Of a stretch of DNA of 64,000 nucleotides, positions 1 to 64,000 are shown one piece after another. The DNA is from Neisseriaceae bacterium (GTDB taxonomy: Bacteria; Pseudomonadota; Gammaproteobacteria; Burkholderiales; Chromobacteriaceae), in contig JAIYAC010000007.1 of assembly GCA_027489245.1 (NCBI GenBank), positions 124,001 through 188,000 of the forward strand, written 5' to 3'. Position 1 is the stretch's first letter. Every line of letters begins with the position of its first letter. Position numbers and translations under genes: made by a program. The notes under the pieces were generated by a model. That model did no database searches. It saw nothing but the letters and a program-made list of their open reading frames with translations, and was not told where the DNA came from.

Positions 1-64
1 CAAACCCAAGGCCTCCCGTGATCGCTCCAGTGAAATTTACCTGCTTGGCAAGGGTCGTCGCTGA
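1..64 (+). CDS. rlmE: RlmE (FtsJ/RrmJ) 23S rRNA 2'-O-ribose methyltransferase, C-terminal fragment
   Basis: Only the last 20 codons are inside the window (frame starting at base 2, TGA at 62-64). The tail, with a SRDRSSEIYLLGKGRR-type ending, matches the conserved C-terminus of RlmE, which methylates U2552 of 23S rRNA in the assembling 50S subunit. The call is supported by the neighbour: rlmE directly precedes ftsH in many proteobacteria, and ftsH starts 70 bases downstream here. The catalytic part lies outside the window and cannot be judged. Confidence 0.8.
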   Translation, partial: KPKASRDRSSEIYLLGKGRR

Positions 65-134
65 CAGCCTGCCACGCCGGGGTTACAATCAAATAAACCA
101 TTCTCCAAGTCAGGGCACATAGGAGCACGCTCTT

Positions 135-2039
<1,905 letters not shown>

Positions 2040-2057
2040 GCCTCTTGTCAATTGCCC

Positions 2058-2086
2058 GAGCCGCAGCTTAAGCTGCGGCTCTTTTG
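2058..2086 (+). terminator. Rho-independent terminator after ftsH
   Basis: A perfect 24-base palindrome (2058-2081, arms starting GAGCCGCAGC) is followed by a TTTTG run. It lies 19 bases after the ftsH stop and 15 bases before the folP start, so folP may need readthrough or its own promoter. Confidence 0.8.
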
Positions 2087-2101
2087 TTTCCGGATTGCAC
2101 C

Positions 2102-2941
2102 ATGTCGCGCTTTCTCTGTGGCCGCTACACCCTGGACCTGTCCCGCCCGCTGGTGATGGGTATCCTGAATGTCACGCCGGACTCGTTTTCGGATGGTGGC
2201 CGTCACGACACCGTGGCGCAGGCGGTAGCGCATGCGCAGGCCTTGCTGGCCGAGGGCGCCGATATTCTGGATATCGGCGGCGAGTCTACCCGCCCGGGTG
2301 CGCCCTTTGTCAGCCCCGAGGAAGAGCAACGGCGCGTGATGCCGGTACTGCGCGAGCTGGTGGGGCTGAATGTGCCGCTGTCGCTCGATACCCGCCGTAC
2401 CAGCGTGATGCAGGCGGCGCTGGCCGAAGGGCTGGTCGACCTGATAAACGATGTGTCGGCGCTGGAAGACGACGGCGCGCTGCCCTTGTTGGCCGCGGCC
2501 AACGTTGGCATCTGTCTGATGCATAAGCAGGGCAACCCCGACACCATGCAGCAGCAGCCCAGCTACCACAGCGTGGTCGACGAGGTGGGCGGCTACCTGG
2601 CGCGCCGCGTGCAGCTGTGCCTGGATGCCGGTATTGATCAGGCCAGGCTGCTGGCTGACCCGGGTTTTGGCTTTGGCAAGACGCTAGAGCACAATCTCGC
2701 GCTACTGCGTGCCTTGTCGCAGCTGGAACAGCAGGCTGGCGTGCCCTTGCTGGTAGGCTTGTCGCGCAAGAGCATGCTGGGTGCCATTACCGGTGAAAGC
2801 CAGGCAGACCAGCGCCTGGGGGCCAGCATTGCCGCTGCCTTGCTTAGCGCACAGCAAGGCGCCAGGGTGATACGCGTGCACGATGTGAAAGCAACAGTAC
2901 AAGCGCTGCAGGTACTCCGTGCCGTGCACGAAGTGCGCTAA
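2102..2941 (+). CDS. folP: Dihydropteroate synthase
   Basis: Condenses hydroxymethyl-dihydropterin pyrophosphate with p-aminobenzoate in folate synthesis; target of sulfonamides. The TIM-barrel signatures are in order: GILNVTPDSFSDGG (about 20-33), DIGGESTRPGA, NDVSAL, DPGFGFGKT, GLSRKS and RVHDV near the C-terminus. The ATG at 2102 (279 aa) is preferred; an in-frame TTG at 2084 would put the start inside the preceding terminator's T-tract. Length is normal. It is followed by glmM, as in E. coli. Confidence 0.96.
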   Translation: MSRFLCGRYTLDLSRPLVMGILNVTPDSFSDGGRHDTVAQAVAHAQALLAEGADILDIGGESTRPGAPFVSPEEEQRRVMPVLRELVGLNVPLSLDTRRTSVMQAALAEGLVDLINDVSALEDDGALPLLAAANVGICLMHKQGNPDTMQQQPSYHSVVDEVGGYLARRVQLCLDAGIDQARLLADPGFGFGKTLEHNLALLRALSQLEQQAGVPLLVGLSRKSMLGAITGESQADQRLGASIAAALLSAQQGARVIRVHDVKATVQALQVLRAVHEVR

Positions 2942-2962
2942 TATTGCGATGAATGCATGTTA

Positions 2963-2982
2963 TACCTGCCCTGGTGCAGGTA
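2963..2982. other. Small hairpin between folP and glmM
   Basis: A 7-bp inverted repeat (TACCTGC / GCAGGTA, loop of 6) sits in the 75-base gap before glmM and is followed by an A/T-rich run. It could be a weak terminator read on the minus strand or a 5'-leader hairpin for glmM. Role not established. Confidence 0.35.
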
Positions 2983-3016
2983 AAATATTATAAAAATGTC
3001 ATGTGAAGGAAGGCAG

Positions 3017-4348
3017 ATGGGCCGCAAGTATTTTGGTACCGATGGTGTGCGTGGTGAGGTAGGCAAGGCACCGATTACCCCCGAGTTCGTATTGCGCCTG
3101 GGCTACGCAGCCGGCAAGGTGCTGGTTGACCACGCCAACGAAGAACACCCTACCGTTATCATCGGCAAAGACACGCGTATTTCCGGCTATATGCTGGAAG
3201 CAGCCCTGCAAGCCGGCTTTACCGCCGCCGGGGTGAACGTACTGCTGACCGGCCCGCTGCCCACGCCGGGTATTGCCTACCTGACCCGTGCGCTGCGCTT
3301 GTCTGCCGGCGTGATGATTTCCGCTTCGCACAACCCCTACCAGGATAACGGTATCAAGTTCTTTGCCAAAGGCGGCAAAAAGCTGGACGACGCGCTGGAG
3401 CTGCAAATCGAAGCCATGCTGGATTCCCCGATGGAAACCAGCCCGTCGCGCGAGCTGGGCCGTGCCAAGCGCATCGAAGGCGCTGATCTGCGTTATATCG
3501 AATTCTGCAAGAGCACCTTCCCCAACGAGCTGGACCTGAAAGGGCTGAAGCTGGTGGTGGACTGCGCCCACGGTGCCACCTACCACATTGCCCCGAAAGT
3601 GTTTCACGAGCTGGGCGCTGAGGTCATTGCCATTGGCGACAAGCCCAGCGGTTACAACATTAACAATGGCGTGGGTGCCACTCACCCGGAGGCCATCGCC
3701 CAGGCGGTGCAAGCGCATGGTGCCGACTACGGCATTTCGCTGGATGGCGACGGCGACCGCCTGATGATGGCCGACCGCCATGGCAATGTGTACGACGGCG
3801 ACCAGCTGATTTATGTGATTGCCAAGGCCCGCGCAGCGCGCGGCCAACTTGGCGGCGGTGTGGTGGGTACGGTGATGACCAATATGGCCATGGAGCTGGC
3901 ACTGCAGCATCAGGGCGTGCCGTTTGGCCGCGCCAAGGTGGGCGACCGCTACGTACTGGAGATGCTCGGTCAAAACGGCTGGCAGGTAGGCGGCGAAGCC
4001 TCTGGCCATGTGCTGTGCCTGGACAAACACTCCACCGGCGATGGCATTATTTCCGCGCTGCAGGTGTTGGCCGCACTGCACGAGCTGAAAGTGGGGCTGG
4101 CCGAGGTATGCGCTGACTGGACGCCCTTCCCGCAGAAAATGATCAATGTGCGCTTGCACGGCCAGGACTGGAAAGCGGCGAGCGCGGTGCTGCTGCAAGA
4201 GGCCGAGCAGGCACTGGCCGGCCATGGCCGTGTGGTGCTGCGCCCATCCGGTACCGAGCCGGTCGTGCGCGTGATGGTCGAGGCCGATGATCTGGCGCTG
4301 GCTACCGACTGGGCCAGCCGCATCGCAGCGGTGATCGAAGCGGCTTAA
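3017..4348 (+). CDS. glmM: Phosphoglucosamine mutase
   Basis: Interconverts glucosamine-6-phosphate and glucosamine-1-phosphate on the way to UDP-GlcNAc, for peptidoglycan and lipopolysaccharide. N-terminal [10 protein letters not shown], the phosphoserine loop ISASHNPY (101-108), metal loop DGDGDR and the C-terminal phosphate loop [12 protein letters not shown] are all present. The ATG at 3017 follows an AAGGAAGG ribosome-binding site at 3007-3013 and gives 443 aa, close to the E. coli enzyme (445). The upstream in-frame start at 2996 would add seven residues with no family support. Confidence 0.97.
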
Positions 4349-4366
4349 CGGTGCTGTACGCAGTGC

Positions 4367-4393
4367 AAAAAAGCGGCCTTGGCCGCTTTTTTT
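4367..4393 (+). terminator. Terminator after glmM
   Basis: AAGCGGCC (4371-4378), loop TT, GGCCGCTT, then a run of seven T (4387-4393). An A-run on the left could also let it work on the minus strand. Confidence 0.9.
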
Positions 4394-4397
4394 ACGC

Positions 4398-4407
4398 CTG
4401 CGGCCAA
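4398..4407 (-). repeat. GTTGGCCGCA-family word (single copy, intergenic)
   Basis: An exact minus-strand copy of the 9-base core is at 4399-4407, immediately after the glmM terminator. It belongs to the 51-copy word family described in the findings. Confidence 0.7.
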
Positions 4408-4438
4408 CCTTGGCACACAGATAGGCACACAGAAAAGC

Positions 4439-4471
4439 AAAAAGCCCTGCCGGCGTAGGCGGGCAGGGCTT
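4439..4471 (-). terminator. Terminator of the alanine symporter gene (minus strand)
   Basis: Read on the minus strand: arms AGCCCTGCC / GGCAGGGCT (4462-4470 and 4443-4451) are followed by TTTTT. It is placed 23 bases beyond the stop of the minus-strand gene at 4494. Confidence 0.85.
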
Positions 4472-4493
4472 GGCGATATAGCCTGAGTGGCGA

Positions 4494-5918
<1,425 letters not shown>

Positions 5919-6226
5919 GTGGACTCCTCAAGAATGAAGGTGTTGTTCAATGCCGGTTTTCCGGTCTTTGTTTTTTCGGTAAAGAACTTTCCCCGTTTTG
6001 GGGGCGACATAATAGCGCACTTGTAGATTGTATGCGCTCGAAAAGGAAAAAAATGACAGCAAAAGCAATGATTTATGGCAATTTGCTATTGTTTGTGAAA
6101 CTAAATATTCAAGTGTGAATGTCAGGCTTTCGCTGGCAGGGCAAAGCTATCGCCCCAGGCAGGCGCAGTGAGGTGCATGCCCGGTATCGATATGATGGCT
6201 GGCAGGTGCCAGCCAGAGGTGGGGGT
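5919..6226. promoter_or_regulatory. A/T-rich leader of the symporter gene
   Basis: This 308-base gap holds no convincing gene; a 69-codon plus-strand frame over it has no recognisable product and poor composition. It is markedly A/T-rich for this genome. A 6-bp inverted repeat AGCGCA / TGCGCT (6014-6019 and 6033-6038, spacer 13) overlaps a possible minus-strand -10 (TATTAT, complement of 6009-6014), so it could be an operator for the symporter. This is inference. Confidence 0.3.
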
Positions 6227-6448
6227 TTACTTGTCCAGCAGGCGGCTAACCAGCGCGCGTACGCGCGGGGCGCCAATCAGTACCAGGGGGAAGGCGCAGC
6301 ACCATGCCAGTAGCCAGGCGTGCAGCCAGCGTGCAGGAAAGCCTGCATCCAGGCCGGTATTGATGCCGGTGAGAATGCCGGACATGAAAAACGCCATATA
6401 GCCGGACATGAACAGGGCAAAAAGCAGGGTGTGTTTACGGGTAGGCAT
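6227..6448 (-). CDS. DUF2798-type small membrane protein
   Basis: A 73-aa protein with two hydrophobic helices (about residues 7-28 and 40-61). The second, rich in Trp and ending AFPLVLIGAPRVRALV, fits the DUF2798 family of two-helix inner-membrane proteins of unknown function. It starts at the ATG at 6446-6448; no strong ribosome-binding site is visible. It lies downstream of another small minus-strand gene, beyond that gene's terminator-like hairpin. Confidence 0.7.
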   Translation of the reverse strand: MPTRKHTLLFALFMSGYMAFFMSGILTGINTGLDAGFPARWLHAWLLAWCCAFPLVLIGAPRVRALVSRLLDK

Positions 6449-6497
6449 GGCAGGTTTCGCGCAAAAGGCGCATGGTAAAGCGCAGTGCGCAGGCTGG

Positions 6498-6773
6498 CTA
6501 CCCTTGCATGTGCAGGGTTATTGGCTGGCGCTGGCGAAACGGCAGGCGTAAAAAAACCGGGCCGCAGCCCGGTTTGCCGGCAGTGCCTTTCTGTGTGTCT
6601 TGGCACTGCGTATCAAGGGTATGGTCATGCTGGCTGTCGTACCAGTCGTCCTGCTCGGCCAGCAGGTGTTGCTTGCCGGCAAAGCGGGCGCTGCTCTGGC
6701 TGCGCTGGTGGGCGCCGCCTTTTTTCAGCAAAGGGCTGTGCGCAAACGGGTTGCGCGGTTTCAGGGTGCTCAT
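6498..6773 (-). CDS. Small basic protein whose frame overlaps a terminator
   Basis: A 91-codon minus-strand frame starting at the ATG of 6771-6773, with AGGAG 5 bases upstream (6779-6783). The N-terminus (KPRNPFAHSPLLKKGGAHQR) is basic and looks like a small conserved proteobacterial protein, but I cannot name the family. A DDWYD motif sits near residue 42. A classic terminator (6549-6575) lies inside the last third of the frame, 51 bases before the TAG, so many transcripts would end without a stop codon after about 73 codons. E. coli arfA is built this way. The sequence itself is not recognisably ArfA. Confidence 0.55.
   Translation of the reverse strand: MSTLKPRNPFAHSPLLKKGGAHQRSQSSARFAGKQHLLAEQDDWYDSQHDHTLDTQCQDTQKGTAGKPGCGPVFLRLPFRQRQPITLHMQG
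6549..6575 (-). terminator. Terminator inside the small basic gene
   Basis: On the minus strand: AAACCGGGC (6567-6575), loop TGCG, GCCCGGTTT (6554-6562), then a continuing T-run down to 6551. It has a strong G/C stem with a U-tract. The reading frame is open straight through it. Confidence 0.8.
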
Positions 6774-6794
6774 GCTTGCTCCTGTGGCTTAAGT

Positions 6795-6820
6795 CAGGTT
6801 GGCCGCATGCGGCCAACCTG
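6795..6820. repeat. Perfect 26-base palindrome of two GTTGGCCGCA words
   Basis: Two words meet head to head with no loop (cores at 6799-6807 and 6808-6816), extended by CAG/CTG on each side. It lies 7 bases after the udk stop (minus strand) and 22 before the next start. The position suggests a terminator-like role, but there is no T-run on either strand. Confidence 0.75.
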
Positions 6821-6826
6821 GGGGTG

Positions 6827-7450
6827 TTAGCCGGCCTGTTGAATCAGGCTGGCGACTTTGGTGGTGATGATATCCACCGCCGGGTCGTTGGCGCCGTGCG
6901 GCAGGATCACGTCGGCAAAGCGTTTGGTGGGCTCGATGAACTGGTTGTGCATCGGGCGCACGGTGCCCAGGTACTGCTCGATCACATTGTCTGTGGTGCG
7001 GCCACGTTCGGCAATATCGCGCTTCAGGCGGCGGATAAAGCGCACGTCCGGGTCGGTATCCACAAAAATCTTCAGCGACATCATGTCGCGCAGCGCAGCA
7101 TCGTACAGGGGGAACAAGCCTTCGATCACGATGACTGGCGCGGGCTGCACGGTCACGGTGGTGTCGGCGCGGGTGTGGTTGGAAAAGTCATACACCGGCA
7201 TCTCGATGGCGCGGCCGTTACGCAGGTCGTCGATGTGTTCGATCAGCAGTGGCCAGTCAAAGGCGTGCGGGTGGTCGTAGTTGGTGCTCAGGCGCTGTTC
7301 AAACGTGAGGTGGCTTTGGTCGCGGTAGTAGTAGTCCTGCACGATGACCGCGGCCATCTCGGTGCCGATGGTTTCCAGCACCTTGCGGGTCACCGTGGTT
7401 TTGCCGCTGCCGCTGCCGCCAGCGACGCCGATAATGAACGGTGTCGACAT
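6827..7450 (-). CDS. udk: Uridine kinase
   Basis: Phosphorylates uridine and cytidine in pyrimidine salvage. The 207-aa protein starts STPFIIGVAGGSGSGKTT, with a P-loop at about 10-17, followed by QDYYYRD and the NYDHPHAFDW nucleoside-site motif; E. coli Udk is 213 aa. The ATG at 7448-7450 is preferred over an upstream in-frame start at 7486 because AAGG precedes it and the P-loop then sits at the normal distance from the N-terminus. It is separated from the isc operon by a terminator. Confidence 0.96.
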   Translation of the reverse strand: MSTPFIIGVAGGSGSGKTTVTRKVLETIGTEMAAVIVQDYYYRDQSHLTFEQRLSTNYDHPHAFDWPLLIEHIDDLRNGRAIEMPVYDFSNHTRADTTVTVQPAPVIVIEGLFPLYDAALRDMMSLKIFVDTDPDVRFIRRLKRDIAERGRTTDNVIEQYLGTVRPMHNQFIEPTKRFADVILPHGANDPAVDIITTKVASLIQQAG

Positions 7451-7619
7451 AATAACCTTGCCTGAATGTGAAAAAAAACGCGCCATTCTAATGACTTGGC
7501 GCGCTGGCCACCACTATTTTTGTCAGTCTTGGCACAACATGCCAAAGGCAACACCGGCCGGGCCACGGAGCCTGCGCTGTTTATAGCATTTGCCCGGCTC
7601 TTTTCCTGGCCAGAATGAC

Positions 7620-7643
7620 AAACGCCCTGCGTGGGCAGGGCGT
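7620..7643 (-). terminator. Terminator at the end of the isc operon
   Basis: Arms ACGCCCTGC / GCAGGGCGT (7622-7630, 7635-7643) with a 4-base loop; on the minus strand it is followed by TTGTCATTC. It lies 18 bases past the iscX stop. The U-tract is short. Confidence 0.65.
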
Positions 7644-7661
7644 GGCGCGAGGCGACAGTGC

Positions 7662-7856
7662 TTATTCCGCTTCGTCTATCCAGGCCTGCTGGATGGCTTC
7701 CAGTACCTTTTCGCCACCCCGGCTGTGGTCGTCGTCAAACCCGGGCAGGTTCACTACCCAGTTGTGCAGGTCGGTAAAGCGCACGGTTTTCGGGTCGGTA
7801 TCCGGCTGGCTATCGTACAGCTCGATAGCAATCTGGTTGATGTCGGTCCATTTCAT
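7662..7856 (-). CDS. iscX: IscX (YfhJ) ISC accessory protein
   Basis: A 64-aa acidic protein; MKWTDINQIAIELYD, the FTDLH motif and a C-terminal EAIQQAWIDE match IscX throughout. IscX binds IscS and iron and modulates cluster assembly. It is the last gene of the isc operon, 11 bases after fdx, as in E. coli. Length is normal. Confidence 0.96.
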   Translation of the reverse strand: MKWTDINQIAIELYDSQPDTDPKTVRFTDLHNWVVNLPGFDDDHSRGGEKVLEAIQQAWIDEAE

Positions 7857-7867
7857 GGCCAGGCTCC

Positions 7868-8209
7868 TTAGTGGTGCTCGCGGGCGTGGTTGATGGTGTA
7901 GCGTGGAATCTCTACCACCAGGTCTTCATCGGTCACGATGGCCTGGCACGACAGGCGCGACTGGGCTTCCAGGCCCCAGGCCTTGTCCAGCATGTCGTCT
8001 TCCAGCTCGTCGGACGGTGGCAGCGAGTTGAAGCCTTCGCGTACCACAATGTGACAGGTGGTGCAGGCGCAGGACATTTCGCAGGCGTGTTCGATTTCGA
8101 TATCGCTTGCCAGCAGGGCATCGCAGACGGTGGTGCCGGTGGCAACGTCGTCGATAACGGCGCCATCGGGGCACAGGTCTGCGTGAGGCAGCACGATGAT
8201 ACGCGGCAT
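7868..8209 (-). CDS. fdx: ISC-type [2Fe-2S] ferredoxin
   Basis: A 113-aa adrenodoxin-type ferredoxin supplying electrons for cluster assembly. The ligand cysteines are Cys43, Cys49 and Cys52 (in HACEMSCACTTCH) and Cys88 (LSCQA), matching E. coli Fdx spacing; Cys47 is an extra cysteine between ligands, as in other ISC ferredoxins. It is placed between hscA and iscX. Confidence 0.97.
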   Translation of the reverse strand: MPRIIVLPHADLCPDGAVIDDVATGTTVCDALLASDIEIEHACEMSCACTTCHIVVREGFNSLPPSDELEDDMLDKAWGLEAQSRLSCQAIVTDEDLVVEIPRYTINHAREHH

Positions 8210-8246
8210 GGTGTGTTCCTTTAGGTTTTGGCTGCCGCTACGGCAC

Positions 8247-8256
8247 GTTGGCCGCA
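8247..8256 (+). repeat. GTTGGCCGCA word between hscA and fdx
   Basis: An exact 10-base copy in the 53-base gap inside the isc operon, one of 16 intergenic copies of this word. Confidence 0.65.
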
Positions 8257-8262
8257 GCGGGT

Positions 8263-10122
8263 TTACAGGTTGCCGATGTGTTTGCCCTTCAGGGCTTGCT
8301 GGATGTTGCGGTCCATGCGGCGGGCGGCGAATTCTTCCGTGGCCTGGCTCAGGCGCTGCGTGGCGGCGTTCACCTCGCGTGTGGTTTGCGTGGCGATAGC
8401 GCTGTGCAGGCCGGCGATGGCGACGTCCAGTTGGGCGCGCTCGTCGCTATCCAGCAGGTCGCCATCGGCGGCCAGCGCGGCGGTGGTGGCGGCGATCAGG
8501 CCTTCGGCATCCACAATGGCTTCGCGCAGTTTGCGTGCGGCGATATCGTCCTGCACGTGGGCGAGCGAGTCGGTCAGCATGCGGCTGATTTCGTCGTCGG
8601 ACAGGCCGTAGCTAGGCTTCACTTCGATGCTGGCTTCCACACCGGAGGTCTGCTCGCGCGCCGTCACCGACAGCAAGCCGTCGGCGTCCACCTGGTAGGT
8701 AACACGGATGCGGGCGGCACCGGCCACCATCGGCGGGATGCCACGCAGCACAAACTTGGCCAGGCTGCGGCAATCGCTCACCAGCTCGCGTTCGCCTTGC
8801 AGGATGTGCACCGACATGGCGGTCTGGCCGTCTTTGAAGGTGGTGAATTCCTGCGCGCGCGCTACCGGAATGGTGCTGTTGCGCGGGATGATCTTTTCGG
8901 TCAGGCCGCCCATGGTTTCGATGCCCAGCGACAGTGGAATCACGTCCAGCAGCAGCCATTCGTCTTCGCCCTTGTTGCCGGCCAGCACATTGGCCTGGAT
9001 GGCCGCGCCCAGCGCCACCACTTTATCCGGGTCCAGGTTGGTCAGCGGGGTCTGGCCAAAGTACTGGCCCACGGCTTTCTGTACGTGTGGCATGCGCGTG
9101 GCGCCGCCTACCATCACCACGCCTTTGACGTCTTCGGCGCCGATTTTGGCGTCGCGCAGGGCCTTGCGTACCGGCAGCAGGGTCTTGTCGATCAGCGTTT
9201 TGCTGATGTCGTGGAAGATGGCCTGGGTCAGCAGCAGGTCCACGGTCAGGCCGTCGGACAGCAGGGCGGTAATACGGGTCTCGGCGTGCTCGGTCAGCGC
9301 TTCTTTGGCTTCGCGTGCACAGGTCAGCAGCAGGCGGGTGTCGTGTGCGTTCAGGCCGTGCAGGTCGGCTTGCTCCAGAACCCAGCAATAAATGCGGTGG
9401 TCGAAGTCGTCACCACCCAGCGACGAATCGCCGCTGGTGGACAGCACCTCGAACACGCCACGGCTCAGCGCCAGTACCGAGACATCGAAAGTACCGCCGC
9501 CCAGGTCGTACACCACGTAGGTGCCCTCGGCGCCGTTATCCAGGCCGTAGGCGATGGCGGCGGCGGTGGGCTCGTTCAGCAGGCGCAGTACGTTCAGTCC
9601 GGCCAGGCGGGCTGCGTCTTTGGTGGCCTGGCGTTGGGCGTCGTCAAAGTAGGCGGGCACGGTAATCACGGCCCCCACCAGCTCGCCGCCCAGGCTGTCT
9701 TCGGCGCGGCTGCGCAGGGTGCGCAGGATGTCGGCAGATACTTCTACCGGGCTCTTGGCGCCGGCGCGGGTCAACAGCTGCACCATGCCGGGGGCGTCCA
9801 TAAAGCGGTACGGGCTGCGGCCAACGTCCTGGATATCAGCCAGGCCGCGGCCCATGAAGCGTTTTACCGACACGATGGTGTTGTTGGGGTCGCGGCTTTG
9901 CTCGGCTTGCGCGGCGTAGCCGACAACGACCTCGCCCTGCTCGGTGTAGCGCACCACCGATGGCAGCAGGCTGCGGCCGTGGGCGTCGGGCAGTACCGTG
10001 GCGGAGCCGCTTTTGACGGTGGCGACCAGCGAGTTGGTGGTACCCAGGTCGATGCCTACCGCCAGGCGGTGTTGGTGCGGGGCGGCGGACAAGCCGGGTT
10101 CGGCAATTTGCAATAGGGCCAT
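8263..10122 (-). CDS. hscA: Fe-S assembly chaperone HscA (Hsp70 family)
   Basis: A specialised DnaK-like ATPase that drives transfer of clusters from IscU. The 619-aa protein has the Hsp70 nucleotide domain ([10 protein letters not shown] at about 22-31, [23 protein letters not shown]) and a substrate domain starting around residue 390, ending with a helical lid. Like other HscA it lacks the long acidic DnaK tail. It follows hscB with a 50-base gap. Confidence 0.98.
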
Positions 10123-10172
10123 GGCTGCTTGCTTACTCTATGCAGTGGCCAGCGTGGGCTGGCGCGGTATGT

Positions 10173-10706
10173 TTAGTACAGCAACGCTTCGATGGCGTCG
10201 CCGATTTCCTGATCCAGTTTTTCCAGAAAGCGCAGTTTGCGTACCGCCAGCGCGGCCGCAGCGTGGTCGGCCTGCTCGTCCAGCGTGCTGCCCAGTTCGG
10301 CTTCCAGGCCTTTCACGTCGCCGCGCAGCTGGCGCGATAGCGCTTCCAGCTGGTCGACGTTGGCCGCAGCGCGGGCGTCGGCAATGGCTTCGCGCCATTC
10401 CATTTGCGCCATCAGAAAGGCGGCCGGCATGCTGGTATTGGTTTCTTCGGCGGTGTCCACGCCGGCCAGCTGCAGCAGGTAGCGGGCGCGGGCTACCGGC
10501 GACTTCAGCGTCTGGTAGGCTTCGTTCACGCGGGTGGCGCGCATCAGGGCCACGCGCTTTTCGGCGTCCTGGCCGCTGACATAGCGGTCGGGGTGCACTT
10601 CGGCGGCGGCGGTGCGCCAGGCGCTATCCAGCAGGGCCGTGTCGATGGCAAAACGGCGCGGCAGGTTGAACAGCGCAAAGTGATCCTGCGTGAAATCGGT
10701 GCTCAT
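10173..10706 (-). CDS. hscB: Fe-S assembly co-chaperone HscB (J protein)
   Basis: An N-terminal J domain (about residues 3-75, HPD at 38-40) stimulates HscA ATPase; the C-terminal three-helix domain binds IscU. The ATG at 10704-10706 gives 177 aa; an upstream in-frame TTG would add five residues and is less likely. The ribosome-binding site is weak, consistent with translation from the polycistronic isc message. Confidence 0.96.
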   Translation of the reverse strand: MSTDFTQDHFALFNLPRRFAIDTALLDSAWRTAAAEVHPDRYVSGQDAEKRVALMRATRVNEAYQTLKSPVARARYLLQLAGVDTAEETNTSMPAAFLMAQMEWREAIADARAAANVDQLEALSRQLRGDVKGLEAELGSTLDEQADHAAAALAVRKLRFLEKLDQEIGDAIEALLY

Positions 10707-10794
10707 GAACGCTTTCTGCAAAAACCGGGGAAGGATGAAACGACAACACCGGCCAGCCCGCGTTCGCGCAGGCAGGGCCGGTGGCAGCAGGGGC

Positions 10795-11118
10795 TTAGAC
10801 GTTGAAGCTTTCGCCGCAGCCGCACTCGTCTTTCACGTTCGGGTTGTTGAACTTGAAGCCTTCGTTCAAGCCTTCCTTGGTGTAGTCCAGCTCGGTGCCT
10901 TCCAGGTAGGCCAGGCTCTTGGCATCGGTAAACACGGTGACGCCGTGGCTCTGGAAGGTGATGTCGTCATCGGTGGCGACATCAACGAACTCCAGCTTGT
11001 AGGCCATGCCGGAACAACCGGAGGTTTTTACCCCCAGGCGGATGCCCAGGCCCTTGCCGCGTTTGGCGATGAAGTTGCTGACGTGCTTTGCTGCGCTTTC
11101 GGAGAGCGTGATTGCCAT
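10795..11118 (-). CDS. iscA: Iron-sulfur carrier IscA
   Basis: An A-type carrier of 107 aa that takes clusters from IscU to [4Fe-4S] apoproteins. The three conserved cysteines are Cys35 (TSGCSGMAY) and Cys99/Cys101 (ECGCGESF). Gene order and length match E. coli. Confidence 0.97.
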
Positions 11119-11164
11119 GATTGCGTCTGCCTTGTGCTGCTGGCGGGCCGGGGCCCGCCGTCTG

Positions 11165-11548
11165 TTATTTACCGTGCTTCTGCTTGTAGTCGGCCACTGC
11201 GGCCTTGATGGCGTCTTCGGCCAGGATGGAGCAGTGGATTTTCACCGGGGGCAGGGCCAGTTCTTCGGCGATATCGGTGTTCTTGATGGCCAGCGCCTCG
11301 TCCAGCGACTTGCCTTTTACCCATTCGGTAATCAGCGAGCTGGAGGCAATGGCGGAGCCACAGCCGTAGGTTTTGAATTTGGCGTCTTCGATCACGCCGT
11401 CTTCGCTTACCTTGATCTGCAGTTTCATTACGTCGCCACAGGCCGGTGCGCCTACCATGCCGGTGCCAACCGAGTCGTCACCCTTTTCGAAAGCGCCCAC
11501 GTTGCGCGGGTTTTCGTAGTGATCCATTACCTTGTCGCTGTATGCCAT
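11165..11548 (-). CDS. iscU: Iron-sulfur scaffold IscU
   Basis: A 127-aa scaffold on which IscS-derived sulfur and iron form the cluster. Ligands Cys37, Cys63 and Cys106 are present, with Asp39 in ACGDV, and the HscA-binding motif LPPVK is at 99-103. It lies between iscS and iscA. Confidence 0.98.
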
Positions 11549-11564
11549 GATGCTGTCTCCTGCG

Positions 11565-11584
11565 TGCGGCCAAGGTTGGCCGCA
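11565..11584. repeat. Inverted pair of TTGGCCGCA words between iscS and iscU
   Basis: Cores at 11565-11573 (minus) and 11576-11584 (plus), separated by 2 bases, form a compact hairpin in the 52-base gap. No T-run follows. It could tune iscU expression relative to iscS or simply be a word pair. Confidence 0.65.
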
Positions 11585-11600
11585 TCGTCAAAATAGGGTC

Positions 11601-12818
11601 TTAGTGGGCTGCCCACTCGATGGTGTTGAGGTCGATGCCGTCCTTGAACATTTCCCACAGCGGGGACATCTCGCGCAGCTTGCCGATTTTGCCTTGCAGC
11701 AGGTTCACGGCGTAGTCGATGTCGGCTTCGGTGGTGAAACGGCCAATGGAGAAACGGATGGAGCTGTGTGCCAGCTCGTCGTTACGGCCCAGCGCGCGCA
11801 GTACGTAGGATGGCTCCAGCGACGCAGAGGTACAGGCCGAGCCGGACGATACTGCCAGGTCGCGAATGGCCATGATCAGGCTTTCGCCCTCTACAAAGTT
11901 GAAGCTTACGTTCAGGTTGTGCGGTACGCGTTGGTCCATATCGCCATTGAGGTAGGTTTCCTCGATGGTTTGCAGGCCAGCCCACAGGCGGTCACGCAGG
12001 GCGCCCACGCGGGCGTTTTCACTGTCCATTTCTTCACGGGCAATGCGGAACGCTTCGCCCATGCCCACGATCTGGTGGGTAGCCAGGGTGCCGGAGCGGA
12101 AACCGCGCTCGTGGCCACCACCGTGAATCTGGGCTTCCAGGCGTACACGCGGCTTGCGGCGGATGTACAGCGCGCCAATGCCTTTCGGGCCGTAGGTTTT
12201 ATGGGCCGAGAAGCTCATCAGGTCCACTTTCAGCGCGGCCAGGTCGATGGTGATCTTGCCGGTAGCCTGGGCGGCATCCACATGGAACAGCACGCCACGG
12301 GCGCGGCACAGCTCGCCCAGCTGGGCCAGCGGCTGAATCACGCCGATTTCGTTGTTCACGGCCATGATGGACGCCAGGATGGTGTCCGGGCGGATGGCGG
12401 CTTCAAACGCGGCCAGGTCGATCAGGCCGTTTTCCTGTACGTCCAGGTAAGTCACTTCAAAGCCCTGGCGCTCCAGCTCGCGCATGGTGTCCAGCACGGC
12501 TTTGTGTTCGGTACGCTGGGTAATCAGGTGCTTGCCCTTGGTCTTGTAGAACTGGGCGGCGCCTTTGATGGCCAGGTTGTTGGATTCGGTGGCGCCAGAG
12601 GTCCACACGATTTCTTTCGGGTCGCAGTTCACCAGCTGGGCCACATTGGCCCGGGCGTTTTCTACCGCTTCTTCGGCAGTCCAGCCGTAGCTGTGGCTGC
12701 GGCTGGCCGGGTTGCCGAACAGCTCGGTCAGGTAGGGGATCATCGCTTCAGCCACGCGCGGGTCGATCGGCGTTGTGGCGGAATAGTCGAGGTAGATCGG
12801 TTGCTTCAGCTCGCTCAT
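11601..12818 (-). CDS. iscS: Cysteine desulfurase IscS
   Basis: A PLP enzyme removing sulfur from cysteine for Fe-S clusters, tRNA thiolation and cofactors. The 405-aa protein has the PLP lysine Lys207 ([12 protein letters not shown]), a His/Asp pocket in VDAAQATGK, and catalytic Cys329 in the flexible loop [19 protein letters not shown] lies about 8 bases before the ATG at 12816-12818. It is the second gene of the operon, 21 bases after iscR. Confidence 0.98.
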
Positions 12819-12839
12819 ATCGGGTTCTCCAGGTGTCGC

Positions 12840-13328
12840 TTACACGGCGTTGCCAGCGACAGCCTCGCTACAGGTACTGTTGCGACGCAGGGTTCTTTGA
12901 TCTTGTACTACGGTGGTTTCTTTGGCGCGCTGCTTCACCACCAGGCTGGCCAGGCTGATCTTGGACAGATAGTCGAAGATGGTCACGTTCAGGTCAGTCC
13001 ACAGGTCGTGGGTCATGCAGCGGTGGTTGTCGTGGCAGTTTTCACGGCCGGCGCACTGGGTGGCGTCGACGGGTTCGTCCACGGCAACAATAATATCGGC
13101 AACAGAAATCTCTTCGATGGTGCGGGCCAGGGTGTAGCCACCGCCGGGGCCGCGTACACTGTCTACCAGCTGTGCGCGGCGCAGTTTACCGAAAAGCTGC
13201 TCCAGGTAAGACAGGGAGATACCCTGGCGTTCGCTGATACCGGCCAGCGTAACGGGGCCATTGGCTTCGCGCAGGGCGAGGTCCAGCATGGCAGTGACGG
13301 CAAAGCGGCCTTTGGTGGTTAAGCGCAT
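12840..13328 (-). CDS. iscR: Rrf2-family Fe-S-sensing regulator IscR
   Basis: A [2Fe-2S]-binding repressor of its own operon. The 162-aa protein has an N-terminal winged helix (about 1-70) and cluster ligands Cys92, Cys98, Cys104 and His107, at the same numbers as E. coli. It heads the isc operon; an IscR-type site overlaps its promoter (separate entry), so holo-IscR should shut the operon when clusters are plentiful. Confidence 0.97.
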   Translation of the reverse strand: MRLTTKGRFAVTAMLDLALREANGPVTLAGISERQGISLSYLEQLFGKLRRAQLVDSVRGPGGGYTLARTIEEISVADIIVAVDEPVDATQCAGRENCHDNHRCMTHDLWTDLNVTIFDYLSKISLASLVVKQRAKETTVVQDQRTLRRNSTCSEAVAGNAV

Positions 13329-13357
13329 GTGTTTGGGCTCCCTGAGTGGTTGACCGG

Positions 13358-13393
13358 ATTATAACTCAATCCCGAGTAATTTGGTCAAGTATT
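13358..13393 (-). promoter_or_regulatory. isc promoter with overlapping IscR type 1 site
   Basis: On the minus strand, TTGACC (13383-13388) and TATAAT (13358-13363) are a good -35/-10 pair, although the spacer is long (19). The stretch complementary to 13368-13393 reads AATACTTGACC, then AAATTACTCGG, then GATT, resembling known IscR type 1 boxes. The -35 lies inside it. It sits 30-65 bases upstream of iscR. Confidence 0.75.
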
Positions 13394-13630
13394 GCCAGCA
13401 GGAAGTTCCGGGTAAAAGCAAATAAAGCGGTGGTATGCAGACAGTGGGTCATGCCCACTTGAGAGGCCAACGATTTTACCCGTATTTACCTAGTTTCGCA
13501 GGGTTTTTTGCCAGTGTGGCGGTGGTGGTGGCGGGTGAAAACCGGCGTGCCGGGTAGCCTTGGTGTATGATTCGCGCAAACACTTGTTTGAATTGCGGGC
13601 AGCCGTGCTGCCCAGACAGAAGGAACAGCC
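13394..13630. promoter_or_regulatory. Leader of the FabH-like gene
   Basis: This is the remainder of the divergent gap between iscR and the synthase. It holds a hairpin AGTGGG / CCCACT (about 13442-13457) and a strong one, GGGCAGC / GCTGCCC (13597-13613), just before the ribosome-binding site AGAAGGA at 13619-13624. No gene is seen here. The hairpin next to the ribosome-binding site could influence translation. Confidence 0.4.
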
Positions 13631-14752
13631 ATGAATAAAGTGGTGATCAGCGGTACCGGCCTGTTTACCCCGCCGCACGCGGTGAGCAATGAGCAGCTTG
13701 TGGTAGCTTTTAACAGCTATGTTGCCGCATTCAATACAGAAAACCAGGATGCCATCGCCCGTGGCGAGTTGGCCGCACTGGCCGAATCCAGCGCCGAGTT
13801 CATCGAGAAAGCCTCCGGCATCAAGCAGCGCTATCTGATGAACGCCAGCGGCGTGCTGGACCCGGCGCGCATGGCACCCTATCTGCCAGAGCGTAGCAAC
13901 GACGCGCTGTCGGTACAGGCCGAGATGGCCGTGGCCGCCGCCACCGAGGCGCTGGCCAACGCCGGCAAGACCGCTGCCGACATCGATATGGTGATTGTGG
14001 CGTGCTCCAATCTGCAGCGCCCGTACCCGGCAGTGTCCATCGAGGTGCAGCAGGCACTGGGTATCAACGGCTACGCTTTTGATATGAACGTGGCCTGCTC
14101 GTCGGCCACCTTCGGTATCCAGACGGCTGTCAACGCCATCGCCGCCGGCCAGGCGCGCGCGGTACTGATGGTGAACCCGGAAATCTGCTCGGCCCACCTG
14201 AACTTCCGTGACCGTGACAGCCACTTCATCTTTGGCGATGCCTGCACCGCCGTGGTACTGGAAGCTGCCGACACCGCCAGTGCGGCCAACGTGTTCGAGG
14301 TGCTGGGCTGCAAGCTGGCTACCGTGTTCTCCAATAACATCCGCAACAACTTCGGTTTCCTGAACCGCTGCGACGAGCAGGGCATCGGCCAGCTGGACAA
14401 GCTGTTCGTGCAGCAAGGCCGCAAGGTGTTCAAGGAAGTGTGCCCGATGGTGGGCGAACATATCGTGGCACACCTGCAGGCCAACGGTATCGAGCCACAA
14501 GGCGTGAAACGCTTCTGGCTGCACCAGGCTAACCTGTCGATGAACCAGCTGATCGCCCGCCGCGTGCTGGGCCGCGATGCCGAAGGCAGCGAAGCGCCGG
14601 TGATTCTGGACAGCTACGCCAATACCAGCTCGGCTGGTAGCGTGATTGCCCTGCACCTGCACCATGCCGACCTGCAAAGCGGCGACATCGGCGTGCTGTC
14701 GTCGTTTGGCGCCGGTTACTCGGTAGGCTCGGTGATTCTGCGCAAGCGTTAA
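13631..14752 (+). CDS. Beta-ketoacyl-ACP synthase III family protein (FabH-like)
   Basis: A thiolase-fold condensing enzyme of 373 aa, longer than canonical FabH (about 320). The triad is intact: Cys156 (NVACSSATFG), His298 (FWLHQAN) and Asn331 (SYANTSSAGS). These indicate acyl-CoA plus malonyl-ACP condensation, either to start fatty-acid synthesis or to prime or shunt another acyl chain. Extra residues lie in the N-terminal third (about 25-60). There are no acyl-carrier or ketoreductase neighbours, so this is a stand-alone gene. Family sure, substrate unknown. Confidence 0.88.
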   Translation: MNKVVISGTGLFTPPHAVSNEQLVVAFNSYVAAFNTENQDAIARGELAALAESSAEFIEKASGIKQRYLMNASGVLDPARMAPYLPERSNDALSVQAEMAVAAATEALANAGKTAADIDMVIVACSNLQRPYPAVSIEVQQALGINGYAFDMNVACSSATFGIQTAVNAIAAGQARAVLMVNPEICSAHLNFRDRDSHFIFGDACTAVVLEAADTASAANVFEVLGCKLATVFSNNIRNNFGFLNRCDEQGIGQLDKLFVQQGRKVFKEVCPMVGEHIVAHLQANGIEPQGVKRFWLHQANLSMNQLIARRVLGRDAEGSEAPVILDSYANTSSAGSVIALHLHHADLQSGDIGVLSSFGAGYSVGSVILRKR

Positions 14753-14754
14753 AC

Positions 14755-14764
14755 GTTGGCCGCA
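14755..14764 (+). repeat. GTTGGCCGCA word just after the FabH-like gene
   Basis: An exact 10-base copy starting 3 bases past the stop codon and 10 bases before the terminator. Confidence 0.65.
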
Positions 14765-14773
14765 GGCATCAAC

Positions 14774-14798
14774 AAGGCGCCTTCCGGCGCCTTTTTTT
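14774..14798 (+). terminator. Terminator after the FabH-like gene
   Basis: AAGGCGCC (14774-14781), loop TTCC, GGCGCCTT, then T-run to 14798. It overlaps the stop of the convergent LysR gene by two bases. Confidence 0.9.
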
Positions 14799-15723
14799 AT
14801 TCCTGTGTCAGTGCCTTGCCCCACGGCACCAGCTCGGTGTTGTTGACCACCCGCAGCGTGGCCAGGCGGAAGTCCTGCAGGATGGCCGAGCGGCTGCCGC
14901 TGGACGGGTAGGCCAGCACGTATTCGTGTTTGGCCGGGGTCATGAAAGGGCGCGTTACCACGCCCTGGGTTTCCCACAGTGCCGACGCAAAAGGCTCCAC
15001 GATGGACACGCCAAAGCCGTTAGCCACCATGGCGTAGCGGGTGTGCGAGGCGTGGGTGCGTATGTTGTAGCGTGGCGACACCCCGGCATGGCCAAAATAT
15101 TTTTGCTCCTGGTTCTGGCTAAGCGGGTAGTTGGGCATCCAGCCAATCACTGTCTCATTGGCCAGGTCTTGCGGCGTGATGAAGTCGCGCTCGGCCAGCG
15201 GGTGGCCGGCTGGCAGTGCACACAGTACGTCGGCTTCCAGTAGCGGCTCTACCTCGATGCCGGCAATGGCGGGGAAAGCTAGGCTGATGGCCACATCCAC
15301 TTTCAGGTCTTGCAGTTTTACCGTCACTTCGGCATTGCCTACTGTGTCGACGCGTACCGGTACATCGGGCCGCAGCTTGAAAAACTCTTTCAGGATTTGC
15401 GGTAGCAGGCTGGTCGACAGCACCGGCATGCAGGCAATGGCCAGGCCTTCGTTTTCTTCGGCGCGGATGGTTTCAGCAGCTTGCCGCAGGCGCTCCAGGC
15501 CCAGAAAGTTTTCTTCTACTGCGCGCTGAAAACGGATGCCCGCCGTGGTGGGCTCCAGCCGGCCTTTGGCGCGGTTGAACAGCCGAAAGCCCAGGTCGTC
15601 TTCCAGGTCGGCAATCAGCCGGCTAATGGCGGGCTGGGTGATGTGCATGCGCCGTGCGGCCGCTACTGTGGTGCCGCAGCTCATCAGGCAACGAAATGCC
15701 TCTATCTGTCGAAAACGAATCAT
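14797..15723 (-). CDS. LysR-family transcriptional regulator
   Basis: A 308-aa regulator with an N-terminal winged helix (about 1-62; ARRMHITQPAISRLIADLE is the recognition helix region) and a periplasmic-binding-like effector domain (about 90-295). It is transcribed away from the dipeptide transporter operon, across a 417-base gap. Because LysR proteins often control the divergent neighbour, it is a candidate regulator of dppABCDF; that link is inference. The effector is unknown. Confidence 0.93.
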   Translation of the reverse strand: MIRFRQIEAFRCLMSCGTTVAAARRMHITQPAISRLIADLEDDLGFRLFNRAKGRLEPTTAGIRFQRAVEENFLGLERLRQAAETIRAEENEGLAIACMPVLSTSLLPQILKEFFKLRPDVPVRVDTVGNAEVTVKLQDLKVDVAISLAFPAIAGIEVEPLLEADVLCALPAGHPLAERDFITPQDLANETVIGWMPNYPLSQNQEQKYFGHAGVSPRYNIRTHASHTRYAMVANGFGVSIVEPFASALWETQGVVTRPFMTPAKHEYVLAYPSSGSRSAILQDFRLATLRVVNNTELVPWGKALTQE

Positions 15724-16140
15724 TTTTGTTTGGAAGGTGGCAGGTTGGCCGCAGATGGCGATAGAAGCTCAGCCTATAACAAAAGCACATAGAACATCAA
15801 TTTTCCTCAGTGGATGTGATATCCATGCTGTGAAATACTCAGCCGCGATCGGACAGGGACTCTGTCCGACAACCCGGGCTGCAGTTTGTCTACATGTGGT
15901 GCAACAACACGCTATCCATAAACGTGTTTTGCATCAATAAAGCGCCAAAAACACAACAAGCGCGCTGCCTGCCCGTGGTTTTGTAGTGAAAAATAACAAG
16001 CAAGCCTTGTTGGCGTTTTAGTGCGTTGCATAATGTATACGTCCGGGGCTAACGATAAACCGGCACGGCGTTTGCATTGTCATGACGTGCGATGCCCAAG
16101 CATCACTTCCATCAAAGTAGAAATAGGGAATAGAGAAACC
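15724..16140. promoter_or_regulatory. Divergent control region between the LysR gene and dppA
   Basis: No gene is seen in this 417-base gap. A word copy is at 15745-15753. An 8-bp inverted repeat TCGGACAG / CTGTCCGA with a 5-base loop (15849-15869) could be an operator. A possible dppA promoter is TTGTTG (16007-16012), 16 bases, CATAAT (16029-16034), which would give a leader of about 100 bases. The rest is A/T-richer than the genes. Regulatory calls are inference from position and pattern. Confidence 0.4.
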
Positions 16141-17733
16141 ATGCGAGTTGCCAAACATTTGCTGTTTGCAGCCGGCCTGACCGCCGCTGCCACTGCCGCT
16201 AACGCTGCCGGCACCCTGATTTACTGCTCCGAAGCCAGCCCGGAAGGCTTTGATTCGGCACAGTACACCGGTGGTTCCACTTTTGATGCTGCTGGCCACG
16301 CCATGTTCAACCGCCTGGTTGAATTCGAAAAAGGCTCCACCAAGACCATTCCGGGTCTGGCCGAGTCCTGGACCGTGTCTGCAGACGGCAAGGAATACAC
16401 CTTCAAACTGCGCAAGGGTGTGAAGTTCCACACCACCGAGTACTTCACCCCTAGCCGTGATTTCACTGCTGACGACGTGGTATTCAGCTTCAGCCGCATG
16501 GTTGACAAGAACCACCCGTTCAACAAAGCCTACCCGGTTGAATTCCCGTACGCTTCCGATACCGGCCTGGACGCCAACATCGTGAAGGTAGAGAAAGTTG
16601 ACGCCAACACCGTCAAGTTCACCCTGAAAGACCCGGATGCCGACCTGCTGGCCAAAGTAGCCATGCCGTTTGCGTCCATCCTGTCGGCCGAGTACGCCGA
16701 CAAACTGGTGAAAGAGGGCAAAGCCTCCCTGATCAACCAGCAGCCGGTTGGTACTGGCCCGTTCATTCTGGTGCGCTACCAGAAAGACGCCCAGATCCGT
16801 TACAAGGCTAACAAGCAGTACTGGAAAAAAGGCGATGTGAAAGTCGACAACCTGATTTTCGCCATCACCACCGACGCCTCGGTACGCGCCCAGAAGCTGA
16901 AAGCCGGCGAGTGCCACATCATGTCCTATCCGAAGCCACAAGACCTGGCCGGCATGAAAACCGACCCGGCACTGAAAGTGACTACCGCGCCAGGCTTCAA
17001 CATTGGCTACCTGTCGTACAACACCGAGAAGCCACTGTTCAAGAAACTGGAAGTACGTCAGGCACTGGACATGGCCATCAACCGCAAAGCCATCATCGAT
17101 GCGGTATACCAAGGCCAAGGCCAGGAAGCGGCCAACCCGTTCCCGGCTTCGCTGTGGTCGTACAACAACAAGCTGCGTAACCCGGCTGTAGACGTGGCCA
17201 AGGCCAAGGCGCTGCTGGCCAAGGCTGGCTACCCGAACGGCTTCGAGATCACCCTGTGGGCCATGCCGGTACAGCGCCCGTACAACCCGAATGCCAAGCT
17301 GATGGCCGAAATGATCCAGTCTGACTGGGCCAAAATCGGCGTGAAAGCCAAAATCACCACTTACGAGTGGGGCGAGTACCTGAAGCGCATGAAAAACGGC
17401 GAGCACGACACTGGCCTGATCGGCTGGACCGGCGACTACGCCAGCCCGGACAACTTCCTGGGCGTGCTGCTGACCTGCGAAGCAGTAGGTGGCTCCAACT
17501 ACGCGCGCTACTGCAACAAGGACTTCGATGCTGCCGTGCTGAAAGCACGTAAGAGCACCGACCTGAAAGAGCGTACTGCGCTGTACCAGAAAGCCCAGGA
17601 GATCTTCAAGAAAGATCTGCCATGGTCCACCATCGCTCACTCGACAGTGAACCAGCCAATGCGTAAAGAAGTGAACGGCTTCAAGATCAGCCCGTTCGGC
17701 GACTATTCCTTTGCAGGTGTTAGCGTTAAGTAA
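16141..17733 (+). CDS. dppA: Periplasmic dipeptide-binding protein DppA
   Basis: Substrate-binding component (SBP_bac_5) of a dipeptide ABC importer, 530 aa. A Sec signal peptide ends about residue 22 (ANA then AGTLIYCSEAS). The mature part, with YCSEASPEGFD, NRLVEFEKGST, IPGLAESWTVS and DDVVFSFSRM, tracks E. coli DppA closely rather than OppA. The ATG at 16141 is chosen because the signal peptide starts there; in-frame codons back to 16021 encode no sensible N-terminus. It is separated from dppB by a terminator, which commonly makes the binding protein more abundant than the membrane parts. Confidence 0.94.
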   Translation: MRVAKHLLFAAGLTAAATAANAAGTLIYCSEASPEGFDSAQYTGGSTFDAAGHAMFNRLVEFEKGSTKTIPGLAESWTVSADGKEYTFKLRKGVKFHTTEYFTPSRDFTADDVVFSFSRMVDKNHPFNKAYPVEFPYASDTGLDANIVKVEKVDANTVKFTLKDPDADLLAKVAMPFASILSAEYADKLVKEGKASLINQQPVGTGPFILVRYQKDAQIRYKANKQYWKKGDVKVDNLIFAITTDASVRAQKLKAGECHIMSYPKPQDLAGMKTDPALKVTTAPGFNIGYLSYNTEKPLFKKLEVRQALDMAINRKAIIDAVYQGQGQEAANPFPASLWSYNNKLRNPAVDVAKAKALLAKAGYPNGFEITLWAMPVQRPYNPNAKLMAEMIQSDWAKIGVKAKITTYEWGEYLKRMKNGEHDTGLIGWTGDYASPDNFLGVLLTCEAVGGSNYARYCNKDFDAAVLKARKSTDLKERTALYQKAQEIFKKDLPWSTIAHSTVNQPMRKEVNGFKISPFGDYSFAGVSVK

Positions 17734-17766
17734 GCTGATAGGCGGGGCTTAGGCCCCTGTCTGGCA

Positions 17767-17791
17767 CAAGGAGGCTTCGGCCTCCTTGTTT
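17767..17791 (+). terminator. Partial terminator between dppA and dppB
   Basis: CAAGGAGGC (17767-17775), tetraloop TTCG, GCCTCCTTG (17780-17788), then TTT. The U-tract is short, so leaky termination is plausible. The remaining gap to 18055 (322 bases after dppA in total) shows a minor CCGTTT/AAACGG hairpin near 17807 and no gene. Confidence 0.75.
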
Positions 17792-18055
17792 GCTCATTGG
17801 CGAGCCGTTTATGCAAACGGTAACTATCGAGATGGTTAGTTATGGTGGGTTGATCTGTATCAAAGTGGCAAGGGCAGGGCAGCGCTAAAGTGCGTTTTGC
17901 CGTGGCGGCCTTGTTGCTGGTATAGGTGGGTGGTTCAGTTGCAAGCTGCCCGGCACCCCTCCCTTCTGCTGTTCTCCTGATCGTTCCCGTTTGTCTGCGT
18001 TTTCTGGCTGTACACGTCTTGCCTCACAAGGGCATGCACGGGAGACTCATTCAAC

Positions 18056-19084
18056 ATGTTTTCATTCATTCTGCGCAGGCTGGGTGTACTGATCCCCACC
18101 TTCTTCGGCATTACGCTGATTACCTTTGCGCTTATCCGCATGATTCCTGGCGACCCCATCGAAGTCATGGTTGGCGAACGCACGCTAGACCCGGTGATGC
18201 ACGCCGCGGCCATGAAGCGTCTGGGCCTGGACCAGCCGCTGTACGTGCAATATTTCGACTACGTTTCCAAGCTGTTCCACGGTGATCTGGGCGCCTCGCT
18301 CAAGACGCAGGAAAGCGTGTGGAACGAGTTCACTACCCTGTTCCCCGCCACGCTGGAGCTGGCGCTCTGTGCGCTGGTGTTTGCCACCGTGTTCGGTTTG
18401 CTGGCTGGCGTGGTGGCGGCCATCAAGCGTGGCTCCATGTTTGACCATGGCGTGATGGGCTTGTCGCTTACCGGCTTCTCCATGCCCATCTTCGTGTGGG
18501 GCCTGCTGGCCGTGATGTTCTTCTCGGTGTTTCTGGGCTGGACGCCGGTATCGGGCCGTATCGACCTAATGTTTGACGTGCAGCCGCAAACCGGCTTCAT
18601 GCTGATCGACGCCTGGCGTGCCGAGCTGGCCGACCCGGACATCAATGCCGGCGCGTTCAAGGACGCGGTGATGCACCTGATCCTGCCCACCATCGTGCTG
18701 GGTACCATCCCGCTGGCCACCATTGCCCGGATGACGCGCTCGTCCATGCTGGAGGTGCTGCGCGAAGACTACGTGCGTACCGCCCGCGCCAAAGGCCTGT
18801 CGCCAGCCCGCGTGATCTTTATCCACACCCTGCGCAACGCGCTGATTCCGGTGCTGACCGTGATCGGCCTGCAAGTAGGCACGCTGATGGGCGGCGCGGT
18901 GCTGACGGAAACCATTTTCTCCTGGCCGGGCATCGGCAAATGGCTGATTGAAGCCATTGGCCGCCGCGATTACCCGGTGGTGCAAAACGGCATCCTGATT
19001 GTGGCCACGCTGGTGATTCTCACCAACTTCGTCGTCGACATCCTGTACGGCATCGCCAACCCGCGCATCCGTCACGCCAAATAA
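18056..19084 (+). CDS. dppB: Dipeptide ABC transporter permease DppB
   Basis: A 342-aa inner-membrane permease. The N-terminal helix (LRRLGVLIPTFFGITLITFAL) is typical of the DppB/OppB subfamily. The conserved cytoplasmic EAA loop is near VRTARAKGLSPARV (about 240-255). GGGAGA lies about 11 bases before the ATG. It pairs with DppC 12 bases downstream. Confidence 0.96.
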   Translation: MFSFILRRLGVLIPTFFGITLITFALIRMIPGDPIEVMVGERTLDPVMHAAAMKRLGLDQPLYVQYFDYVSKLFHGDLGASLKTQESVWNEFTTLFPATLELALCALVFATVFGLLAGVVAAIKRGSMFDHGVMGLSLTGFSMPIFVWGLLAVMFFSVFLGWTPVSGRIDLMFDVQPQTGFMLIDAWRAELADPDINAGAFKDAVMHLILPTIVLGTIPLATIARMTRSSMLEVLREDYVRTARAKGLSPARVIFIHTLRNALIPVLTVIGLQVGTLMGGAVLTETIFSWPGIGKWLIEAIGRRDYPVVQNGILIVATLVILTNFVVDILYGIANPRIRHAK

Positions 19085-19096
19085 GCAGGTAGAAAC

Positions 19097-20020
19097 ATGG
19101 CTAATGTGAATACATCGCCGCAGCTTGCGGCCAACGATGACCCGGCACTGACCTACCCGTCGCCATTCAAGGAATTCTGGCAAAGCTTCAGCCAGAACAA
19201 AGGCGCGGTAGCTGGCCTGGTCTTTATGTCCATCGTGCTGTTCTGTGCACTGTTTGCCGGCCTGATTTCGCCGCACGACCCGCTGGAACAGTACCGTGAC
19301 CACCTGCTGACCCCGCCATCGTGGGCGCAGGGTGGCAGCAGCCAGTTCCTGCTGGGTACCGACGAGCTGGGCCGCGACATCATGGCGCGCCTGTTCCACG
19401 GCGCGCAGATGTCGCTGCTGATCAGCCTGATCTCGGTATTGCTGTCGCTGGTGCCAGGCGTGATCCTGGGCCTGTTGGCCGCATTTTTCCCCAAAGTCAT
19501 GGGCGGCCTGATCATGCGCCTGATGGACATCATGATGGCCCTGCCGTCGCTGCTGCTGGCCATCGCCATCATGGCCATTCTGGGGCCTGGCCTGGTCAAC
19601 GCCATGATCGCCATTGCCGTGGTGGGCCTGCCCGGCTATGTGCGCCTGACGCGCGCCTCGGCCATGACCGAGCTGAACCGCGACTACGTCACCGCCGCCC
19701 GGGTATCCGGCGCCGGCCTGTTGCGCCTGATGTTCGTCACCGTGCTGCCCAACTGCATGGCACCGCTGATCGTGCACGCCACCATGAGCTTCTCGGCCGC
19801 CATTCTGGAAATCTCGGCACTGGGCTTCCTGGGCATGGGCGTACAGCCGCCTACCCCGGAGTGGGGCACCATGCTGTCCAGCGCACGGGATTACATGACC
19901 AGCGCCTGGTGGGTAGTGCTGATGCCCGGCCTCACCATTCTGCTGGCCGTGCTGTCGATCAACCTGATGGGTGATGGCCTGCGTGACGCGCTGGACCCGA
20001 AAATGAAGCGCGCGGCGTAA
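19097..20020 (+). CDS. dppC: Dipeptide ABC transporter permease DppC
   Basis: A 307-aa permease with the N-terminal OppC-type segment (FWQSFSQNKGAVAGL) and the EAA loop YVTAARVSGAG around residue 200; about six membrane helices. It forms the membrane channel with DppB. It is followed after 9 bases by dppD. Confidence 0.96.
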   Translation: MANVNTSPQLAANDDPALTYPSPFKEFWQSFSQNKGAVAGLVFMSIVLFCALFAGLISPHDPLEQYRDHLLTPPSWAQGGSSQFLLGTDELGRDIMARLFHGAQMSLLISLISVLLSLVPGVILGLLAAFFPKVMGGLIMRLMDIMMALPSLLLAIAIMAILGPGLVNAMIAIAVVGLPGYVRLTRASAMTELNRDYVTAARVSGAGLLRLMFVTVLPNCMAPLIVHATMSFSAAILEISALGFLGMGVQPPTPEWGTMLSSARDYMTSAWWVVLMPGLTILLAVLSINLMGDGLRDALDPKMKRAA

Positions 20021-20029
20021 GGGGAAATC

Positions 20030-21004
20030 ATGAGTCTGTTGCAAATCAAGAACCTGTCGGTAGAGTTTGGCCATGCGGCCAACCCTTTCCGTGCAGTAGA
20101 AGGCCTGGACCTGACCGTCAACCAGGGCGAGATCGTGGGCATTGTCGGCGAATCCGGCTCGGGTAAATCGGTGACCATGATGGCCATGATGGGCCTGTTG
20201 GAAGGGCAGGGCCGCATCGTGGCCGACCAGCTGGAGTTCGACGGCAAGAACCTGCTCACCATCAGCGCCAAAGAGCGCCGCAAGATCGTGGGCAAAGACA
20301 TCGCCATGATCTTCCAGGACCCGATGACCTCGCTCAACCCCAGCTACACCGTGGGTTACCAGATCATGGAGGTGCTGAAAGTCCACCAGGGCCTGCGCGG
20401 CGCCGAGCTGAAAGCCCGTGCACTGGAACTGATGGAACTGGTAGAAATCCCCGCGCCCAAGAGCCGGCTGGAAGCCTACCCGCACCAGCTGTCCGGCGGC
20501 ATGAGCCAGCGCGTGATGATTGCCGTGGCCCTGGCCTGTAACCCCAAGCTGCTGATTGCCGACGAGCCGACCACCGCGCTGGACGTCACCATCCAGGCCC
20601 AGATCATGGACCTGCTGGTGAACCTGCAAAAAGAGCGCAATATGGCGCTGTTGATGATCACCCACGATCTGGCGGTGATTGCCGAAGTGGCGCATCGCGT
20701 AGCGGTCATGTATGCCGGCCAGGTAGCCGAAGAAGGCGTGGTGCCGCAGCTGTTCCGCCAGCCGGTGCACCCGTACACCCAGGCGCTGCTGTCGTCCATT
20801 CCCGAGCACAGTAAAGGCGCACACCGCCTGTCCACGCTGCCCGGCATTGTGCCTGGCCAGTACGACCGCCCCAAAGGCTGCTTGCTGAGCCCGCGTTGCC
20901 CGCACGTGCAGCCGCGCTGCCGTGACGAGCGCCCGGCCATTACCCCGCACCAGCACGGCGCCGTGCGTTGCTTCTACCCGCTGTTCGATAAGGAGGCCTC
21001 ATGA
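20030..21004 (+). CDS. dppD: Dipeptide ABC transporter ATPase DppD
   Basis: A 324-aa ATP-binding subunit with Walker A GESGSGKS (about 40-47), signature LSGGMSQR, Walker [10 protein letters not shown] and a C-terminal oligopeptide/dipeptide domain with a Cys-rich segment ([14 protein letters not shown]). That pattern probably binds a [4Fe-4S] cluster, as reported for some Dpp/Opp ATPases. Its stop overlaps the dppF start (ATGA), indicating translational coupling. Confidence 0.96.
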
Positions 21005-21975
21005 GCCATACCGTCATGCAGGCTCGCGACCTGACCCGTCACTACGAAGTCTCGCAGGGCTTTTTGAAGCCCAAGGCCATGGTCAAGGCGCTGAACGGTG
21101 TCTCGTTCGAGCTCAAAGCCGGCAAAACGCTGGCCGTGGTGGGTGAGTCCGGCTGCGGCAAATCCACCCTGGCACGCCAGCTCACGCTGATCGAAGCCCC
21201 CACCGCCGGCTCGCTGGTGCTGGAAGGCGTGGATATTGCGAAGGCCAGCAAAGCCCAGCTCAAGGCCCTGCGCAGCAAGGTGCAGATGGTGTTCCAGAAC
21301 CCCTACGCCTCGCTGAACCCGCGCCAGAAAATCGGCGACCAGCTAGGCGAGCCGCTGCTCATCAATACCAATCTGAGCGCCAAAGAGCGTGAGGAAAAAG
21401 TACGCGCCATGATGAAGCGCGTCGGCCTGCGCCCCGAGCACTACTACCGCTACCCGCACATGTTCTCCGGTGGCCAGCGCCAGCGTATCGCCATCGCGCG
21501 CGCCATGATGCTGCAGCCGCAAATCGTGGTGGCCGACGAGCCCACCTCGGCGCTGGACGTGTCCATCCAGGCGCAGGTACTGAACCTGTTCATGGACCTG
21601 CAGGACGAGTTCAACACCGCCTACGTGTTCATCTCGCACAACCTGGCCGTGGTAGAGCACGTCGCCGACGACCTGATGGTGATGTACCTGGGCCGTGCGG
21701 TAGAAGTGGGCACCAAGGAAGCGATCTACGACAAGCCGCTGCACCCGTATACCCAGGCGCTGTTGTCGGCCACGCCGTCCATTCACGAAGAAGACCGCCG
21801 TGTGAAGATCAAGATCCAGGGCGAGCTGCCCAGCCCGCTGAACCCGCCTACCGGCTGCGCTTTCCACAAGCGCTGCCCGTATGCCACGGCACAGTGCAGC
21901 CAGGACGTGCCGCAGCTGCGCACCCTGTTGGGGCGTGAAGTCGCCTGCCACCACGCAGAAACCATCAACGCCTGA
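21001..21975 (+). CDS. dppF: Dipeptide ABC transporter ATPase DppF
   Basis: A 324-aa partner ATPase with Walker A GESGCGKS, signature FSGGQRQR, Walker [12 protein letters not shown] and a C-terminal segment [14 protein letters not shown], again with the cluster-type cysteine spacing. It overlaps dppD by 4 bases and ends the operon before a terminator. Confidence 0.96.
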
Positions 21976-21993
21976 CCTGCCTGCGTTAAAATG

Positions 21994-22031
21994 GCGCCGC
22001 CGTGGTGAAAACACCGCGGCGGCGCTTTTTT
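21994..22031 (+). terminator. Terminator at the end of dppABCDF
   Basis: Arms GCGCCGCCG (21994-22002) and CGGCGGCGC (22017-22025), an inner GGTG/CACC step, then six T. Confidence 0.9.
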
Positions 22032-22119
22032 ACTGCACTGCAGCAATAAATGCCTTGTTCCCCCCTGTTCAAGCAGGATACATTCCGCCATGCCTCATAC
22101 CCACAAAGGAAAGCGTCAA

Positions 22120-22617
22120 TTGAAGCGAGCTGTCTACGCCGGTAGTTTCGACCCGGTCACCAATGGTCATCTGTGGATGATCCGCGAAGCCGTCGACCTG
22201 TTCGACGAGCTGGTGGTGGCCATCGGGGTGAACCCGGAAAAGCGCTGCACTTTCGATGTGGAAGAGCGCCTGGATATGCTGCGTGCCGTCACGCGCGGCT
22301 TTTCCAAGCTGAAGGTGGAGGTGTTCGAAAACCAGTTTCTGGTGAACTACGCGCAAAGCATCGATGCCAACTACATCGTGCGCGGCATCCGCACCGCCAG
22401 CGACTACGAGTACGAGCGCACCATGCGCTACATCAACTCCGACCTGCACGCCGACATCACCACCCTTTTCCTGCTGCCGCCACGTGAATATGCCGAGGTA
22501 TCGTCTACCATGGTAAAAGGCCTGATGGGCCCCGCCGGCTGGGAGCAGATGATTCGCCAGTACGTACCCGAGCCGGTGTACCGCAAGCTGGTGAACTACT
22601 ATCAGCAGCAAGGCTAG
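22120..22617 (+). CDS. coaD: Phosphopantetheine adenylyltransferase
   Basis: Penultimate step of coenzyme A synthesis: 4'-phosphopantetheine plus ATP to dephospho-CoA. [10 protein letters not shown] (TxGH at about 14-17), [12 protein letters not shown] and the C-terminal [10 protein letters not shown] motifs are intact. Start choice: TTG at 22120 with AAGGA 8 bases upstream puts the first strand right at the N-terminus (165 aa; E. coli 159). The alternative ATG at 22090 adds ten residues (PHTHKGKRQ region) with a weaker ribosome-binding site and cannot be excluded. Confidence 0.93.
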
Positions 22618-22618
22618 T

Positions 22619-22628
22619 CTGCGGCCAA
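22619..22628 (-). repeat. GTTGGCCGCA-family word after coaD
   Basis: Minus-strand copy of the core at 22620-22628, within a few bases of the coaD stop. Confidence 0.65.
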
Positions 22629-22696
22629 CCTTGGCCACCCCGCATTCCCCCGCGCCGGATGCCCTCCGGCGCGCTGCATTTCAAAAGAGGTTTTTC

Positions 22697-23644
22697 ATGG
22701 TAGACGTATCGGCCTTTACTGGCCGCCTGGCCAAAAATTACAAGCACTACAGCAAATGGGCGCGCCGTAACGGCCTGGACGCCTGGCGCCTGTACGACCG
22801 CGACGTACCCCAGTTCCCGTTGATCATCGACCTGTACGGCAACCGCATCCACCTGCAGGAATACCACACCGGCTGGCAGATCGAAGACGCCGACTACCAG
22901 GCCTGGATCGCCGCCGTGCAGCAGGCTATCTGCGAGGTCACCGGCGTACCGCTGTGGCAGATCTCGCTGAAAACGCGCCGCCGCCAGAAAGGCGAAAGCC
23001 AGTACGAAAAAACCGGCCGCGAAGGCGAAGACTTCATTGTGGAAGAACAAGGCCAGCGCTTCTGGGTGAACCTGGACGCCTACCTCGATACCGGCCTGTT
23101 TCTGGACCACCGCAACACCCGCCGCCGCGTGCGTGAGGAAGCCGCCGGCAAGCGCTTCCTCAACCTGTTTGCCTACACCGGCAGCTTTACCTGCTACGCC
23201 GCCAGCGGCGGGGCGGTATCCAGCGAAACGGTCGACCTGTCCAATACCTACCAGGCCTGGAGCCGCCGCAACTTCGAGCTGAACGGCCTGGACCTGGCCC
23301 AGCACCAGCTGATCCGCGATGACGTCTTGCAGTATCTGGAAGACGCCTGGGTCGCCGGCAAGCAGTTCGACCTGATCGTGATGGACCCGCCCAGCTTTTC
23401 CAACAGCAAGAAAATGATGGACGAGCTGGACGTACAGCGCGACCAGCTCAAGCTGGTAGACGGCGCCATGCGCCTGCTGGCGTCGGATGGCGTGCTGTAT
23501 TTCAGCAATAACCTGCGCAGCTTCACGCTGGACGAACGCCTGATGGCAGACTACGCCGTGCGCGATATCAGCGCGCAGTCGGTACCGGAAGACTTCCGTA
23601 ACAAGAAAATCCACCAGTGCTGGCGCATCACCCACCGCGCCTGA
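22697..23644 (+). CDS. rlmK: RlmK-type 23S rRNA (guanine-N7) methyltransferase
   Basis: The 315-aa protein aligns with the C-terminal half of E. coli RlmKL, the part that makes m7G2069. Shared features are FTGRLAKNYKHYSKWARRNG, LKTRRRQKGESQYEK, YLDTGLFLDHR, SAM motif NLFAYTGSFTCYAA and the catalytic-loop motif DPPSFSNSKKM. The RlmL half (m2G2445, THUMP domain) is absent, so it is a free-standing RlmK. The ATG at 22697 follows AAAAGAGG (22683-22690); an upstream in-frame start (22631) lacks such a site. Confidence 0.85.
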   Translation: MVDVSAFTGRLAKNYKHYSKWARRNGLDAWRLYDRDVPQFPLIIDLYGNRIHLQEYHTGWQIEDADYQAWIAAVQQAICEVTGVPLWQISLKTRRRQKGESQYEKTGREGEDFIVEEQGQRFWVNLDAYLDTGLFLDHRNTRRRVREEAAGKRFLNLFAYTGSFTCYAASGGAVSSETVDLSNTYQAWSRRNFELNGLDLAQHQLIRDDVLQYLEDAWVAGKQFDLIVMDPPSFSNSKKMMDELDVQRDQLKLVDGAMRLLASDGVLYFSNNLRSFTLDERLMADYAVRDISAQSVPEDFRNKKIHQCWRITHRA

Positions 23645-23715
23645 TGCTGCTCATTCGTTGTGCGCCGGCGTGGCCCGAACAAGCCCGCGGCGCATCCGTG
23701 GTGCGGTGAGCATCA

Positions 23716-23749
23716 AGGTTGGCCGCGCCTTAACTGTCGCGGCCAACCT
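23716..23749. repeat. Inverted pair of GTTGGCCGCG variants
   Basis: 12-bp arms AGGTTGGCCGCG / CGCGGCCAACCT with a 10-base loop, in the convergent gap between rlmK and the GNAT gene. These are one-base variants (final G) of the main word. The same gap has another imperfect inverted repeat with ends GATGCT/AGCATC (about 23643-23715). Either could terminate rlmK; no clear T-run. Confidence 0.6.
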
Positions 23750-23802
23750 GAGAAGCAGGGGTAGGCCACGTCATGTTACGGCTGGCAGACACGACTAGCG
23801 CC

Positions 23803-24291
23803 TTAGCCCTCCCTGCTCAGCAGCCACTGGATGACATACTCGTTCTCGTCATCCAGACGCGAGCCAGCGATGGCGAAGCCGGCCTTTTGCATCACACGGG
23901 TAGAGGCGTGATTGTCCGGCACGACTTCGGCCAGCACTTCCGTGGCACCAGCCATATATGCTTTTTGAACCAGCAGCCCTAGCGCCGCCGTGGCCGCGCC
24001 CTTGCCCCGGGCGACGGGTGCCACGCCATAGCCTACGTCTACCCGGCCATGCCTTGGTGCGATTTTGAACCCGCAGGCACCAACAATCCTGCCATTCAGG
24101 TGGTCAACGATGAGAAAAATGGTTGCCCAAGGGTTAGGTTGGCCAGCTGCGATAAGTGCCAGTGCTCGTTGGGCGACAAAAGCCGGTGGCATCGAACCTG
24201 GCTCGGCCATGGCCGCAACGCTGGCAGGCACACATGAGGCAGCTAGTGTTTCGATCTCTGCCGTTGAAAGTTCGAGTAGGGAGAATGTCAT
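23803..24291 (-). CDS. GNAT-family N-acetyltransferase
   Basis: A 162-aa acetyltransferase. The acetyl-CoA loop is VARGKGAATAALGLLVQKA (about 93-111), with the conserved STRVMQKAGF segment after it, as in ribosomal-protein or small-molecule acetyltransferases of the RimJ/RimL-like group. The substrate is unknown. It is the only minus-strand gene between 22 and 31 kb. An attC-like inverted repeat lies 47 bases upstream of its start, which raises the possibility of a captured gene cassette. Confidence 0.85.
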   Translation of the reverse strand: MTFSLLELSTAEIETLAASCVPASVAAMAEPGSMPPAFVAQRALALIAAGQPNPWATIFLIVDHLNGRIVGACGFKIAPRHGRVDVGYGVAPVARGKGAATAALGLLVQKAYMAGATEVLAEVVPDNHASTRVMQKAGFAIAGSRLDDENEYVIQWLLSREG

Positions 24292-24337
24292 TTTGTGATG
24301 CCAAGTGGGCCAAGCGTAGCCTGGCAGGGCTTACACA

Positions 24338-24405
24338 GCCCAACGACCACCGCTTCATCGCTATGGAGCGGTTGGCCGCATGCAGCCATGGCGTCGTCGT
24401 TGGGC
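24338..24405 (-). other. attC-like integron recombination site (candidate)
   Basis: A 68-base imperfect palindrome bounded by GCCCAAC (24338-24344, fits RYYYAAC) and GTTGGGC (24399-24405, fits GTTRRRY). The outer 10 bp pair perfectly (GCCCAACGAC / GTCGTTGGGC); inside, a short CGC/GCG step with an unpaired offset base resembles the L-box with its extrahelical base. Length is in the attC range. It lies just upstream of a minus-strand GNAT gene. No integrase and no second attC are seen in the window, so this remains tentative. Confidence 0.35.
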
Positions 24406-24642
24406 GCTTCTGAATAGATCGTGCTGGTCCCCTAGATCGTGCTACTGCCAGTGGATATGTTATGTAGGTACGCAGCTGCACTGCAAGCGTGGCGTTCGCA
24501 GTCGGTAGGTCATTGCACCGCGCCGCCCGCTATCGCCTCGATAAAAAAATACCATCCCCGTGCGCTTGTATTCGGCGGCAAAGGTAGCCATCTTGCAGGC
24601 TATGGGCGGCAGAGCCGTCGTTTAACCGATCAGGAAACAAGC
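24406..24642. other. Gap upstream of the thioredoxin gene with a short direct repeat
   Basis: No gene is seen. TAGATCGTGCT occurs twice, at 24415-24425 and 24433-24443, an 18-base period. A/T-richer patches near 24540-24550 could belong to the thioredoxin promoter. Reading frames across it are unsupported. Confidence 0.4.
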
Positions 24643-25005
24643 ATGAGCCATATCAACCTTACCGCCGATACCTTCAACGACTACGCCGAGCGCGAGGGTA
24701 TCGTGATGCTGGATTTCTGGGCCGAATGGTGTGGCCCGTGCAAGATGTTCGGGCCGGTGTTCGAGGCCGCGGCCGAAAAGCACCCGGACATCGTGTTTGC
24801 CAAAATCGATACCGAAGCCGAGCGCGAGCTGGCGGGGCATTTCCAGATTCGCTCCATCCCCACGCTGATGGCGCTGAAAGACGGTATCGTGGTGTTTCAT
24901 CAGGCGGGGGCGATGATGGCTGGCCAGTTTGACCAGCTGATCCAGGCCATCCGCGACCTGGATATGGACAAAGTGCGCGCCGAGATGGCCGCGCAGCAAG
25001 ACTGA
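24643..25005 (+). CDS. Thioredoxin-family protein
   Basis: A 120-aa cytoplasmic thioredoxin fold with the active site WCGPC at 29-33 and cis-Pro in SIPT. It has no zinc-finger extension (so not TrxC) and no signal peptide. AGGA precedes the ATG at 24643; a longer frame upstream has no family support. It is 11 bases upstream of a glutathione-peroxidase gene, suggesting joint expression and possibly electron delivery, although compartments may differ (see findings). Confidence 0.9.
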   Translation: MSHINLTADTFNDYAEREGIVMLDFWAEWCGPCKMFGPVFEAAAEKHPDIVFAKIDTEAERELAGHFQIRSIPTLMALKDGIVVFHQAGAMMAGQFDQLIQAIRDLDMDKVRAEMAAQQD

Positions 25006-25016
25006 AAGGCTGCACC

Positions 25017-25547
25017 ATGACACCACGCCTCGCCCTGTTATGCCTGGCGGCACCGTTGGCCGCACTGGCCGCTTGCCCGCCTCTGCTGAACCATCAGGTG
25101 CCTGCGCTGATGGGTGGCAAAATCAACCTGTGCGATTACAGCGGCAAGGCCGTGGTGGTGGTGAATACCGCCAGCCAGTGCGGCTTTACCCCGCAATATA
25201 AAGGCCTGCAAAGCGTGTGGAAAAGCTATCAGGCCAAGGGCGCGGTAGTGGTGGGCTTCCCCAGCGATGACTTTAACCAGGAGCTGGACAAGGACGCCGA
25301 GGTCGCACAGTTTTGCGAGAGCAACTTTGGCGTGAGCTTCCCCATGGCCAGCCGGGTACACGTGCGCGGCAGCGATGCCCACCCGTTTTATCAGGCGTTG
25401 GCCGAGGCCAGTGGTACCACGCCCAAGTGGAACTTCTACAAGTACATCATTTCAGCGGACGGCAAGACCGTGACGGCGTTCAGCTCGCTGACCAAGCCCG
25501 ACTCGGCCGAGTTCATCAAGGCACTGAATGCTGCGCTGCCGCGTTGA
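25017..25547 (+). CDS. Exported glutathione-peroxidase-family protein
   Basis: A 176-aa peroxidase. Peroxidatic Cys55 (NTASQCGFTPQY), Gln88 (in FNQE), Trp138 and Asn139 (KWNF) complete the catalytic tetrad. Cys100 (AQFCESNFG) sits where the resolving cysteine of thioredoxin-dependent homologues lies. The usual FPCNQFGGQEPG block is altered to FPSDDFNQE. The N-terminus is a signal peptide ending LAALAAC, which could be a lipobox with Cys20, so a periplasmic or lipoprotein location is likely. It is probably co-transcribed with the preceding thioredoxin. Confidence 0.88.
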   Translation: MTPRLALLCLAAPLAALAACPPLLNHQVPALMGGKINLCDYSGKAVVVVNTASQCGFTPQYKGLQSVWKSYQAKGAVVVGFPSDDFNQELDKDAEVAQFCESNFGVSFPMASRVHVRGSDAHPFYQALAEASGTTPKWNFYKYIISADGKTVTAFSSLTKPDSAEFIKALNAALPR

Positions 25548-25566
25548 GACCTGATCGTCGCTAGTG

Positions 25567-25600
25567 CAAGGGCCAGGCCAACGCCTGGCCCTTGCGCTTT
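25567..25600 (+). terminator. Terminator after the peroxidase gene
   Basis: 12-bp arms CAAGGGCCAGGC / GCCTGGCCCTTG (25567-25578, 25583-25594), loop CAAC, then CGCTTT. The stem is strong and the U-tract short. Confidence 0.75.
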
Positions 25601-25746
25601 GGGACAGGGCGAAAAGTGCGACAGGCTGGCATTTGTCATTTGCCTTTCTGACCGGCGGTTTATTACCATCTGAACTTCGTCGACACAGCCCGGTCTGCTG
25701 TCTACCGCTAACCCGCTTACCGACCCAGCTGTCCCGTACCCACACC

Positions 25747-27000
25747 ATGCTCAAGCACCTTTTGCCTTTGGCCGCGCTGTTGGCCCTGTCTGCCTGTACC
25801 ACCCTGAGTACCACCCCGCCCCCGGCTAGCGGTACCGTGCGCTATCAGGCGGCGAGCTTTGCCGACCTGCCGGACTGGGGCCAGAGCATGGCGTCGCAAA
25901 GCCTGGAAGGCCTGCGCCTGAGCTGCCGCAGCCTGCAGGGCAGGGCAGCTTGGAAAGAGATCTGTGCCGAGGCCGCCACGCTGGATGCGGCCAACCTGCC
26001 GGCCATTACCCGCTTTTACGAGGCACGCTTTGCCCCGTGGCGCATCGTGGAGCCGGGCAACGGCCTGATTACCGGCTATTTCGAGCCGCTGCTGGCCGGT
26101 AGCCACCAGTACTCGGCGCAAACGCCCTATGCTGTGTACGGCGTACCGGCTGACCTGCGCGTGCTGGATGTCAGCGCCGCGCAGCTGGCGGCCAGCGTGC
26201 TGGTGGCCCGCCCGGGCACTGGCAACCGCCTGCAGGTGGTGCCCGGCAAAACCCGCGCCGACGCGGGCGAAGTGCTGGTGTACCCGAAAGATTTTGTGGT
26301 GGATAGCCGCACACGTGCGCTGAAAGGCCGTATCGACAACGGCCGCCTGCTGCCGTACTACACCCGCGCCGAGATCAATGCCGGCAAGGGCATCAACACC
26401 GCCCCGGTGCTGGCCTGGGCCGAGGACGATACCGAGCTGTTCTTCCTGCAGGTGCAGGGTTCCGGCCGTATCCAGCTGGAAGACGGCAGCTATGTGCGCG
26501 CCGGCTACGCCGAGCAAAACGGCCACGGTTACAAGTCCATCGGCCGCTGGCTGGTGGATAACGGCCAGATGAAGCTGTCCGATGTGTCCATGCAAAGCAT
26601 CAAGGAATGGATTGCGGCCAACCCTGCGCGCAAGCAGGAGCTGTTCAATGCCAACCCCAGCTATGTGTTTTTCAAAACGCTGCCCGCCGATAACAACGGC
26701 CCGCTCGGGGCCATGGGCGTGCCGCTGCTGGGCGGCTACAGCGTGGCCGTCGACCCGCGCTATATCCCGCTGGGCGCGCCGGTGTACCTGTCTACCACCT
26801 GGCCGCTGGATGGTAGCCCTAAAGCGCTGAACCGCCTGGTGCACGCGCAGGATACCGGCGGGGCCATTCGTGGCGGTGTGCGTGCCGACTTTTTCTTTGG
26901 TTTTGGTACCGAAGCCGGCCTGTACGCCGGCCGCATGAAACAGAATGGCCGCCTGTGGCTGCTGCTGCCGCGTGGCATGCAGCCTGCGGCCAACCCCTGA
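25747..27000 (+). CDS. mltA: Membrane-bound lytic murein transglycosylase A
   Basis: Outer-membrane lipoprotein (lipobox LSAC, Cys about 17) that cleaves peptidoglycan to 1,6-anhydro muropeptides. The 417-aa protein has the MltA fold with LITGYFEPLLAGS, the FLQVQGSGRIQLEDG block and a C-terminal 3D domain (VHAQDTGGAIRGGVRADFF) carrying the conserved aspartates. The ATG at 25747 is chosen because the lipoprotein signal starts there; the open frame extends back to 25564 without a plausible N-terminus. Confidence 0.94.
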   Translation: MLKHLLPLAALLALSACTTLSTTPPPASGTVRYQAASFADLPDWGQSMASQSLEGLRLSCRSLQGRAAWKEICAEAATLDAANLPAITRFYEARFAPWRIVEPGNGLITGYFEPLLAGSHQYSAQTPYAVYGVPADLRVLDVSAAQLAASVLVARPGTGNRLQVVPGKTRADAGEVLVYPKDFVVDSRTRALKGRIDNGRLLPYYTRAEINAGKGINTAPVLAWAEDDTELFFLQVQGSGRIQLEDGSYVRAGYAEQNGHGYKSIGRWLVDNGQMKLSDVSMQSIKEWIAANPARKQELFNANPSYVFFKTLPADNNGPLGAMGVPLLGGYSVAVDPRYIPLGAPVYLSTTWPLDGSPKALNRLVHAQDTGGAIRGGVRADFFFGFGTEAGLYAGRMKQNGRLWLLLPRGMQPAANP

Positions 27001-27017
27001 TTTGCCCGATCAAACTG

Positions 27018-27038
27018 GCCCCGCCGTACTGGCGGGGC
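27018..27038. other. Hairpin before the RND adaptor gene
   Basis: GCCCCGCC / GGCGGGGC with a 5-base loop, 18 bases after the mltA stop and 20 before the adaptor ATG. There is no T-run; it may be an attenuating or 5'-protecting hairpin. Confidence 0.45.
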
Positions 27039-27057
27039 TGCCGTGAAGGACTGTGTA

Positions 27058-28179
27058 ATGCATAGCTACAGATTAAGCCCCCTGGCCGCCATGCTGCTGC
27101 TGGGCCTGGCCGTACTGGGCACCGCCTGCAATAAAAGTGATACCGACGCCGCCAAAGCAGCCAGCGCGGCGGCAGCCACGATCCCTGCCCGCGCGCTGTC
27201 GCCGGCCGATTTGCTGGTCACGGCCATCGCGCCAGTGGCCGAGCAGCTGCCGTTTACCGCCACGCTGAACCCGCTCAACAGCGCCGAGGTGGCCGCGCAG
27301 AGCGAAGGCACCGTGCTGGCCGTGCTGGTACGCGAGGGCGAAACCGTGCAAAAAGGCCAGCTGCTGGCGCGCATCGACGCCGAAGCGCTGCGCCAGAACG
27401 TACTGGAAATGCAGGCCCAGCTGGCCAACGATGAAGCGCGGCTGAAGCTGGCCCGCCTCAAGCGTGACAAACAGCGCGAGCTCTACCAGCAGGGGTTTAT
27501 CTCCAAGCTGGCGTTTGACGAAATAGACAACGACTACCAGATTCGTGTGGGCGAATTGGCCGCACGGCGCAGCCAGCTGGCACGCGCCAAAACCAGCCTG
27601 GGCGAAACCGAGGTGCGCGCCCCCATGGCCGGCACCGTGTATGCACGGCGTACCCAGCCGGGCGAGCAGGCCAGCAAGAACCAGAAGCTGTTTGCCATTG
27701 CCGACCTGTCGGTACTGGAGGCTGCGGCCAACATGCCGGCGCGTGACATCGGCAAGCTCAAGCCCGGCCAGGCTGCCCGCTTTACGGTAGAGGGGCTGGC
27801 CGGCGAGTTTCGTGGCGAGCTGGTACGCATCAACCCGGTAGCGGCCAGCGCCACGCGGACGTTTAGCGTTTACCTGCGCGTGGCCAACCAGGATGGCCGC
27901 CTGAAAGCCGGCCAGTTTGCCAAGGGCGGCATCGTGCAGCGTGAAGTGCTGGACGCCGTGCGCCTGCCGCAAGCTGCGGTCCAGCAGGCCGACAGCGCCA
28001 GCCCGTGGGTGATGCTGGTGCAGGGCGGGCGGCTGCTCAAACAGCCGGTGCGCATTGTGCTGCGCTCGGATAGCGAGCGCGTGCTGGCGGTGCAAGGCGT
28101 GGCCGCCGGGCAGACCATCCTGGCGGCGGCCCTGCTGGGCGTGAAGCCCGGTGACGCCGTGACCCTGCCCAAACCTTAA
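27058..28179 (+). CDS. RND efflux periplasmic adaptor (membrane fusion protein)
   Basis: A 373-aa lipoprotein (lipobox LGTAC) with the adaptor order: N-terminal barrel strand, lipoyl half (EGTVLAVLVREGETVQKGQ), a helical hairpin (about 110-165), the second lipoyl half (VRAPMAGTVYARRTQPGEQ), and a beta-barrel plus membrane-proximal domain. AAGGA is 7 bases before the ATG at 27058. It couples the pump 12 bases downstream to an outer-membrane channel that is not encoded here. Confidence 0.93.
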   Translation: MHSYRLSPLAAMLLLGLAVLGTACNKSDTDAAKAASAAAATIPARALSPADLLVTAIAPVAEQLPFTATLNPLNSAEVAAQSEGTVLAVLVREGETVQKGQLLARIDAEALRQNVLEMQAQLANDEARLKLARLKRDKQRELYQQGFISKLAFDEIDNDYQIRVGELAARRSQLARAKTSLGETEVRAPMAGTVYARRTQPGEQASKNQKLFAIADLSVLEAAANMPARDIGKLKPGQAARFTVEGLAGEFRGELVRINPVAASATRTFSVYLRVANQDGRLKAGQFAKGGIVQREVLDAVRLPQAAVQQADSASPWVMLVQGGRLLKQPVRIVLRSDSERVLAVQGVAAGQTILAAALLGVKPGDAVTLPKP

Positions 28180-28191
28180 GGAGACACGGCC

Positions 28192-31100
28192 ATGTGGCTG
28201 ACACGCGTCAGTGTACAAAACCCCTACTTTGCCGCCGTGCTGATGTTGCTGCTCACGGTGCTGGGCCTGTTTGCCTGGCGCAACCTGCCGGTAGAGGAGT
28301 TCCCCGATATCCGCTTTCCGGTAGCGGTGGTGTCCACCACGTACCAGGGCGCCTCGCCCGAGGTGGTGGAAAGCGATGTCACCCGCCCTATCGAAGAGGC
28401 GGTCAACACCATCAACGGCGTCAAGCACATCCGCTCTTACTCGTTTGAGGGCAGCTCGGTGGTGGTGGTGGAGTTCGAGCTGTCTACCGACGCCGCGCAG
28501 GGCCTGCAAGAGGTGCGCGACAAAGTGGGCGCGGTGCAGGGCAGCCTGCGGCGCGAAGTGGATACCCCCACCATTTCGCAGATGAACCCCAACGACGACC
28601 CGCTGATGTCTTACACGCTCAGCTCGGCGCAGAGCAGCCAGCGCGACGTGTCCACCTGGGCCGAAAACGTGCTGAAAAAGCGCCTGCAAACGGTAGCCGG
28701 CGTGGGCGAGGTGAAGATTGTCGGCGGCAGCAAGCGCGAGGTACGCGTACAGCTGGACCCGTACCGGCTGGAGGCGCTGGGCCTGTCGGTTAGCGAGGTG
28801 TCCGACGCCATTGCCACCGCCAACCGTGACTACCCGGCCGGTCAGGTCAGCACGCAAAACAACGAGTTGTCGGTGCGCGTGGCGGGCAAGCTCAAGACCA
28901 TGGACGATTTTCGTGCGCTGGTGATTGCCAGCCGCGACGGCCGTGACATCCGCCTGGCCGACGTGGCCGAGGTAGACGACGCCGAGGCCGAGCGCAACAG
29001 CATCACGCTGATCGACGGCAAGCCCGGCGTGGGGCTGGATATCCGCGCCGCACGTGGCGCCAACGTGGTGAGCGTGGCCGACGGCGTCAAACGCATTGTG
29101 GCGGAATACCAGCCGCAGGCGCCGGCGGGTACCAGCGTGCGCCTGACCTACGACAAGTCGGAAGAGGTAAAAGGCTCGCTGCACGAGGTAGAAAAAACCT
29201 TGCTGGAAGGCGCAGCGCTGACCGTGCTGATTGTGTTCCTGTTTCTGGGCAGCTGGCGCAGCACGGTAATTACCGGCCTGACGCTGCCCATTTCCATGAT
29301 CGGTACGCTGTTTGCCATCCAGGCTATGGGTTTCACCCTGAACATGATGACGCTGATGGCGCTATCGCTATCGGTGGGCCTGCTGATCGACGACGCCATC
29401 GTGGTGCGCGAGAACATCGTGCGCCATGCCAACCTGGGTAAAAGCCACTTTCAGGCGGCGCTGGACGGTACCAACGAGATCGGGCTGGCGGTGCTGGCCA
29501 CCACGCTCACCATTGTGGCGGTGTTCCTGCCGGTGGGCTTTATGGGCGGCATCATTGGCAAGTTCTTCCACCAGTTTGGCCTGGCGGTTACGGTTGCCGT
29601 GCTGATTTCGCTGCTGGTGTCGTTTACGCTGGACCCGATGCTGTCGTCCATCTGGCACGACCCGCACCGCCACGGTGACAAGCACAAGGGGCCGGTTGGC
29701 CGCATGCTGGACTGGTTCGAGGCCTCGCTGGACCGCCTGGGCGACGGCTATGTCGCCACCATCCGCTGGTCGCTGGCGCATCGTAAAACCGTGGTGGCCA
29801 GTGCACTGGCCCTGACCGTGGGCAGCTTCATGCTGGTGCCCATTATCGGTGGCGAATTCATGCCGGCCGCCGACAAGGGCGAGTTCCGCCTGACCTTCAA
29901 GACCGCGGCCGGGTCCACGCTGGAATACACCGAAGGCAAGGCACGCGAGGTGGAGCAGCGTATCCGTGCCGCGGTGCCCGAGGTAAAGTCTATCGATAGC
30001 AAGATCGGCGGCGGCAGCTTTGGTGCCGGCCGTAACGAAGCCCAGCTGTCGGTAGATGTAGGCGACAAGCAAAACCGCGAGCGTGACCTGTTTGCCCTGA
30101 TGGCCGCTGCCCGCAGCGCAGCGCTGCCGGTAGCGGGCATCCAGCTGGATTCGGTAGAAGAAACCGGCCAGCACGGCCCGCCGGGCAAACCGGTGAACCT
30201 GGGGGTGCGCGGTAGCGACTTGCAAAGCCTGCAGCGTGCCACGGCCGACATCATGGCGGCCATCAAGCAGGTGAAGGGCGTGAGCGATGTGGAATCCAGC
30301 CTGAACGACGCCGACCCGGCGCTGAACGTGCAGCTGCGCCGCGACGCGGCGGCTACATTGGGGGTAGACCTGGCCCGCGTGGGCAACACGCTGTCGGTAC
30401 TGCTGGGCGGCAGTACCGCCACCACCTGGGAAGCGCCGGATGGCGAAAACTACAGCGTACGGCTGCAGATCCCGCGTGATGAGCGTGCCGCCGAGCTACT
30501 GGACGTGCTGATGGTGCCTGGCCGGCGTGCCGACACCGGCGAGGCGCAGATGGTGCCGCTGTCGCAGGTGGCCAGCATTGTGCCGGCGACCAGCCCGCGC
30601 CAGATCGAGCGTACCGACCTGATGCGCGAGATCAGCGTCACGGCCAACATCAGCGGCCGCAACTCGGGCGAGGTGTTTGCCGACGTAGACAAGGCAATCA
30701 AGGGGGTGACGCTGCCGGCCGGCGTGGTGTTGTCGCAGCAGGGCGAGCGCCAGGATATGCAGGAGTCGCTGGGCTACGCCGTGCAGGCGCTGGCCATGGG
30801 GGTGATCTTCATCTACATGATTCTGGCAGCGCAGTTCCGCAGCTTTACCCTGCCTGTCACCATCATGGTGGCGCTGCCGCTGGCTTTTGTCGGCGTGTTT
30901 GTGGCGCTACTGCTGTTTGGCTCCACGCTGAATATGTTCTCGGTGATCGGCATCATCATGCTGATGGGCCTGGCATCCAAGAACGGCATTTTGCTGGTGG
31001 ACTTTATCAACCAGAGCCGGCGCGAGGGCATGTCGCGGCTGGACGCCATCGTGGAGGCCGGCCGCGTGCGGCTGCGCCCCATCATGATGACCAGCCTGGC

Positions 31101-31320
31101 CATGATCTTCGGCATGTTGCCGCTGGCGCTGGCCAGCGGGGCAGGGTCAGAAACGCAGCGCCCCATGGCGCACGCCATTATCGGCGGCATGATCACGTCT
31201 ACTGTATTGACGCTGATTGTGGTGCCGGTGGTGTACACCTATATGGACGGGCTGCGCAGCCGCATCCGCCGCCTGCTGGCGCGGCTGAGCGGGCAAAAGG
31301 TTGCCCAGGCGCACGACTAG
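28192..31320 (+). CDS. RND efflux pump inner-membrane transporter (HAE-1/AcrB-like)
   Basis: A proton-driven exporter of 1042 aa. TM1 starts the protein ([20 protein letters not shown]). Two large periplasmic loops follow TM1 and TM7, and the TM4 proton-relay aspartates are in [14 protein letters not shown]. The C-terminal half shows [19 protein letters not shown] and [15 protein letters not shown]. It belongs to the group that pairs with lipoprotein adaptors (MexK/VexF-like); substrates cannot be told from sequence. No outer-membrane factor or TetR/MarR regulator is adjacent. Confidence 0.95.
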
Positions 31321-31340
31321 CCAGCCATAACGGCCATGAC

Positions 31341-31370
31341 AAAGCCACCCGCATGCGGGTGGCTTTTGTC
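31341..31370 (+). terminator. Terminator after the RND pump gene
   Basis: A perfect 26-base palindrome (31341-31366, AAAGCCACCCGCA and its complement) runs into TTTTGTC. It may work in both directions because the next gene converges. Confidence 0.85.
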
Positions 31371-31428
31371 TTATGGGCGGCGGTCGTATTGCGCTGCTGC
31401 TACCTTGGCAGGGGGGCGTTAGCCGGCG

Positions 31429-32205
31429 CTAGTTATCTTCTTCATAACGGCTGGCATTTTTGATGAGCTCGTTGCTGACCGGCGGGGCGCTATCGCAGAA
31501 GCTGGCGCGGAAAATCGCGCTATCGCCGATGGCCGGCCGCCAGCTGCGGCCAACCATGTGGATATTGCCTAGCCCGAAGCGCGCCAGGTCTTCCAGCGAG
31601 TAGTCAAAGCCGTGCGTGTCCGGAAATTGCTGGCGCCACGCCGGGTGTTGGCCGCATACCGTCAACAGCGGGTCTACGCCGATCCTGCGGAAAAACGCCG
31701 CTTCGTATTGCTGCAGCCAGTCGTTTTCTTCTATGGCGCGCAGCCGCGCATGGGCATCGTTGGGATAGCGTTGCTGTATGCGCGCACGCCAGTCCGGCTG
31801 CAGCATGCCGCCGTGCCACAGCAGCCTGCTGTTAGGTAGCAGGTATTTGTTTCTGCCCGCGGGGAAAATGTAGTTGGCACACGATGAGGCACATTCGCCA
31901 AAAATGCGCACGTCCAGCTGCTGCTTATATACCAGCATGCCCAGACGGATGCCATCGTACAGGCTGCCGCCCTGGCTGGAGATATCCAGCGTGTCGGGTT
32001 TGGGGTTGGCCGCCTGGTACAGCGCCAGCGCTTCATCTACGGTGCTGGCTTTGATCTTGCCGTTATACACCAGACGTGTGCCATCACTGCTGATGGTGAC
32101 AGTAGCGCGGCTGGCTTCTTCGCGTGCCTTGTTGCTGGCACAGCCTGGCAAGGCGAGCAGCAGTAGGCACAGCAGGGGGAGGGTAGGGAGGAGAATGGTG
32201 TGCAT
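31429..32205 (-). CDS. Periplasmic lipoprotein with ClpP/crotonase-like fold (COG3904-type)
   Basis: A 258-aa protein with a lipoprotein signal (LPGC, Cys22). The core has DISSQGGSLYDGIRLGMLV and FGECASSCANYIFPAG, as in the COG3904 'predicted periplasmic' group related to ClpP/SppA serine proteases: the first resembles the oxyanion-hole Gly-Gly, the second the SxxC nucleophile-helix region. A later cluster NDWLQQYEAAFFRRIG is typical of that group. Activity has not been established for the family to my knowledge. It sits alone, convergent with the RND operon. Confidence 0.75.
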   Translation of the reverse strand: MHTILLPTLPLLCLLLLALPGCASNKAREEASRATVTISSDGTRLVYNGKIKASTVDEALALYQAANPKPDTLDISSQGGSLYDGIRLGMLVYKQQLDVRIFGECASSCANYIFPAGRNKYLLPNSRLLWHGGMLQPDWRARIQQRYPNDAHARLRAIEENDWLQQYEAAFFRRIGVDPLLTVCGQHPAWRQQFPDTHGFDYSLEDLARFGLGNIHMVGRSWRPAIGDSAIFRASFCDSAPPVSNELIKNASRYEEDN

Positions 32206-32314
32206 GGCATAGTGGCATGTTTTTTTACCATTGTGCGCATGCCGCCGGGGTTTGTGAAGCCATGCTGGCCTGCCGGGCAGCCGCCGCAGCGCCCCCGGCA
32301 GGTTTGCTGCAGGC

Positions 32315-33133
32315 TTACTGCTTCACATAAACCAGCTGTGCCGGCATCGGAGCAGGGAAGTCCTGGCCACCCAGCGCTTCGCGGATGGTTTTGTTGGTGT
32401 CGAAATACACCTGCCAGTAGTGGTCGTTATGGCAGTACGGGCGTACCGCCAGTACCGGGCCTACCAGGTTGAACTCCAGTATTTCCACCTCTATTGCCGG
32501 GGTAGCCAGCACATTAGGAATGGTGGCAATGCGCTGCTTCAGCACGGCGACGGCGGCCTGGAAATCGGCACTGCCAGCCAGCTGGGCCTTGAGTTCGACA
32601 CGGCGGTGCGGGTTGCTGCTGTAGTTTTGCAGGGTATCGCCCAGGATTTTGCTGTTACCCACCATGGTCAGCACGTTGTCCGGGGTATTCAGTGCGGTGG
32701 TGAACAGGCCGATTTCGCGCACGGTACCGGTCACACCGCCGGCGGTCACAAAGTCACCGGCCTTCATCGGGCGCAGTACGATCAGGAACACGCCAGCGGC
32801 AAAGTTGGACAGCAGGCCGGACCACGCCATGCCGATAGCGACGCCGGCAGCGGCAAACAGCGCGGCAAAGGTGGTGGTCTGGATGCCGAAATAGCCCAGG
32901 ATGCCGACCACCAGCATGATGTTGAGGGTAACGTTAATGACGGTGCCCATGTAACGCATGATGGTGGCGTCGACATGCTGGCGAGCCAGGGCGCGTTGCA
33001 CCAGGTTGCCCACCACGCCGATGAGCCAGCGTCCCAGTACCCAGAACAGGATGGCGGCCAGCAGTTTGCCGCCCACGTCGATGGCGTAAGTGCCAAGTAT
33101 CTGTTGCCACTGCGAAATGTCGGTCTGATTCAT
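32315..33133 (-). CDS. mscS: Small-conductance mechanosensitive channel MscS
   Basis: A 272-aa channel that opens on osmotic down-shock. Three N-terminal membrane helices are visible; the pore helix TM3 has the Gly/Ala pattern AALFAAAGVAIGMAWSGLLSNF. The beta domain (GDFVTAGGVTGTVREIGLF) and an alpha/beta vestibule follow. Length is close to the E. coli 286 aa. It is divergent from hemE across 210 bases that include a word copy at 33311-33319. Confidence 0.95.
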   Translation of the reverse strand: MNQTDISQWQQILGTYAIDVGGKLLAAILFWVLGRWLIGVVGNLVQRALARQHVDATIMRYMGTVINVTLNIMLVVGILGYFGIQTTTFAALFAAAGVAIGMAWSGLLSNFAAGVFLIVLRPMKAGDFVTAGGVTGTVREIGLFTTALNTPDNVLTMVGNSKILGDTLQNYSSNPHRRVELKAQLAGSADFQAAVAVLKQRIATIPNVLATPAIEVEILEFNLVGPVLAVRPYCHNDHYWQVYFDTNKTIREALGGQDFPAPMPAQLVYVKQ

Positions 33134-33343
33134 GTGCTATTCCTTTAAAGTCTGTTTGGCAGGCGTTACAACTGTTCCAGTTAAGCACACGGGGTGGGCC
33201 CTCACAAGCGCATTAATAATGGCAATAAATCCGGCGCAGGGCGCCACCGGCGTTTTGTCCACACCCGGGCGACTTATGTCAAAGCACGGGGCGAGGCGGG
33301 CGCGGTATAATGCGGCCAACTTATCAGACCCACTCAGGCCGAC

Positions 33344-34405
33344 ATGACACAGCTCAAGAATGACACCTTCCTGCGCGCGCTGCTGAAGCAGCCGGTTGAC
33401 TACACCCCGATCTGGATGATGCGCCAGGCTGGCCGTTACCTGCCCGAATACCGCGCTACCCGTGCCAAGGCGGGCAGCTTCATGGGTCTGTGTACCAGCC
33501 CGGATTACGCGACCGAAGTCACCCTGCAGCCACTGGAGCGCTTCCCGCTGGACGCGGCCATTCTGTTTTCGGACATCCTGACCGTGCCGGACGCCATGGG
33601 CCTGGGCCTGTACTTTGCCGAAGGCGAAGGCCCCAAGTTCGAGCGCACGCTGCGTGACGAAGCCGCCATCCAGGCACTGGAAGTGGCCCCGCTGGAAAAG
33701 CTGCAGTACGTCTTTGACGCTGTCAGCAGCATCCGCCGTGCGCTGGATGGGCGCGTGCCGCTGATCGGCTTCTCCGGCAGCCCGTTTACCCTGGCTTGCT
33801 ACATGATCGAAGGCGGTGGCTCGGCCGATTTCCGCCACGTGAAAGCCATGCTGTACGCCCGCCCAGAACTGCTGCACCGCATTTTGCAGATTACCGCGCA
33901 GTCGGTAACGGCCTACCTGAACGCCCAGATTGCTGCCGGCGCCCAGGCCGTGCAGATCTTTGATACCTGGGGCGGTGCGCTGAGCCACGCCGCTTATCGC
34001 GAGTTCTCGCTGGCGTACATGCAGCAGATCATTGCCGGCCTGACCCGCGAGGTAGACGGCCGCCGTGTGCCGGTGATCGTGTTTACCAAAGGTGGTGGCC
34101 AGTGGCTGGAAGCCATCGCCGGTATTGGTGCCGATTGCGTGGGCCTGGACTGGACCACCGACATTGGCCTGGCGCGTGCGCGCGTGGGTGAGCAGGTGGC
34201 GTTGCAGGGTAACTTCGACCCGAATGCGCTGTTTGGCAGCCCGGCGTCGATCGAGGCCGAAGCTGCGCGCATCCTGGCCGCTTACGGCCACGGCAGCGGC
34301 CACGTGTTCAACCTGGGCCACGGCATTTCGCAGTTTGCCGACCCGGCACACGCCGGCGCCCTGGTGGAGGCGGTACACCGCCTGTCGCGCCCGTATCACC
34401 AGTAA
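33344..34405 (+). CDS. hemE: Uroporphyrinogen decarboxylase
   Basis: Converts uroporphyrinogen III to coproporphyrinogen III in haem synthesis. The 353-aa protein has the N-terminal signature [15 protein letters not shown] (about 22-36), the [16 protein letters not shown] loop and the FNLGHGI motif with His near the C-terminus. It is a single gene between a divergent mscS and a terminator; priA follows after an A/T-rich gap with DnaA boxes. Confidence 0.97.
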
Positions 34406-34422
34406 ACAGCCACCCATTTACT

Positions 34423-34456
34423 GGCGGCCATCGTATGATGCGGTGGCCGTTTTTTA
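34423..34456 (+). terminator. Terminator after hemE
   Basis: CGGCCA (34425-34430) pairs with TGGCCG (34444-34449) around an inner ATCGTATGAT-type loop, then six T. Confidence 0.7.
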
Positions 34457-34481
34457 TTGTTGGCCGCCTCTTGCGCAGGGG

Positions 34482-34702
34482 GCTTGACAGCTGCGGGCGG
34501 TGTTGTTCCTGTACTTATTCACACGCTCGATAAGTTTGTGAGCTTTCTGTCAAGCACTAGCGATAAAAAAACCGCTAAAAACGTAAGCTGTTGAATTTAA
34601 AAGATAAAATATTTAGATTAATTTTTGTGCAATCTAACGCAAAGGCCGGTTTGGCGGCCTCGGCATGCACTCAACTACAGCTTGTTCACAAAGTTATCCA
34701 CA
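34482..34702. promoter_or_regulatory. DnaA-box and A/T-rich cluster between hemE and priA
   Basis: Two exact TTATNCACA boxes lie on the same strand, TTATTCACA (34515-34523) and TTATCCACA (34694-34702), plus a one-mismatch TTGTTCACA (34682-34690). Between them is a strongly A/T-rich stretch (34561-34628). A 9-bp inverted repeat GCTTGACAG / CTGTCAAGC (34482-34490, 34547-34555) brackets the first box. No gene is seen in the 360-base gap. It may be a DnaA-controlled priA promoter or an origin-like/titration site. Confidence 0.5.
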
Positions 34703-34765
34703 GCATCTGTGCACAGCTTGCGCCAAGCCAATACCGGCGTGGCCTGGCGGGAAACGGGAGTTCAT

Positions 34766-36940
34766 TTGACTGAGCGCGTGATACTGGGCGTGTGGCTGGA
34801 TGTGCCGCTACGCGCCGCCTTCAGCTACCTGCATGACAGCCCGCTGCCGGACGGTACCCGGGTAAAAGTCGCCTTTGGCCCACGCGAGATGTGTGGCGTT
34901 ATCGACAACAGCATCCCGCCGCCGGCGGTGGCGCCGGACAAACTCAAGCCCATCCTGGCGGTACTGGACGAGCTGCCGCCGCTGCCTGCGCTGCTGCTGG
35001 AACAAGTGCAGTTTGCTGCCCGCTACTACCTGCACCCTGTAGGCCAGGCCTTGTTTACCGCCCTGCCGACCAGCCTGCGCGAGGCAAAACCGGTCAAGCA
35101 GGCCGATCATCATTGCTACCAGCTGAGCGAGCAGGGCCTGGCCAGCCCGCCAGCCGCACGCAGTACCGTCAAAACCCTGCTGTGGCAGGCCTTGCAGCAG
35201 CCGCTCAGCCGCGACGCCCTGCGCCAGCTGCACCCGCAAGCGGGCAGCTACCTGAAGGCGGGCCTGGCCAGTGGCGATATTGCCGTGCTGCCATGGCAAC
35301 CGGCTGCACTGCGGGTAGAAGGGGCGCTGCCGCTGAACGCGCAGCAAGACGCCGCACGGGCGGCGGTGGCGGCTGCGCTAGGCAGCTTTGCCGCGTTTTT
35401 GCTGCACGGCATTACCGGCAGCGGCAAAACCGAGGTCTACCTGCAGCTGATTGCCCAGGTGTTGGCCGCAGGCCGCCAGGTGCTGGTGATCATTCCCGAA
35501 ATCAACCTGACCCCACAGCTGATCGACCGCTTTGCCCGGCGTTTTCCCGCCACCGGCATTGCCTGCCTGCACAGCGGCCTGTCCGATGGCGAGCGCCTGC
35601 AAGGCTGGCTGGACGCCTGGCAGGGCCGTGCCGGCATTGTCATCGGCACCCGCCTGTCGGTATTTACCCCGCTACCGCAGCTGGGCCTGGTGATTGTGGA
35701 TGAAGAGCACGATGGCTCATTCAAACAGCACGACGGCCTGCGCTACCACGCACGCGACCTGGCGGTATGGCGTGCGCACCGGCAGCAGGTGCCGGTGGTG
35801 CTGGGCAGCGCCACGCCCAGCCTGGAAACCGTGGCCAATGTGGAAGCCGGGCGCTACCGCAAGCTGGTGTTGAACCAGCGCGCTCACGATGGCGCCAGCC
35901 TGCCGCAGATCGGCCTGCTGGACGTGCGGCGACAAAAGCTGGACGATGGCCTGGCGCCGGAGGTGATCGCGGCACTGCGCCAGCGCCTGGCGCGGCGCGA
36001 GATGAGCCTGGTGTTCATCAACCGCCGTGGCTACTCGCCGGTGCTGGCGTGTACGGACTGCGGCTGGACATCTGCCTGCCGCCACTGCAGCGCCCGCATG
36101 GTGCTGCACCTGACTGCCCGCCAGCTGCGCTGCCACCACTGCGGCGCGCAGCAGCGCATCCCCGTGCAGTGCCCCGATTGCGGCAACCCGGACATCAAGC
36201 CGCTGGGCGAGGGCACGCAAAGGCTGGAGGCAGCGTTGCAGCGCCTGCTGCCCGAGGCGCGTATCTTGCGCATCGACCGCGACAGCACCAGCACCAAGGC
36301 GGCGTGGGACACCATTTACCAGCGCGTGCACAGCGGCCAGGTGGATATTCTGGTGGGCACGCAGATGCTGGCCAAGGGGCACGATTTTGGCGCGCTGTCG
36401 CTGGTGGTGGTGCTGGGCAGCGACGGTGGTTTGTATTCGGCAGATTTCCGTGCCAGCGAGCGCCTGTTTGCGCAGCTGATGCAGGTGTCCGGCCGCGCCG
36501 GCCGTGCTGGTGTGCCTGGTCATGTAGTGATTCAGACCCAGTGGCCAGACCACCCGCTCTACCTGGCGCTACAGCAGCACGATTTTGACGGTTTTGCCGC
36601 CAGCCAGCTGGCCGAGCGGCGCGAGGCCGGCTTCCCGCCCGTGGCCTACCAGATACTGCTGCGTGCTGACGCCCCCTTGTACGCCGACGCCGAGCAGTTT
36701 TTGCAGGCGGTACTGCAGCAGCTGGGGCAGCCGCCAGACGGTATCAGCGTATTTGGCCCGGCCCCGGCCCTGATGGCGCGCCTGGCCGGGCGCGAGCGCG
36801 CCCAGCTGACGCTGGAATCCACCGCCCGTGCCGCCCTGCATGGCTGGTTACGGGCGGCACTGCCCACTATCGAGGCCCTGGCCCGCAAGGCATCGCGCCA
36901 GCTACGCTGGTCGCTGGATGTCGACCCATTGGAGCTCTAA
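34766..36940 (+). CDS. priA: Primosomal protein N' (replication restart helicase PriA)
   Basis: 3'-5' DNA helicase that reloads the replisome at collapsed forks. Helicase motifs: GITGSGKTEVYLQ (Walker A), VIVDEEHDGSFKQ (DEEH box) and GRAGRAG. The zinc-binding insert has eight cysteines in CTDCGW...CRHC...CHHC...CPDC. The TTG at 34766 is chosen because GGGAG lies 5-6 bases upstream and the 724-aa product then matches E. coli PriA (732); the open frame runs further upstream through the DnaA-box region with no family-like sequence. Confidence 0.94.
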   Translation: MTERVILGVWLDVPLRAAFSYLHDSPLPDGTRVKVAFGPREMCGVIDNSIPPPAVAPDKLKPILAVLDELPPLPALLLEQVQFAARYYLHPVGQALFTALPTSLREAKPVKQADHHCYQLSEQGLASPPAARSTVKTLLWQALQQPLSRDALRQLHPQAGSYLKAGLASGDIAVLPWQPAALRVEGALPLNAQQDAARAAVAAALGSFAAFLLHGITGSGKTEVYLQLIAQVLAAGRQVLVIIPEINLTPQLIDRFARRFPATGIACLHSGLSDGERLQGWLDAWQGRAGIVIGTRLSVFTPLPQLGLVIVDEEHDGSFKQHDGLRYHARDLAVWRAHRQQVPVVLGSATPSLETVANVEAGRYRKLVLNQRAHDGASLPQIGLLDVRRQKLDDGLAPEVIAALRQRLARREMSLVFINRRGYSPVLACTDCGWTSACRHCSARMVLHLTARQLRCHHCGAQQRIPVQCPDCGNPDIKPLGEGTQRLEAALQRLLPEARILRIDRDSTSTKAAWDTIYQRVHSGQVDILVGTQMLAKGHDFGALSLVVVLGSDGGLYSADFRASERLFAQLMQVSGRAGRAGVPGHVVIQTQWPDHPLYLALQQHDFDGFAASQLAERREAGFPPVAYQILLRADAPLYADAEQFLQAVLQQLGQPPDGISVFGPAPALMARLAGRERAQLTLESTARAALHGWLRAALPTIEALARKASRQLRWSLDVDPLEL

Positions 36941-38317
36941 GTGAAACGCACTCTGACCCTGTTATTCCTCTGCGCAGCCAGCGCCCAGGCCGCCGCACCG
37001 GCAGGCTTTCGCCCCAACGAAGTGGCCATCTGGGCGGCACCGGTAGAAAACGACAGCGTATTCGACGCTTGGCGTGCCGACACCCCGGTCAATCCGGCCT
37101 CTACCATGAAGCTGCTCACCAGCTGGGCCGCCTTGAACCGCCTGGGGCCGAATTACCGCTGGAAAACCGAGTTCAAGAGCGACGCCCCGCTGGAAAACGG
37201 CGTGCTGCGCGGCGATCTGTACTGGGTTGGCCGCGGCGACCCGCGCCTGGACAGCCCGCGCCTGGCCGAAATGCTGCGCCAGCTGCGCCTGCGCGGGGTG
37301 CAGCGCATAGAAGGCAGCCTGCTGCTGGACAAGCGCGCCTACAGCAATATTGGCAGTGCCGATGGTTTTGCCGGCGACGCCGACCGGGTGTTTACCGTGC
37401 CGCCGGATACCCATTTGCTGAACCTGAAAGTCGCCTGGCTACGTTATGGCTTTGATGGCGGCAAACCTGCCGTGCAGCTCGACCCGCCGCTACCGCAATT
37501 TGCGCTGGATAACCAGCTGCAGGCCAGCAGTGCCGCGGGCTGCGGTGATGTGCGCCAGCACGTGAAGGTGACGGTAGAGGAGCGCACCATCCGCGTCAGC
37601 GGCAAGCTGCCGCAGGGCTGCGATGGTGCGGCCAACTACGTCAACGTGCTGGATATCAACAGCTTTGCCAGCCAGAGCTTCCGCGCGCTGTGGCGCGGGC
37701 TGGGCGGCGAAGGGCCGGCGGCGGTGGGCGTGGCGGCGGCACCGGCGGGGGCGCGCACCCTGCTGCAGCAGGAATCGGACCCGCTCACCGATGTGCTGGC
37801 CGACGTGAACAAGCACAGCAATAACACCATGGCACGCAGCGTGCTGCTGGCGCTGGGCGTGCAGCAGCCGCAAAGCGGCAACACGCTGGACGATGCCATC
37901 GCCCAGGTGCGCGGCCTCTTGCAAAGCAAAGGCTTGGCCGCAGATACACTGGTGCTGGAAAACGGTGCCGGCCTGTCGCGGCGCGAGCGCATCAGTGCAC
38001 GCCTGCTGGGCGAGGTGCTGCGCGACGCCGCCCGCGGGCCCTATGGCCCCGAACTGGCGGCTACCTTGCCGCTGGCGGGCGAAGACGGCACCCTGCGCAA
38101 GCGCCTGGGCAGCTTTGCCGGCAGCCTGCGCATGAAAACCGGCACGCTGGACGATACCCGCGCGCTGGCAGGCTACTGGCAAGCCCCCACCGGCCAGCGC
38201 CTGGTGATTGTGGCGGTGGTGAACTCGCCACGCGCCAGCGAGCTGACCCCGGCGCTGGACGCCGCCGTGGGCGACGTGATTCGCCGTTATCAGGCCAGCT
38301 TGCTCCTGGCACCGTGA
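36941..38317 (+). CDS. dacB: D-alanyl-D-alanine carboxypeptidase/endopeptidase (PBP4 family)
   Basis: A periplasmic class C low-molecular-weight penicillin-binding protein, 458 aa, trimming peptidoglycan side chains and cross-links. Signal peptide about 1-18. The active-site triad motifs are STMK (54-57), SNN (in KHSNNTMA) and KTG (MKTGTLDD). The large insertion between the first two motifs is typical of this class. GTG start directly after the priA stop, with GGAG 7 bases upstream. Confidence 0.95.
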   Translation: MKRTLTLLFLCAASAQAAAPAGFRPNEVAIWAAPVENDSVFDAWRADTPVNPASTMKLLTSWAALNRLGPNYRWKTEFKSDAPLENGVLRGDLYWVGRGDPRLDSPRLAEMLRQLRLRGVQRIEGSLLLDKRAYSNIGSADGFAGDADRVFTVPPDTHLLNLKVAWLRYGFDGGKPAVQLDPPLPQFALDNQLQASSAAGCGDVRQHVKVTVEERTIRVSGKLPQGCDGAANYVNVLDINSFASQSFRALWRGLGGEGPAAVGVAAAPAGARTLLQQESDPLTDVLADVNKHSNNTMARSVLLALGVQQPQSGNTLDDAIAQVRGLLQSKGLAADTLVLENGAGLSRRERISARLLGEVLRDAARGPYGPELAATLPLAGEDGTLRKRLGSFAGSLRMKTGTLDDTRALAGYWQAPTGQRLVIVAVVNSPRASELTPALDAAVGDVIRRYQASLLLAP

Positions 38318-38377
38318 GCGGTAGCACACCGCCACGGCACACGCTTATAATCGATACAAACCTTACCGGATACCGCC

Positions 38378-38635
38378 ATGAAACCCGTTACCATGTATAC
38401 CACCGCAGTGTGCCCCTACTGCATTCGTGCCAAGCAGCTGCTGGCCAGCAAGGGCGTGAGCGATATCAAGGAAATCCGCATCGACCTGGACCCGGCCGAG
38501 CGTGAAAAAATGATGAGCATCACCGGCCGCCGCACCGTGCCGCAAATCTTCGTTGGCGACACCCATGTGGGTGGCTGCGACGACCTGGTGGCACTGAATG
38601 GTGCCGGCAAGCTGGACGTACTGCTGGCTGATTGA
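38378..38635 (+). CDS. grxC: Glutaredoxin 3
   Basis: An 85-aa glutathione-dependent disulfide reductase with the active site CPYC (12-15), GRRTVPQIFVG with cis-Pro, and the glutathione-contact GGCDD. It lies upstream of secB, as in many proteobacteria. Confidence 0.96.
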   Translation: MKPVTMYTTAVCPYCIRAKQLLASKGVSDIKEIRIDLDPAEREKMMSITGRRTVPQIFVGDTHVGGCDDLVALNGAGKLDVLLAD

Positions 38636-38648
38636 TCTGTATCTCGTC

Positions 38649-38678
38649 GCTGTCATCTATTCATGCGATGATGACAGC
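38649..38678. other. Inverted repeat between grxC and secB
   Basis: 9-bp arms GCTGTCATC / GATGACAGC with a 12-base loop, 14 bases after the grxC stop. There is no T-run, so it is only a weak terminator candidate. Confidence 0.4.
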
Positions 38679-38722
38679 TGATTCCAACCCCGCACCTGCC
38701 TGGTGCCATAGAGACGTAAAAA

Positions 38723-39175
38723 ATGAGCGAACAACAAGAGCTGCAACCGGTTTTCTCCATCGAAAAAATCTACGTAAAAGACCTGTCGCTGGAAATCCCT
38801 AACGCCCCCGCCATCTTCCTGGAGCAGGAACAGCCAGAAATCGACATGCAGCTGGCCAATGGCGCACAGCAGCTGGAAGACGGTTTCTTCGAATCGTCGC
38901 TGACCATCACCGTCACCGCCAAGCTGGGCGATAAAACCATGTTCCTGTGCGAAGTCAGCCAGGCAGGTATCTTCCAGATCCGCAATGTACCGGCAGAAGA
39001 CATCGACCCGATCCTGGGCGTGGCTTGCCCGAACATCCTGTTCCCGTACGCCCGCGAAACCGTGTCCAACCTGGTTGGCCGCGCCGGTTTCCCGCCAGTA
39101 CTGCTGACCCCGATCAACTTCGAAGCCCTGTACATGCAGCAACGTGCAGAGCAGGCCGAAGCCGGTAACGCCTGA
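38723..39175 (+). CDS. secB: Protein-export chaperone SecB
   Basis: A 150-aa tetrameric chaperone that keeps preproteins unfolded and passes them to SecA. The N-terminal [19 protein letters not shown] and the [17 protein letters not shown] block are typical. It forms a run with grxC upstream and the SH3 protein and gpsA downstream. Confidence 0.97.
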
Positions 39176-39180
39176 ACCCC

Positions 39181-39624
39181 ATGAAGCGACACCTTATTGT
39201 TGCTGCCGCCGTACTGGCCTCGCTGGCCAGTACGGCTTTTGCACTGGAGTTCCGCTCGGTAAAAGAAACCGGTGTGGCCCTGTACGATGCGCCCAACCTG
39301 TCGGCACAAAAGCTGTTTGTGGTGAGCCGTTACTACCCGGTAGAAGTACTGGCCGCGCAGAAAGACTGGTCCCGCGTGCGTGACGCTACCGGCGGCATAG
39401 CGTGGATACCGTCTGCCGCCCTGTCGACGCGCCGCACCCTGCTGGTCACCAGCGACAAGCTGGCGGTACGCGACAGCGCACAAGACAGCGCCAAGCTGCT
39501 GTTCTGGGCCGAAAAAGATCTGGTGCTGGATATGCAGGAAGCACCGCAAAGCAGCTGGGTCAAGGTAAAGCACCGAGACGGCAGCATTGGCTACGCCCGT
39601 ATTAGCGGCCTGTGGGGCCTGTAA
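39181..39624 (+). CDS. Exported bacterial-SH3-domain protein
   Basis: A 147-aa protein with a signal peptide (about 1-21) and two consecutive SH3b repeats (about 25-80 and 84-143), seen as [13 protein letters not shown]...[12 protein letters not shown] and [12 protein letters not shown]...[12 protein letters not shown]. Such domains usually bind peptidoglycan or other surface ligands. It starts 5 bases after the secB stop and ends 10 bases before gpsA, so it is part of that operon. Specific role unknown. Confidence 0.85.
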
Positions 39625-39634
39625 GAAAGCCGTG

Positions 39635-40630
39635 ATGAAGATTACCGTTCTTGGTGCCGGTGCCTGGGGTACGGCGCTGGCACTGGCATTCAGCCGCCAG
39701 CATCATGTCACCCTGTGGGGGCGCGATGCGGCGCAAATGATCGACATGCAGGCCAACCGCCTGAATCGTCGCTACCTGCCCGAATGCCCCTTCCCGGATA
39801 ACCTGCACCTGTCAGCCGATTTATCCGAAGCGGTGATGGGGGTAGAGCTGGTACTGGTGGTCACGCCGATAGCCGGCCTGCGCCCCAGCCTGAAAGAGCT
39901 GGCCCGGCTGAAAGTGGACGCGCCCATCCTGTGGGCATGCAAGGGCTTTGAAGCCGGCTCCAGCCTGCTACCGCACCAGGTCGTGGCAGAGGAGTTTCCA
40001 CGCCTGAAAACAGTGGGCGTATTGTCTGGCCCCAGCTTTGCCAAAGAAGTGGCGCTGGGCCTGCCGGCAGCCGTGACACTTGCCTCGGAAAACTACGCCT
40101 TTGCCCGCGATTTTGCCCGCGAGCTGCACAGCCCTCTGCTACGTATCTATGCCAACGATGATCTGGTCGGCGTAGAAGTAGGCGGTGCCGTGAAAAACGT
40201 GATGGCTATTGCCACCGGCGTGGCCGATGGCCTCGGCTTTGGCATGAACGCCCGTGCTGCGCTGATTACCCGTGGCCTGGCCGAAATCACCCGTCTGGCC
40301 GTAGCGCTGGGTGGCAGCCAGCAAAGCATGCTGGGCTTGTCGGGCGTGGGTGACCTGCTGCTAACCTGCACCGGCGCGCTGTCGCGTAACCGTCAGGTAG
40401 GCCTGAAGCTAGCCGAAGGCAAGTCGCTGGATACCATTCTGACCGAGTTGGGCCATGTGGCCGAGGGCGTGCCCACCGCGCGTGAGGTACTGCGCATGGC
40501 CGAGCGGCTGGAAGTGGATATGCCGATTACTGCCGCGGTGTGCGAGCTGCTATATCACCAGGCCAAGCCACAGAGCGTGGTGGAGCGCCTGCTGGGCCGC
40601 ACGCCCAAGCCGGAGTTCGGCACCCCCTGA
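39635..40630 (+). CDS. gpsA: Glycerol-3-phosphate dehydrogenase [NAD(P)+]
   Basis: Makes sn-glycerol-3-phosphate for phospholipids. The 331-aa protein has the dinucleotide loop GAGAWGTA (7-14), GPSFAKEVA, and the catalytic-domain [17 protein letters not shown] with the active-site lysine. The ATG at 39635 is preferred to an upstream frame start that overlaps the SH3 gene. The secB-gpsA arrangement is common. Confidence 0.96.
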
Positions 40631-40635
40631 GCCAG

Positions 40636-40645
40636 GTTGGCCGCA
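40636..40645 (+). repeat. GTTGGCCGCA word after gpsA
   Basis: Exact 10-base copy, 5 bases past the gpsA stop and 12 before the terminator stem. Confidence 0.65.
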
Positions 40646-40657
40646 GCCGGCCCCCAC

Positions 40658-40691
40658 AACCCCTTTCTTGCTGAAAGGGGTTTGTTTTTTT
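40658..40691 (+). terminator. Terminator after gpsA
   Basis: AACCCCTTTC (40658-40667) pairs with GAAAGGGGTT (40673-40682), then TGTTTTTTT. Confidence 0.9.
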
Positions 40692-40756
40692 ATGGGGTGA
40701 ACCCTCTGCCCCTGGCAGTGTGTCGCGGCGCGGCTGGCTGCCGGGCGGTGCACTCA

Positions 40757-41317
40757 CTATGCTTCGTCATCCGTGGCGGCGTCCTCTGCAGGAGGCGGGG
40801 CAAACACGGTTGCCAGCTTTTCGCGCAGACTGACCAGATCAAACTCGTGTTCGTCACTATCCAGCCGCTGGGCAAAATGGATGGTGTCCTGCTCATCGGC
40901 CAGCCACAGCGCCGGGCAAGTCACGCCTGCCAGGGGGATATCCTGCAGCAGCACGCCAAAATGTTTATGAAAATCGCGCCCGCGCAGGGTAGACAGCAAC
41001 ACTACCTGTGGCAAGCCGTGCTCGCGCCGTGCGCGCTGCAGGCTGAAGGGCGAATCCACCGTCACCACAATAAACTGCAGTAGTGGCCAGGCCTCCAGTG
41101 CCCGGCGCAGGTCCTGCAGCAGGGCCAGACCGGCCGATTCCGCATCAATCGACAGCAAGGTGATCACCAGCTTCACCCGGCCCAGGTAGCGTTCCAGCGA
41201 AACATCGCGCAGCTGCTCGTCTACCAGCATGAAGCTGGGCAGCGTCTGCCCGGCTTCGGGGAAGCTGCCGCTTACTTCCAGCGTTTCTTCTTTATAGATA
41301 AATGGGTGTAGTGCCAT
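40757..41317 (-). CDS. Tpx-fold (atypical 2-Cys peroxiredoxin) homologue lacking both redox cysteines
   Basis: A 186-aa protein aligning along its length with thiol peroxidase Tpx: SIDAESAGLALL for SIDTGVCAASV, DSPFSLQRARREHGL for DLPFAQSRFCGAEGL, VVLLSTLRGRDFHKHFGV for NVITLSTFRNAEFLQAYGV. The peroxidatic Cys is Ala62 and the resolving Cys is Arg97; the only cysteine is Cys134. So it cannot use Tpx chemistry. A strong GGGAGGA site and intact frame argue for a working protein with another role, plus an acidic Ala/Asp tail. Confidence 0.8.
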   Translation of the reverse strand: MALHPFIYKEETLEVSGSFPEAGQTLPSFMLVDEQLRDVSLERYLGRVKLVITLLSIDAESAGLALLQDLRRALEAWPLLQFIVVTVDSPFSLQRARREHGLPQVVLLSTLRGRDFHKHFGVLLQDIPLAGVTCPALWLADEQDTIHFAQRLDSDEHEFDLVSLREKLATVFAPPPAEDAATDDEA

Positions 41318-41421
41318 CGAATCCTCCCAGCTTTTTACTATCGTGGCTTATCTGGGAGGAATTTCAAGCGGGTCTTGCTGAGCGTGCAGCGGGCAGGGCG
41401 CCCGGCACGTAAAGGGAATAC

Positions 41422-42642
41422 TCAGGGGTAGTAAAAATGCAGGCTGTAGCCTAGCGCCTTGCCTTGTGTCATTTCCATGCGCAGCTGTAGTTTGAGCTCG
41501 CTATTGCCATTGAACTGGCCCAGTTTCAGCTCGTTGGCCGGTACATAGTCTTCCGGGCGGAAGGCTTTGCGTGCCACGACCTTGTCCTCGGCATCTTTCA
41601 GCGTCAGCTCCATTACCGGGAAGGCTTGCGGGTAGTTGGCCAGGTTCTTCAGCGTGGCGTTCAGCTGGATCAGATGGTCGTTTTGCGGCACGAAAGACAA
41701 CTCGGACCATTCGGTACGGATGAGCTGGCGGTCGGTAGGCAGCGGTACGCTGCAGCCCAGGCTGGCGCATAGTGCTTCGAACGCAGGGCGCAGCTCGGGT
41801 GCTTCAGCGCTGATGCGCGTGCGGTTAAAGAAGGCAATCTGGCCGAGTAATGCCAGGCCTAGCAATATGGCCACCAAGCCTTGCACGGTGGTTTTTAGTG
41901 CGCCAGGGTTGGCCGCAGGCTGCGCTTCTGGCGCGGGCTCGTCCTGTTCGGGCAAAGACGATGCCGGCGGTGCCGTGAATACGGGCTCTGCGCGGGTGGC
42001 CATGGCCGGTGCCGGGCTGGGGGCGGGCGGCTCGTCCGCTTCGGCCGGCTCGGGTTCCGGTTCGCTCTGGTAGGCGGACAGCTTTTTATTGCTTGCCGGG
42101 CTGCGCAGTGCGTCGGCCAGCGCCTGTTGAAACGCAGCTATTTCCTGGCGGCTGGCTTCCGCTTCGGCCGCAGCGGCGCGGAAATCCGGGGCGATATGGC
42201 TATCCGCTACTGGTGCTGGTTGGGCTGGCTTGACGGGCGGGGCCTCGACACGCTGTTTGTCCAGCAGGTCAAAGTCCGGCAGGTCAAAATCGGCGTCATC
42301 GATGGGGGTATCCGGCAGCGCTTGTACCGGTGCGCGGCTAGGCTGGGCAGGGGCAGGCTGGGCAGCAACGGGCTGAAAGTCTGGCAGTTCCAGCTCGAAA
42401 TCATCGTCCAGGTTGCCAGGCAATGGCATGTCTGCCGCTCTGGCCGGTTGCGACATCACCGGTGGCGCGGGGGGGACCGGTGGTGCCTGGGGCACCTCCG
42501 GTACGGCGGCTTCCAGATGGCTGGGTGCGTGAAAAACATGGCTGCAGCGCCCGCAGCGTACCATGCCGCCGGCGAGGGCGAGATGGGCGTCAGAAACTTT
42601 GAATTTGGTCTGGCAGCTGGGGCACTGTGTGGTTTGGCTCAT
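41422..42642 (-). CDS. Zinc-ribbon membrane protein with DUF3426 domain
   Basis: A 406-aa protein. An MJ0042-type zinc ribbon (Cys7, Cys10, Cys30, Cys33) is at the N-terminus, then a long Pro/Ala/Glu-rich linker, one membrane helix (about 265-285, GLVAILLGLALLGQIAF) and a C-terminal DUF3426 domain outside the cytoplasm. This architecture is common downstream of prmA in betaproteobacteria; function unknown. It starts 3 bases after the prmA stop. Confidence 0.88.
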   Translation of the reverse strand: MSQTTQCPSCQTKFKVSDAHLALAGGMVRCGRCSHVFHAPSHLEAAVPEVPQAPPVPPAPPVMSQPARAADMPLPGNLDDDFELELPDFQPVAAQPAPAQPSRAPVQALPDTPIDDADFDLPDFDLLDKQRVEAPPVKPAQPAPVADSHIAPDFRAAAAEAEASRQEIAAFQQALADALRSPASNKKLSAYQSEPEPEPAEADEPPAPSPAPAMATRAEPVFTAPPASSLPEQDEPAPEAQPAANPGALKTTVQGLVAILLGLALLGQIAFFNRTRISAEAPELRPAFEALCASLGCSVPLPTDRQLIRTEWSELSFVPQNDHLIQLNATLKNLANYPQAFPVMELTLKDAEDKVVARKAFRPEDYVPANELKLGQFNGNSELKLQLRMEMTQGKALGYSLHFYYP

Positions 42643-42645
42643 GTT

Positions 42646-43536
42646 TTACGGGCGCTTGGTTCCGGATAGTCGGGTCCAGCCCTCGTCGAACACGGCAGCG
42701 TCCATGTCGAACCATTTGGCGTAAATGGCAGACAGCTCTTCGGCCTGCTCGGCAAGAATGCCGGAAAGCACGATTTTACCACCGGTTTTCACGTGGCTAG
42801 CCAGCAATTCGCCCAGCATGCGCAGCGGGTTGGCCAGAATATTGGCCACGACTACGTCGTATTCGCCAGGCAGCAGGGTATCAGGCAAGCCAAAGTCGGC
42901 GCTGACACCGTTTTGCTGTGCATTATCGATACTGGAGCGCACGGCCTGGGCATCGATATCGATACCACGGGTGGCACCGGCGCCCAGTTTCAGTGCGGCA
43001 ATGGCCAAGATGCCGGAGCCACAACCGTAATCCAGCACGGTTTCACCGCCCTGGATTTGCTGGTCCAGCCACTGCAGGCACAGGCGAGTGGTAGGGTGGC
43101 TGCCTGTACCAAAGGCCAGGCCTGGGTCCAGCTGCAGGTTGATGGCGGCCGGGTCGGGCGAGGTGTGCCAGGTGGGCGTAATCCACAGCCGGTCAGAGAT
43201 GCGGATCGGGTCGAACTGGCTTTGTGTCAGGCGTACCCAATCCTGCTCTTCTACCCGCGATACGGTGTAGCTGGGCACATCGATATGGCACTGGTTGGCC
43301 GCAGCAGTGACCAGCAGGGCCACGTCGGCGTCTTCGGCAAACAGGCTGTTGATCAGGCTGTGGCTCCACAGCTGGTCTACCGGCTCGCCGGGTTCGCCGA
43401 AAATCGGCTGCTCGTCATCGGTACCCGCCAGCGCATCTTCGATGGTAGCGGACAGGGCGCCAACGTCCATCAGGACGTCGGCCAGTTTCTCGGCCACAGC
43501 CGAGTCAGCGTGAATGGTGGCTTGCAGCCATGCCAT
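42646..43536 (-). CDS. prmA: Ribosomal protein L11 methyltransferase
   Basis: Trimethylates lysines of ribosomal protein L11. The 296-aa protein has an N-terminal substrate-recognition domain and a SAM domain with DYGCGSGILAIAALKLGA and DVVVANILANPLRML. It lies downstream of accC (4-base gap), a common arrangement. Confidence 0.96.
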   Translation of the reverse strand: MAWLQATIHADSAVAEKLADVLMDVGALSATIEDALAGTDDEQPIFGEPGEPVDQLWSHSLINSLFAEDADVALLVTAAANQCHIDVPSYTVSRVEEQDWVRLTQSQFDPIRISDRLWITPTWHTSPDPAAINLQLDPGLAFGTGSHPTTRLCLQWLDQQIQGGETVLDYGCGSGILAIAALKLGAGATRGIDIDAQAVRSSIDNAQQNGVSADFGLPDTLLPGEYDVVVANILANPLRMLGELLASHVKTGGKIVLSGILAEQAEELSAIYAKWFDMDAAVFDEGWTRLSGTKRP

Positions 43537-43540
43537 GGAA

Positions 43541-44896
43541 TTAACTGCCTTTCTTCATCTGCGCCAGGCGCTCTTCCAGATAATGGATGCTGGTGCCGCC
43601 CTGACGGAAGGCATTGTCCATGAAGAGTTCCTGGTGCAGCGGGATATTGGTTTTGATGCCGGTGATGGCCATTTCGGACAGGGCAACGCGCATACGCGCC
43701 ATGGCCTGTTCGCGGGTATCACCATAAGAGATCAGTTTACCAATCATCGAGTCGTAATGGGACGGAACCGTGTAGCCCTGGTAGATGTGCGAGTCGATAC
43801 GGATGCCCGGGCCACCGGCCGGGTGGTAGCTTTCGATCTTGCCTGGCGACGGGATGAAGGTGAACGGGTCTTCCGCGTTGATACGGCATTCCATCGCGTG
43901 GCCTTTGAACACGATGTCTTTTTGCTTGAAGCGCAGCTTCTCGCCGTAGGCAATGCGGATTTGTTCCTGCACGATGTCGATGCCGGTAATCAGCTCGGAT
44001 ACCGGGTGTTCTACCTGTACGCGGGTGTTCATCTCGATAAAGTAGAACTCGCCGTTTTCATACAGGAACTCGAACGTACCGGCGCCACGGTAGCCAATAC
44101 GGCGGCAGGCGTCGGCGCAGGCTTCACCAATACGCTTGCGCTGTTCGGCGGTAATGCCGGGTGCTGGCGCTTCTTCGATGATCTTCTGGTGGCGGCGCTG
44201 CATGGAGCAGTCGCGCTCGCCCAGGTACACGGCGTTGCCGTGCTGGTCGGCCAGTACCTGAATTTCGATATGGCGCGGCTGTTCCAGGAATTTTTCCATG
44301 TACACGGTCGGGTTGCCAAAGGCAGCACCGGCTTCGGTACGGGTCATGTTCACCGAGTTGATCAGCGCGGCTTCGGTATGCACCACGCGCATGCCGCGGC
44401 CACCGCCGCCGCCAGCGGCCTTGATGATGACCGGGAAGCCGATCTTGCGTGCAATCTTGGTGATTTCTGCCGGGTCATCCGGCAGCGCACCGGCTACACC
44501 GGGTACGGTCGGTACTCCGGCGTCGATCATGGCCTGCTTGGCGGAGACCTTGTCGCCCATCTGGCGAATGGTTTCCGGGCGCGGGCCGATGAACACAAAA
44601 CCGGATTGTTCTACACGCTCGGCAAAGTCGGCGTTTTCCGACAGGAAACCGTAGCCCGGATGAATGGCCTGGGCGTCGGTGACTTCGGCAGCGGCAATCA
44701 GTGCCGGCACGTTCAGGTAGCTCAGCGTGGACGAAGCCGGGCCGATGCACACAGATTCGTCGGCCAGCTTGACGTACTTGGCTTCGCGGTCGGCTTCGGA
44801 ATGCACAACCACGGTCTTGATACCCATTTCGCGGCAAGCGCGCTGGATGCGCAGGGCAATTTCCCCACGGTTAGCGATCAGGATCTTTTCAAACAT
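43541..44896 (-). CDS. accC: Acetyl-CoA carboxylase, biotin carboxylase subunit
   Basis: ATP-dependent carboxylation of biotin on AccB, the first step of fatty-acid synthesis. The 451-aa protein begins [17 protein letters not shown]; the ATP-grasp glycine loop is [12 protein letters not shown], with [12 protein letters not shown] further on. The ATG at 44894-44896 follows GGAGA about 8 bases upstream; E. coli AccC is 449 aa. It lies after accB, with a 12-bp hairpin between them. Confidence 0.97.
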
Positions 44897-44976
44897 GTCG
44901 GTTTCTCCGCAGCCCGGATGCTGTCGTGCGGGCATCGGGCTCGGGCTGTTGGCAGCCCTTCAATTCACGCGAAAAC

Positions 44977-45002
44977 GACAGGGCACGCTGGCGTGCCCTG
45001 TC
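44977..45002. other. Strong hairpin between accB and accC
   Basis: 12-bp perfect stem GACAGGGCACGC / GCGTGCCCTGTC with a 2-base loop (sequence symmetric on both strands). On the minus strand it is followed by GTTTTC. It could partly terminate or process the accB-accC message and so set subunit ratio. Confidence 0.65.
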
Positions 45003-45028
45003 ATTTGAAATTCACGGCAGATCGCTGC

Positions 45029-45493
45029 TTATTCGATGATGAACAGCGGCTCGCCGAACTCTACCGGCTGGCCTTCTTCGATCAGGACGGCTTTCACCAC
45101 GCCGCTACGTTCGGCTTCGATTTCGTTCATCAGCTTCATCGCTTCGATGATGCACAGCGTGTCGCCTACGTTCACTTGCTGGCCTACTTCTACGAACGGC
45201 TTGGAGCCCGGGCTCGGGCGACGGTAGAAGGTGCCTACCATCGGGGATTTCACCGCGTTGGCGTTGTCTGCTGCCGCTACCGGTGCGGGTGCCACAGGAG
45301 CGGCTGCTACCGGGGCAGGGGCCGGTGCGGCATGCTGCGGCAGGTGTACCTGCATGGGTTGGGCGAAGTTGACCGCCGCATTGGCGGATACGCGGGTGAT
45401 GCGGACTTTTTCTTCGCCCTCGGTCACTTCGAGTTCAGCAATGCCGGATTCCTCGACGAGATCGATCAGCTTTTTCAGTTTGCGCAGGTCCAT
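45029..45493 (-). CDS. accB: Acetyl-CoA carboxylase, biotin carboxyl carrier protein
   Basis: A 154-aa carrier. The biotinylated lysine is Lys120 in [12 protein letters not shown]. An Ala/Pro-rich flexible linker (about 54-76) separates the N-terminal part from the biotinyl domain. It precedes accC, as in most bacteria. Confidence 0.97.
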
Positions 45494-45520
45494 GGTCTTC
45501 CTTCGGATAGTATTCGGGTG

Positions 45521-45970
45521 TTATGCCGGCACGCTCAGACGCTTTATCGCGTGAGCCAGTGCCAGGGCGTAGCCATCAGCGCCCAAGCCGCAGATCACAC
45601 CTACCGCCAGATCCGAGAAATACGAATGCTGGCGGAAAGGCTCGCGGGCGTGGACGTTGGATAAGTGGACTTCAATGAATGGCACCTTGACACCTGCCAG
45701 GGCATCGCGCACAGCGACGCTGGTATGGGTAAATGCCGCCGGATTGATGATGACAAAAGCCGTGCCGTCGGTCAGGCAAGCGTGGATGCGGTCGATGAGC
45801 ACGTGTTCGGCATTGCTTTGCAGAACATCCAGCTCAAAGCCGGCATCGCTGGCTTGCGCACGCAGGCGCTGGTTGATGTCGTCCAGGGTGTCCCGGCCGT
45901 AGTGCTGTGGCTCGCGCAGTCCGAGTAGGTTCAGATTGGGGCCGTGCAGCACGAGGATTTTTCGGGTCAA
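45521..45970 (-). CDS. aroQ: Type II 3-dehydroquinate dehydratase
   Basis: Third step of the shikimate pathway. [17 protein letters not shown] carries the catalytic Tyr, [11 protein letters not shown] the His, and EVHLSN follows. Start choice: TTG at 45968-45970 gives 149 aa starting [10 protein letters not shown], matching family N-termini. Another in-frame TTG at 46012 would add 14 residues without support. aroQ-accB-accC is a conserved order. Confidence 0.93.
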
Positions 45971-46258
45971 GGTGTCAGTCCCTGTTTTGATATGGGCGCG
46001 AGTTTGCCGCAATTGTCAGCAAGATGTCCAGCAATTGCCGCATTTCAAACGTGTGTTTAAGTTGCGACCGTGTTGGAAAAATGTTGCGCTTTCGAGTGAA
46101 AGCACTAACAAATCGGCACATTGTAAGCAGCCGGTAAACTTTAGCGAGGTGCAATAAAACGCTTGTTGATCTGGCACAAGCAGACGCTGTGCCGGGAACG
46201 CTGCCACGGGATGGCGCTCGAAAGGTATAATCGCCACGTTTTCCAAAAGATACCCGCC

Positions 46259-47284
46259 ATGCACGTTTCCGACTTTGACTACCACCTTCCCGAAAACCTG
46301 ATCGCGCAGCACCCGCCCGCCGTGCGCGGCGCCAGCCGTTTGTTGCTGGTGAACGGCAGCACGCTGGCCGATGCGCAGTTTGCCGCCTTTGCCGATGCCC
46401 TGCAGGCCGGAGACGTGATGGTGTTTAACGATACCCGCGTGATCAAGGCGCGTCTGTTTGGCGAAAAAGCCAGCGGCGGCAAGATCGAGGCGCTGGTAGA
46501 GCGCGTGCTGGACGAACACCACGTGCTGGCCCATGTGCGCGCCAGCAAGTCGCCCAAGCCGGGCACACGGCTGATTTTTGCTGGCCGCTGGCAGGCCGAG
46601 ATGGTCGAGCGTGTGGGCGAGCTGTTCCGCCTGCGCTTTCTGGATGCGGCCAACGTATTCGATATTCTGGACGCTTCCGGCAAGCTGCCGCTGCCACCGT
46701 ATATCGAACGCGATACCGATGGTGACGACGACGAGCGCTACCAGACCGTGTATGCGCGCGAAAAAGGCGCGGTCGCCGCCCCGACTGCGGGCCTGCACTT
46801 TACCGACGACATGCTGCAGCAGTTGGCCGCAAAGGGCGTAAAACTGTGCAATGTGACGCTGCATGTGGGTGCCGGCACCTTCCAGCCGGTGCGGGTGGAC
46901 AATATTGCCGACCACAAAATGCACAGCGAGATCTACGATATTCCGCAGGCTACCGTGGATGCCATCCACACCGCGCACGCGGCCGGCCGCCAGGTGCTGG
47001 CCGTGGGCACCACCAGCATGCGCGCGCTGGAATCCGCCGCTCGTGGCGATGGCGTGTTGAAAGCGGGCCGGGGCGAGACCGATATCTTTATCACGCCGGG
47101 CTACCGTTTCAACGTGGTGGATAAGCTGCTGACCAACTTCCACCTGCCCAAATCCACCCTGCTGATGCTGGTGTCGGCCTTTGCCGGCTACACCGAAATG
47201 CGTGCCGCCTACGCACACGCAGTCGCGCAGCAATACCGTTTCTTCAGCTATGGCGATGCCATGCTGCTCACCCGCAAGGACTAA
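46259..47284 (+). CDS. queA: S-adenosylmethionine:tRNA ribosyltransferase-isomerase
   Basis: Makes epoxyqueuosine in the tRNA wobble position from preQ1. The 341-aa protein begins [15 protein letters not shown] and has [26 protein letters not shown] and FLPKSTLL-like [14 protein letters not shown] blocks. The ATG at 46259 is chosen on the family N-terminus; in-frame upstream codons to 46163 are unsupported. The 288-base divergent gap to aroQ holds the two promoters and no gene I can see. Confidence 0.96.
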
Positions 47285-47288
47285 GCCC

Positions 47289-47660
47289 ATGAGCGGATTG
47301 ACTCACGACAGCGCCAGCCCGCAGGACATCATCCTGCACGCCGTATCGCGCCAGCTGGAGATCAGCTTTGACGACGGCGCGCGTTTCACGCTGCCGGCCG
47401 AATACCTGCGCGTGCACTCGCCCTCTGCCGAGGTGCGCGGGCATGGTGTGGGCAACGAGGTGCTGCAAACCGGCAAACGGCACGTGGCCATTACCGGCCT
47501 GGAGCCGGTAGGGCACTACGCGCTGAAGATAGTGTTTGACGATGGCCACGACAGCGGCCTGTATAGCTGGGCCTACCTATACGAGCTGGGCGTGAAGCAC
47601 GACCAGTACTGGCAGGATTATCTGAATCGCCTCGCCGCCGCAGGCGCGAGCAGGGAGTAA
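47289..47660 (+). CDS. DUF971 (gamma-butyrobetaine hydroxylase-like N-terminal) protein
   Basis: A 123-aa single-domain protein with [27 protein letters not shown] and [10 protein letters not shown], typical of DUF971. The domain has a fold seen fused to Fe(II)/2OG oxygenases; alone it often sits beside ubiE and mrp genes. It starts 4 bases after queA and ends 2 bases before ubiE. Function unproven. Confidence 0.88.
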
Positions 47661-47662
47661 GC

Positions 47663-48397
47663 ATGGACAACCAGACGCATTTTGGTTTTAAAACCGTCGA
47701 TGAAAGCGAAAAGGCGGGCAAGGTGGCCGAGGTATTCCACTCGGTAGCGCAAAAGTACGACGTGATGAACGACCTGATGTCGGGCGGCCTGCACCGTGTA
47801 TGGAAGCACTTCACCCTGACCACGTCCGGCGTGCGCGCCGGCGACAAGGTGCTGGACATCGCCGGCGGTACCGGCGACCTGGCACGTGGCTGGGCCAAGC
47901 GCGTGGGCAAGAGCGGCGAAGTGTGGCTCACCGACATCAATAGCTCCATGCTGACCGTTGGCCGCGACCGCCTGCTGGACGAAGGCATGATCCTGCCGGT
48001 GTCGCTGGCCGACGCCGAAAAGCTGCCGTTCCCCGACAACTATTTCAACGCCGTCTCGGTGGCCTTTGGCCTGCGCAACATGACGCACAAAGATGCCGCG
48101 CTGAAAGAAATGTTCCGCGTACTGAAGCCGGGCGGCAAGCTGTTCGTGCTGGAGTTTTCCAAGGTATGGAAGCCGCTGTCGCCGCTGTACGATTTTTATT
48201 CGTTCAAGGCGCTGCCGGTGATGGGCAAGCTGGTGGCCAACGACGCCGACAGCTACCAGTACCTGGCCGAATCCATCCGTATGCACCCTGATCAGGAAAC
48301 CCTGAAGCAGATGATGCTGGAAGCCGGCTTTGGCCGCGTGGACTACCACAATATGACCGGCGGCGTAGTGGCACTGCATAAAGGCATCAAGTTCTGA
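47663..48397 (+). CDS. ubiE: Ubiquinone/menaquinone C-methyltransferase UbiE
   Basis: A 244-aa SAM methyltransferase acting on the quinone ring. [39 protein letters not shown], the SAM loop [12 protein letters not shown] and FGLRNMT are diagnostic. It overlaps the next gene by one base. With ubiJ and ubiB downstream, most of a ubiquinone block is here. Confidence 0.97.
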
Positions 48398-48948
48398 TGC
48401 AGGACGCGCTGGCACAGCGTCTGGCCGAGTTGGGCATAGACACGGCAAGGTTGGCCGCACGCGGCCTGCAGCCCTACGCCGAGGCCGACGCCGCCAGCCT
48501 GGTGCTGGCCGAGGTCAATGCTGCCGGGCGCGAGTTCCACCTGCTGCCCGGCGCCGCGGCGGCGTGGCAGGCCATGCGCGATGCGGCCGCAGCAGACGGC
48601 GTAACGCTGTTTCTGGTGTCGGCGTTTCGCAGCGTGGCGCGGCAGCACGAGATCGTGGCCGCCAAGCTGGCGCGCGGCCAGTGCCTGGACACCATCCTGG
48701 CGGTCAGCGCGGCGCCCGGCTACAGCGAACACCATACCGGCCGTGCCATCGATATCGGTACCCCCGGCTCGCCGGTACTGGAAGAAGACTTTGAAACCAC
48801 CCCCGCTTTTGCCTGGCTGCAGCAGCACGCAGCCAGCTTTGGCTTTGTCATGAGCTTTGGCCGTGATAACGCCAGTGGCTATCTGTATGAGCCCTGGCAC
48901 TGGTGCTGGCAGTGTGCCGCACCTTCATTAAAAGGACCCACCGCATGA
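48397..48948 (+). CDS. M15-family D-Ala-D-Ala carboxypeptidase (VanY-like)
   Basis: A 183-aa zinc peptidase domain: SAFRSVARQHEIV, zinc motif SEHHTGRAIDIG (His and Asp ligands) and EPWHW (third His). It acts on peptidoglycan stem peptides in VanY-type relatives. There is no obvious signal peptide, which is unusual if it works in the periplasm. It is translationally coupled to ubiE (1-base overlap) and to the OmpA lipoprotein gene (ATGA overlap). Confidence 0.88.
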   Translation: MQDALAQRLAELGIDTARLAARGLQPYAEADAASLVLAEVNAAGREFHLLPGAAAAWQAMRDAAAADGVTLFLVSAFRSVARQHEIVAAKLARGQCLDTILAVSAAPGYSEHHTGRAIDIGTPGSPVLEEDFETTPAFAWLQQHAASFGFVMSFGRDNASGYLYEPWHWCWQCAAPSLKGPTA

Positions 48949-49619
48949 AAAACCTTTCCAAATCCGGCATCGTTACCCTGATTTCTGCCGCCCTGCTGGC
49001 CACCGGCTGCGCCTCGGTAGACCTGGACCAGTACACCAACACCCAGAAGGGTGCTGTGCTGGGCACCATCGGTGGTGCTGTACTGGGGGCTGCCGTGGCA
49101 GGTAAGGGCAACCGTAACAAAGGCGCGGTCATCGGCGCCATCGGCGGCGGCCTGGCCGGTGCCGGCGTCGGCGCTTATATGGACAAACAGGCGCAAGACT
49201 TCGAAAAACAGCTGGCGCCGCAGATCCAGTCTGGCGCTATCGAGCTGAGAAAAAACGCCGACCACAGCCTGACCGTGACCATGACCTCGGCCACCGCGTT
49301 TGATACCAACTCCGCCAGCCTGAAGCAGGCCTTCCTGCCGACGCTGTCCACTATCGGTAGCATCGTGAAGCGTTATGGCAAGACCACACTGGATATCGAA
49401 GGCCACACCGACGCCAGCGGTAACGACAAGATCAACCAGCCACTGTCCGAACAGCGCGCTGCCGCCGTGCAAAGCCAGCTGGACAGCCTGGGCGTACAGC
49501 CAGAGCGCATGACCGCGGCCGGCTACGGCGCCAGCCGCCCGCGTGGTGACAACAAGACCGAAGCCGGCAAGCAGCTGAACCGCCGCGTGGAAATCCAGAT
49601 CGTACCGGTGGTGCAGTAA
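48945..49619 (+). CDS. OmpA-family outer-membrane lipoprotein
   Basis: A 224-aa protein with lipobox ATGC (Cys about 21), a glycine-zipper stretch (about 38-75, GAVLGTIGGAVLGAAVAGKG) and a C-terminal OmpA peptidoglycan-binding domain (LDIEGHTDASGNDKIN, LSEQRAAAV, NRRVEIQI). It resembles YiaD. AAAGGA precedes the ATG, which overlaps the previous stop. Confidence 0.92.
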   Translation: MKNLSKSGIVTLISAALLATGCASVDLDQYTNTQKGAVLGTIGGAVLGAAVAGKGNRNKGAVIGAIGGGLAGAGVGAYMDKQAQDFEKQLAPQIQSGAIELRKNADHSLTVTMTSATAFDTNSASLKQAFLPTLSTIGSIVKRYGKTTLDIEGHTDASGNDKINQPLSEQRAAAVQSQLDSLGVQPERMTAAGYGASRPRGDNKTEAGKQLNRRVEIQIVPVVQ

Positions 49620-49622
49620 GGC

Positions 49623-49949
49623 ATGAACGCCTGGCTGATGCTGGCGGCGGCGATTGCGGCGGAAATCGCCGCGACGTCGTCGCTGAAGTTGGCCGCAGGC
49701 TTCACCCGCCCGCTGCCCTCGCTGGTGGTGGTGGCGGGCTACGTGCTGGCGTTCTGGCTGCTGTCGCAAGTGGTGCAGCGGCTGGACCTGGGCGTGGTGT
49801 ACGCCATCTGGTGCGGCGTGGGCATGGCGGTTGTCGCTGCCGTGGGGGTGTTTTACTACGGCGAAAGTATGCCGCCGCTGAAGCTGGCCGGCATTGTGGC
49901 CATCATCATTGGCACCGTTTTATTGAGTCTGGCCAGCAAGGGGCACTGA
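49623..49949 (+). CDS. Small multidrug resistance (SMR) family transporter
   Basis: A 108-aa protein of four helices with the conserved Glu14 (AAEIAATSSLKLAAG) and WCGVGMAVVAAVG in helix 3, as in EmrE/SugE-type dimers. The exact subgroup (Qac versus Gdx guanidinium exporter) is not certain from sequence alone. It lies 3 bases after the OmpA gene and 1 base before ubiJ. Confidence 0.88.
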   Translation: MNAWLMLAAAIAAEIAATSSLKLAAGFTRPLPSLVVVAGYVLAFWLLSQVVQRLDLGVVYAIWCGVGMAVVAAVGVFYYGESMPPLKLAGIVAIIIGTVLLSLASKGH

Positions 49950-49950
49950 C

Positions 49951-50532
49951 ATGGGTTTGCGTATTGCAGCGTTTAATCATGTGCTGAACCAGCACCCGGC
50001 GGTACGTGCCGAGCTGGCGCAGCACGCCGGGCGGCGTATCGGCATCAGCCTGCCACCATTCGACCTGGCAGGCGTCGTGACGGGCGATGGCTGGCTGGCC
50101 GCCTGCGAGGGCGAGCCTGAAGCACGCCTGCGCCTGAAGCACGGCGTGGCGCTGGCACAGCTATCCGGCCGCGAGCCGGATATGGGCGACATCGTGCTGG
50201 AAGGCGATACCGAGCTGGCCGCCAGCGTTGGCCGCATCGTGCGCCAGCTGCAGTGGGACGCCACCGAAGACCTGTCGCGCGTGGTAGGCGACGTGGCGGC
50301 GCACCGTGTGCAGGGCTGGGTGCGCGGCCTGTTCGGCATCAAGGGTGAAATCGGTGGCCGCCTGCTGGAAACCTGGGTGGAGCACCTGCGTGAAGAAGCG
50401 CCGCTGCTGGCCAAAAAAACCGACGTGGCCGATTTTGTCAGCGCGGTAGATATCCTGCGCGAAGACGCTGACCGCCTGCAAAAACGCCTGGCGCTGCTGG
50501 AAGCGCGTGCGGCCAACCTTCGCCAACCATAA
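49951..50532 (+). CDS. ubiJ: Ubiquinone biosynthesis accessory factor UbiJ (SCP2 domain)
   Basis: A 193-aa protein with an SCP2 lipid-binding domain (about 10-110) and a C-terminal coiled coil (about 165-190, [22 protein letters not shown]). With UbiK it supports the aerobic ubiquinone assembly complex. It sits between ubiE and ubiB as in E. coli, apart from three inserted genes. Confidence 0.88.
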
Positions 50533-50546
50533 CAATAAAGCCCATC

Positions 50547-52073
50547 ATGCGTATTGCGCGTCTGTTCAAGATTGTTTCCGTGTTTTACCGCTTTGGCCTG
50601 GACGACTTCCTGGCCGGCCGCCCCAAAGTGGGGCTGCTTGCCAAGCTGTTCCGCCTGCTGCCCTTGCCGCGCGACACCGCTGCGCCGCTGCCGCAGCGCG
50701 TGCGCCTGGCGCTGGAGCACCTGGGGCCGATCTTCATCAAGTTTGGCCAGGTGCTGTCTACCCGCCGCGACCTGTTGCCACCCGATTACGCCGACGAGCT
50801 GGCGTACCTGCAAGACCGCGTGCCGCCGTTTGACAGTGCCATTGCGCGCGGGGTGATCGAGCGCAGTTTTAGCCAGCCGCTGGCCGACATCTATGCCGAA
50901 TTCGACAACGTGCCGGTGGCCAGCGCCTCGGTCGCGCAGGTACACCGCGCGCGCTTGCATGGTGTCAACGGCCAGCCGGGCAAAGACGTGGCGGTAAAAG
51001 TATTGCGCCCCGGTATCTTGCCGGTGATCGAGCAGGACCTGGCGCTGATGGCAGTGCTGGCCGGGCTGGTGGAGCGCTTTTTGCCCGACGGCAAACGCCT
51101 GAAACCGCGCGAAGTGGTGGCCGAATTCGACCGCCACCTGCACGACGAGCTGGACCTGATGCACGAGGCAGGCAACGCCAGCCAGCTGCACCGCAACTTT
51201 ATCGGTAGCGACATGCTGCTGGTGCCCGAGGTGTACTACGACTACACCCGGCGCGAGGTAATGACCATGCAGTGGATGGACGGCATCCCGGTGGGGCAGA
51301 TAGACCGCCTGCGCGCAGCCGGGGTGGACCTGAAACAGCTCAGCCGCTTTGGCGTGGAAATCTTCTTTACCCAGGTGTTCCGCCACGGCTTTTTTCACGC
51401 CGACATGCACCCGGGCAACATCCTGGTGGCGGCCGATGGCCGTTATATTGCGCTGGATTTCGGCATTGTCGGCAGCCTCACCGACACGGACAAACACTAC
51501 CTGGCGGTGAACTTCCTGGCCTTCTTCAACCGCGACTACCACCGCGTGGCCACTGCGCATATCGAGTCCGGCTGGGTGCCGAAAGATACCCGCGCCGAGG
51601 AGCTGGAAGCCGCCATCCGCACCGTGTGCGAGCCCATCTTCAACAAACCGCTGTCGCAGATCAGCTTTGGCATGGTGCTGCTGCGCCTGTTCGAAACCAG
51701 CCGCCGCTTTAATGTGGAAATCCAGCCGCAGCTGGTGCTACTGCAGAAAACCCTGCTGAACATCGAGGGCCTGGGCCGCCAGCTGGACCCGGAGCTGGAC
51801 CTGTGGGATACCGCCAAGCCCTTCCTGACCAAGTGGATGAACGAGCAGATCGGCTGGCGCGGCCTGCTGCGTACGCTCAAGCACGAAGCCCCGCAATGGG
51901 CGACCACGCTGCCAGCTATCCCGCGCAAGCTCAGCGAGGCGCTGTCTGGCCAGGCGACCGAGCTGGTGGTGCAGGGCTATATCCAGCTGATGCGTGAACA
52001 GAAAACGCAGAATTTCTTGCTGAAGCTCATTGCACTGCTGCTGTTGGTCTTGCTGCTGCAGCGCTACGTCTAG
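50547..52073 (+). CDS. ubiB: Ubiquinone biosynthesis protein UbiB (ADCK-like ATPase)
   Basis: A 508-aa atypical protein-kinase-like protein. The signatures are [14 protein letters not shown], the Ala-rich loop [33 protein letters not shown] and DFGIVG. Two hydrophobic helices are at the very C-terminus ([15 protein letters not shown] region). It assists lipid-substrate handling in ubiquinone synthesis. It is last in the operon, before a strong terminator. Confidence 0.96.
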
Positions 52074-52088
52074 CCGCGTGTTACCGGT

Positions 52089-52128
52089 AAAAGCCACAAG
52101 GCCGCCCACGGGCGGCCTTGTGGCTTTT
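52089..52128 (+). terminator. Terminator after ubiB
   Basis: A 19-bp stem with a 2-base loop; the right arm ends GGCTTTT. It is symmetric enough to act both ways. A word copy follows at 52140-52148, then an A/T-rich promoter-like stretch (52165-52195). Confidence 0.85.
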
Positions 52129-52215
52129 GTGCGCCAGGGTTGGCCGCACACTTGCTAAGTGCCATACAATATATAAAAATATAAAACGTAATACACTTAA
52201 CCATCAGGAGCCAGC

Positions 52216-52569
52216 ATGCAGCACGACTATCAAGACCTTACCGCCACCTTGTCTACCAAACTGGCCGACCTGCGCCGCGAGATACCCGACACCATGAAAG
52301 GCTTCGGTCAGATGAGCCGTGCCGCGCTGGCCGACAGTGCGCTGACCACCAAGCATAAGGAGCTGATTGCCATGGGTATCGGCATTGCTGCCCGCTGCCA
52401 GGGCTGCCTCGGTTTTCACGCCAAGGCGCTGGTGGAGCTGGGCTGTAGTCGTGCCGAATTCATGGAGATGCTGCAAGTCGCGGTGTATATGGGTGGTGGG
52501 CCATCGCTGATGACCGCCGCCGAGGCGCTGCTGGCGTACGAGACATTTGGCGGCGAGTTGGCCGCATAA
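52216..52569 (+). CDS. Carboxymuconolactone decarboxylase-family (AhpD-like) protein
   Basis: A 117-aa all-helical protein with a CxxC site, CQGCLGFHAKAL (about 61-72), like AhpD-type alkylhydroperoxidases. It is a single gene behind an A/T-rich promoter-like region with CAGGAG before the ATG. Its final codons contain a copy of the TTGGCCGCA word. Redox activity is inferred from the motif. Confidence 0.85.
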   Translation: MQHDYQDLTATLSTKLADLRREIPDTMKGFGQMSRAALADSALTTKHKELIAMGIGIAARCQGCLGFHAKALVELGCSRAEFMEMLQVAVYMGGGPSLMTAAEALLAYETFGGELAA

Positions 52570-52585
52570 GTACTACCCGATGACG

Positions 52586-52615
52586 CAACAAGGGCGGCCA
52601 TGGCCGCCCTTGTTG
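52586..52615. terminator. Bidirectional terminator between the AhpD-like gene and glpM
   Basis: A perfect 30-base palindrome with centre at 52600/52601 (arm CAACAAGGGCGGCCA). Short T-rich tails lie on each side (TTTGT on plus). The genes converge on it. Confidence 0.75.
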
Positions 52616-52634
52616 TTTGTGCCATCCTGCTCGG

Positions 52635-52979
52635 CTAGCCGTGCCAGTGCTGCCAGCCCCACAGTAGCACACCGGCGGCCAGTAGCCAGCACAGGGTGGC
52701 CAGCAGCAGGGTAGCCGCGAGCGGCAGGCGCACACTCAGCAGATACACGGCCAGCAGGTAGAGGGCGTAGGGCAGCAGGGCGCACAGCCCGAACAAGGCA
52801 GTTTGCTGCAGGTTGGCCGCACTGCGGCTGCGGCCAACGACGTAGTGCGCAATCAGGGCAAAGGTGGGAAACAGCGGCACCAGCCCGGCCACAAAGAAAT
52901 AGCGGCTGCCGGAAAGCCACTGGATCAGCAGCACCGCCAGCGCGCCCAGCAGGCACTTGCCCAGCAGGGCGATATCCAT
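52635..52979 (-). CDS. GlpM-family membrane protein
   Basis: A 114-aa protein of four hydrophobic helices; LIQWLSGSRYFFVAGLVPLFPTFALIAHY matches GlpM-type inner-membrane proteins, whose molecular role is unclear. Start at the ATG of 52977-52979, which overlaps the stop of the upstream gene (TGATG). An inverted word pair lies within the coding sequence at 52813-52837. Confidence 0.75.
   Translation of the reverse strand: MDIALLGKCLLGALAVLLIQWLSGSRYFFVAGLVPLFPTFALIAHYVVGRSRSAANLQQTALFGLCALLPYALYLLAVYLLSVRLPLAATLLLATLCWLLAAGVLLWGWQHWHG
52813..52837. repeat. Inverted pair of TTGGCCGCA words inside glpM
   Basis: Cores at 52813-52821 (plus) and 52829-52837 (minus), 7 bases apart. They encode the VVGRSRSAANLQQ region of the protein, so the pair is accommodated in coding sequence. 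Confidence 0.65.
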
Positions 52980-53347
52980 CAGCTGCCCAGCAAGGCGGCC
53001 ACGACTTTGCGGTCTTCTGCCAGCAGGATGTTGTAGGTGCGGCAGGCGGCGCTGTTGTCCATGACCTCCACGCCGATACCGGCGTTGGTCAGCGCGGCGC
53101 TCAGGCGCGGGTGCGGGAAGCGCAGCGTGGGGCCGCTGCCAAAAATCACCAGCTCCGGCTGCAGCGCCAGCAGCTGGGTAAAGTGCGCTTCTTCCAGCGC
53201 CGCAAAGTTGGCCGGCGCCCACGCTGTAATGCTGTCGGCGCTTACCACCAGGCTGCCTTCGTGGCGTTCACGGTTGATCTCGACATAGCCCGCGCCGTGC
53301 GCGGTAAACAGGTTGGCACCTGCAGTTTTGGCTTCGTGCAGCTTCAT
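52979..53347 (-). CDS. Mth938-like (DUF498) domain protein
   Basis: A 122-aa single-domain protein; LVIFGSGPTLRFPHPRLSAALTNAGIGVEVMD and ACRTYNILLAEDRKV are characteristic of the Mth938/NDUFAF3-like fold. Function in bacteria is unproven. The ATG at 53345-53347 has AGGA upstream. It is coupled to glpM by the overlapping start/stop. Confidence 0.85.
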   Translation of the reverse strand: MKLHEAKTAGANLFTAHGAGYVEINRERHEGSLVVSADSITAWAPANFAALEEAHFTQLLALQPELVIFGSGPTLRFPHPRLSAALTNAGIGVEVMDNSAACRTYNILLAEDRKVVAALLGS

Positions 53348-53518
53348 GATGAAATCCTGTTGGCTGGTGTAGTGCAGTGCACCACGGTTTGGGATAGGAT
53401 TATACCCCGCCTGGCCAGAATGCCAGGGCCGGATAAGCCCGCCGCTTGCGGCACAGAACAGGACATAGTCGCCGCCCGCCACGCCGGGCAGCACGCCAAA
53501 CAGACGGTATCGCCCCCC

Positions 53519-54748
53519 ATGCAGCCCATCCAGAAATCACAGAAACTTGCCAACGTCTGCTACGACATTCGCGGCCCGGTGCTCGAACACGCCAAGCGCA
53601 TGGAAGAAGAAGGCCACCGCATCATCAAGCTGAATATCGGCAACCCGGCACCTTTCGGTTTCTTTGCCCCGGACGAGATCATCGAAGACGTCATCGTCAA
53701 CCTGCAAAACGCCTCCGGCTACTGTGATTCCAAAGGCCTGTTTGCCGCGCGCAAGGCCATCATGCATTACGCGCAGCAAAAGCACCTGCCCCAGGTGGGC
53801 ATGGAAGACATCTACATCGGTAACGGCGTGTCCGAGCTGATCGTGATGGCCATGCAAGCGCTGCTGGACAACGGCGATGAAGTGCTGGTGCCGGCGCCGG
53901 ACTACCCGCTGTGGACCGCCGCCGTCAGCCTGGCCGGTGGCCAGCCGGTGCACTACCTGTGTGACGAGAACGACGGCTGGATGCCGTCCATTGCCGACAT
54001 CCGCGCCAAGATCACCCCGCGTACCAAGGCACTGGTCATCATCAACCCGAACAACCCCACCGGCGCACTGTACCCCGACCACGTGCTGCAACAGCTGGTA
54101 GACGTGGCGCGTGAATTCGGCCTGCTGCTGTACGCCGACGAAATCTACGACAAGGTGCTGTACGACGGCGCCACCCACACCTCCATCGCCTCGCTGGCGC
54201 CGGACCTGATGGTGTGTACCTTCAACGGCCTGTCCAAAAATTACCGTGCCTGCGGCTACCGCGCCGGCTGGATGATTTTGTCCGGCGACAAGCGCCGCGC
54301 CAAAGACTACATCGAAGGCCTGAACATGCTGGCCTCGATGCGCCTGTGCGCCAACGTGCCGGCGCAGTACGCCATCCAGACGGCGCTGGGCGGCTACCAG
54401 AGCATCGACGACCTGGTGGCACCGGGCGGTCGCCTGGCGCGCCAGCGCGACCTGGCCTACAAGCTGCTCACCGACATACCGGGCGTGAGCTGCGTGAAGC
54501 CGCAAGGCGCGCTGTACCTGTTCCCGCGGCTGGACCCGGCGGTTTACCCTATCGAAGACGACCAGCAGTTCATTCTGGAGCTGCTGCAGCAAGAGCGCGT
54601 GCTGCTGGTGCAGGGTAGCGGGTTCAACTGGATTGCGCCGGATCACTTCCGCGTGGTATTCCTACCTAATAGCGACGATCTGACCGAAGCCATCGGCCGC
54701 ATCGCCCGCTTCCTGGAAAACTACCGCAAACGCCACGGTACCGCATGA
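53519..54748 (+). CDS. alaA: Glutamate-pyruvate aminotransferase AlaA
   Basis: A PLP class I aminotransferase, 409 aa. The start MQPIQKSQKLANVCYDIRGP, the NIGNPAPFGF loop, INPNNPTGALY, YADEIYDKVLYD and the PLP-lysine region NGLSKNYRACGYRAGW match E. coli AlaA, which makes alanine from pyruvate. The ATG at 53519 fits the family N-terminus; in-frame extension upstream is unsupported. It lies before hom/thrC, fitting an amino-acid block. Confidence 0.93.
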   Translation: MQPIQKSQKLANVCYDIRGPVLEHAKRMEEEGHRIIKLNIGNPAPFGFFAPDEIIEDVIVNLQNASGYCDSKGLFAARKAIMHYAQQKHLPQVGMEDIYIGNGVSELIVMAMQALLDNGDEVLVPAPDYPLWTAAVSLAGGQPVHYLCDENDGWMPSIADIRAKITPRTKALVIINPNNPTGALYPDHVLQQLVDVAREFGLLLYADEIYDKVLYDGATHTSIASLAPDLMVCTFNGLSKNYRACGYRAGWMILSGDKRRAKDYIEGLNMLASMRLCANVPAQYAIQTALGGYQSIDDLVAPGGRLARQRDLAYKLLTDIPGVSCVKPQGALYLFPRLDPAVYPIEDDQQFILELLQQERVLLVQGSGFNWIAPDHFRVVFLPNSDDLTEAIGRIARFLENYRKRHGTA

Positions 54749-54819
54749 ACACACTGGCCCGCGCCGCATTGCAGCACCGCCTGCCCAAGCGACAGGCGCG
54801 GGTAGCTCATGAATAAAGC

Positions 54820-54845
54820 AAAGGGGCGTGCGCGCCCCTTTGTGC
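54820..54845 (+). terminator. Terminator after alaA
   Basis: AAAGGGGCG (54820-54828) and CGCCCCTTT (54833-54841), loop of 4, then GTG. The U-tract is just the TTT of the stem. Confidence 0.6.
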
Positions 54846-54849
54846 TGTC

Positions 54850-54874
54850 TGCGGCCAAGCCATAGTTGGCCGCA
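54850..54874. repeat. Inverted pair of TTGGCCGCA words upstream of hom
   Basis: Cores at 54850-54858 (minus) and 54866-54874 (plus) with a 7-base loop, just after the alaA terminator and 100 bases before hom. Confidence 0.65.
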
Positions 54875-54974
54875 GCGCAGAAATAAAAAGCTGGAAACAC
54901 ACCAGCAGCTGCCACCGGCAGCAGGCCGACGTGCCAGGGAAATTTGAAAACCGAAACAGCAGGAGTATTCAACA

Positions 54975-56285
54975 ATGAAGCCGATCAATATTGGCCTGAT
55001 GGGGGTGGGAACAGTCGGTGGCGGTGTCGCCACCGTATTGAAGCGTAACGCGGAAGAAATCAGCCGCCGTGCCGGCCGCGACATCCGCCTGACCATTGCG
55101 TCCCGCCGTAATGTAGAGCAAGCCCGTGAACTGGTGGGCGCCGACGTGACCGTGGTGGCCGATGCGTTTGCCGTGGTAAACCACCCCGATGTGGACATCG
55201 TGGTCGAGCTGATCGGTGGCGACACCGTGGCCAAAGAGCTGGTGCTGCAGGCTATTGCCAACGGCAAACACGTGGTTACTGCCAACAAAAAGCTGCTGGC
55301 GGTACACGGCAACGAGATTTTTGCCCGCGCGCAGGAAAAAGGCGTGATGGTGGCGTTTGAAGCGGCTGTCGCCGGCGGCATCCCCATCATCAAGGCGCTG
55401 CGCGAAGGCCTGTCGGCCAACCGTATCGAATGGCTGGCCGGCATCATTAACGGCACCTCCAACTTCATCCTCAGCGAAATGCGCGAGAAGGGTGCCGACT
55501 TTGCCGACGTGCTGAAAGAAGCGCAGGCACTGGGCTACGCCGAAGCCGACCCCACCTTTGATGTGGAAGGCCACGACGCCGGCCACAAACTCACCATCAT
55601 GGCCGCCATTGCCTTTGGTATCCCGATGCACTTCGACCAGTGTTATCTGGAAGGCATCAGCCAGCTGGCCGGCAAGGATATCCAGTACGCCGAAGAGCTG
55701 GGCTACCGCGTGAAGCTGCTGGGCCTGACCCGCCGCACCGAACAGGGCGTCGAGCTGCGCGTGCACCCCACGCTGATCCCCGAGCAGCAGCTGATTGCCA
55801 ACGTGAACGGCGTGATGAACGCAGTACTGGTACGTGGCGACGCCATCGGCCAGGCACTGTTCAACGGCCCGGGCGCTGGCGCGCTGCCGACCGCGTCGGC
55901 CGTGGTAGCCGATATTGTCGACGTGGCTCGCCTGCTCACCTCCGACCCGGAACACCGCGTGCCGCACCTGGCTTTCCAGCCAGACCAGCTGAAAGACCTG
56001 CCTATCCTGCCGATGGGCGAGGTAGTCAGCAGCTACTACCTGCGCATCCAGGCGATCGACCGCGCCGGCGTGATGGCCGACATCACCCGCCTGCTGGCCG
56101 AGAACGGCATTTCCATCGAAGCGCTGATCCAGAAAGGCTCCGCTGCCGATGGCTCGGCCGAGATCGTGATCCTCACGCACCGCGTGCTGGAAAAAGCGGC
56201 CAACGCGGCCATTGCCGCCATCGAGGCACTGGACAGCGTGGCAGGCAAGGTCGTGCGCCTGCGCATGGAAGAGCTCAATGGCTAA
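54975..56285 (+). CDS. hom: Homoserine dehydrogenase
   Basis: Reduces aspartate semialdehyde to homoserine for threonine and methionine. The 436-aa monofunctional form has GVGTVGGGV (about 9-17), the catalytic block GGIPIIKALREGLSANRIEWLAGIINGTSNFIL, and a C-terminal ACT domain (about 350-430) for feedback control. No aspartokinase is fused. The next gene overlaps its end by 8 bases. Confidence 0.96.
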   Translation: MKPINIGLMGVGTVGGGVATVLKRNAEEISRRAGRDIRLTIASRRNVEQARELVGADVTVVADAFAVVNHPDVDIVVELIGGDTVAKELVLQAIANGKHVVTANKKLLAVHGNEIFARAQEKGVMVAFEAAVAGGIPIIKALREGLSANRIEWLAGIINGTSNFILSEMREKGADFADVLKEAQALGYAEADPTFDVEGHDAGHKLTIMAAIAFGIPMHFDQCYLEGISQLAGKDIQYAEELGYRVKLLGLTRRTEQGVELRVHPTLIPEQQLIANVNGVMNAVLVRGDAIGQALFNGPGAGALPTASAVVADIVDVARLLTSDPEHRVPHLAFQPDQLKDLPILPMGEVVSSYYLRIQAIDRAGVMADITRLLAENGISIEALIQKGSAADGSAEIVILTHRVLEKAANAAIAAIEALDSVAGKVVRLRMEELNG

Positions 56286-56601
56286 GCGCCTGCTTATCCT
56301 GTTGGCTGCCAGCAGCTTGCTGGCAGGCTGCGCCACGCTGGCCCCGCGCCAGCTGGCGCAGGATCGCATGAATGATGCCTGCAAAAGCAAGATCGCCAGC
56401 ACGCCGCTGCTGCCTTTGCTGAGCTCGCAAAGCAAGATCAACGGCTATTGCAGCTGTGCCAGCGACAAGCTGGTGTCCGGCCTGAGCAACAGCGAGCTGC
56501 TGGAAGTGTCGGCCAAAGGCAAAGACATTCTGGCCGAGCCTGCCTGGCAGGGCCGTTTGCTCAATGTGGGCCTGCAATGCCTGAACACACTGGTTCGATA
56601 A
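56278..56601 (+). CDS. Small cysteine-containing lipoprotein between hom and thrC
   Basis: A 107-aa protein with a lipoprotein signal (LLAGC, Cys18) and four further cysteines (35, 58, 60, 101) including a CSC motif. No family recognised. The ATG at 56278 overlaps the end of hom by 8 bases, and its stop is 1 base before thrC, so it is translated as part of the threonine operon. Why an envelope lipoprotein sits there is unclear. Confidence 0.75.
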   Translation: MAKRLLILLAASSLLAGCATLAPRQLAQDRMNDACKSKIASTPLLPLLSSQSKINGYCSCASDKLVSGLSNSELLEVSAKGKDILAEPAWQGRLLNVGLQCLNTLVR

Positions 56602-56602
56602 C

Positions 56603-58009
56603 ATGAAATACATCAGCACCCGTGGCGGCATGGCGCCGCTTTCGTTTTCCGACACTATCCTGATGGGCCTGGCACCGGACGGCGGCCTGGCGCTGCCGGA
56701 AAGCTACCCGCAGGTTGGCCGCGCCCAGCTGGACGCCTGGCGCGATCTGTCCTACGCCGAGCTGGCGTTCGAGATCATCAGCCTGTTTGCCACCGATATC
56801 CCGCAAGACGACCTCAAAGCCATGCTGGCGCGCACCTACACCGCCGAAGTGTACGGCAGCGAGGCCATCACCCCGGTGAAGCGCCTGCACGACGGCCTGG
56901 TGATTCTGGAGCTGTCCAACGGCCCCACGCTGGCGTTCAAGGACATGGCCATGCAGTTTCTGGGTAACCTGTTCGAGTACGTGTTGGCCAAAAAAGGCGA
57001 GCAGCTGAACATTGTGGGTGCCACCTCTGGTGACACCGGCTCTGCCGCCGAGTACGCCATGCGCGGCAAGCAGGGCATCAATGTCTTCATGCTGAGCCCG
57101 GACGGCCTGATGAGCCCGTTCCAGCGCGCGCAGATGTACAGCCTGCAGGATGCCAATATCCACAACATCGCCATCAAGGGCATGTTCGATGACTGCCAGG
57201 ACATCGTGAAGGCGGTACAGAACGACCACGACTTCAAGCGCCAGTACAAGATCGGCACCGTGAACTCCATCAACTGGGCACGCGTGGTGGCGCAGGTGGT
57301 GTACTACTTCAAGGGCTACTTCAACGCCACCAGCAGCAACGACGAACAAGTCAGCTTCTGCGTGCCGTCCGGCAACTTCGGCAACGTCTGCGCTGGCCAC
57401 ATTGCCCGCCAGATGGGCCTGCCGGTGCAGCGCCTGATCGTGGCCACCAACGAAAACGACGTGCTGGACGAGTTCTTCAAGACCGGCCGCTACCAGCCGC
57501 GTGGCACCGCCAACACCTGGGTGACCTCCAGCCCCTCGATGGACATCTCCAAGGCGTCCAACTTCGAGCGTTTCGTGTTTGACCTGCTGGGGCGTGACGG
57601 CGTCGCCGTGGCCGCCCTGTGGTCCGAAGTAGACGCTGGCCGCGGTTTCGACCTGGGCGACAAGCTGGCGCAAATGCGCGAGCAGTTCGGTTTTGTATCC
57701 GGCAAGAGCAGCCACGCCGACCGCCTGGCCACCATCCGCACGGTAGACGCCGAGGACAGCGTGGTGGTGGACACTCATACCGCCGACGGTATCAAGGTCG
57801 CGCGTGAAGTACGCCTGCCGGGCGAAACCATCGTCTGCCTGGAAACCGCGCTGCCGGCCAAGTTTGCCGACACCATCCGCGAGGCGCTGAACCGCGATGC
57901 GCCGCGCCCGGCCGGTTTCGAGGGCCTGGAAGACCTGCCGCAACGGGTAACGGTGTTCGACGCCGACGCCAGCGCGGTGAAGGCCTACGTCCGCCAGGCA
58001 CTGGGCTAA
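56603..58009 (+). CDS. thrC: Threonine synthase
   Basis: A PLP enzyme converting O-phosphohomoserine to threonine. The 468-aa protein begins MKYISTRGGMAPLSFSDTIL; the PLP lysine is in GPTLAFKDMAMQFLG, and ATSGDTGSAAEYAMRGK and CVPSGNFGNVCAGH are the phosphate and cofactor loops. It follows hom and the small lipoprotein in one operon. Confidence 0.97.
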   Translation: MKYISTRGGMAPLSFSDTILMGLAPDGGLALPESYPQVGRAQLDAWRDLSYAELAFEIISLFATDIPQDDLKAMLARTYTAEVYGSEAITPVKRLHDGLVILELSNGPTLAFKDMAMQFLGNLFEYVLAKKGEQLNIVGATSGDTGSAAEYAMRGKQGINVFMLSPDGLMSPFQRAQMYSLQDANIHNIAIKGMFDDCQDIVKAVQNDHDFKRQYKIGTVNSINWARVVAQVVYYFKGYFNATSSNDEQVSFCVPSGNFGNVCAGHIARQMGLPVQRLIVATNENDVLDEFFKTGRYQPRGTANTWVTSSPSMDISKASNFERFVFDLLGRDGVAVAALWSEVDAGRGFDLGDKLAQMREQFGFVSGKSSHADRLATIRTVDAEDSVVVDTHTADGIKVAREVRLPGETIVCLETALPAKFADTIREALNRDAPRPAGFEGLEDLPQRVTVFDADASAVKAYVRQALG

Positions 58010-58030
58010 ACCGCCGCAGGCTGAACCCCG

Positions 58031-58056
58031 ACCCCTTCCAGCAGGAAGGGGTTTTT
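58031..58056 (+). terminator. Terminator after thrC
   Basis: ACCCCTTCC (58031-58039) and GGAAGGGGT (58044-58052), tetraloop AGCA, then TTTTT. Confidence 0.9.
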
Positions 58057-58075
58057 CTTTATGGCCACGTAGCAA

Positions 58076-58103
58076 AGAAAAAGCCCGCCAGACAGCGGCG
58101 GGC
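58076..58103 (-). terminator. Terminator of the autotransporter gene (minus strand)
   Basis: GCCCGCC / GGCGGGC arms (58083-58103) on the minus strand run into TTTTTCTTT. A word copy (58115-58123) lies between this and the gene's stop at 58124. Confidence 0.85.
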
Positions 58104-58113
58104 GCAGTGAAAG

Positions 58114-58123
58114 GTTGGCCGCA
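58114..58123 (+). repeat. GTTGGCCGCA word abutting the autotransporter stop
   Basis: An exact copy immediately next to the stop codon of the minus-strand gene, before its terminator. Word then terminator is the same arrangement seen after the FabH-like gene and gpsA. Confidence 0.65.
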
Positions 58124-60217
58124 TCAGAAGCTGGCAGCCAGCCCCAGGTTGTAGCGCGTGCCATTGCCGCCTTTGTGGCCACTGCTGCCGCTGGCCTGGA
58201 TAAAGCCATGCATGCCTTTGCCTAGCGAAACGGTGGCGCCGGTTTGCCATTCTGCCCAGCTGGTATCTGGCTGGCTGCCGCTGACGGTGAACTCGCCGTG
58301 GGTGCCATACACGCCGCTATGCAAGGTGCGTGCGTCATCGTTTTGCTCTTGTTTCAGGCTGGCCTGCAGGTAGGGGGTGACGCGCCCCAGCGTGGCTTGT
58401 AGCGCCCAGCCGGCTTGCAGGATGGTGGAATCCAGCACCTGCTTGCCAAAGCGCATGCTGGTGCTCTGGCTGCCTTGCTCGCTAAAGGCGGCCACATGGC
58501 CGCGCTGCATGGCGATGCCGGCAAAGGGGCCGGTGCGCAGCTGGCCCTGCTGCATGCGGTAGCCGGCGGTCAGGCGCAGGCTGTTGTGGTTGGCACGGGT
58601 GCTGCCGTTTTCCTGGCGTTTGACGCTGCCCAGGTCGGCCACGCGGCGTGTGTCGATATCGGCCACGCCCAGCGTGGCGTCGCCATCCAGCCACAGGTCA
58701 CCGCTGCGGTAGTTGGCGCTGGCGCTCATCAGGCTGTGGTGGCTGTCGTAGCTGCCCAGGCTGCCCACGCTGGTGTCCAGCTTGCCCTGGGTGAAGGCCA
58801 ACCCTACGCTTAGTGACGGCGTGAGCTGGTGATCCACGCCGACAGTCAGCAGCTCGCCTTTGGCCTTTTCGCCGTTGCGGCCAACGTCTTGCTTGCCGCC
58901 GGTGACGCTGCTGTAGGCACCGGTGGTGCCCACGGCGCGTTGTTCATGGTCCAGTGCGCGCGCGCGGGCATCCAGCGTGCTGCCCAGCCGGCTGCTGGCG
59001 GCGGCGGGGACACTGGCCAGCGCCTCGGTAAAGTAGGGGGCTTGCAGCAGGCTGGCAAAGTAGTTGCCTAGCAGGGCGTGCACGGTGGGGGTAGGGTGGC
59101 GGTCGTCGGCAAACAGATAGCTCAGGGTGCCTGACACGTTGGCGCTGGTGCAGATCAGCGACGAGGTGGTGCCGCAAGCCGGGCCGGTAACGTTGTCGAT
59201 ACCGTAGGCTGCCGGTTTGGCCAATACTTCGGCAAACAGCGCGTTGACGTTGGCGCGTACCACATTGGCCCCGGTGGCGGCGATAGCGCCATCGGCGGTG
59301 CTGTTATACAGGGTGGACAGGTTGTTCAGGCCGGTTTTGCTGGTGTTGTAGCCATCGGTCACCTGCTGCAGGGTGGCCGTAAACACCGGGCCACTGGTGG
59401 CGCCGCTACTGAGTGCGGCTGCCAGCGTGGCCAGTGCCGTATTTTTCAGCGTGTCCTGCTGTGTGGCATCTGGTGTGGCAATGCTGCGCAGCACGTTGGC
59501 CACGGCGGTTTTTAGCGCGTTGGTTTGTGTGGCATTCAGGCTTTGTTGCGCAGCGATGGTGTCGATAACCGCGTACATGGCCGCCGGTGTATTGCCGAAA
59601 GAGGGCAGGTTGGGGGCGATAATCAGCTTGGCCCCGGCATTGTTCAGCACGCCAACCTGGGTGGCCAGGCTGTTGGCGGCTGCGGTGGCGACAGTGGCCG
59701 CATTGCTGCTGCCTGCACCCGCGGCGGTAGGAATGTCATTACCGCCACTCCAGACAAAGTACACTGCGTTCGGGTTGGCCTTGCCGCCATTGGCCGACAG
59801 ATAGTCCTGTACCTGCTGGGGTAGGTCGCGTATATCCAGCCCGCCGGGGCCGGCCGTTTGGGTGCTACTGCTGTTGGGCAGCGTGGCGCCGGTAGCGTAG
59901 GTGACCGACTGGGCACCGCCCTGGGCAAAGTTGTTGCCGCTGGTGCCCAGCGAGCTGGCTGCATTACTGGGGCTGACGCTCAGGCCCAGCTTGCCGGCGA
60001 GAATATTGGCGTGGTTGGCCGCATTATTGGTGGTCCAGCGCGCATCGGATGGCTGGATAATGAAACCGCCGGAACCATCAGGGATGGCCTGGCCACCAAA
60101 TGCACCGGTATCGGTAAGGCTGTCGCCAAAGAAGTAGATATTGCTATAGCTGCCGCCAGCAAAAGCAGCAGGGGAGAGCAGCGCGGCCATAATGGCGGCG
60201 CGAAGTGTCGTGCGCAT
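58124..60217 (-). CDS. GDSL-esterase autotransporter (EstA-like)
   Basis: A 697-aa type V secreted protein: signal peptide (about 1-20), an N-terminal GDSL/SGNH esterase passenger (FFGDSLTDTG with Ser33; GGND block III; DDRHPT as the Asp/His block near 370), then a C-terminal beta-barrel translocator (about 430-697) ending in an aromatic residue (ASF). The enzyme is expected on the cell surface, hydrolysing lipids or esters, as Pseudomonas EstA, which affects motility and rhamnolipid. GAGGAG precedes the ATG. It is divergent from the flagellar gene flgA. Confidence 0.93.
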   Translation of the reverse strand: MRTTLRAAIMAALLSPAAFAGGSYSNIYFFGDSLTDTGAFGGQAIPDGSGGFIIQPSDARWTTNNAANHANILAGKLGLSVSPSNAASSLGTSGNNFAQGGAQSVTYATGATLPNSSSTQTAGPGGLDIRDLPQQVQDYLSANGGKANPNAVYFVWSGGNDIPTAAGAGSSNAATVATAAANSLATQVGVLNNAGAKLIIAPNLPSFGNTPAAMYAVIDTIAAQQSLNATQTNALKTAVANVLRSIATPDATQQDTLKNTALATLAAALSSGATSGPVFTATLQQVTDGYNTSKTGLNNLSTLYNSTADGAIAATGANVVRANVNALFAEVLAKPAAYGIDNVTGPACGTTSSLICTSANVSGTLSYLFADDRHPTPTVHALLGNYFASLLQAPYFTEALASVPAAASSRLGSTLDARARALDHEQRAVGTTGAYSSVTGGKQDVGRNGEKAKGELLTVGVDHQLTPSLSVGLAFTQGKLDTSVGSLGSYDSHHSLMSASANYRSGDLWLDGDATLGVADIDTRRVADLGSVKRQENGSTRANHNSLRLTAGYRMQQGQLRTGPFAGIAMQRGHVAAFSEQGSQSTSMRFGKQVLDSTILQAGWALQATLGRVTPYLQASLKQEQNDDARTLHSGVYGTHGEFTVSGSQPDTSWAEWQTGATVSLGKGMHGFIQASGSSGHKGGNGTRYNLGLAASF

Positions 60218-60368
60218 GGTGAAGCTCCTCGTGTTGTGTCTGGCGTGTGGCCAGCGTGTGTTTTTGTATTTTTTAGAGCATAAGCTCGTTTGTTGCGGCT
60301 GATTGAAACAAATGTTCGATAAGGCCGTGTTTGTCTACCTGCTGTTGTAGTGGCGTTACAATCCGGAC

Positions 60369-61043
60369 ATGAATCGACACATACTTCTTCTTTTGCCCGC
60401 CTGGCTGTTGCTGGCGGCCAGCGTGCTGGCTGCCGAAGTGCGGCTGCCAGAGAAAGCCGCTGCGACATTTTTGCAAGCGCAGAAAGGCGATGACGGTTAT
60501 GCGTATCGCCTGGCCGTGCAGCGGCAAAAAGCGCCCATGCCGAATTGCCCGCAGGATTTGCAAGCTGGCTGGCCAGCCGGCAGCACTGGCCCGCGCAGCT
60601 ATGTGGAAGTGAGCTGCGCGACATCGGGCTGGACCTTGCGCCTGCCCGTGCTGGCCAGCGAGCTACCTCTGGCACTGGTGACGACGCGCCTGGTGCGCAG
60701 TGGTGAGATATTGCAGAGCGGGGATATCCGCCTGGCTGCCATCAACCGCAACCAGGTCTCACAAGGGCTGCGCGACCCTCAGCAGGTGCTAGGCCGCATG
60801 CTGACCGCCACCGTGCCGGTCGGTACCGTACTGCAGGGTGGGCAGCTACGGGTGCCTTATGTTGTCAAAATGAATCAGCCTGTGCGGCTACAGGCAAAGG
60901 GCGATGGTTTTGTGATTGGCAGCGATGGCACCGCACTGGGTAATGCTGGCGTGGGTGAGCGCGTGAATGTGCGGGTCGGAAATGGCAAGGTGGTCGCTGG
61001 TGTCGTGGAGCAGGACGGCAGTGTTTCCGTACTGGTGCCCTAA
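60369..61043 (+). CDS. flgA: Flagellar basal body P-ring assembly chaperone FlgA
   Basis: A 224-aa periplasmic chaperone for FlgI. It has a signal peptide (about 1-21) and a C-terminal SAF domain with LVRSGEILQSGDIRLAAINR and GTVLQGGQLRVPYVVKMNQPV. It starts the flgA-flgM-flgN run; the P-ring and rod genes are not in the window. Confidence 0.92.
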   Translation: MNRHILLLLPAWLLLAASVLAAEVRLPEKAAATFLQAQKGDDGYAYRLAVQRQKAPMPNCPQDLQAGWPAGSTGPRSYVEVSCATSGWTLRLPVLASELPLALVTTRLVRSGEILQSGDIRLAAINRNQVSQGLRDPQQVLGRMLTATVPVGTVLQGGQLRVPYVVKMNQPVRLQAKGDGFVIGSDGTALGNAGVGERVNVRVGNGKVVAGVVEQDGSVSVLVP

Positions 61044-61051
61044 AAAAAGCG

Positions 61052-61078
61052 TCAAGTTTCGGATTTTTCGGGCGATAA
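61052..61078 (+). promoter_or_regulatory. Sigma-28 (FliA) promoter for flgM
   Basis: TCAAGTTT (61052-61059), exactly 11 bases, GGCGATAA (61071-61078): one mismatch in each half against TAAAGTTT-N11-GCCGATAA. It lies 36 bases upstream of the flgM ATG. It would let FliA drive its own anti-sigma factor and FlgN late in flagellar assembly. Confidence 0.85.
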
Positions 61079-61113
61079 TAGTAATAACCGATAAAAAGCA
61101 GTGCAGGTAAATC

Positions 61114-61416
61114 ATGAAAATCGACAACTCAGGCAAGGTCGCAGCCAGCTACACTGCACCAAGCCGTACCAGCCCGAAAGAAAGCGATGCAAGTGCCAAG
61201 GCATCTTCGCGTGCCGATGGCGGTGAAAGCGTTGCGATCAACCCGTTTGCCAGCCGCCTGCAGGGCATGGAGCAAGCTGCTGCCGCAGCACCTGCTTTCG
61301 ATGCAGACAAAGTGGCTTCGATCAAGGCCGCCATCGCCGCCGGCGAGTTCAAGATCAATCCGGGCGCCATCGCCGACAGCCTGATTGCTTCTGCACAGGA
61401 GCTGCTGGCGCGGTAA
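61114..61416 (+). CDS. flgM: Anti-sigma-28 factor FlgM
   Basis: A 100-aa, largely unstructured protein whose C-terminal helices (KVASIKAAIAAGEFKINPGAIADSL, described here by its start at about 68) bind FliA until FlgM is exported through the completed hook. The N-terminal MKIDNSGK and Ser/Ala-rich region are typical. A sigma-28 promoter precedes it. Confidence 0.93.
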   Translation: MKIDNSGKVAASYTAPSRTSPKESDASAKASSRADGGESVAINPFASRLQGMEQAAAAAPAFDADKVASIKAAIAAGEFKINPGAIADSLIASAQELLAR

Positions 61417-61445
61417 ACTGCCTGTCAAGGCTGATAACCGGATAG

Positions 61446-61916
61446 ATGCAAATGGATGTAGCAGTATTCCTGGCCTCGTGCCAGTCTGAAATGGCCTTGC
61501 TGGAAACGCTGCAGCTAACCCTGCAGCAGGAACAGCAGGCCATTTTGCGTATGGACGCTTTTCAGATAGAAGAGCTGGCTCTGCAAAAAATGCAGCAGCT
61601 CAAACAGCTGTCAGCGCTGCGTGAACAGCGCCTGGCCCTGCAGCAGGCTGCGGGTATCGCGCAGCAGGATGACTGGCTGCCATGGTTGCAGCAGGCACCC
61701 GATGATGTACAGCAGTGCTGGCAGTCGCTGGAGCTGGCACTGTTACGCTTGAAAGCACTCAATGATCTGAACGCCGGCATGGCTGACGAACGCATGCGTT
61801 TTGCTACGGCTGTCATCGATACCTTGCGTGGTGCCATGCAAGGCGTGGATGGTTATGGCCGCCACGGCACCCTGTCTTCCGGTGTAGGTGGCTCCCGCCG
61901 CCTGGGTTCTGCCTGA
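61446..61916 (+). CDS. flgN: Flagellar export chaperone FlgN
   Basis: A 156-aa, predominantly helical, Gln/Leu-rich chaperone for the hook-filament junction proteins FlgK and FlgL. Identified from helical composition, length and position directly after flgM; sequence conservation in this family is low. Starts at ATG 61446 (an in-frame ATG at 61452 is equally possible). Confidence 0.82.
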   Translation: MQMDVAVFLASCQSEMALLETLQLTLQQEQQAILRMDAFQIEELALQKMQQLKQLSALREQRLALQQAAGIAQQDDWLPWLQQAPDDVQQCWQSLELALLRLKALNDLNAGMADERMRFATAVIDTLRGAMQGVDGYGRHGTLSSGVGGSRRLGSA

Positions 61917-61991
61917 GCGCCAGCCCCCGCCTGATGACGGTTTTGTGGTATCTTCCTCCGCGGGCCACAACCAATCCCTTTCCGCAGACCC

Positions 61992-62909
61992 ATGACCCTG
62001 ATTTCACTTATCGCCGCGCTGGTTCTGGAGCAATTCCGCCCCTTGGGCAACCGTAACCGGGTACTGTTGCTGTTCATTCGTTACGCCAACCATCTGGAGC
62101 GTACCTTGAATGCAGGCTACAACCGTCACGGTGTATTGGCCTGGCTGGCCGCCATGGTGCCTGTGTTGCTGCTGGCTGGCGGTGGGTTCTACCTGCTGTG
62201 CGCCATTAGTCCGGTGCTGGGTTTTGTCTGGAATGTACTGGTGCTGTACCTGACCATGGGCTTTCGCCATTTTTCCAGTTACTTCTCGGAAATATCGCTG
62301 GCGCTGAATGATGGCCAGGAGCTGGACGCCAAGCAGGCACTGGCTAGCTGGACCAACCAGCCCACGGCAGAGCTGAGCATCGGCGAGGTGTCTCGCCTGG
62401 CGATAGAGCAAGGGGTAGTCGATAGCTACCGCCACGTGTTTGGCACCATGTTCTGGTTTGTGTTGTTGCCCGGCCCGACAGGGGCGGTGCTGTACCGTTT
62501 TACCCAGCTGCTGGCCCAGAAATGGGGTGGCCGTGCTGCCGACGACCTGTTTGGCCGCTTTGCCGGCCGTGCCGGGGAATGGCTGGACTGGCTGCCGGTA
62601 CGCCTGACGGCAGCGAGCTTTGCCGTGATGGGTGACTTCGAGGACGCCGTTTACTGCTGGCGCTCGCAAGCCCGCACCTGGGGCAACTACGCTACCGGCA
62701 TCCTGCTGGCCTCCGCCGCTGGTGCGCTGGGTGTCAAGCTGGGCGACCCGCTGCGCCAGAACTACACCATCAATTTCCGCCCCGAACTGGGTGTGGGTGA
62801 TGAAGCCGACCCGCAGTACCTGAAGAGTGCGGTTGGCCTGGTGTGGCGCACGGTGCTGTTGTGGCTGTTCGTGATTCTGCTGATCAGTGTGGTCAGCCTG
62901 TTCGGCTAG
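61992..62909 (+). CDS. CobD/CbiB-family integral membrane protein
   Basis: A 305-aa protein with about five membrane helices. The start TLISLIAALVLEQFRPL and VDSYRHVFGTMFWFVLLPGPTGAVLYRF belong to the CobD/CbiB-like (AmpE-related) family. No cobalamin genes are nearby, so a role in cobinamide synthesis is not supported; AmpE-like members are of uncertain function. It ends before a clear terminator. Confidence 0.85.
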   Translation: MTLISLIAALVLEQFRPLGNRNRVLLLFIRYANHLERTLNAGYNRHGVLAWLAAMVPVLLLAGGGFYLLCAISPVLGFVWNVLVLYLTMGFRHFSSYFSEISLALNDGQELDAKQALASWTNQPTAELSIGEVSRLAIEQGVVDSYRHVFGTMFWFVLLPGPTGAVLYRFTQLLAQKWGGRAADDLFGRFAGRAGEWLDWLPVRLTAASFAVMGDFEDAVYCWRSQARTWGNYATGILLASAAGALGVKLGDPLRQNYTINFRPELGVGDEADPQYLKSAVGLVWRTVLLWLFVILLISVVSLFG

Positions 62910-62924
62910 GGCCGGACGCATGAC

Positions 62925-62957
62925 GCGCCGCCAGGCACTGGCGGCGCTTCGCTTTTT
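62925..62957 (+). terminator. Terminator after the CobD/CbiB-family gene
   Basis: GCGCCGCCAG (62925-62934), loop GCA, CTGGCGGCGC (62938-62947), then TTCGCTTTTT. Confidence 0.85.
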
Positions 62958-63014
62958 AATCGTTCATAAACGGCTTTGCCCAATGAAGCGGGCAAGGCTG
63001 ATGGAGTTCCTGAC

Positions 63015-64000
63015 ATGTCGTTTGCCGAGCTAGGCCTGGCACCTGAAATCCTGCGTGCCATCGACGAAATGGGGTACTCGGAAGCTACCCCCATCCAGGC
63101 CAAGGCCATCCCGCTGGTACTGTCCGGCCGCGATCTGCTGGCTGCCGCCCAAACCGGTACCGGCAAGACTGCCGCTTTCCTGCTGCCTATCCTGGAGCGT
63201 CTGAAAAAGTTTGCCAACCCCAGCGTTTCGCCGGCCATGCACCCGGTGCGTGCGCTGATCCTGTCGCCCACGCGCGAGCTGGCCGACCAGATTGGCGTGA
63301 ATGCCAAGGCGTACACCAAATACCTGCCCCTGCGTACCACCACCGTGTACGGTGGCATGAACATGGACCCGCAGGTCGCCGAGCTGCGCCGCGGTATCGA
63401 AATCGTTATCGCCACGCCGGGCCGCCTGCTGGACCACATCCAGCAAAAAACCATCCAGCTGAACAAGGTAGACGTGCTGGTGCTGGACGAAGCCGACCGC
63501 ATGCTGGACATGGGCTTTATCCAGGACATCCGCAAGATCATGTCGCTGCTGCCCAAAGAGCGCCAGACTCTGCTGTTCTCGGCCACCTTTGCGCCCGAGA
63601 TCAAAAGGTTGGCCGCAGACTTCATGCGCGACCCGCAAACGGTAGAAGTGGCACGCCAGAACTCGACCAATGCCCAGGTCGAGCAGCTGGTTTTTGCCGT
63701 AGACGGTTTCCGCAAGCGCGCCTTGCTGTCTTACCTGATTCGCCAGCGCGAAATGAGCCAGGTCATTGTGTTCTGCAAGACCAAGATCTCGGCCGACCAG
63801 CTGTCGCGCGACCTCAAGCGCGATGGCCACGCAGCCGAAGCCATCCACGGCGATAAGGCGCAAAGCGCCCGCCTGGAAACGCTGGAGCGCTTCAAGAGCG
63901 GCGATGTGAAGGTGCTGGTGGCCACCGACGTGGCGGCCCGTGGCCTGGATATTTCCGAGCTGCCTTTCGTAGTGAACTACGAAATGCCCAACTCGCCGGA
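63015..64000 (+). CDS. rhlE: DEAD-box ATP-dependent RNA helicase, RhlE-like (5' part)
   Basis: Truncated by the window end after about 328 codons. It starts at ATG 63015 with GGAG about 8 bases upstream. The Q motif (GYSEATPIQAKAIP), Walker A AAQTGTGKT, PTRELA, GGMN, TPGRLLD, DEADRMLDMGF, SATF and the start of domain 2 (VIVFCKTK, HGDKAQ, ATDVAARGLDI) are present. The RhlE assignment rests on the N-terminus and motif spacing. A TTGGCCGCA copy lies in the coding sequence at 63609-63617. Confidence 0.9.
   Translation, partial: MSFAELGLAPEILRAIDEMGYSEATPIQAKAIPLVLSGRDLLAAAQTGTGKTAAFLLPILERLKKFANPSVSPAMHPVRALILSPTRELADQIGVNAKAYTKYLPLRTTTVYGGMNMDPQVAELRRGIEIVIATPGRLLDHIQQKTIQLNKVDVLVLDEADRMLDMGFIQDIRKIMSLLPKERQTLLFSATFAPEIKRLAADFMRDPQTVEVARQNSTNAQVEQLVFAVDGFRKRALLSYLIRQREMSQVIVFCKTKISADQLSRDLKRDGHAAEAIHGDKAQSARLETLERFKSGDVKVLVATDVAARGLDISELPFVVNYEMPNSP

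Follow-up and report, generated by a model that had tools for sequence, protein, structure and literature searches.

A small-protein family with recurrent in-frame terminators and a probable role in ribosome rescue in gamma- and betaproteobacteria

Introduction

To our knowledge, nonstop-regulated backup genes are known in only a few places, i.e. arfA and brfA. For brfA of Bacillus subtilis, a terminator is reported within the coding region of 71 codons, from which a product of approximately 62 aa is expected (PMC6881298); the same paper calls BrfA, ArfA and ArfT unrelated in sequence. A further report describes cleavage of the arfA hairpin by RNase III, assigns the KGKGS motif of ArfA to the mRNA channel, and presents arfT as having no terminator ahead of its stop (PMC6299226). 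A wider ArfT family has been claimed in PMC6514570. Ribosome rescue is also combined with RNA repair in the rtcB2-prfH operons, which encode an RNA ligase and a release factor acting on damaged ribosomes (PMC9223846, PMC1586002, PMC6514570).

The subject of this study is a small gene, designated X, which is located behind udk in a Vogesella-like genome. The window referred to below is the whole stretch of 64,000 nucleotides that was analysed. A sequence-only reading had described X as a 91-codon minus-strand frame with a good AGGAG site, carrying a complete terminator ahead of its own stop codon. In our view X represents, with a probability of about 0.6, a new, partly nonstop-regulated and probably ribosome-rescuing protein family, which is often coupled to RNA repair.

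Results

Gene X and the terminator within its frame

The features of the locus are listed in Table 1. Both the frame and its AGGAG site were confirmed by the sequence and by homologues. X is a real gene, since homologues (E < 1e-9) were found in 14 of 61 relatives, the own genome included. The gene upstream of it, which we take to be udk (uridine kinase), has its protein start probably at 7450, and the small ORF behind X perhaps encodes, as we assume, a DUF2798 protein. The X protein carries a net charge of +7 in residues 1-39 and of -5 in residues 40-73. Its AF2 model is weak (pLDDT 60), with a helix predicted at low confidence for residues 26-48.

Table 1. Features of the X locus in the window.
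Feature	Position	Strand	Basis or remark
X ORF, 91 codons (91 aa), ATG start	6498..6773	-	ORF and homologues
Conserved core of X, codons 1-46	6773-6636	-	homologue alignment, dN/dS
X codons 75-91, 3' of the terminator, no protein constraint		-	dN/dS
Shine-Dalgarno sequence AGGAG of X	6779..6783	-	sequence
Stop codon TAG of X, probably absent from most transcripts	6498..6500	-	
Predicted terminator stem-loop AAACCGGGC(TGCG)GCCCGGTTT within the X ORF	6554..6575	-	-14.6 kcal/mol
Run of seven T	6550..6556	-	probable mRNA 3' end
udk (presumed), directly 5' of X, same strand	6827..7486	-	
Small ORF (73 aa) behind X, same strand, membrane-bound by appearance	6227-6448	-	
Inverted repeat pair AGGTTGGCCGC/GCGGCCAACCT between udk and X	6796..6819	.	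window repeat count

The complete terminator noted in the earlier reading was indeed present inside the frame, its stem ending 53 nt ahead of the TAG codon. A transcript ending at this hairpin would have no stop codon, and, with the mRNA 3' end placed in the T run, the last codons translated would be ..GPVF. RNA folding of positions 6540-6600 yielded a z-score of -2.3, and 4 of 200 shuffled sequences folded equally well. The hairpin was absent from the list produced by a simple terminator scan of the window, because the scan requires five T behind the stem, whereas here four of the seven T lie behind it. Taken together with the comparisons described below, the predicted terminator inside X is beyond chance.

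The inverted repeat located between udk and X belongs to a dispersed set. The 11-mer GCGGCCAACCT has 16 exact matches in the 64 kb (0.07 expected), T preceding it in 13 of the 16, and these matches form two inverted pairs (6796-6819 and 23716-23749) and 12 single sites. Its first 10 bases were found in 13 of 13 loci of the genus Vogesella and in 0 of 5 Aquitalea/Chromobacterium loci checked. GCGGCCAACCT thus looks like a genus-specific DNA-uptake-type sequence.

Hairpin and selection in close relatives

The search of 37 genomes of the own family, Chromobacteriaceae, revealed 14 carriers of X: 8 of the 13 genomes of the own genus (Vogesella), three of genus g6 and three of genus g7 (Aquitalea and Chromobacterium). 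Behind udk of the five Vogesella genomes without a match, no trace of X was seen by eye. All 14 carriers have an in-frame terminator ahead of the stop, in four different sequences, and the same was observed in 34 of 34 loci of the Vogesella/Aquitalea/Chromobacterium type (overlapping named loci included). The hairpin reads CCGGGC-TGCG-GCCCGG in Vogesella and AAAGGCCGCT-TCCC-AGCGGCCTTT in Aquitalea, and two further sequences are present in two groups of Chromobacterium. In L009, L013 and several Aquitalea/Chromobacterium relatives, a second, weaker terminator-like hairpin was seen 50-55 nt before the main one, in the loose scan only.

Alignment of the 14 protein sequences revealed 19 invariant residues (M1, T3, K5, P6, R7, N8, P9, A11, K17, K18, G19, G20, A21, H22, S27, R30, A39, E40 and W44), and the core motif can be written as RNPxAxxPLLKKGGAHxxSxxxxR. 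For five Vogesella sequences, the dN/dS values, which are pairwise sums and thus not independent, amounted to 0.14 for codons 1-46 (the core), 0.47 for codons 47-65 (a linker) and 1.46 for codons 75-91 behind the hairpin; codons 66-74, i.e. the hairpin itself, displayed no change of any kind, which leaves their dN/dS undefined. The value for udk among four of the same genomes was 0.05. Protein-level selection on X stops at the hairpin.

The hairpin is, moreover, conserved in differing registers. In Chromobacterium, where the loop may have 4 or 5 bases, the 3' arm is consequently read in one of two registers, namely frame 2 (six loci) or frame 0 (three loci), and the reading frame is open each time. 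A similar situation was found in genus g217, where three loci have the arm in frame 1 and one has it in frame 0, again with an open frame each time; in the g217 locus L170 the hairpin sequence is present but does not pass the strict scan. All 19 pairs of the Chromobacterium stem are kept in the seven sequences compared, two of them being altered on both sides. None of 500 shuffles attained the five double-changed cells observed, and no slid version of the stem had any; for the number of double-changed pairs, 219 of 500 shuffles did as well.

Distribution of family X

Family X extends to other gamma- and betaproteobacteria. A core profile detected it in 28 of 369 genomes of the class sample (E 0.01). 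With a broader profile, 32 of the 369 were found, 27 of them at E-values of 1e-7 or better, and a profile search of the phylum identified X in 3 of 289 genomes, the own genome included. Scanning of named contigs gave 56 loci, including those of Vogesella, Aquitalea, Chromobacterium, Microbulbifer, Arenicella and Rhodocyclales.

X matched no family of Pfam or NCBIfam, and nine further members compared with both databases produced just three weak matches, far below the cut-offs. X had no match in PADLOC, and the protein of the window (P0001) had no phage relative. Comparison of the X profile with PDB revealed no credible relative; no BrfA chain was among the matches, BrfA being presumably present in PDB. 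Searches of the open-licence literature showed no description of the family.

Hairpins in the whole family

Among 39 hand-chosen lineage representatives, a strict terminator located wholly before the stop was found in 9, compared with 1 of 233 control ORFs (Fisher p 1e-7), and hairpins at least as stable as -12 kcal/mol were found in the ORF tail of 17, compared with 16 of 233 (p 4e-8); four representatives were from the own family, without which the counts are 5 of 35 and 13 of 35, respectively, and the scan thresholds were not blind, since they had been fixed after the family had been seen. The hairpin remained below the -12 kcal/mol threshold in 22 of the 39 representatives. As controls we used ORFs of at least 120 aa from the same loci, after removal of those overlapping family X, with the last 150 nt examined (up to the last 180 nt for the representatives). 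Of two earlier terminator scans, one was too permissive, as it marked 104 of 352 control ORFs, and the other too strict. A list of 343 ORFs of 120 aa or more, some of them still belonging to family X, included 29 with a terminator within 120 nt behind the stop.

Outside the own-family group, in-frame terminators were identified in 6 of 62 loci (L040, L047, L051, L052, L116 and L085, the last being a near copy of L040). Other members, e.g. L053, L061, L090 and L123, have strong in-frame hairpins without a T run, which, by analogy with arfA, may be cleaved by RNase III. Codon-shuffle z-scores of the hairpins missed L012 and L051, whose hairpins lie upstream of the 130 nt covered. In Arenicella (L041 and L089) the stop is an ordinary one, with a terminator approximately 70 nt further on. 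Ordinary stops were likewise observed in L044, L048, L175 and L176, in Thiotrichaceae (L094, L114), in the Rhodocyclales type and in the Acinetobacter member. As these distant members demonstrate, the nonstop design is repeated, but not universal, in family X.

The earlier reading had made its case depend on whether the hairpin is conserved, and on homologues not ending before it. Conservation held in 14 of 14 own-family carriers, but the hairpin is absent from some distant branches; similarly, none of these 14 sequences ends before the hairpin, but such homologues do exist in Arenicella (L041, L089) and, as judged by eye, in Acinetobacter (L199). The putative nonstop design itself, which had been likened to that of arfA and brfA, is strongly supported by the diverse in-frame terminators, by the loss of constraint behind the hairpin and by the frame shifts.

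Genes adjacent to X

In many lineages, X follows the RNA ligase gene rtcB on the same strand, in the arrangement rtcB-X or rtcB-U-X, where U denotes a further gene. The neighbour in L116 is clearly RtcB (PF01139, E 2.8e-128), and the distances from rtcB to X are 34 nt (L040), 17 nt (L053), 47 nt (L061), 140 nt (L090), 33 nt (L116) and 6 nt (L123). RtcB was also detected near X in L089, L091, L094, L114, L171, L172 and L176. In four records of Acinetobacter baumannii the same X is present behind rtcB; in L199, the one region opened, X (approximately 3695-3853) starts 3 nt behind rtcB with no annotated feature beneath, and its ordinary stop is followed by a terminator-like hairpin, as judged by eye. 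The lineages with rtcB-X are not independent counts, because transfer may explain them.

Among the 27 class carriers (those of the 369 genomes with E-values of 1e-7 or better), RtcB is encoded upstream on the same strand in 10, with U in between in three of them, and approximately 2 kb downstream of X in one (G299), while two (G112, G257) retain a C-terminal RtcB remnant alone. In 14 of the 27, RtcB was not found, the searched flank being short in G330 (1.5 kb) as well as in G092 and G241 (contig ends); two of these 14 (G095, G250) have U. Within the window, rtcB, U and arfB are all absent. The Vogesella loci that were read, over up to 6 kb, contain no rtcB near X, and the 12 kb surrounding X in a single genome each of Aquitalea and Chromobacterium contain none either. 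No X-like ORF was seen in the 400-500 nt after rtcB of Methylomonas and Thiodictyon plasmids, and a different gene is present behind rtcB in Allochromatium. The two RtcB proteins tested, of L116 and L040, scored 151.5 and 163 bits against TIGR03073, i.e. below its cut-off of 271.8, and the X-linked RtcB therefore appears to represent a branch other than RtcB2.

U is a protein of approximately 315 aa with the motif LIEEIQSDW, encoded in L041, L042, L045, L047, L050, L091 and L172 either in between rtcB and X or, with no rtcB in view, ahead of X. It had no Pfam match over the cut-off and no match in NCBIfam or PADLOC. Its AF2 model is fair (pLDDT 75.6), and the weak top PDB matches are GNAT acetyltransferases, none of them significant.

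Two further neighbours are rescue genes. In G257 (L052/L193), arfB is located approximately 220 nt before X, with a 40-residue RtcB remnant in between; the arrangement gives the appearance of a replacement of the ligase gene by arfB. No arfB was present within 1.5 kb of X in four other genomes of the same family. In G075, X has the tmRNA gene ssrA as a neighbour at a distance of 158 nt, encoded on the opposite strand.

Other rescue systems in the carriers

The own genome contains tmRNA (predicted tag ANDETYALAA) and also ArfB. ArfA (PF03889) was found over the cut-off in none of the 61 relatives, including 0 of 13 genomes of the own genus. In the class sample, 6 of 369 genomes have it, all outside the 27 carriers of X; this lack of joint occurrence says little, because only 0.4 joint genomes were expected. 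In genus g87, two genomes have both ArfA and ArfB, one has X but lacks both of them, and a fourth (G449) has no X.

In Vogesella, ArfB was detected over the cut-off in 11 of 13 genomes. The two without it (G001, G010) have X, and all five genomes without X have ArfB. In the own family, however, G023, G027, G028 and G036 have neither X nor ArfB over the cut-off, and class-wide ArfB (E of 1e-15 or better) is present in 11 of 27 carriers of X versus 177 of 342 non-carriers, so that there is no clear complementarity between the two.

Discussion

From these observations we infer that X is probably a rescue factor. Transcription of X would end at the in-frame terminator, ahead of the stop codon, and selection appears to treat the part behind the terminator as untranslated. 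Ribosomes reaching the nonstop 3' end would normally be handled by tmRNA/SmpB, and X tagged and destroyed, as suggested by the reports on arfA and brfA (PMC6881298, PMC6299226); with trans-translation overloaded, X would, on the same model, escape and accumulate. Judging from the design of the gene, its neighbours, and the size and charge of the product, this short basic protein would then serve as a backup factor that rescues stalled ribosomes. The rescue role gains weight because of the neighbours, which are RtcB in many lineages, arfB in one and ssrA in one. As X follows rtcB in many relatives, the backup is probably coupled there to the repair of cleaved RNA by ligation, in the manner of rtcB2-prfH.

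A more far-reaching proposal, for which we would not quite offer even odds, is that X is an undescribed, widespread and partly nonstop rescue factor of gamma- and betaproteobacteria and that it makes up, together with a separate RtcB branch (at times with U), a second, independent kind of RNA-repair/ribosome-rescue operon, in which arfB has replaced rtcB in G257. For the genus studied, the design of X points to a backup gene where ArfA over the cut-off is lacking (0 of 13 genomes), and X could explain the backup of trans-translation in the Vogesella strains without ArfB (G001, G010).

The main alternative, which we nevertheless regard as rather unlikely, is that X is under the same nonstop control but is a helper of RtcB (a cofactor, or an adaptor to ribosome or RNA) instead of a rescue factor, its design serving to sense an overload of trans-translation and thus an abundance of cleaved mRNAs. 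It would fit with RtcB being the commonest neighbour of X, with X having no release-factor match, and with the ordinary stops of the RtcB-linked L041, L060, L094 and L199. A helper of RtcB fits less well, however, with the absence of rtcB around X in the window and in the Vogesella, Aquitalea and Chromobacterium loci described above, with the presence of arfB and ssrA as neighbours, and with the fact that the known genes of nonstop design, arfA and brfA, encode rescue factors.

The rescue role could also be that of ArfA itself, in a very diverged form, a reading suggested by the like size, basic character and gene design, and by the PLL(R/K) of X, which by eye resembles PLFR of ArfA. The absence of a PF03889 match, the profile probability of 0.6% and the lack of KGKGS make such an origin very unlikely. 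It is highly improbable, too, that the nonstop peptide is a decoy or regulatory element which loads tmRNA and whose sequence is unimportant: X is short and seems dispensable, not being detected in five of the 13 Vogesella genomes, but its core is under purifying selection (dN/dS 0.14, with the 19 residues invariant in 14 sequences) and is retained in branches without the hairpin. Least probable of all is an ordinary operon terminator that falls by chance in an open frame, the protein being made from readthrough mRNA, since terminators, although common near gene ends (29 of 343 ORFs behind the stop), precede the stop in just 1 of 233 controls, and in X the in-frame hairpin recurs in different forms, protein constraint is lacking behind it, and the frame shifts through a conserved hairpin.

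Comparison with known systems

X was rejected as ArfA (no PF03889 match, none over the cut-off in the 61 relatives), as ArfB (no match to NF006718 in the NCBIfam search) and as PrfH (no release-factor match in Pfam; no class-I release factor was matched by X or by nine further members). The initial impression that X is not recognisably ArfA agrees with the comparison to six ArfA sequences (hhalign probability 0.6%, E 0.11) and with the alignments, in which KGKGS is replaced by KKGGAH or a similar sequence. X thus probably represents a new small-protein family that is, by the tests made, neither ArfA, ArfB nor PrfH, the comparison with ArfT and BrfA being by description only.

In its organization, X closely resembles arfA of E. 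coli: both are small basic proteins whose frames run into a hairpin or terminator ahead of the stop, and backup under tmRNA control is the logic proposed for X. It differs from arfA in having no detected sequence similarity, in lacking KGKGS and in being often linked to rtcB. With brfA it shares the terminator inside the ORF and a comparable length, and with ArfT of Francisella the very small size and, presumably, the backup rescue role. The rtcB2-prfH operons differ from the X loci in the release factor, for which X has no match, and in the RtcB branch, and X also occurs without rtcB; in both, however, rtcB is closely followed by a gene for stuck ribosomes, if the role proposed for X is correct. 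X would then add a partner other than a release factor to RNA repair by RtcB.
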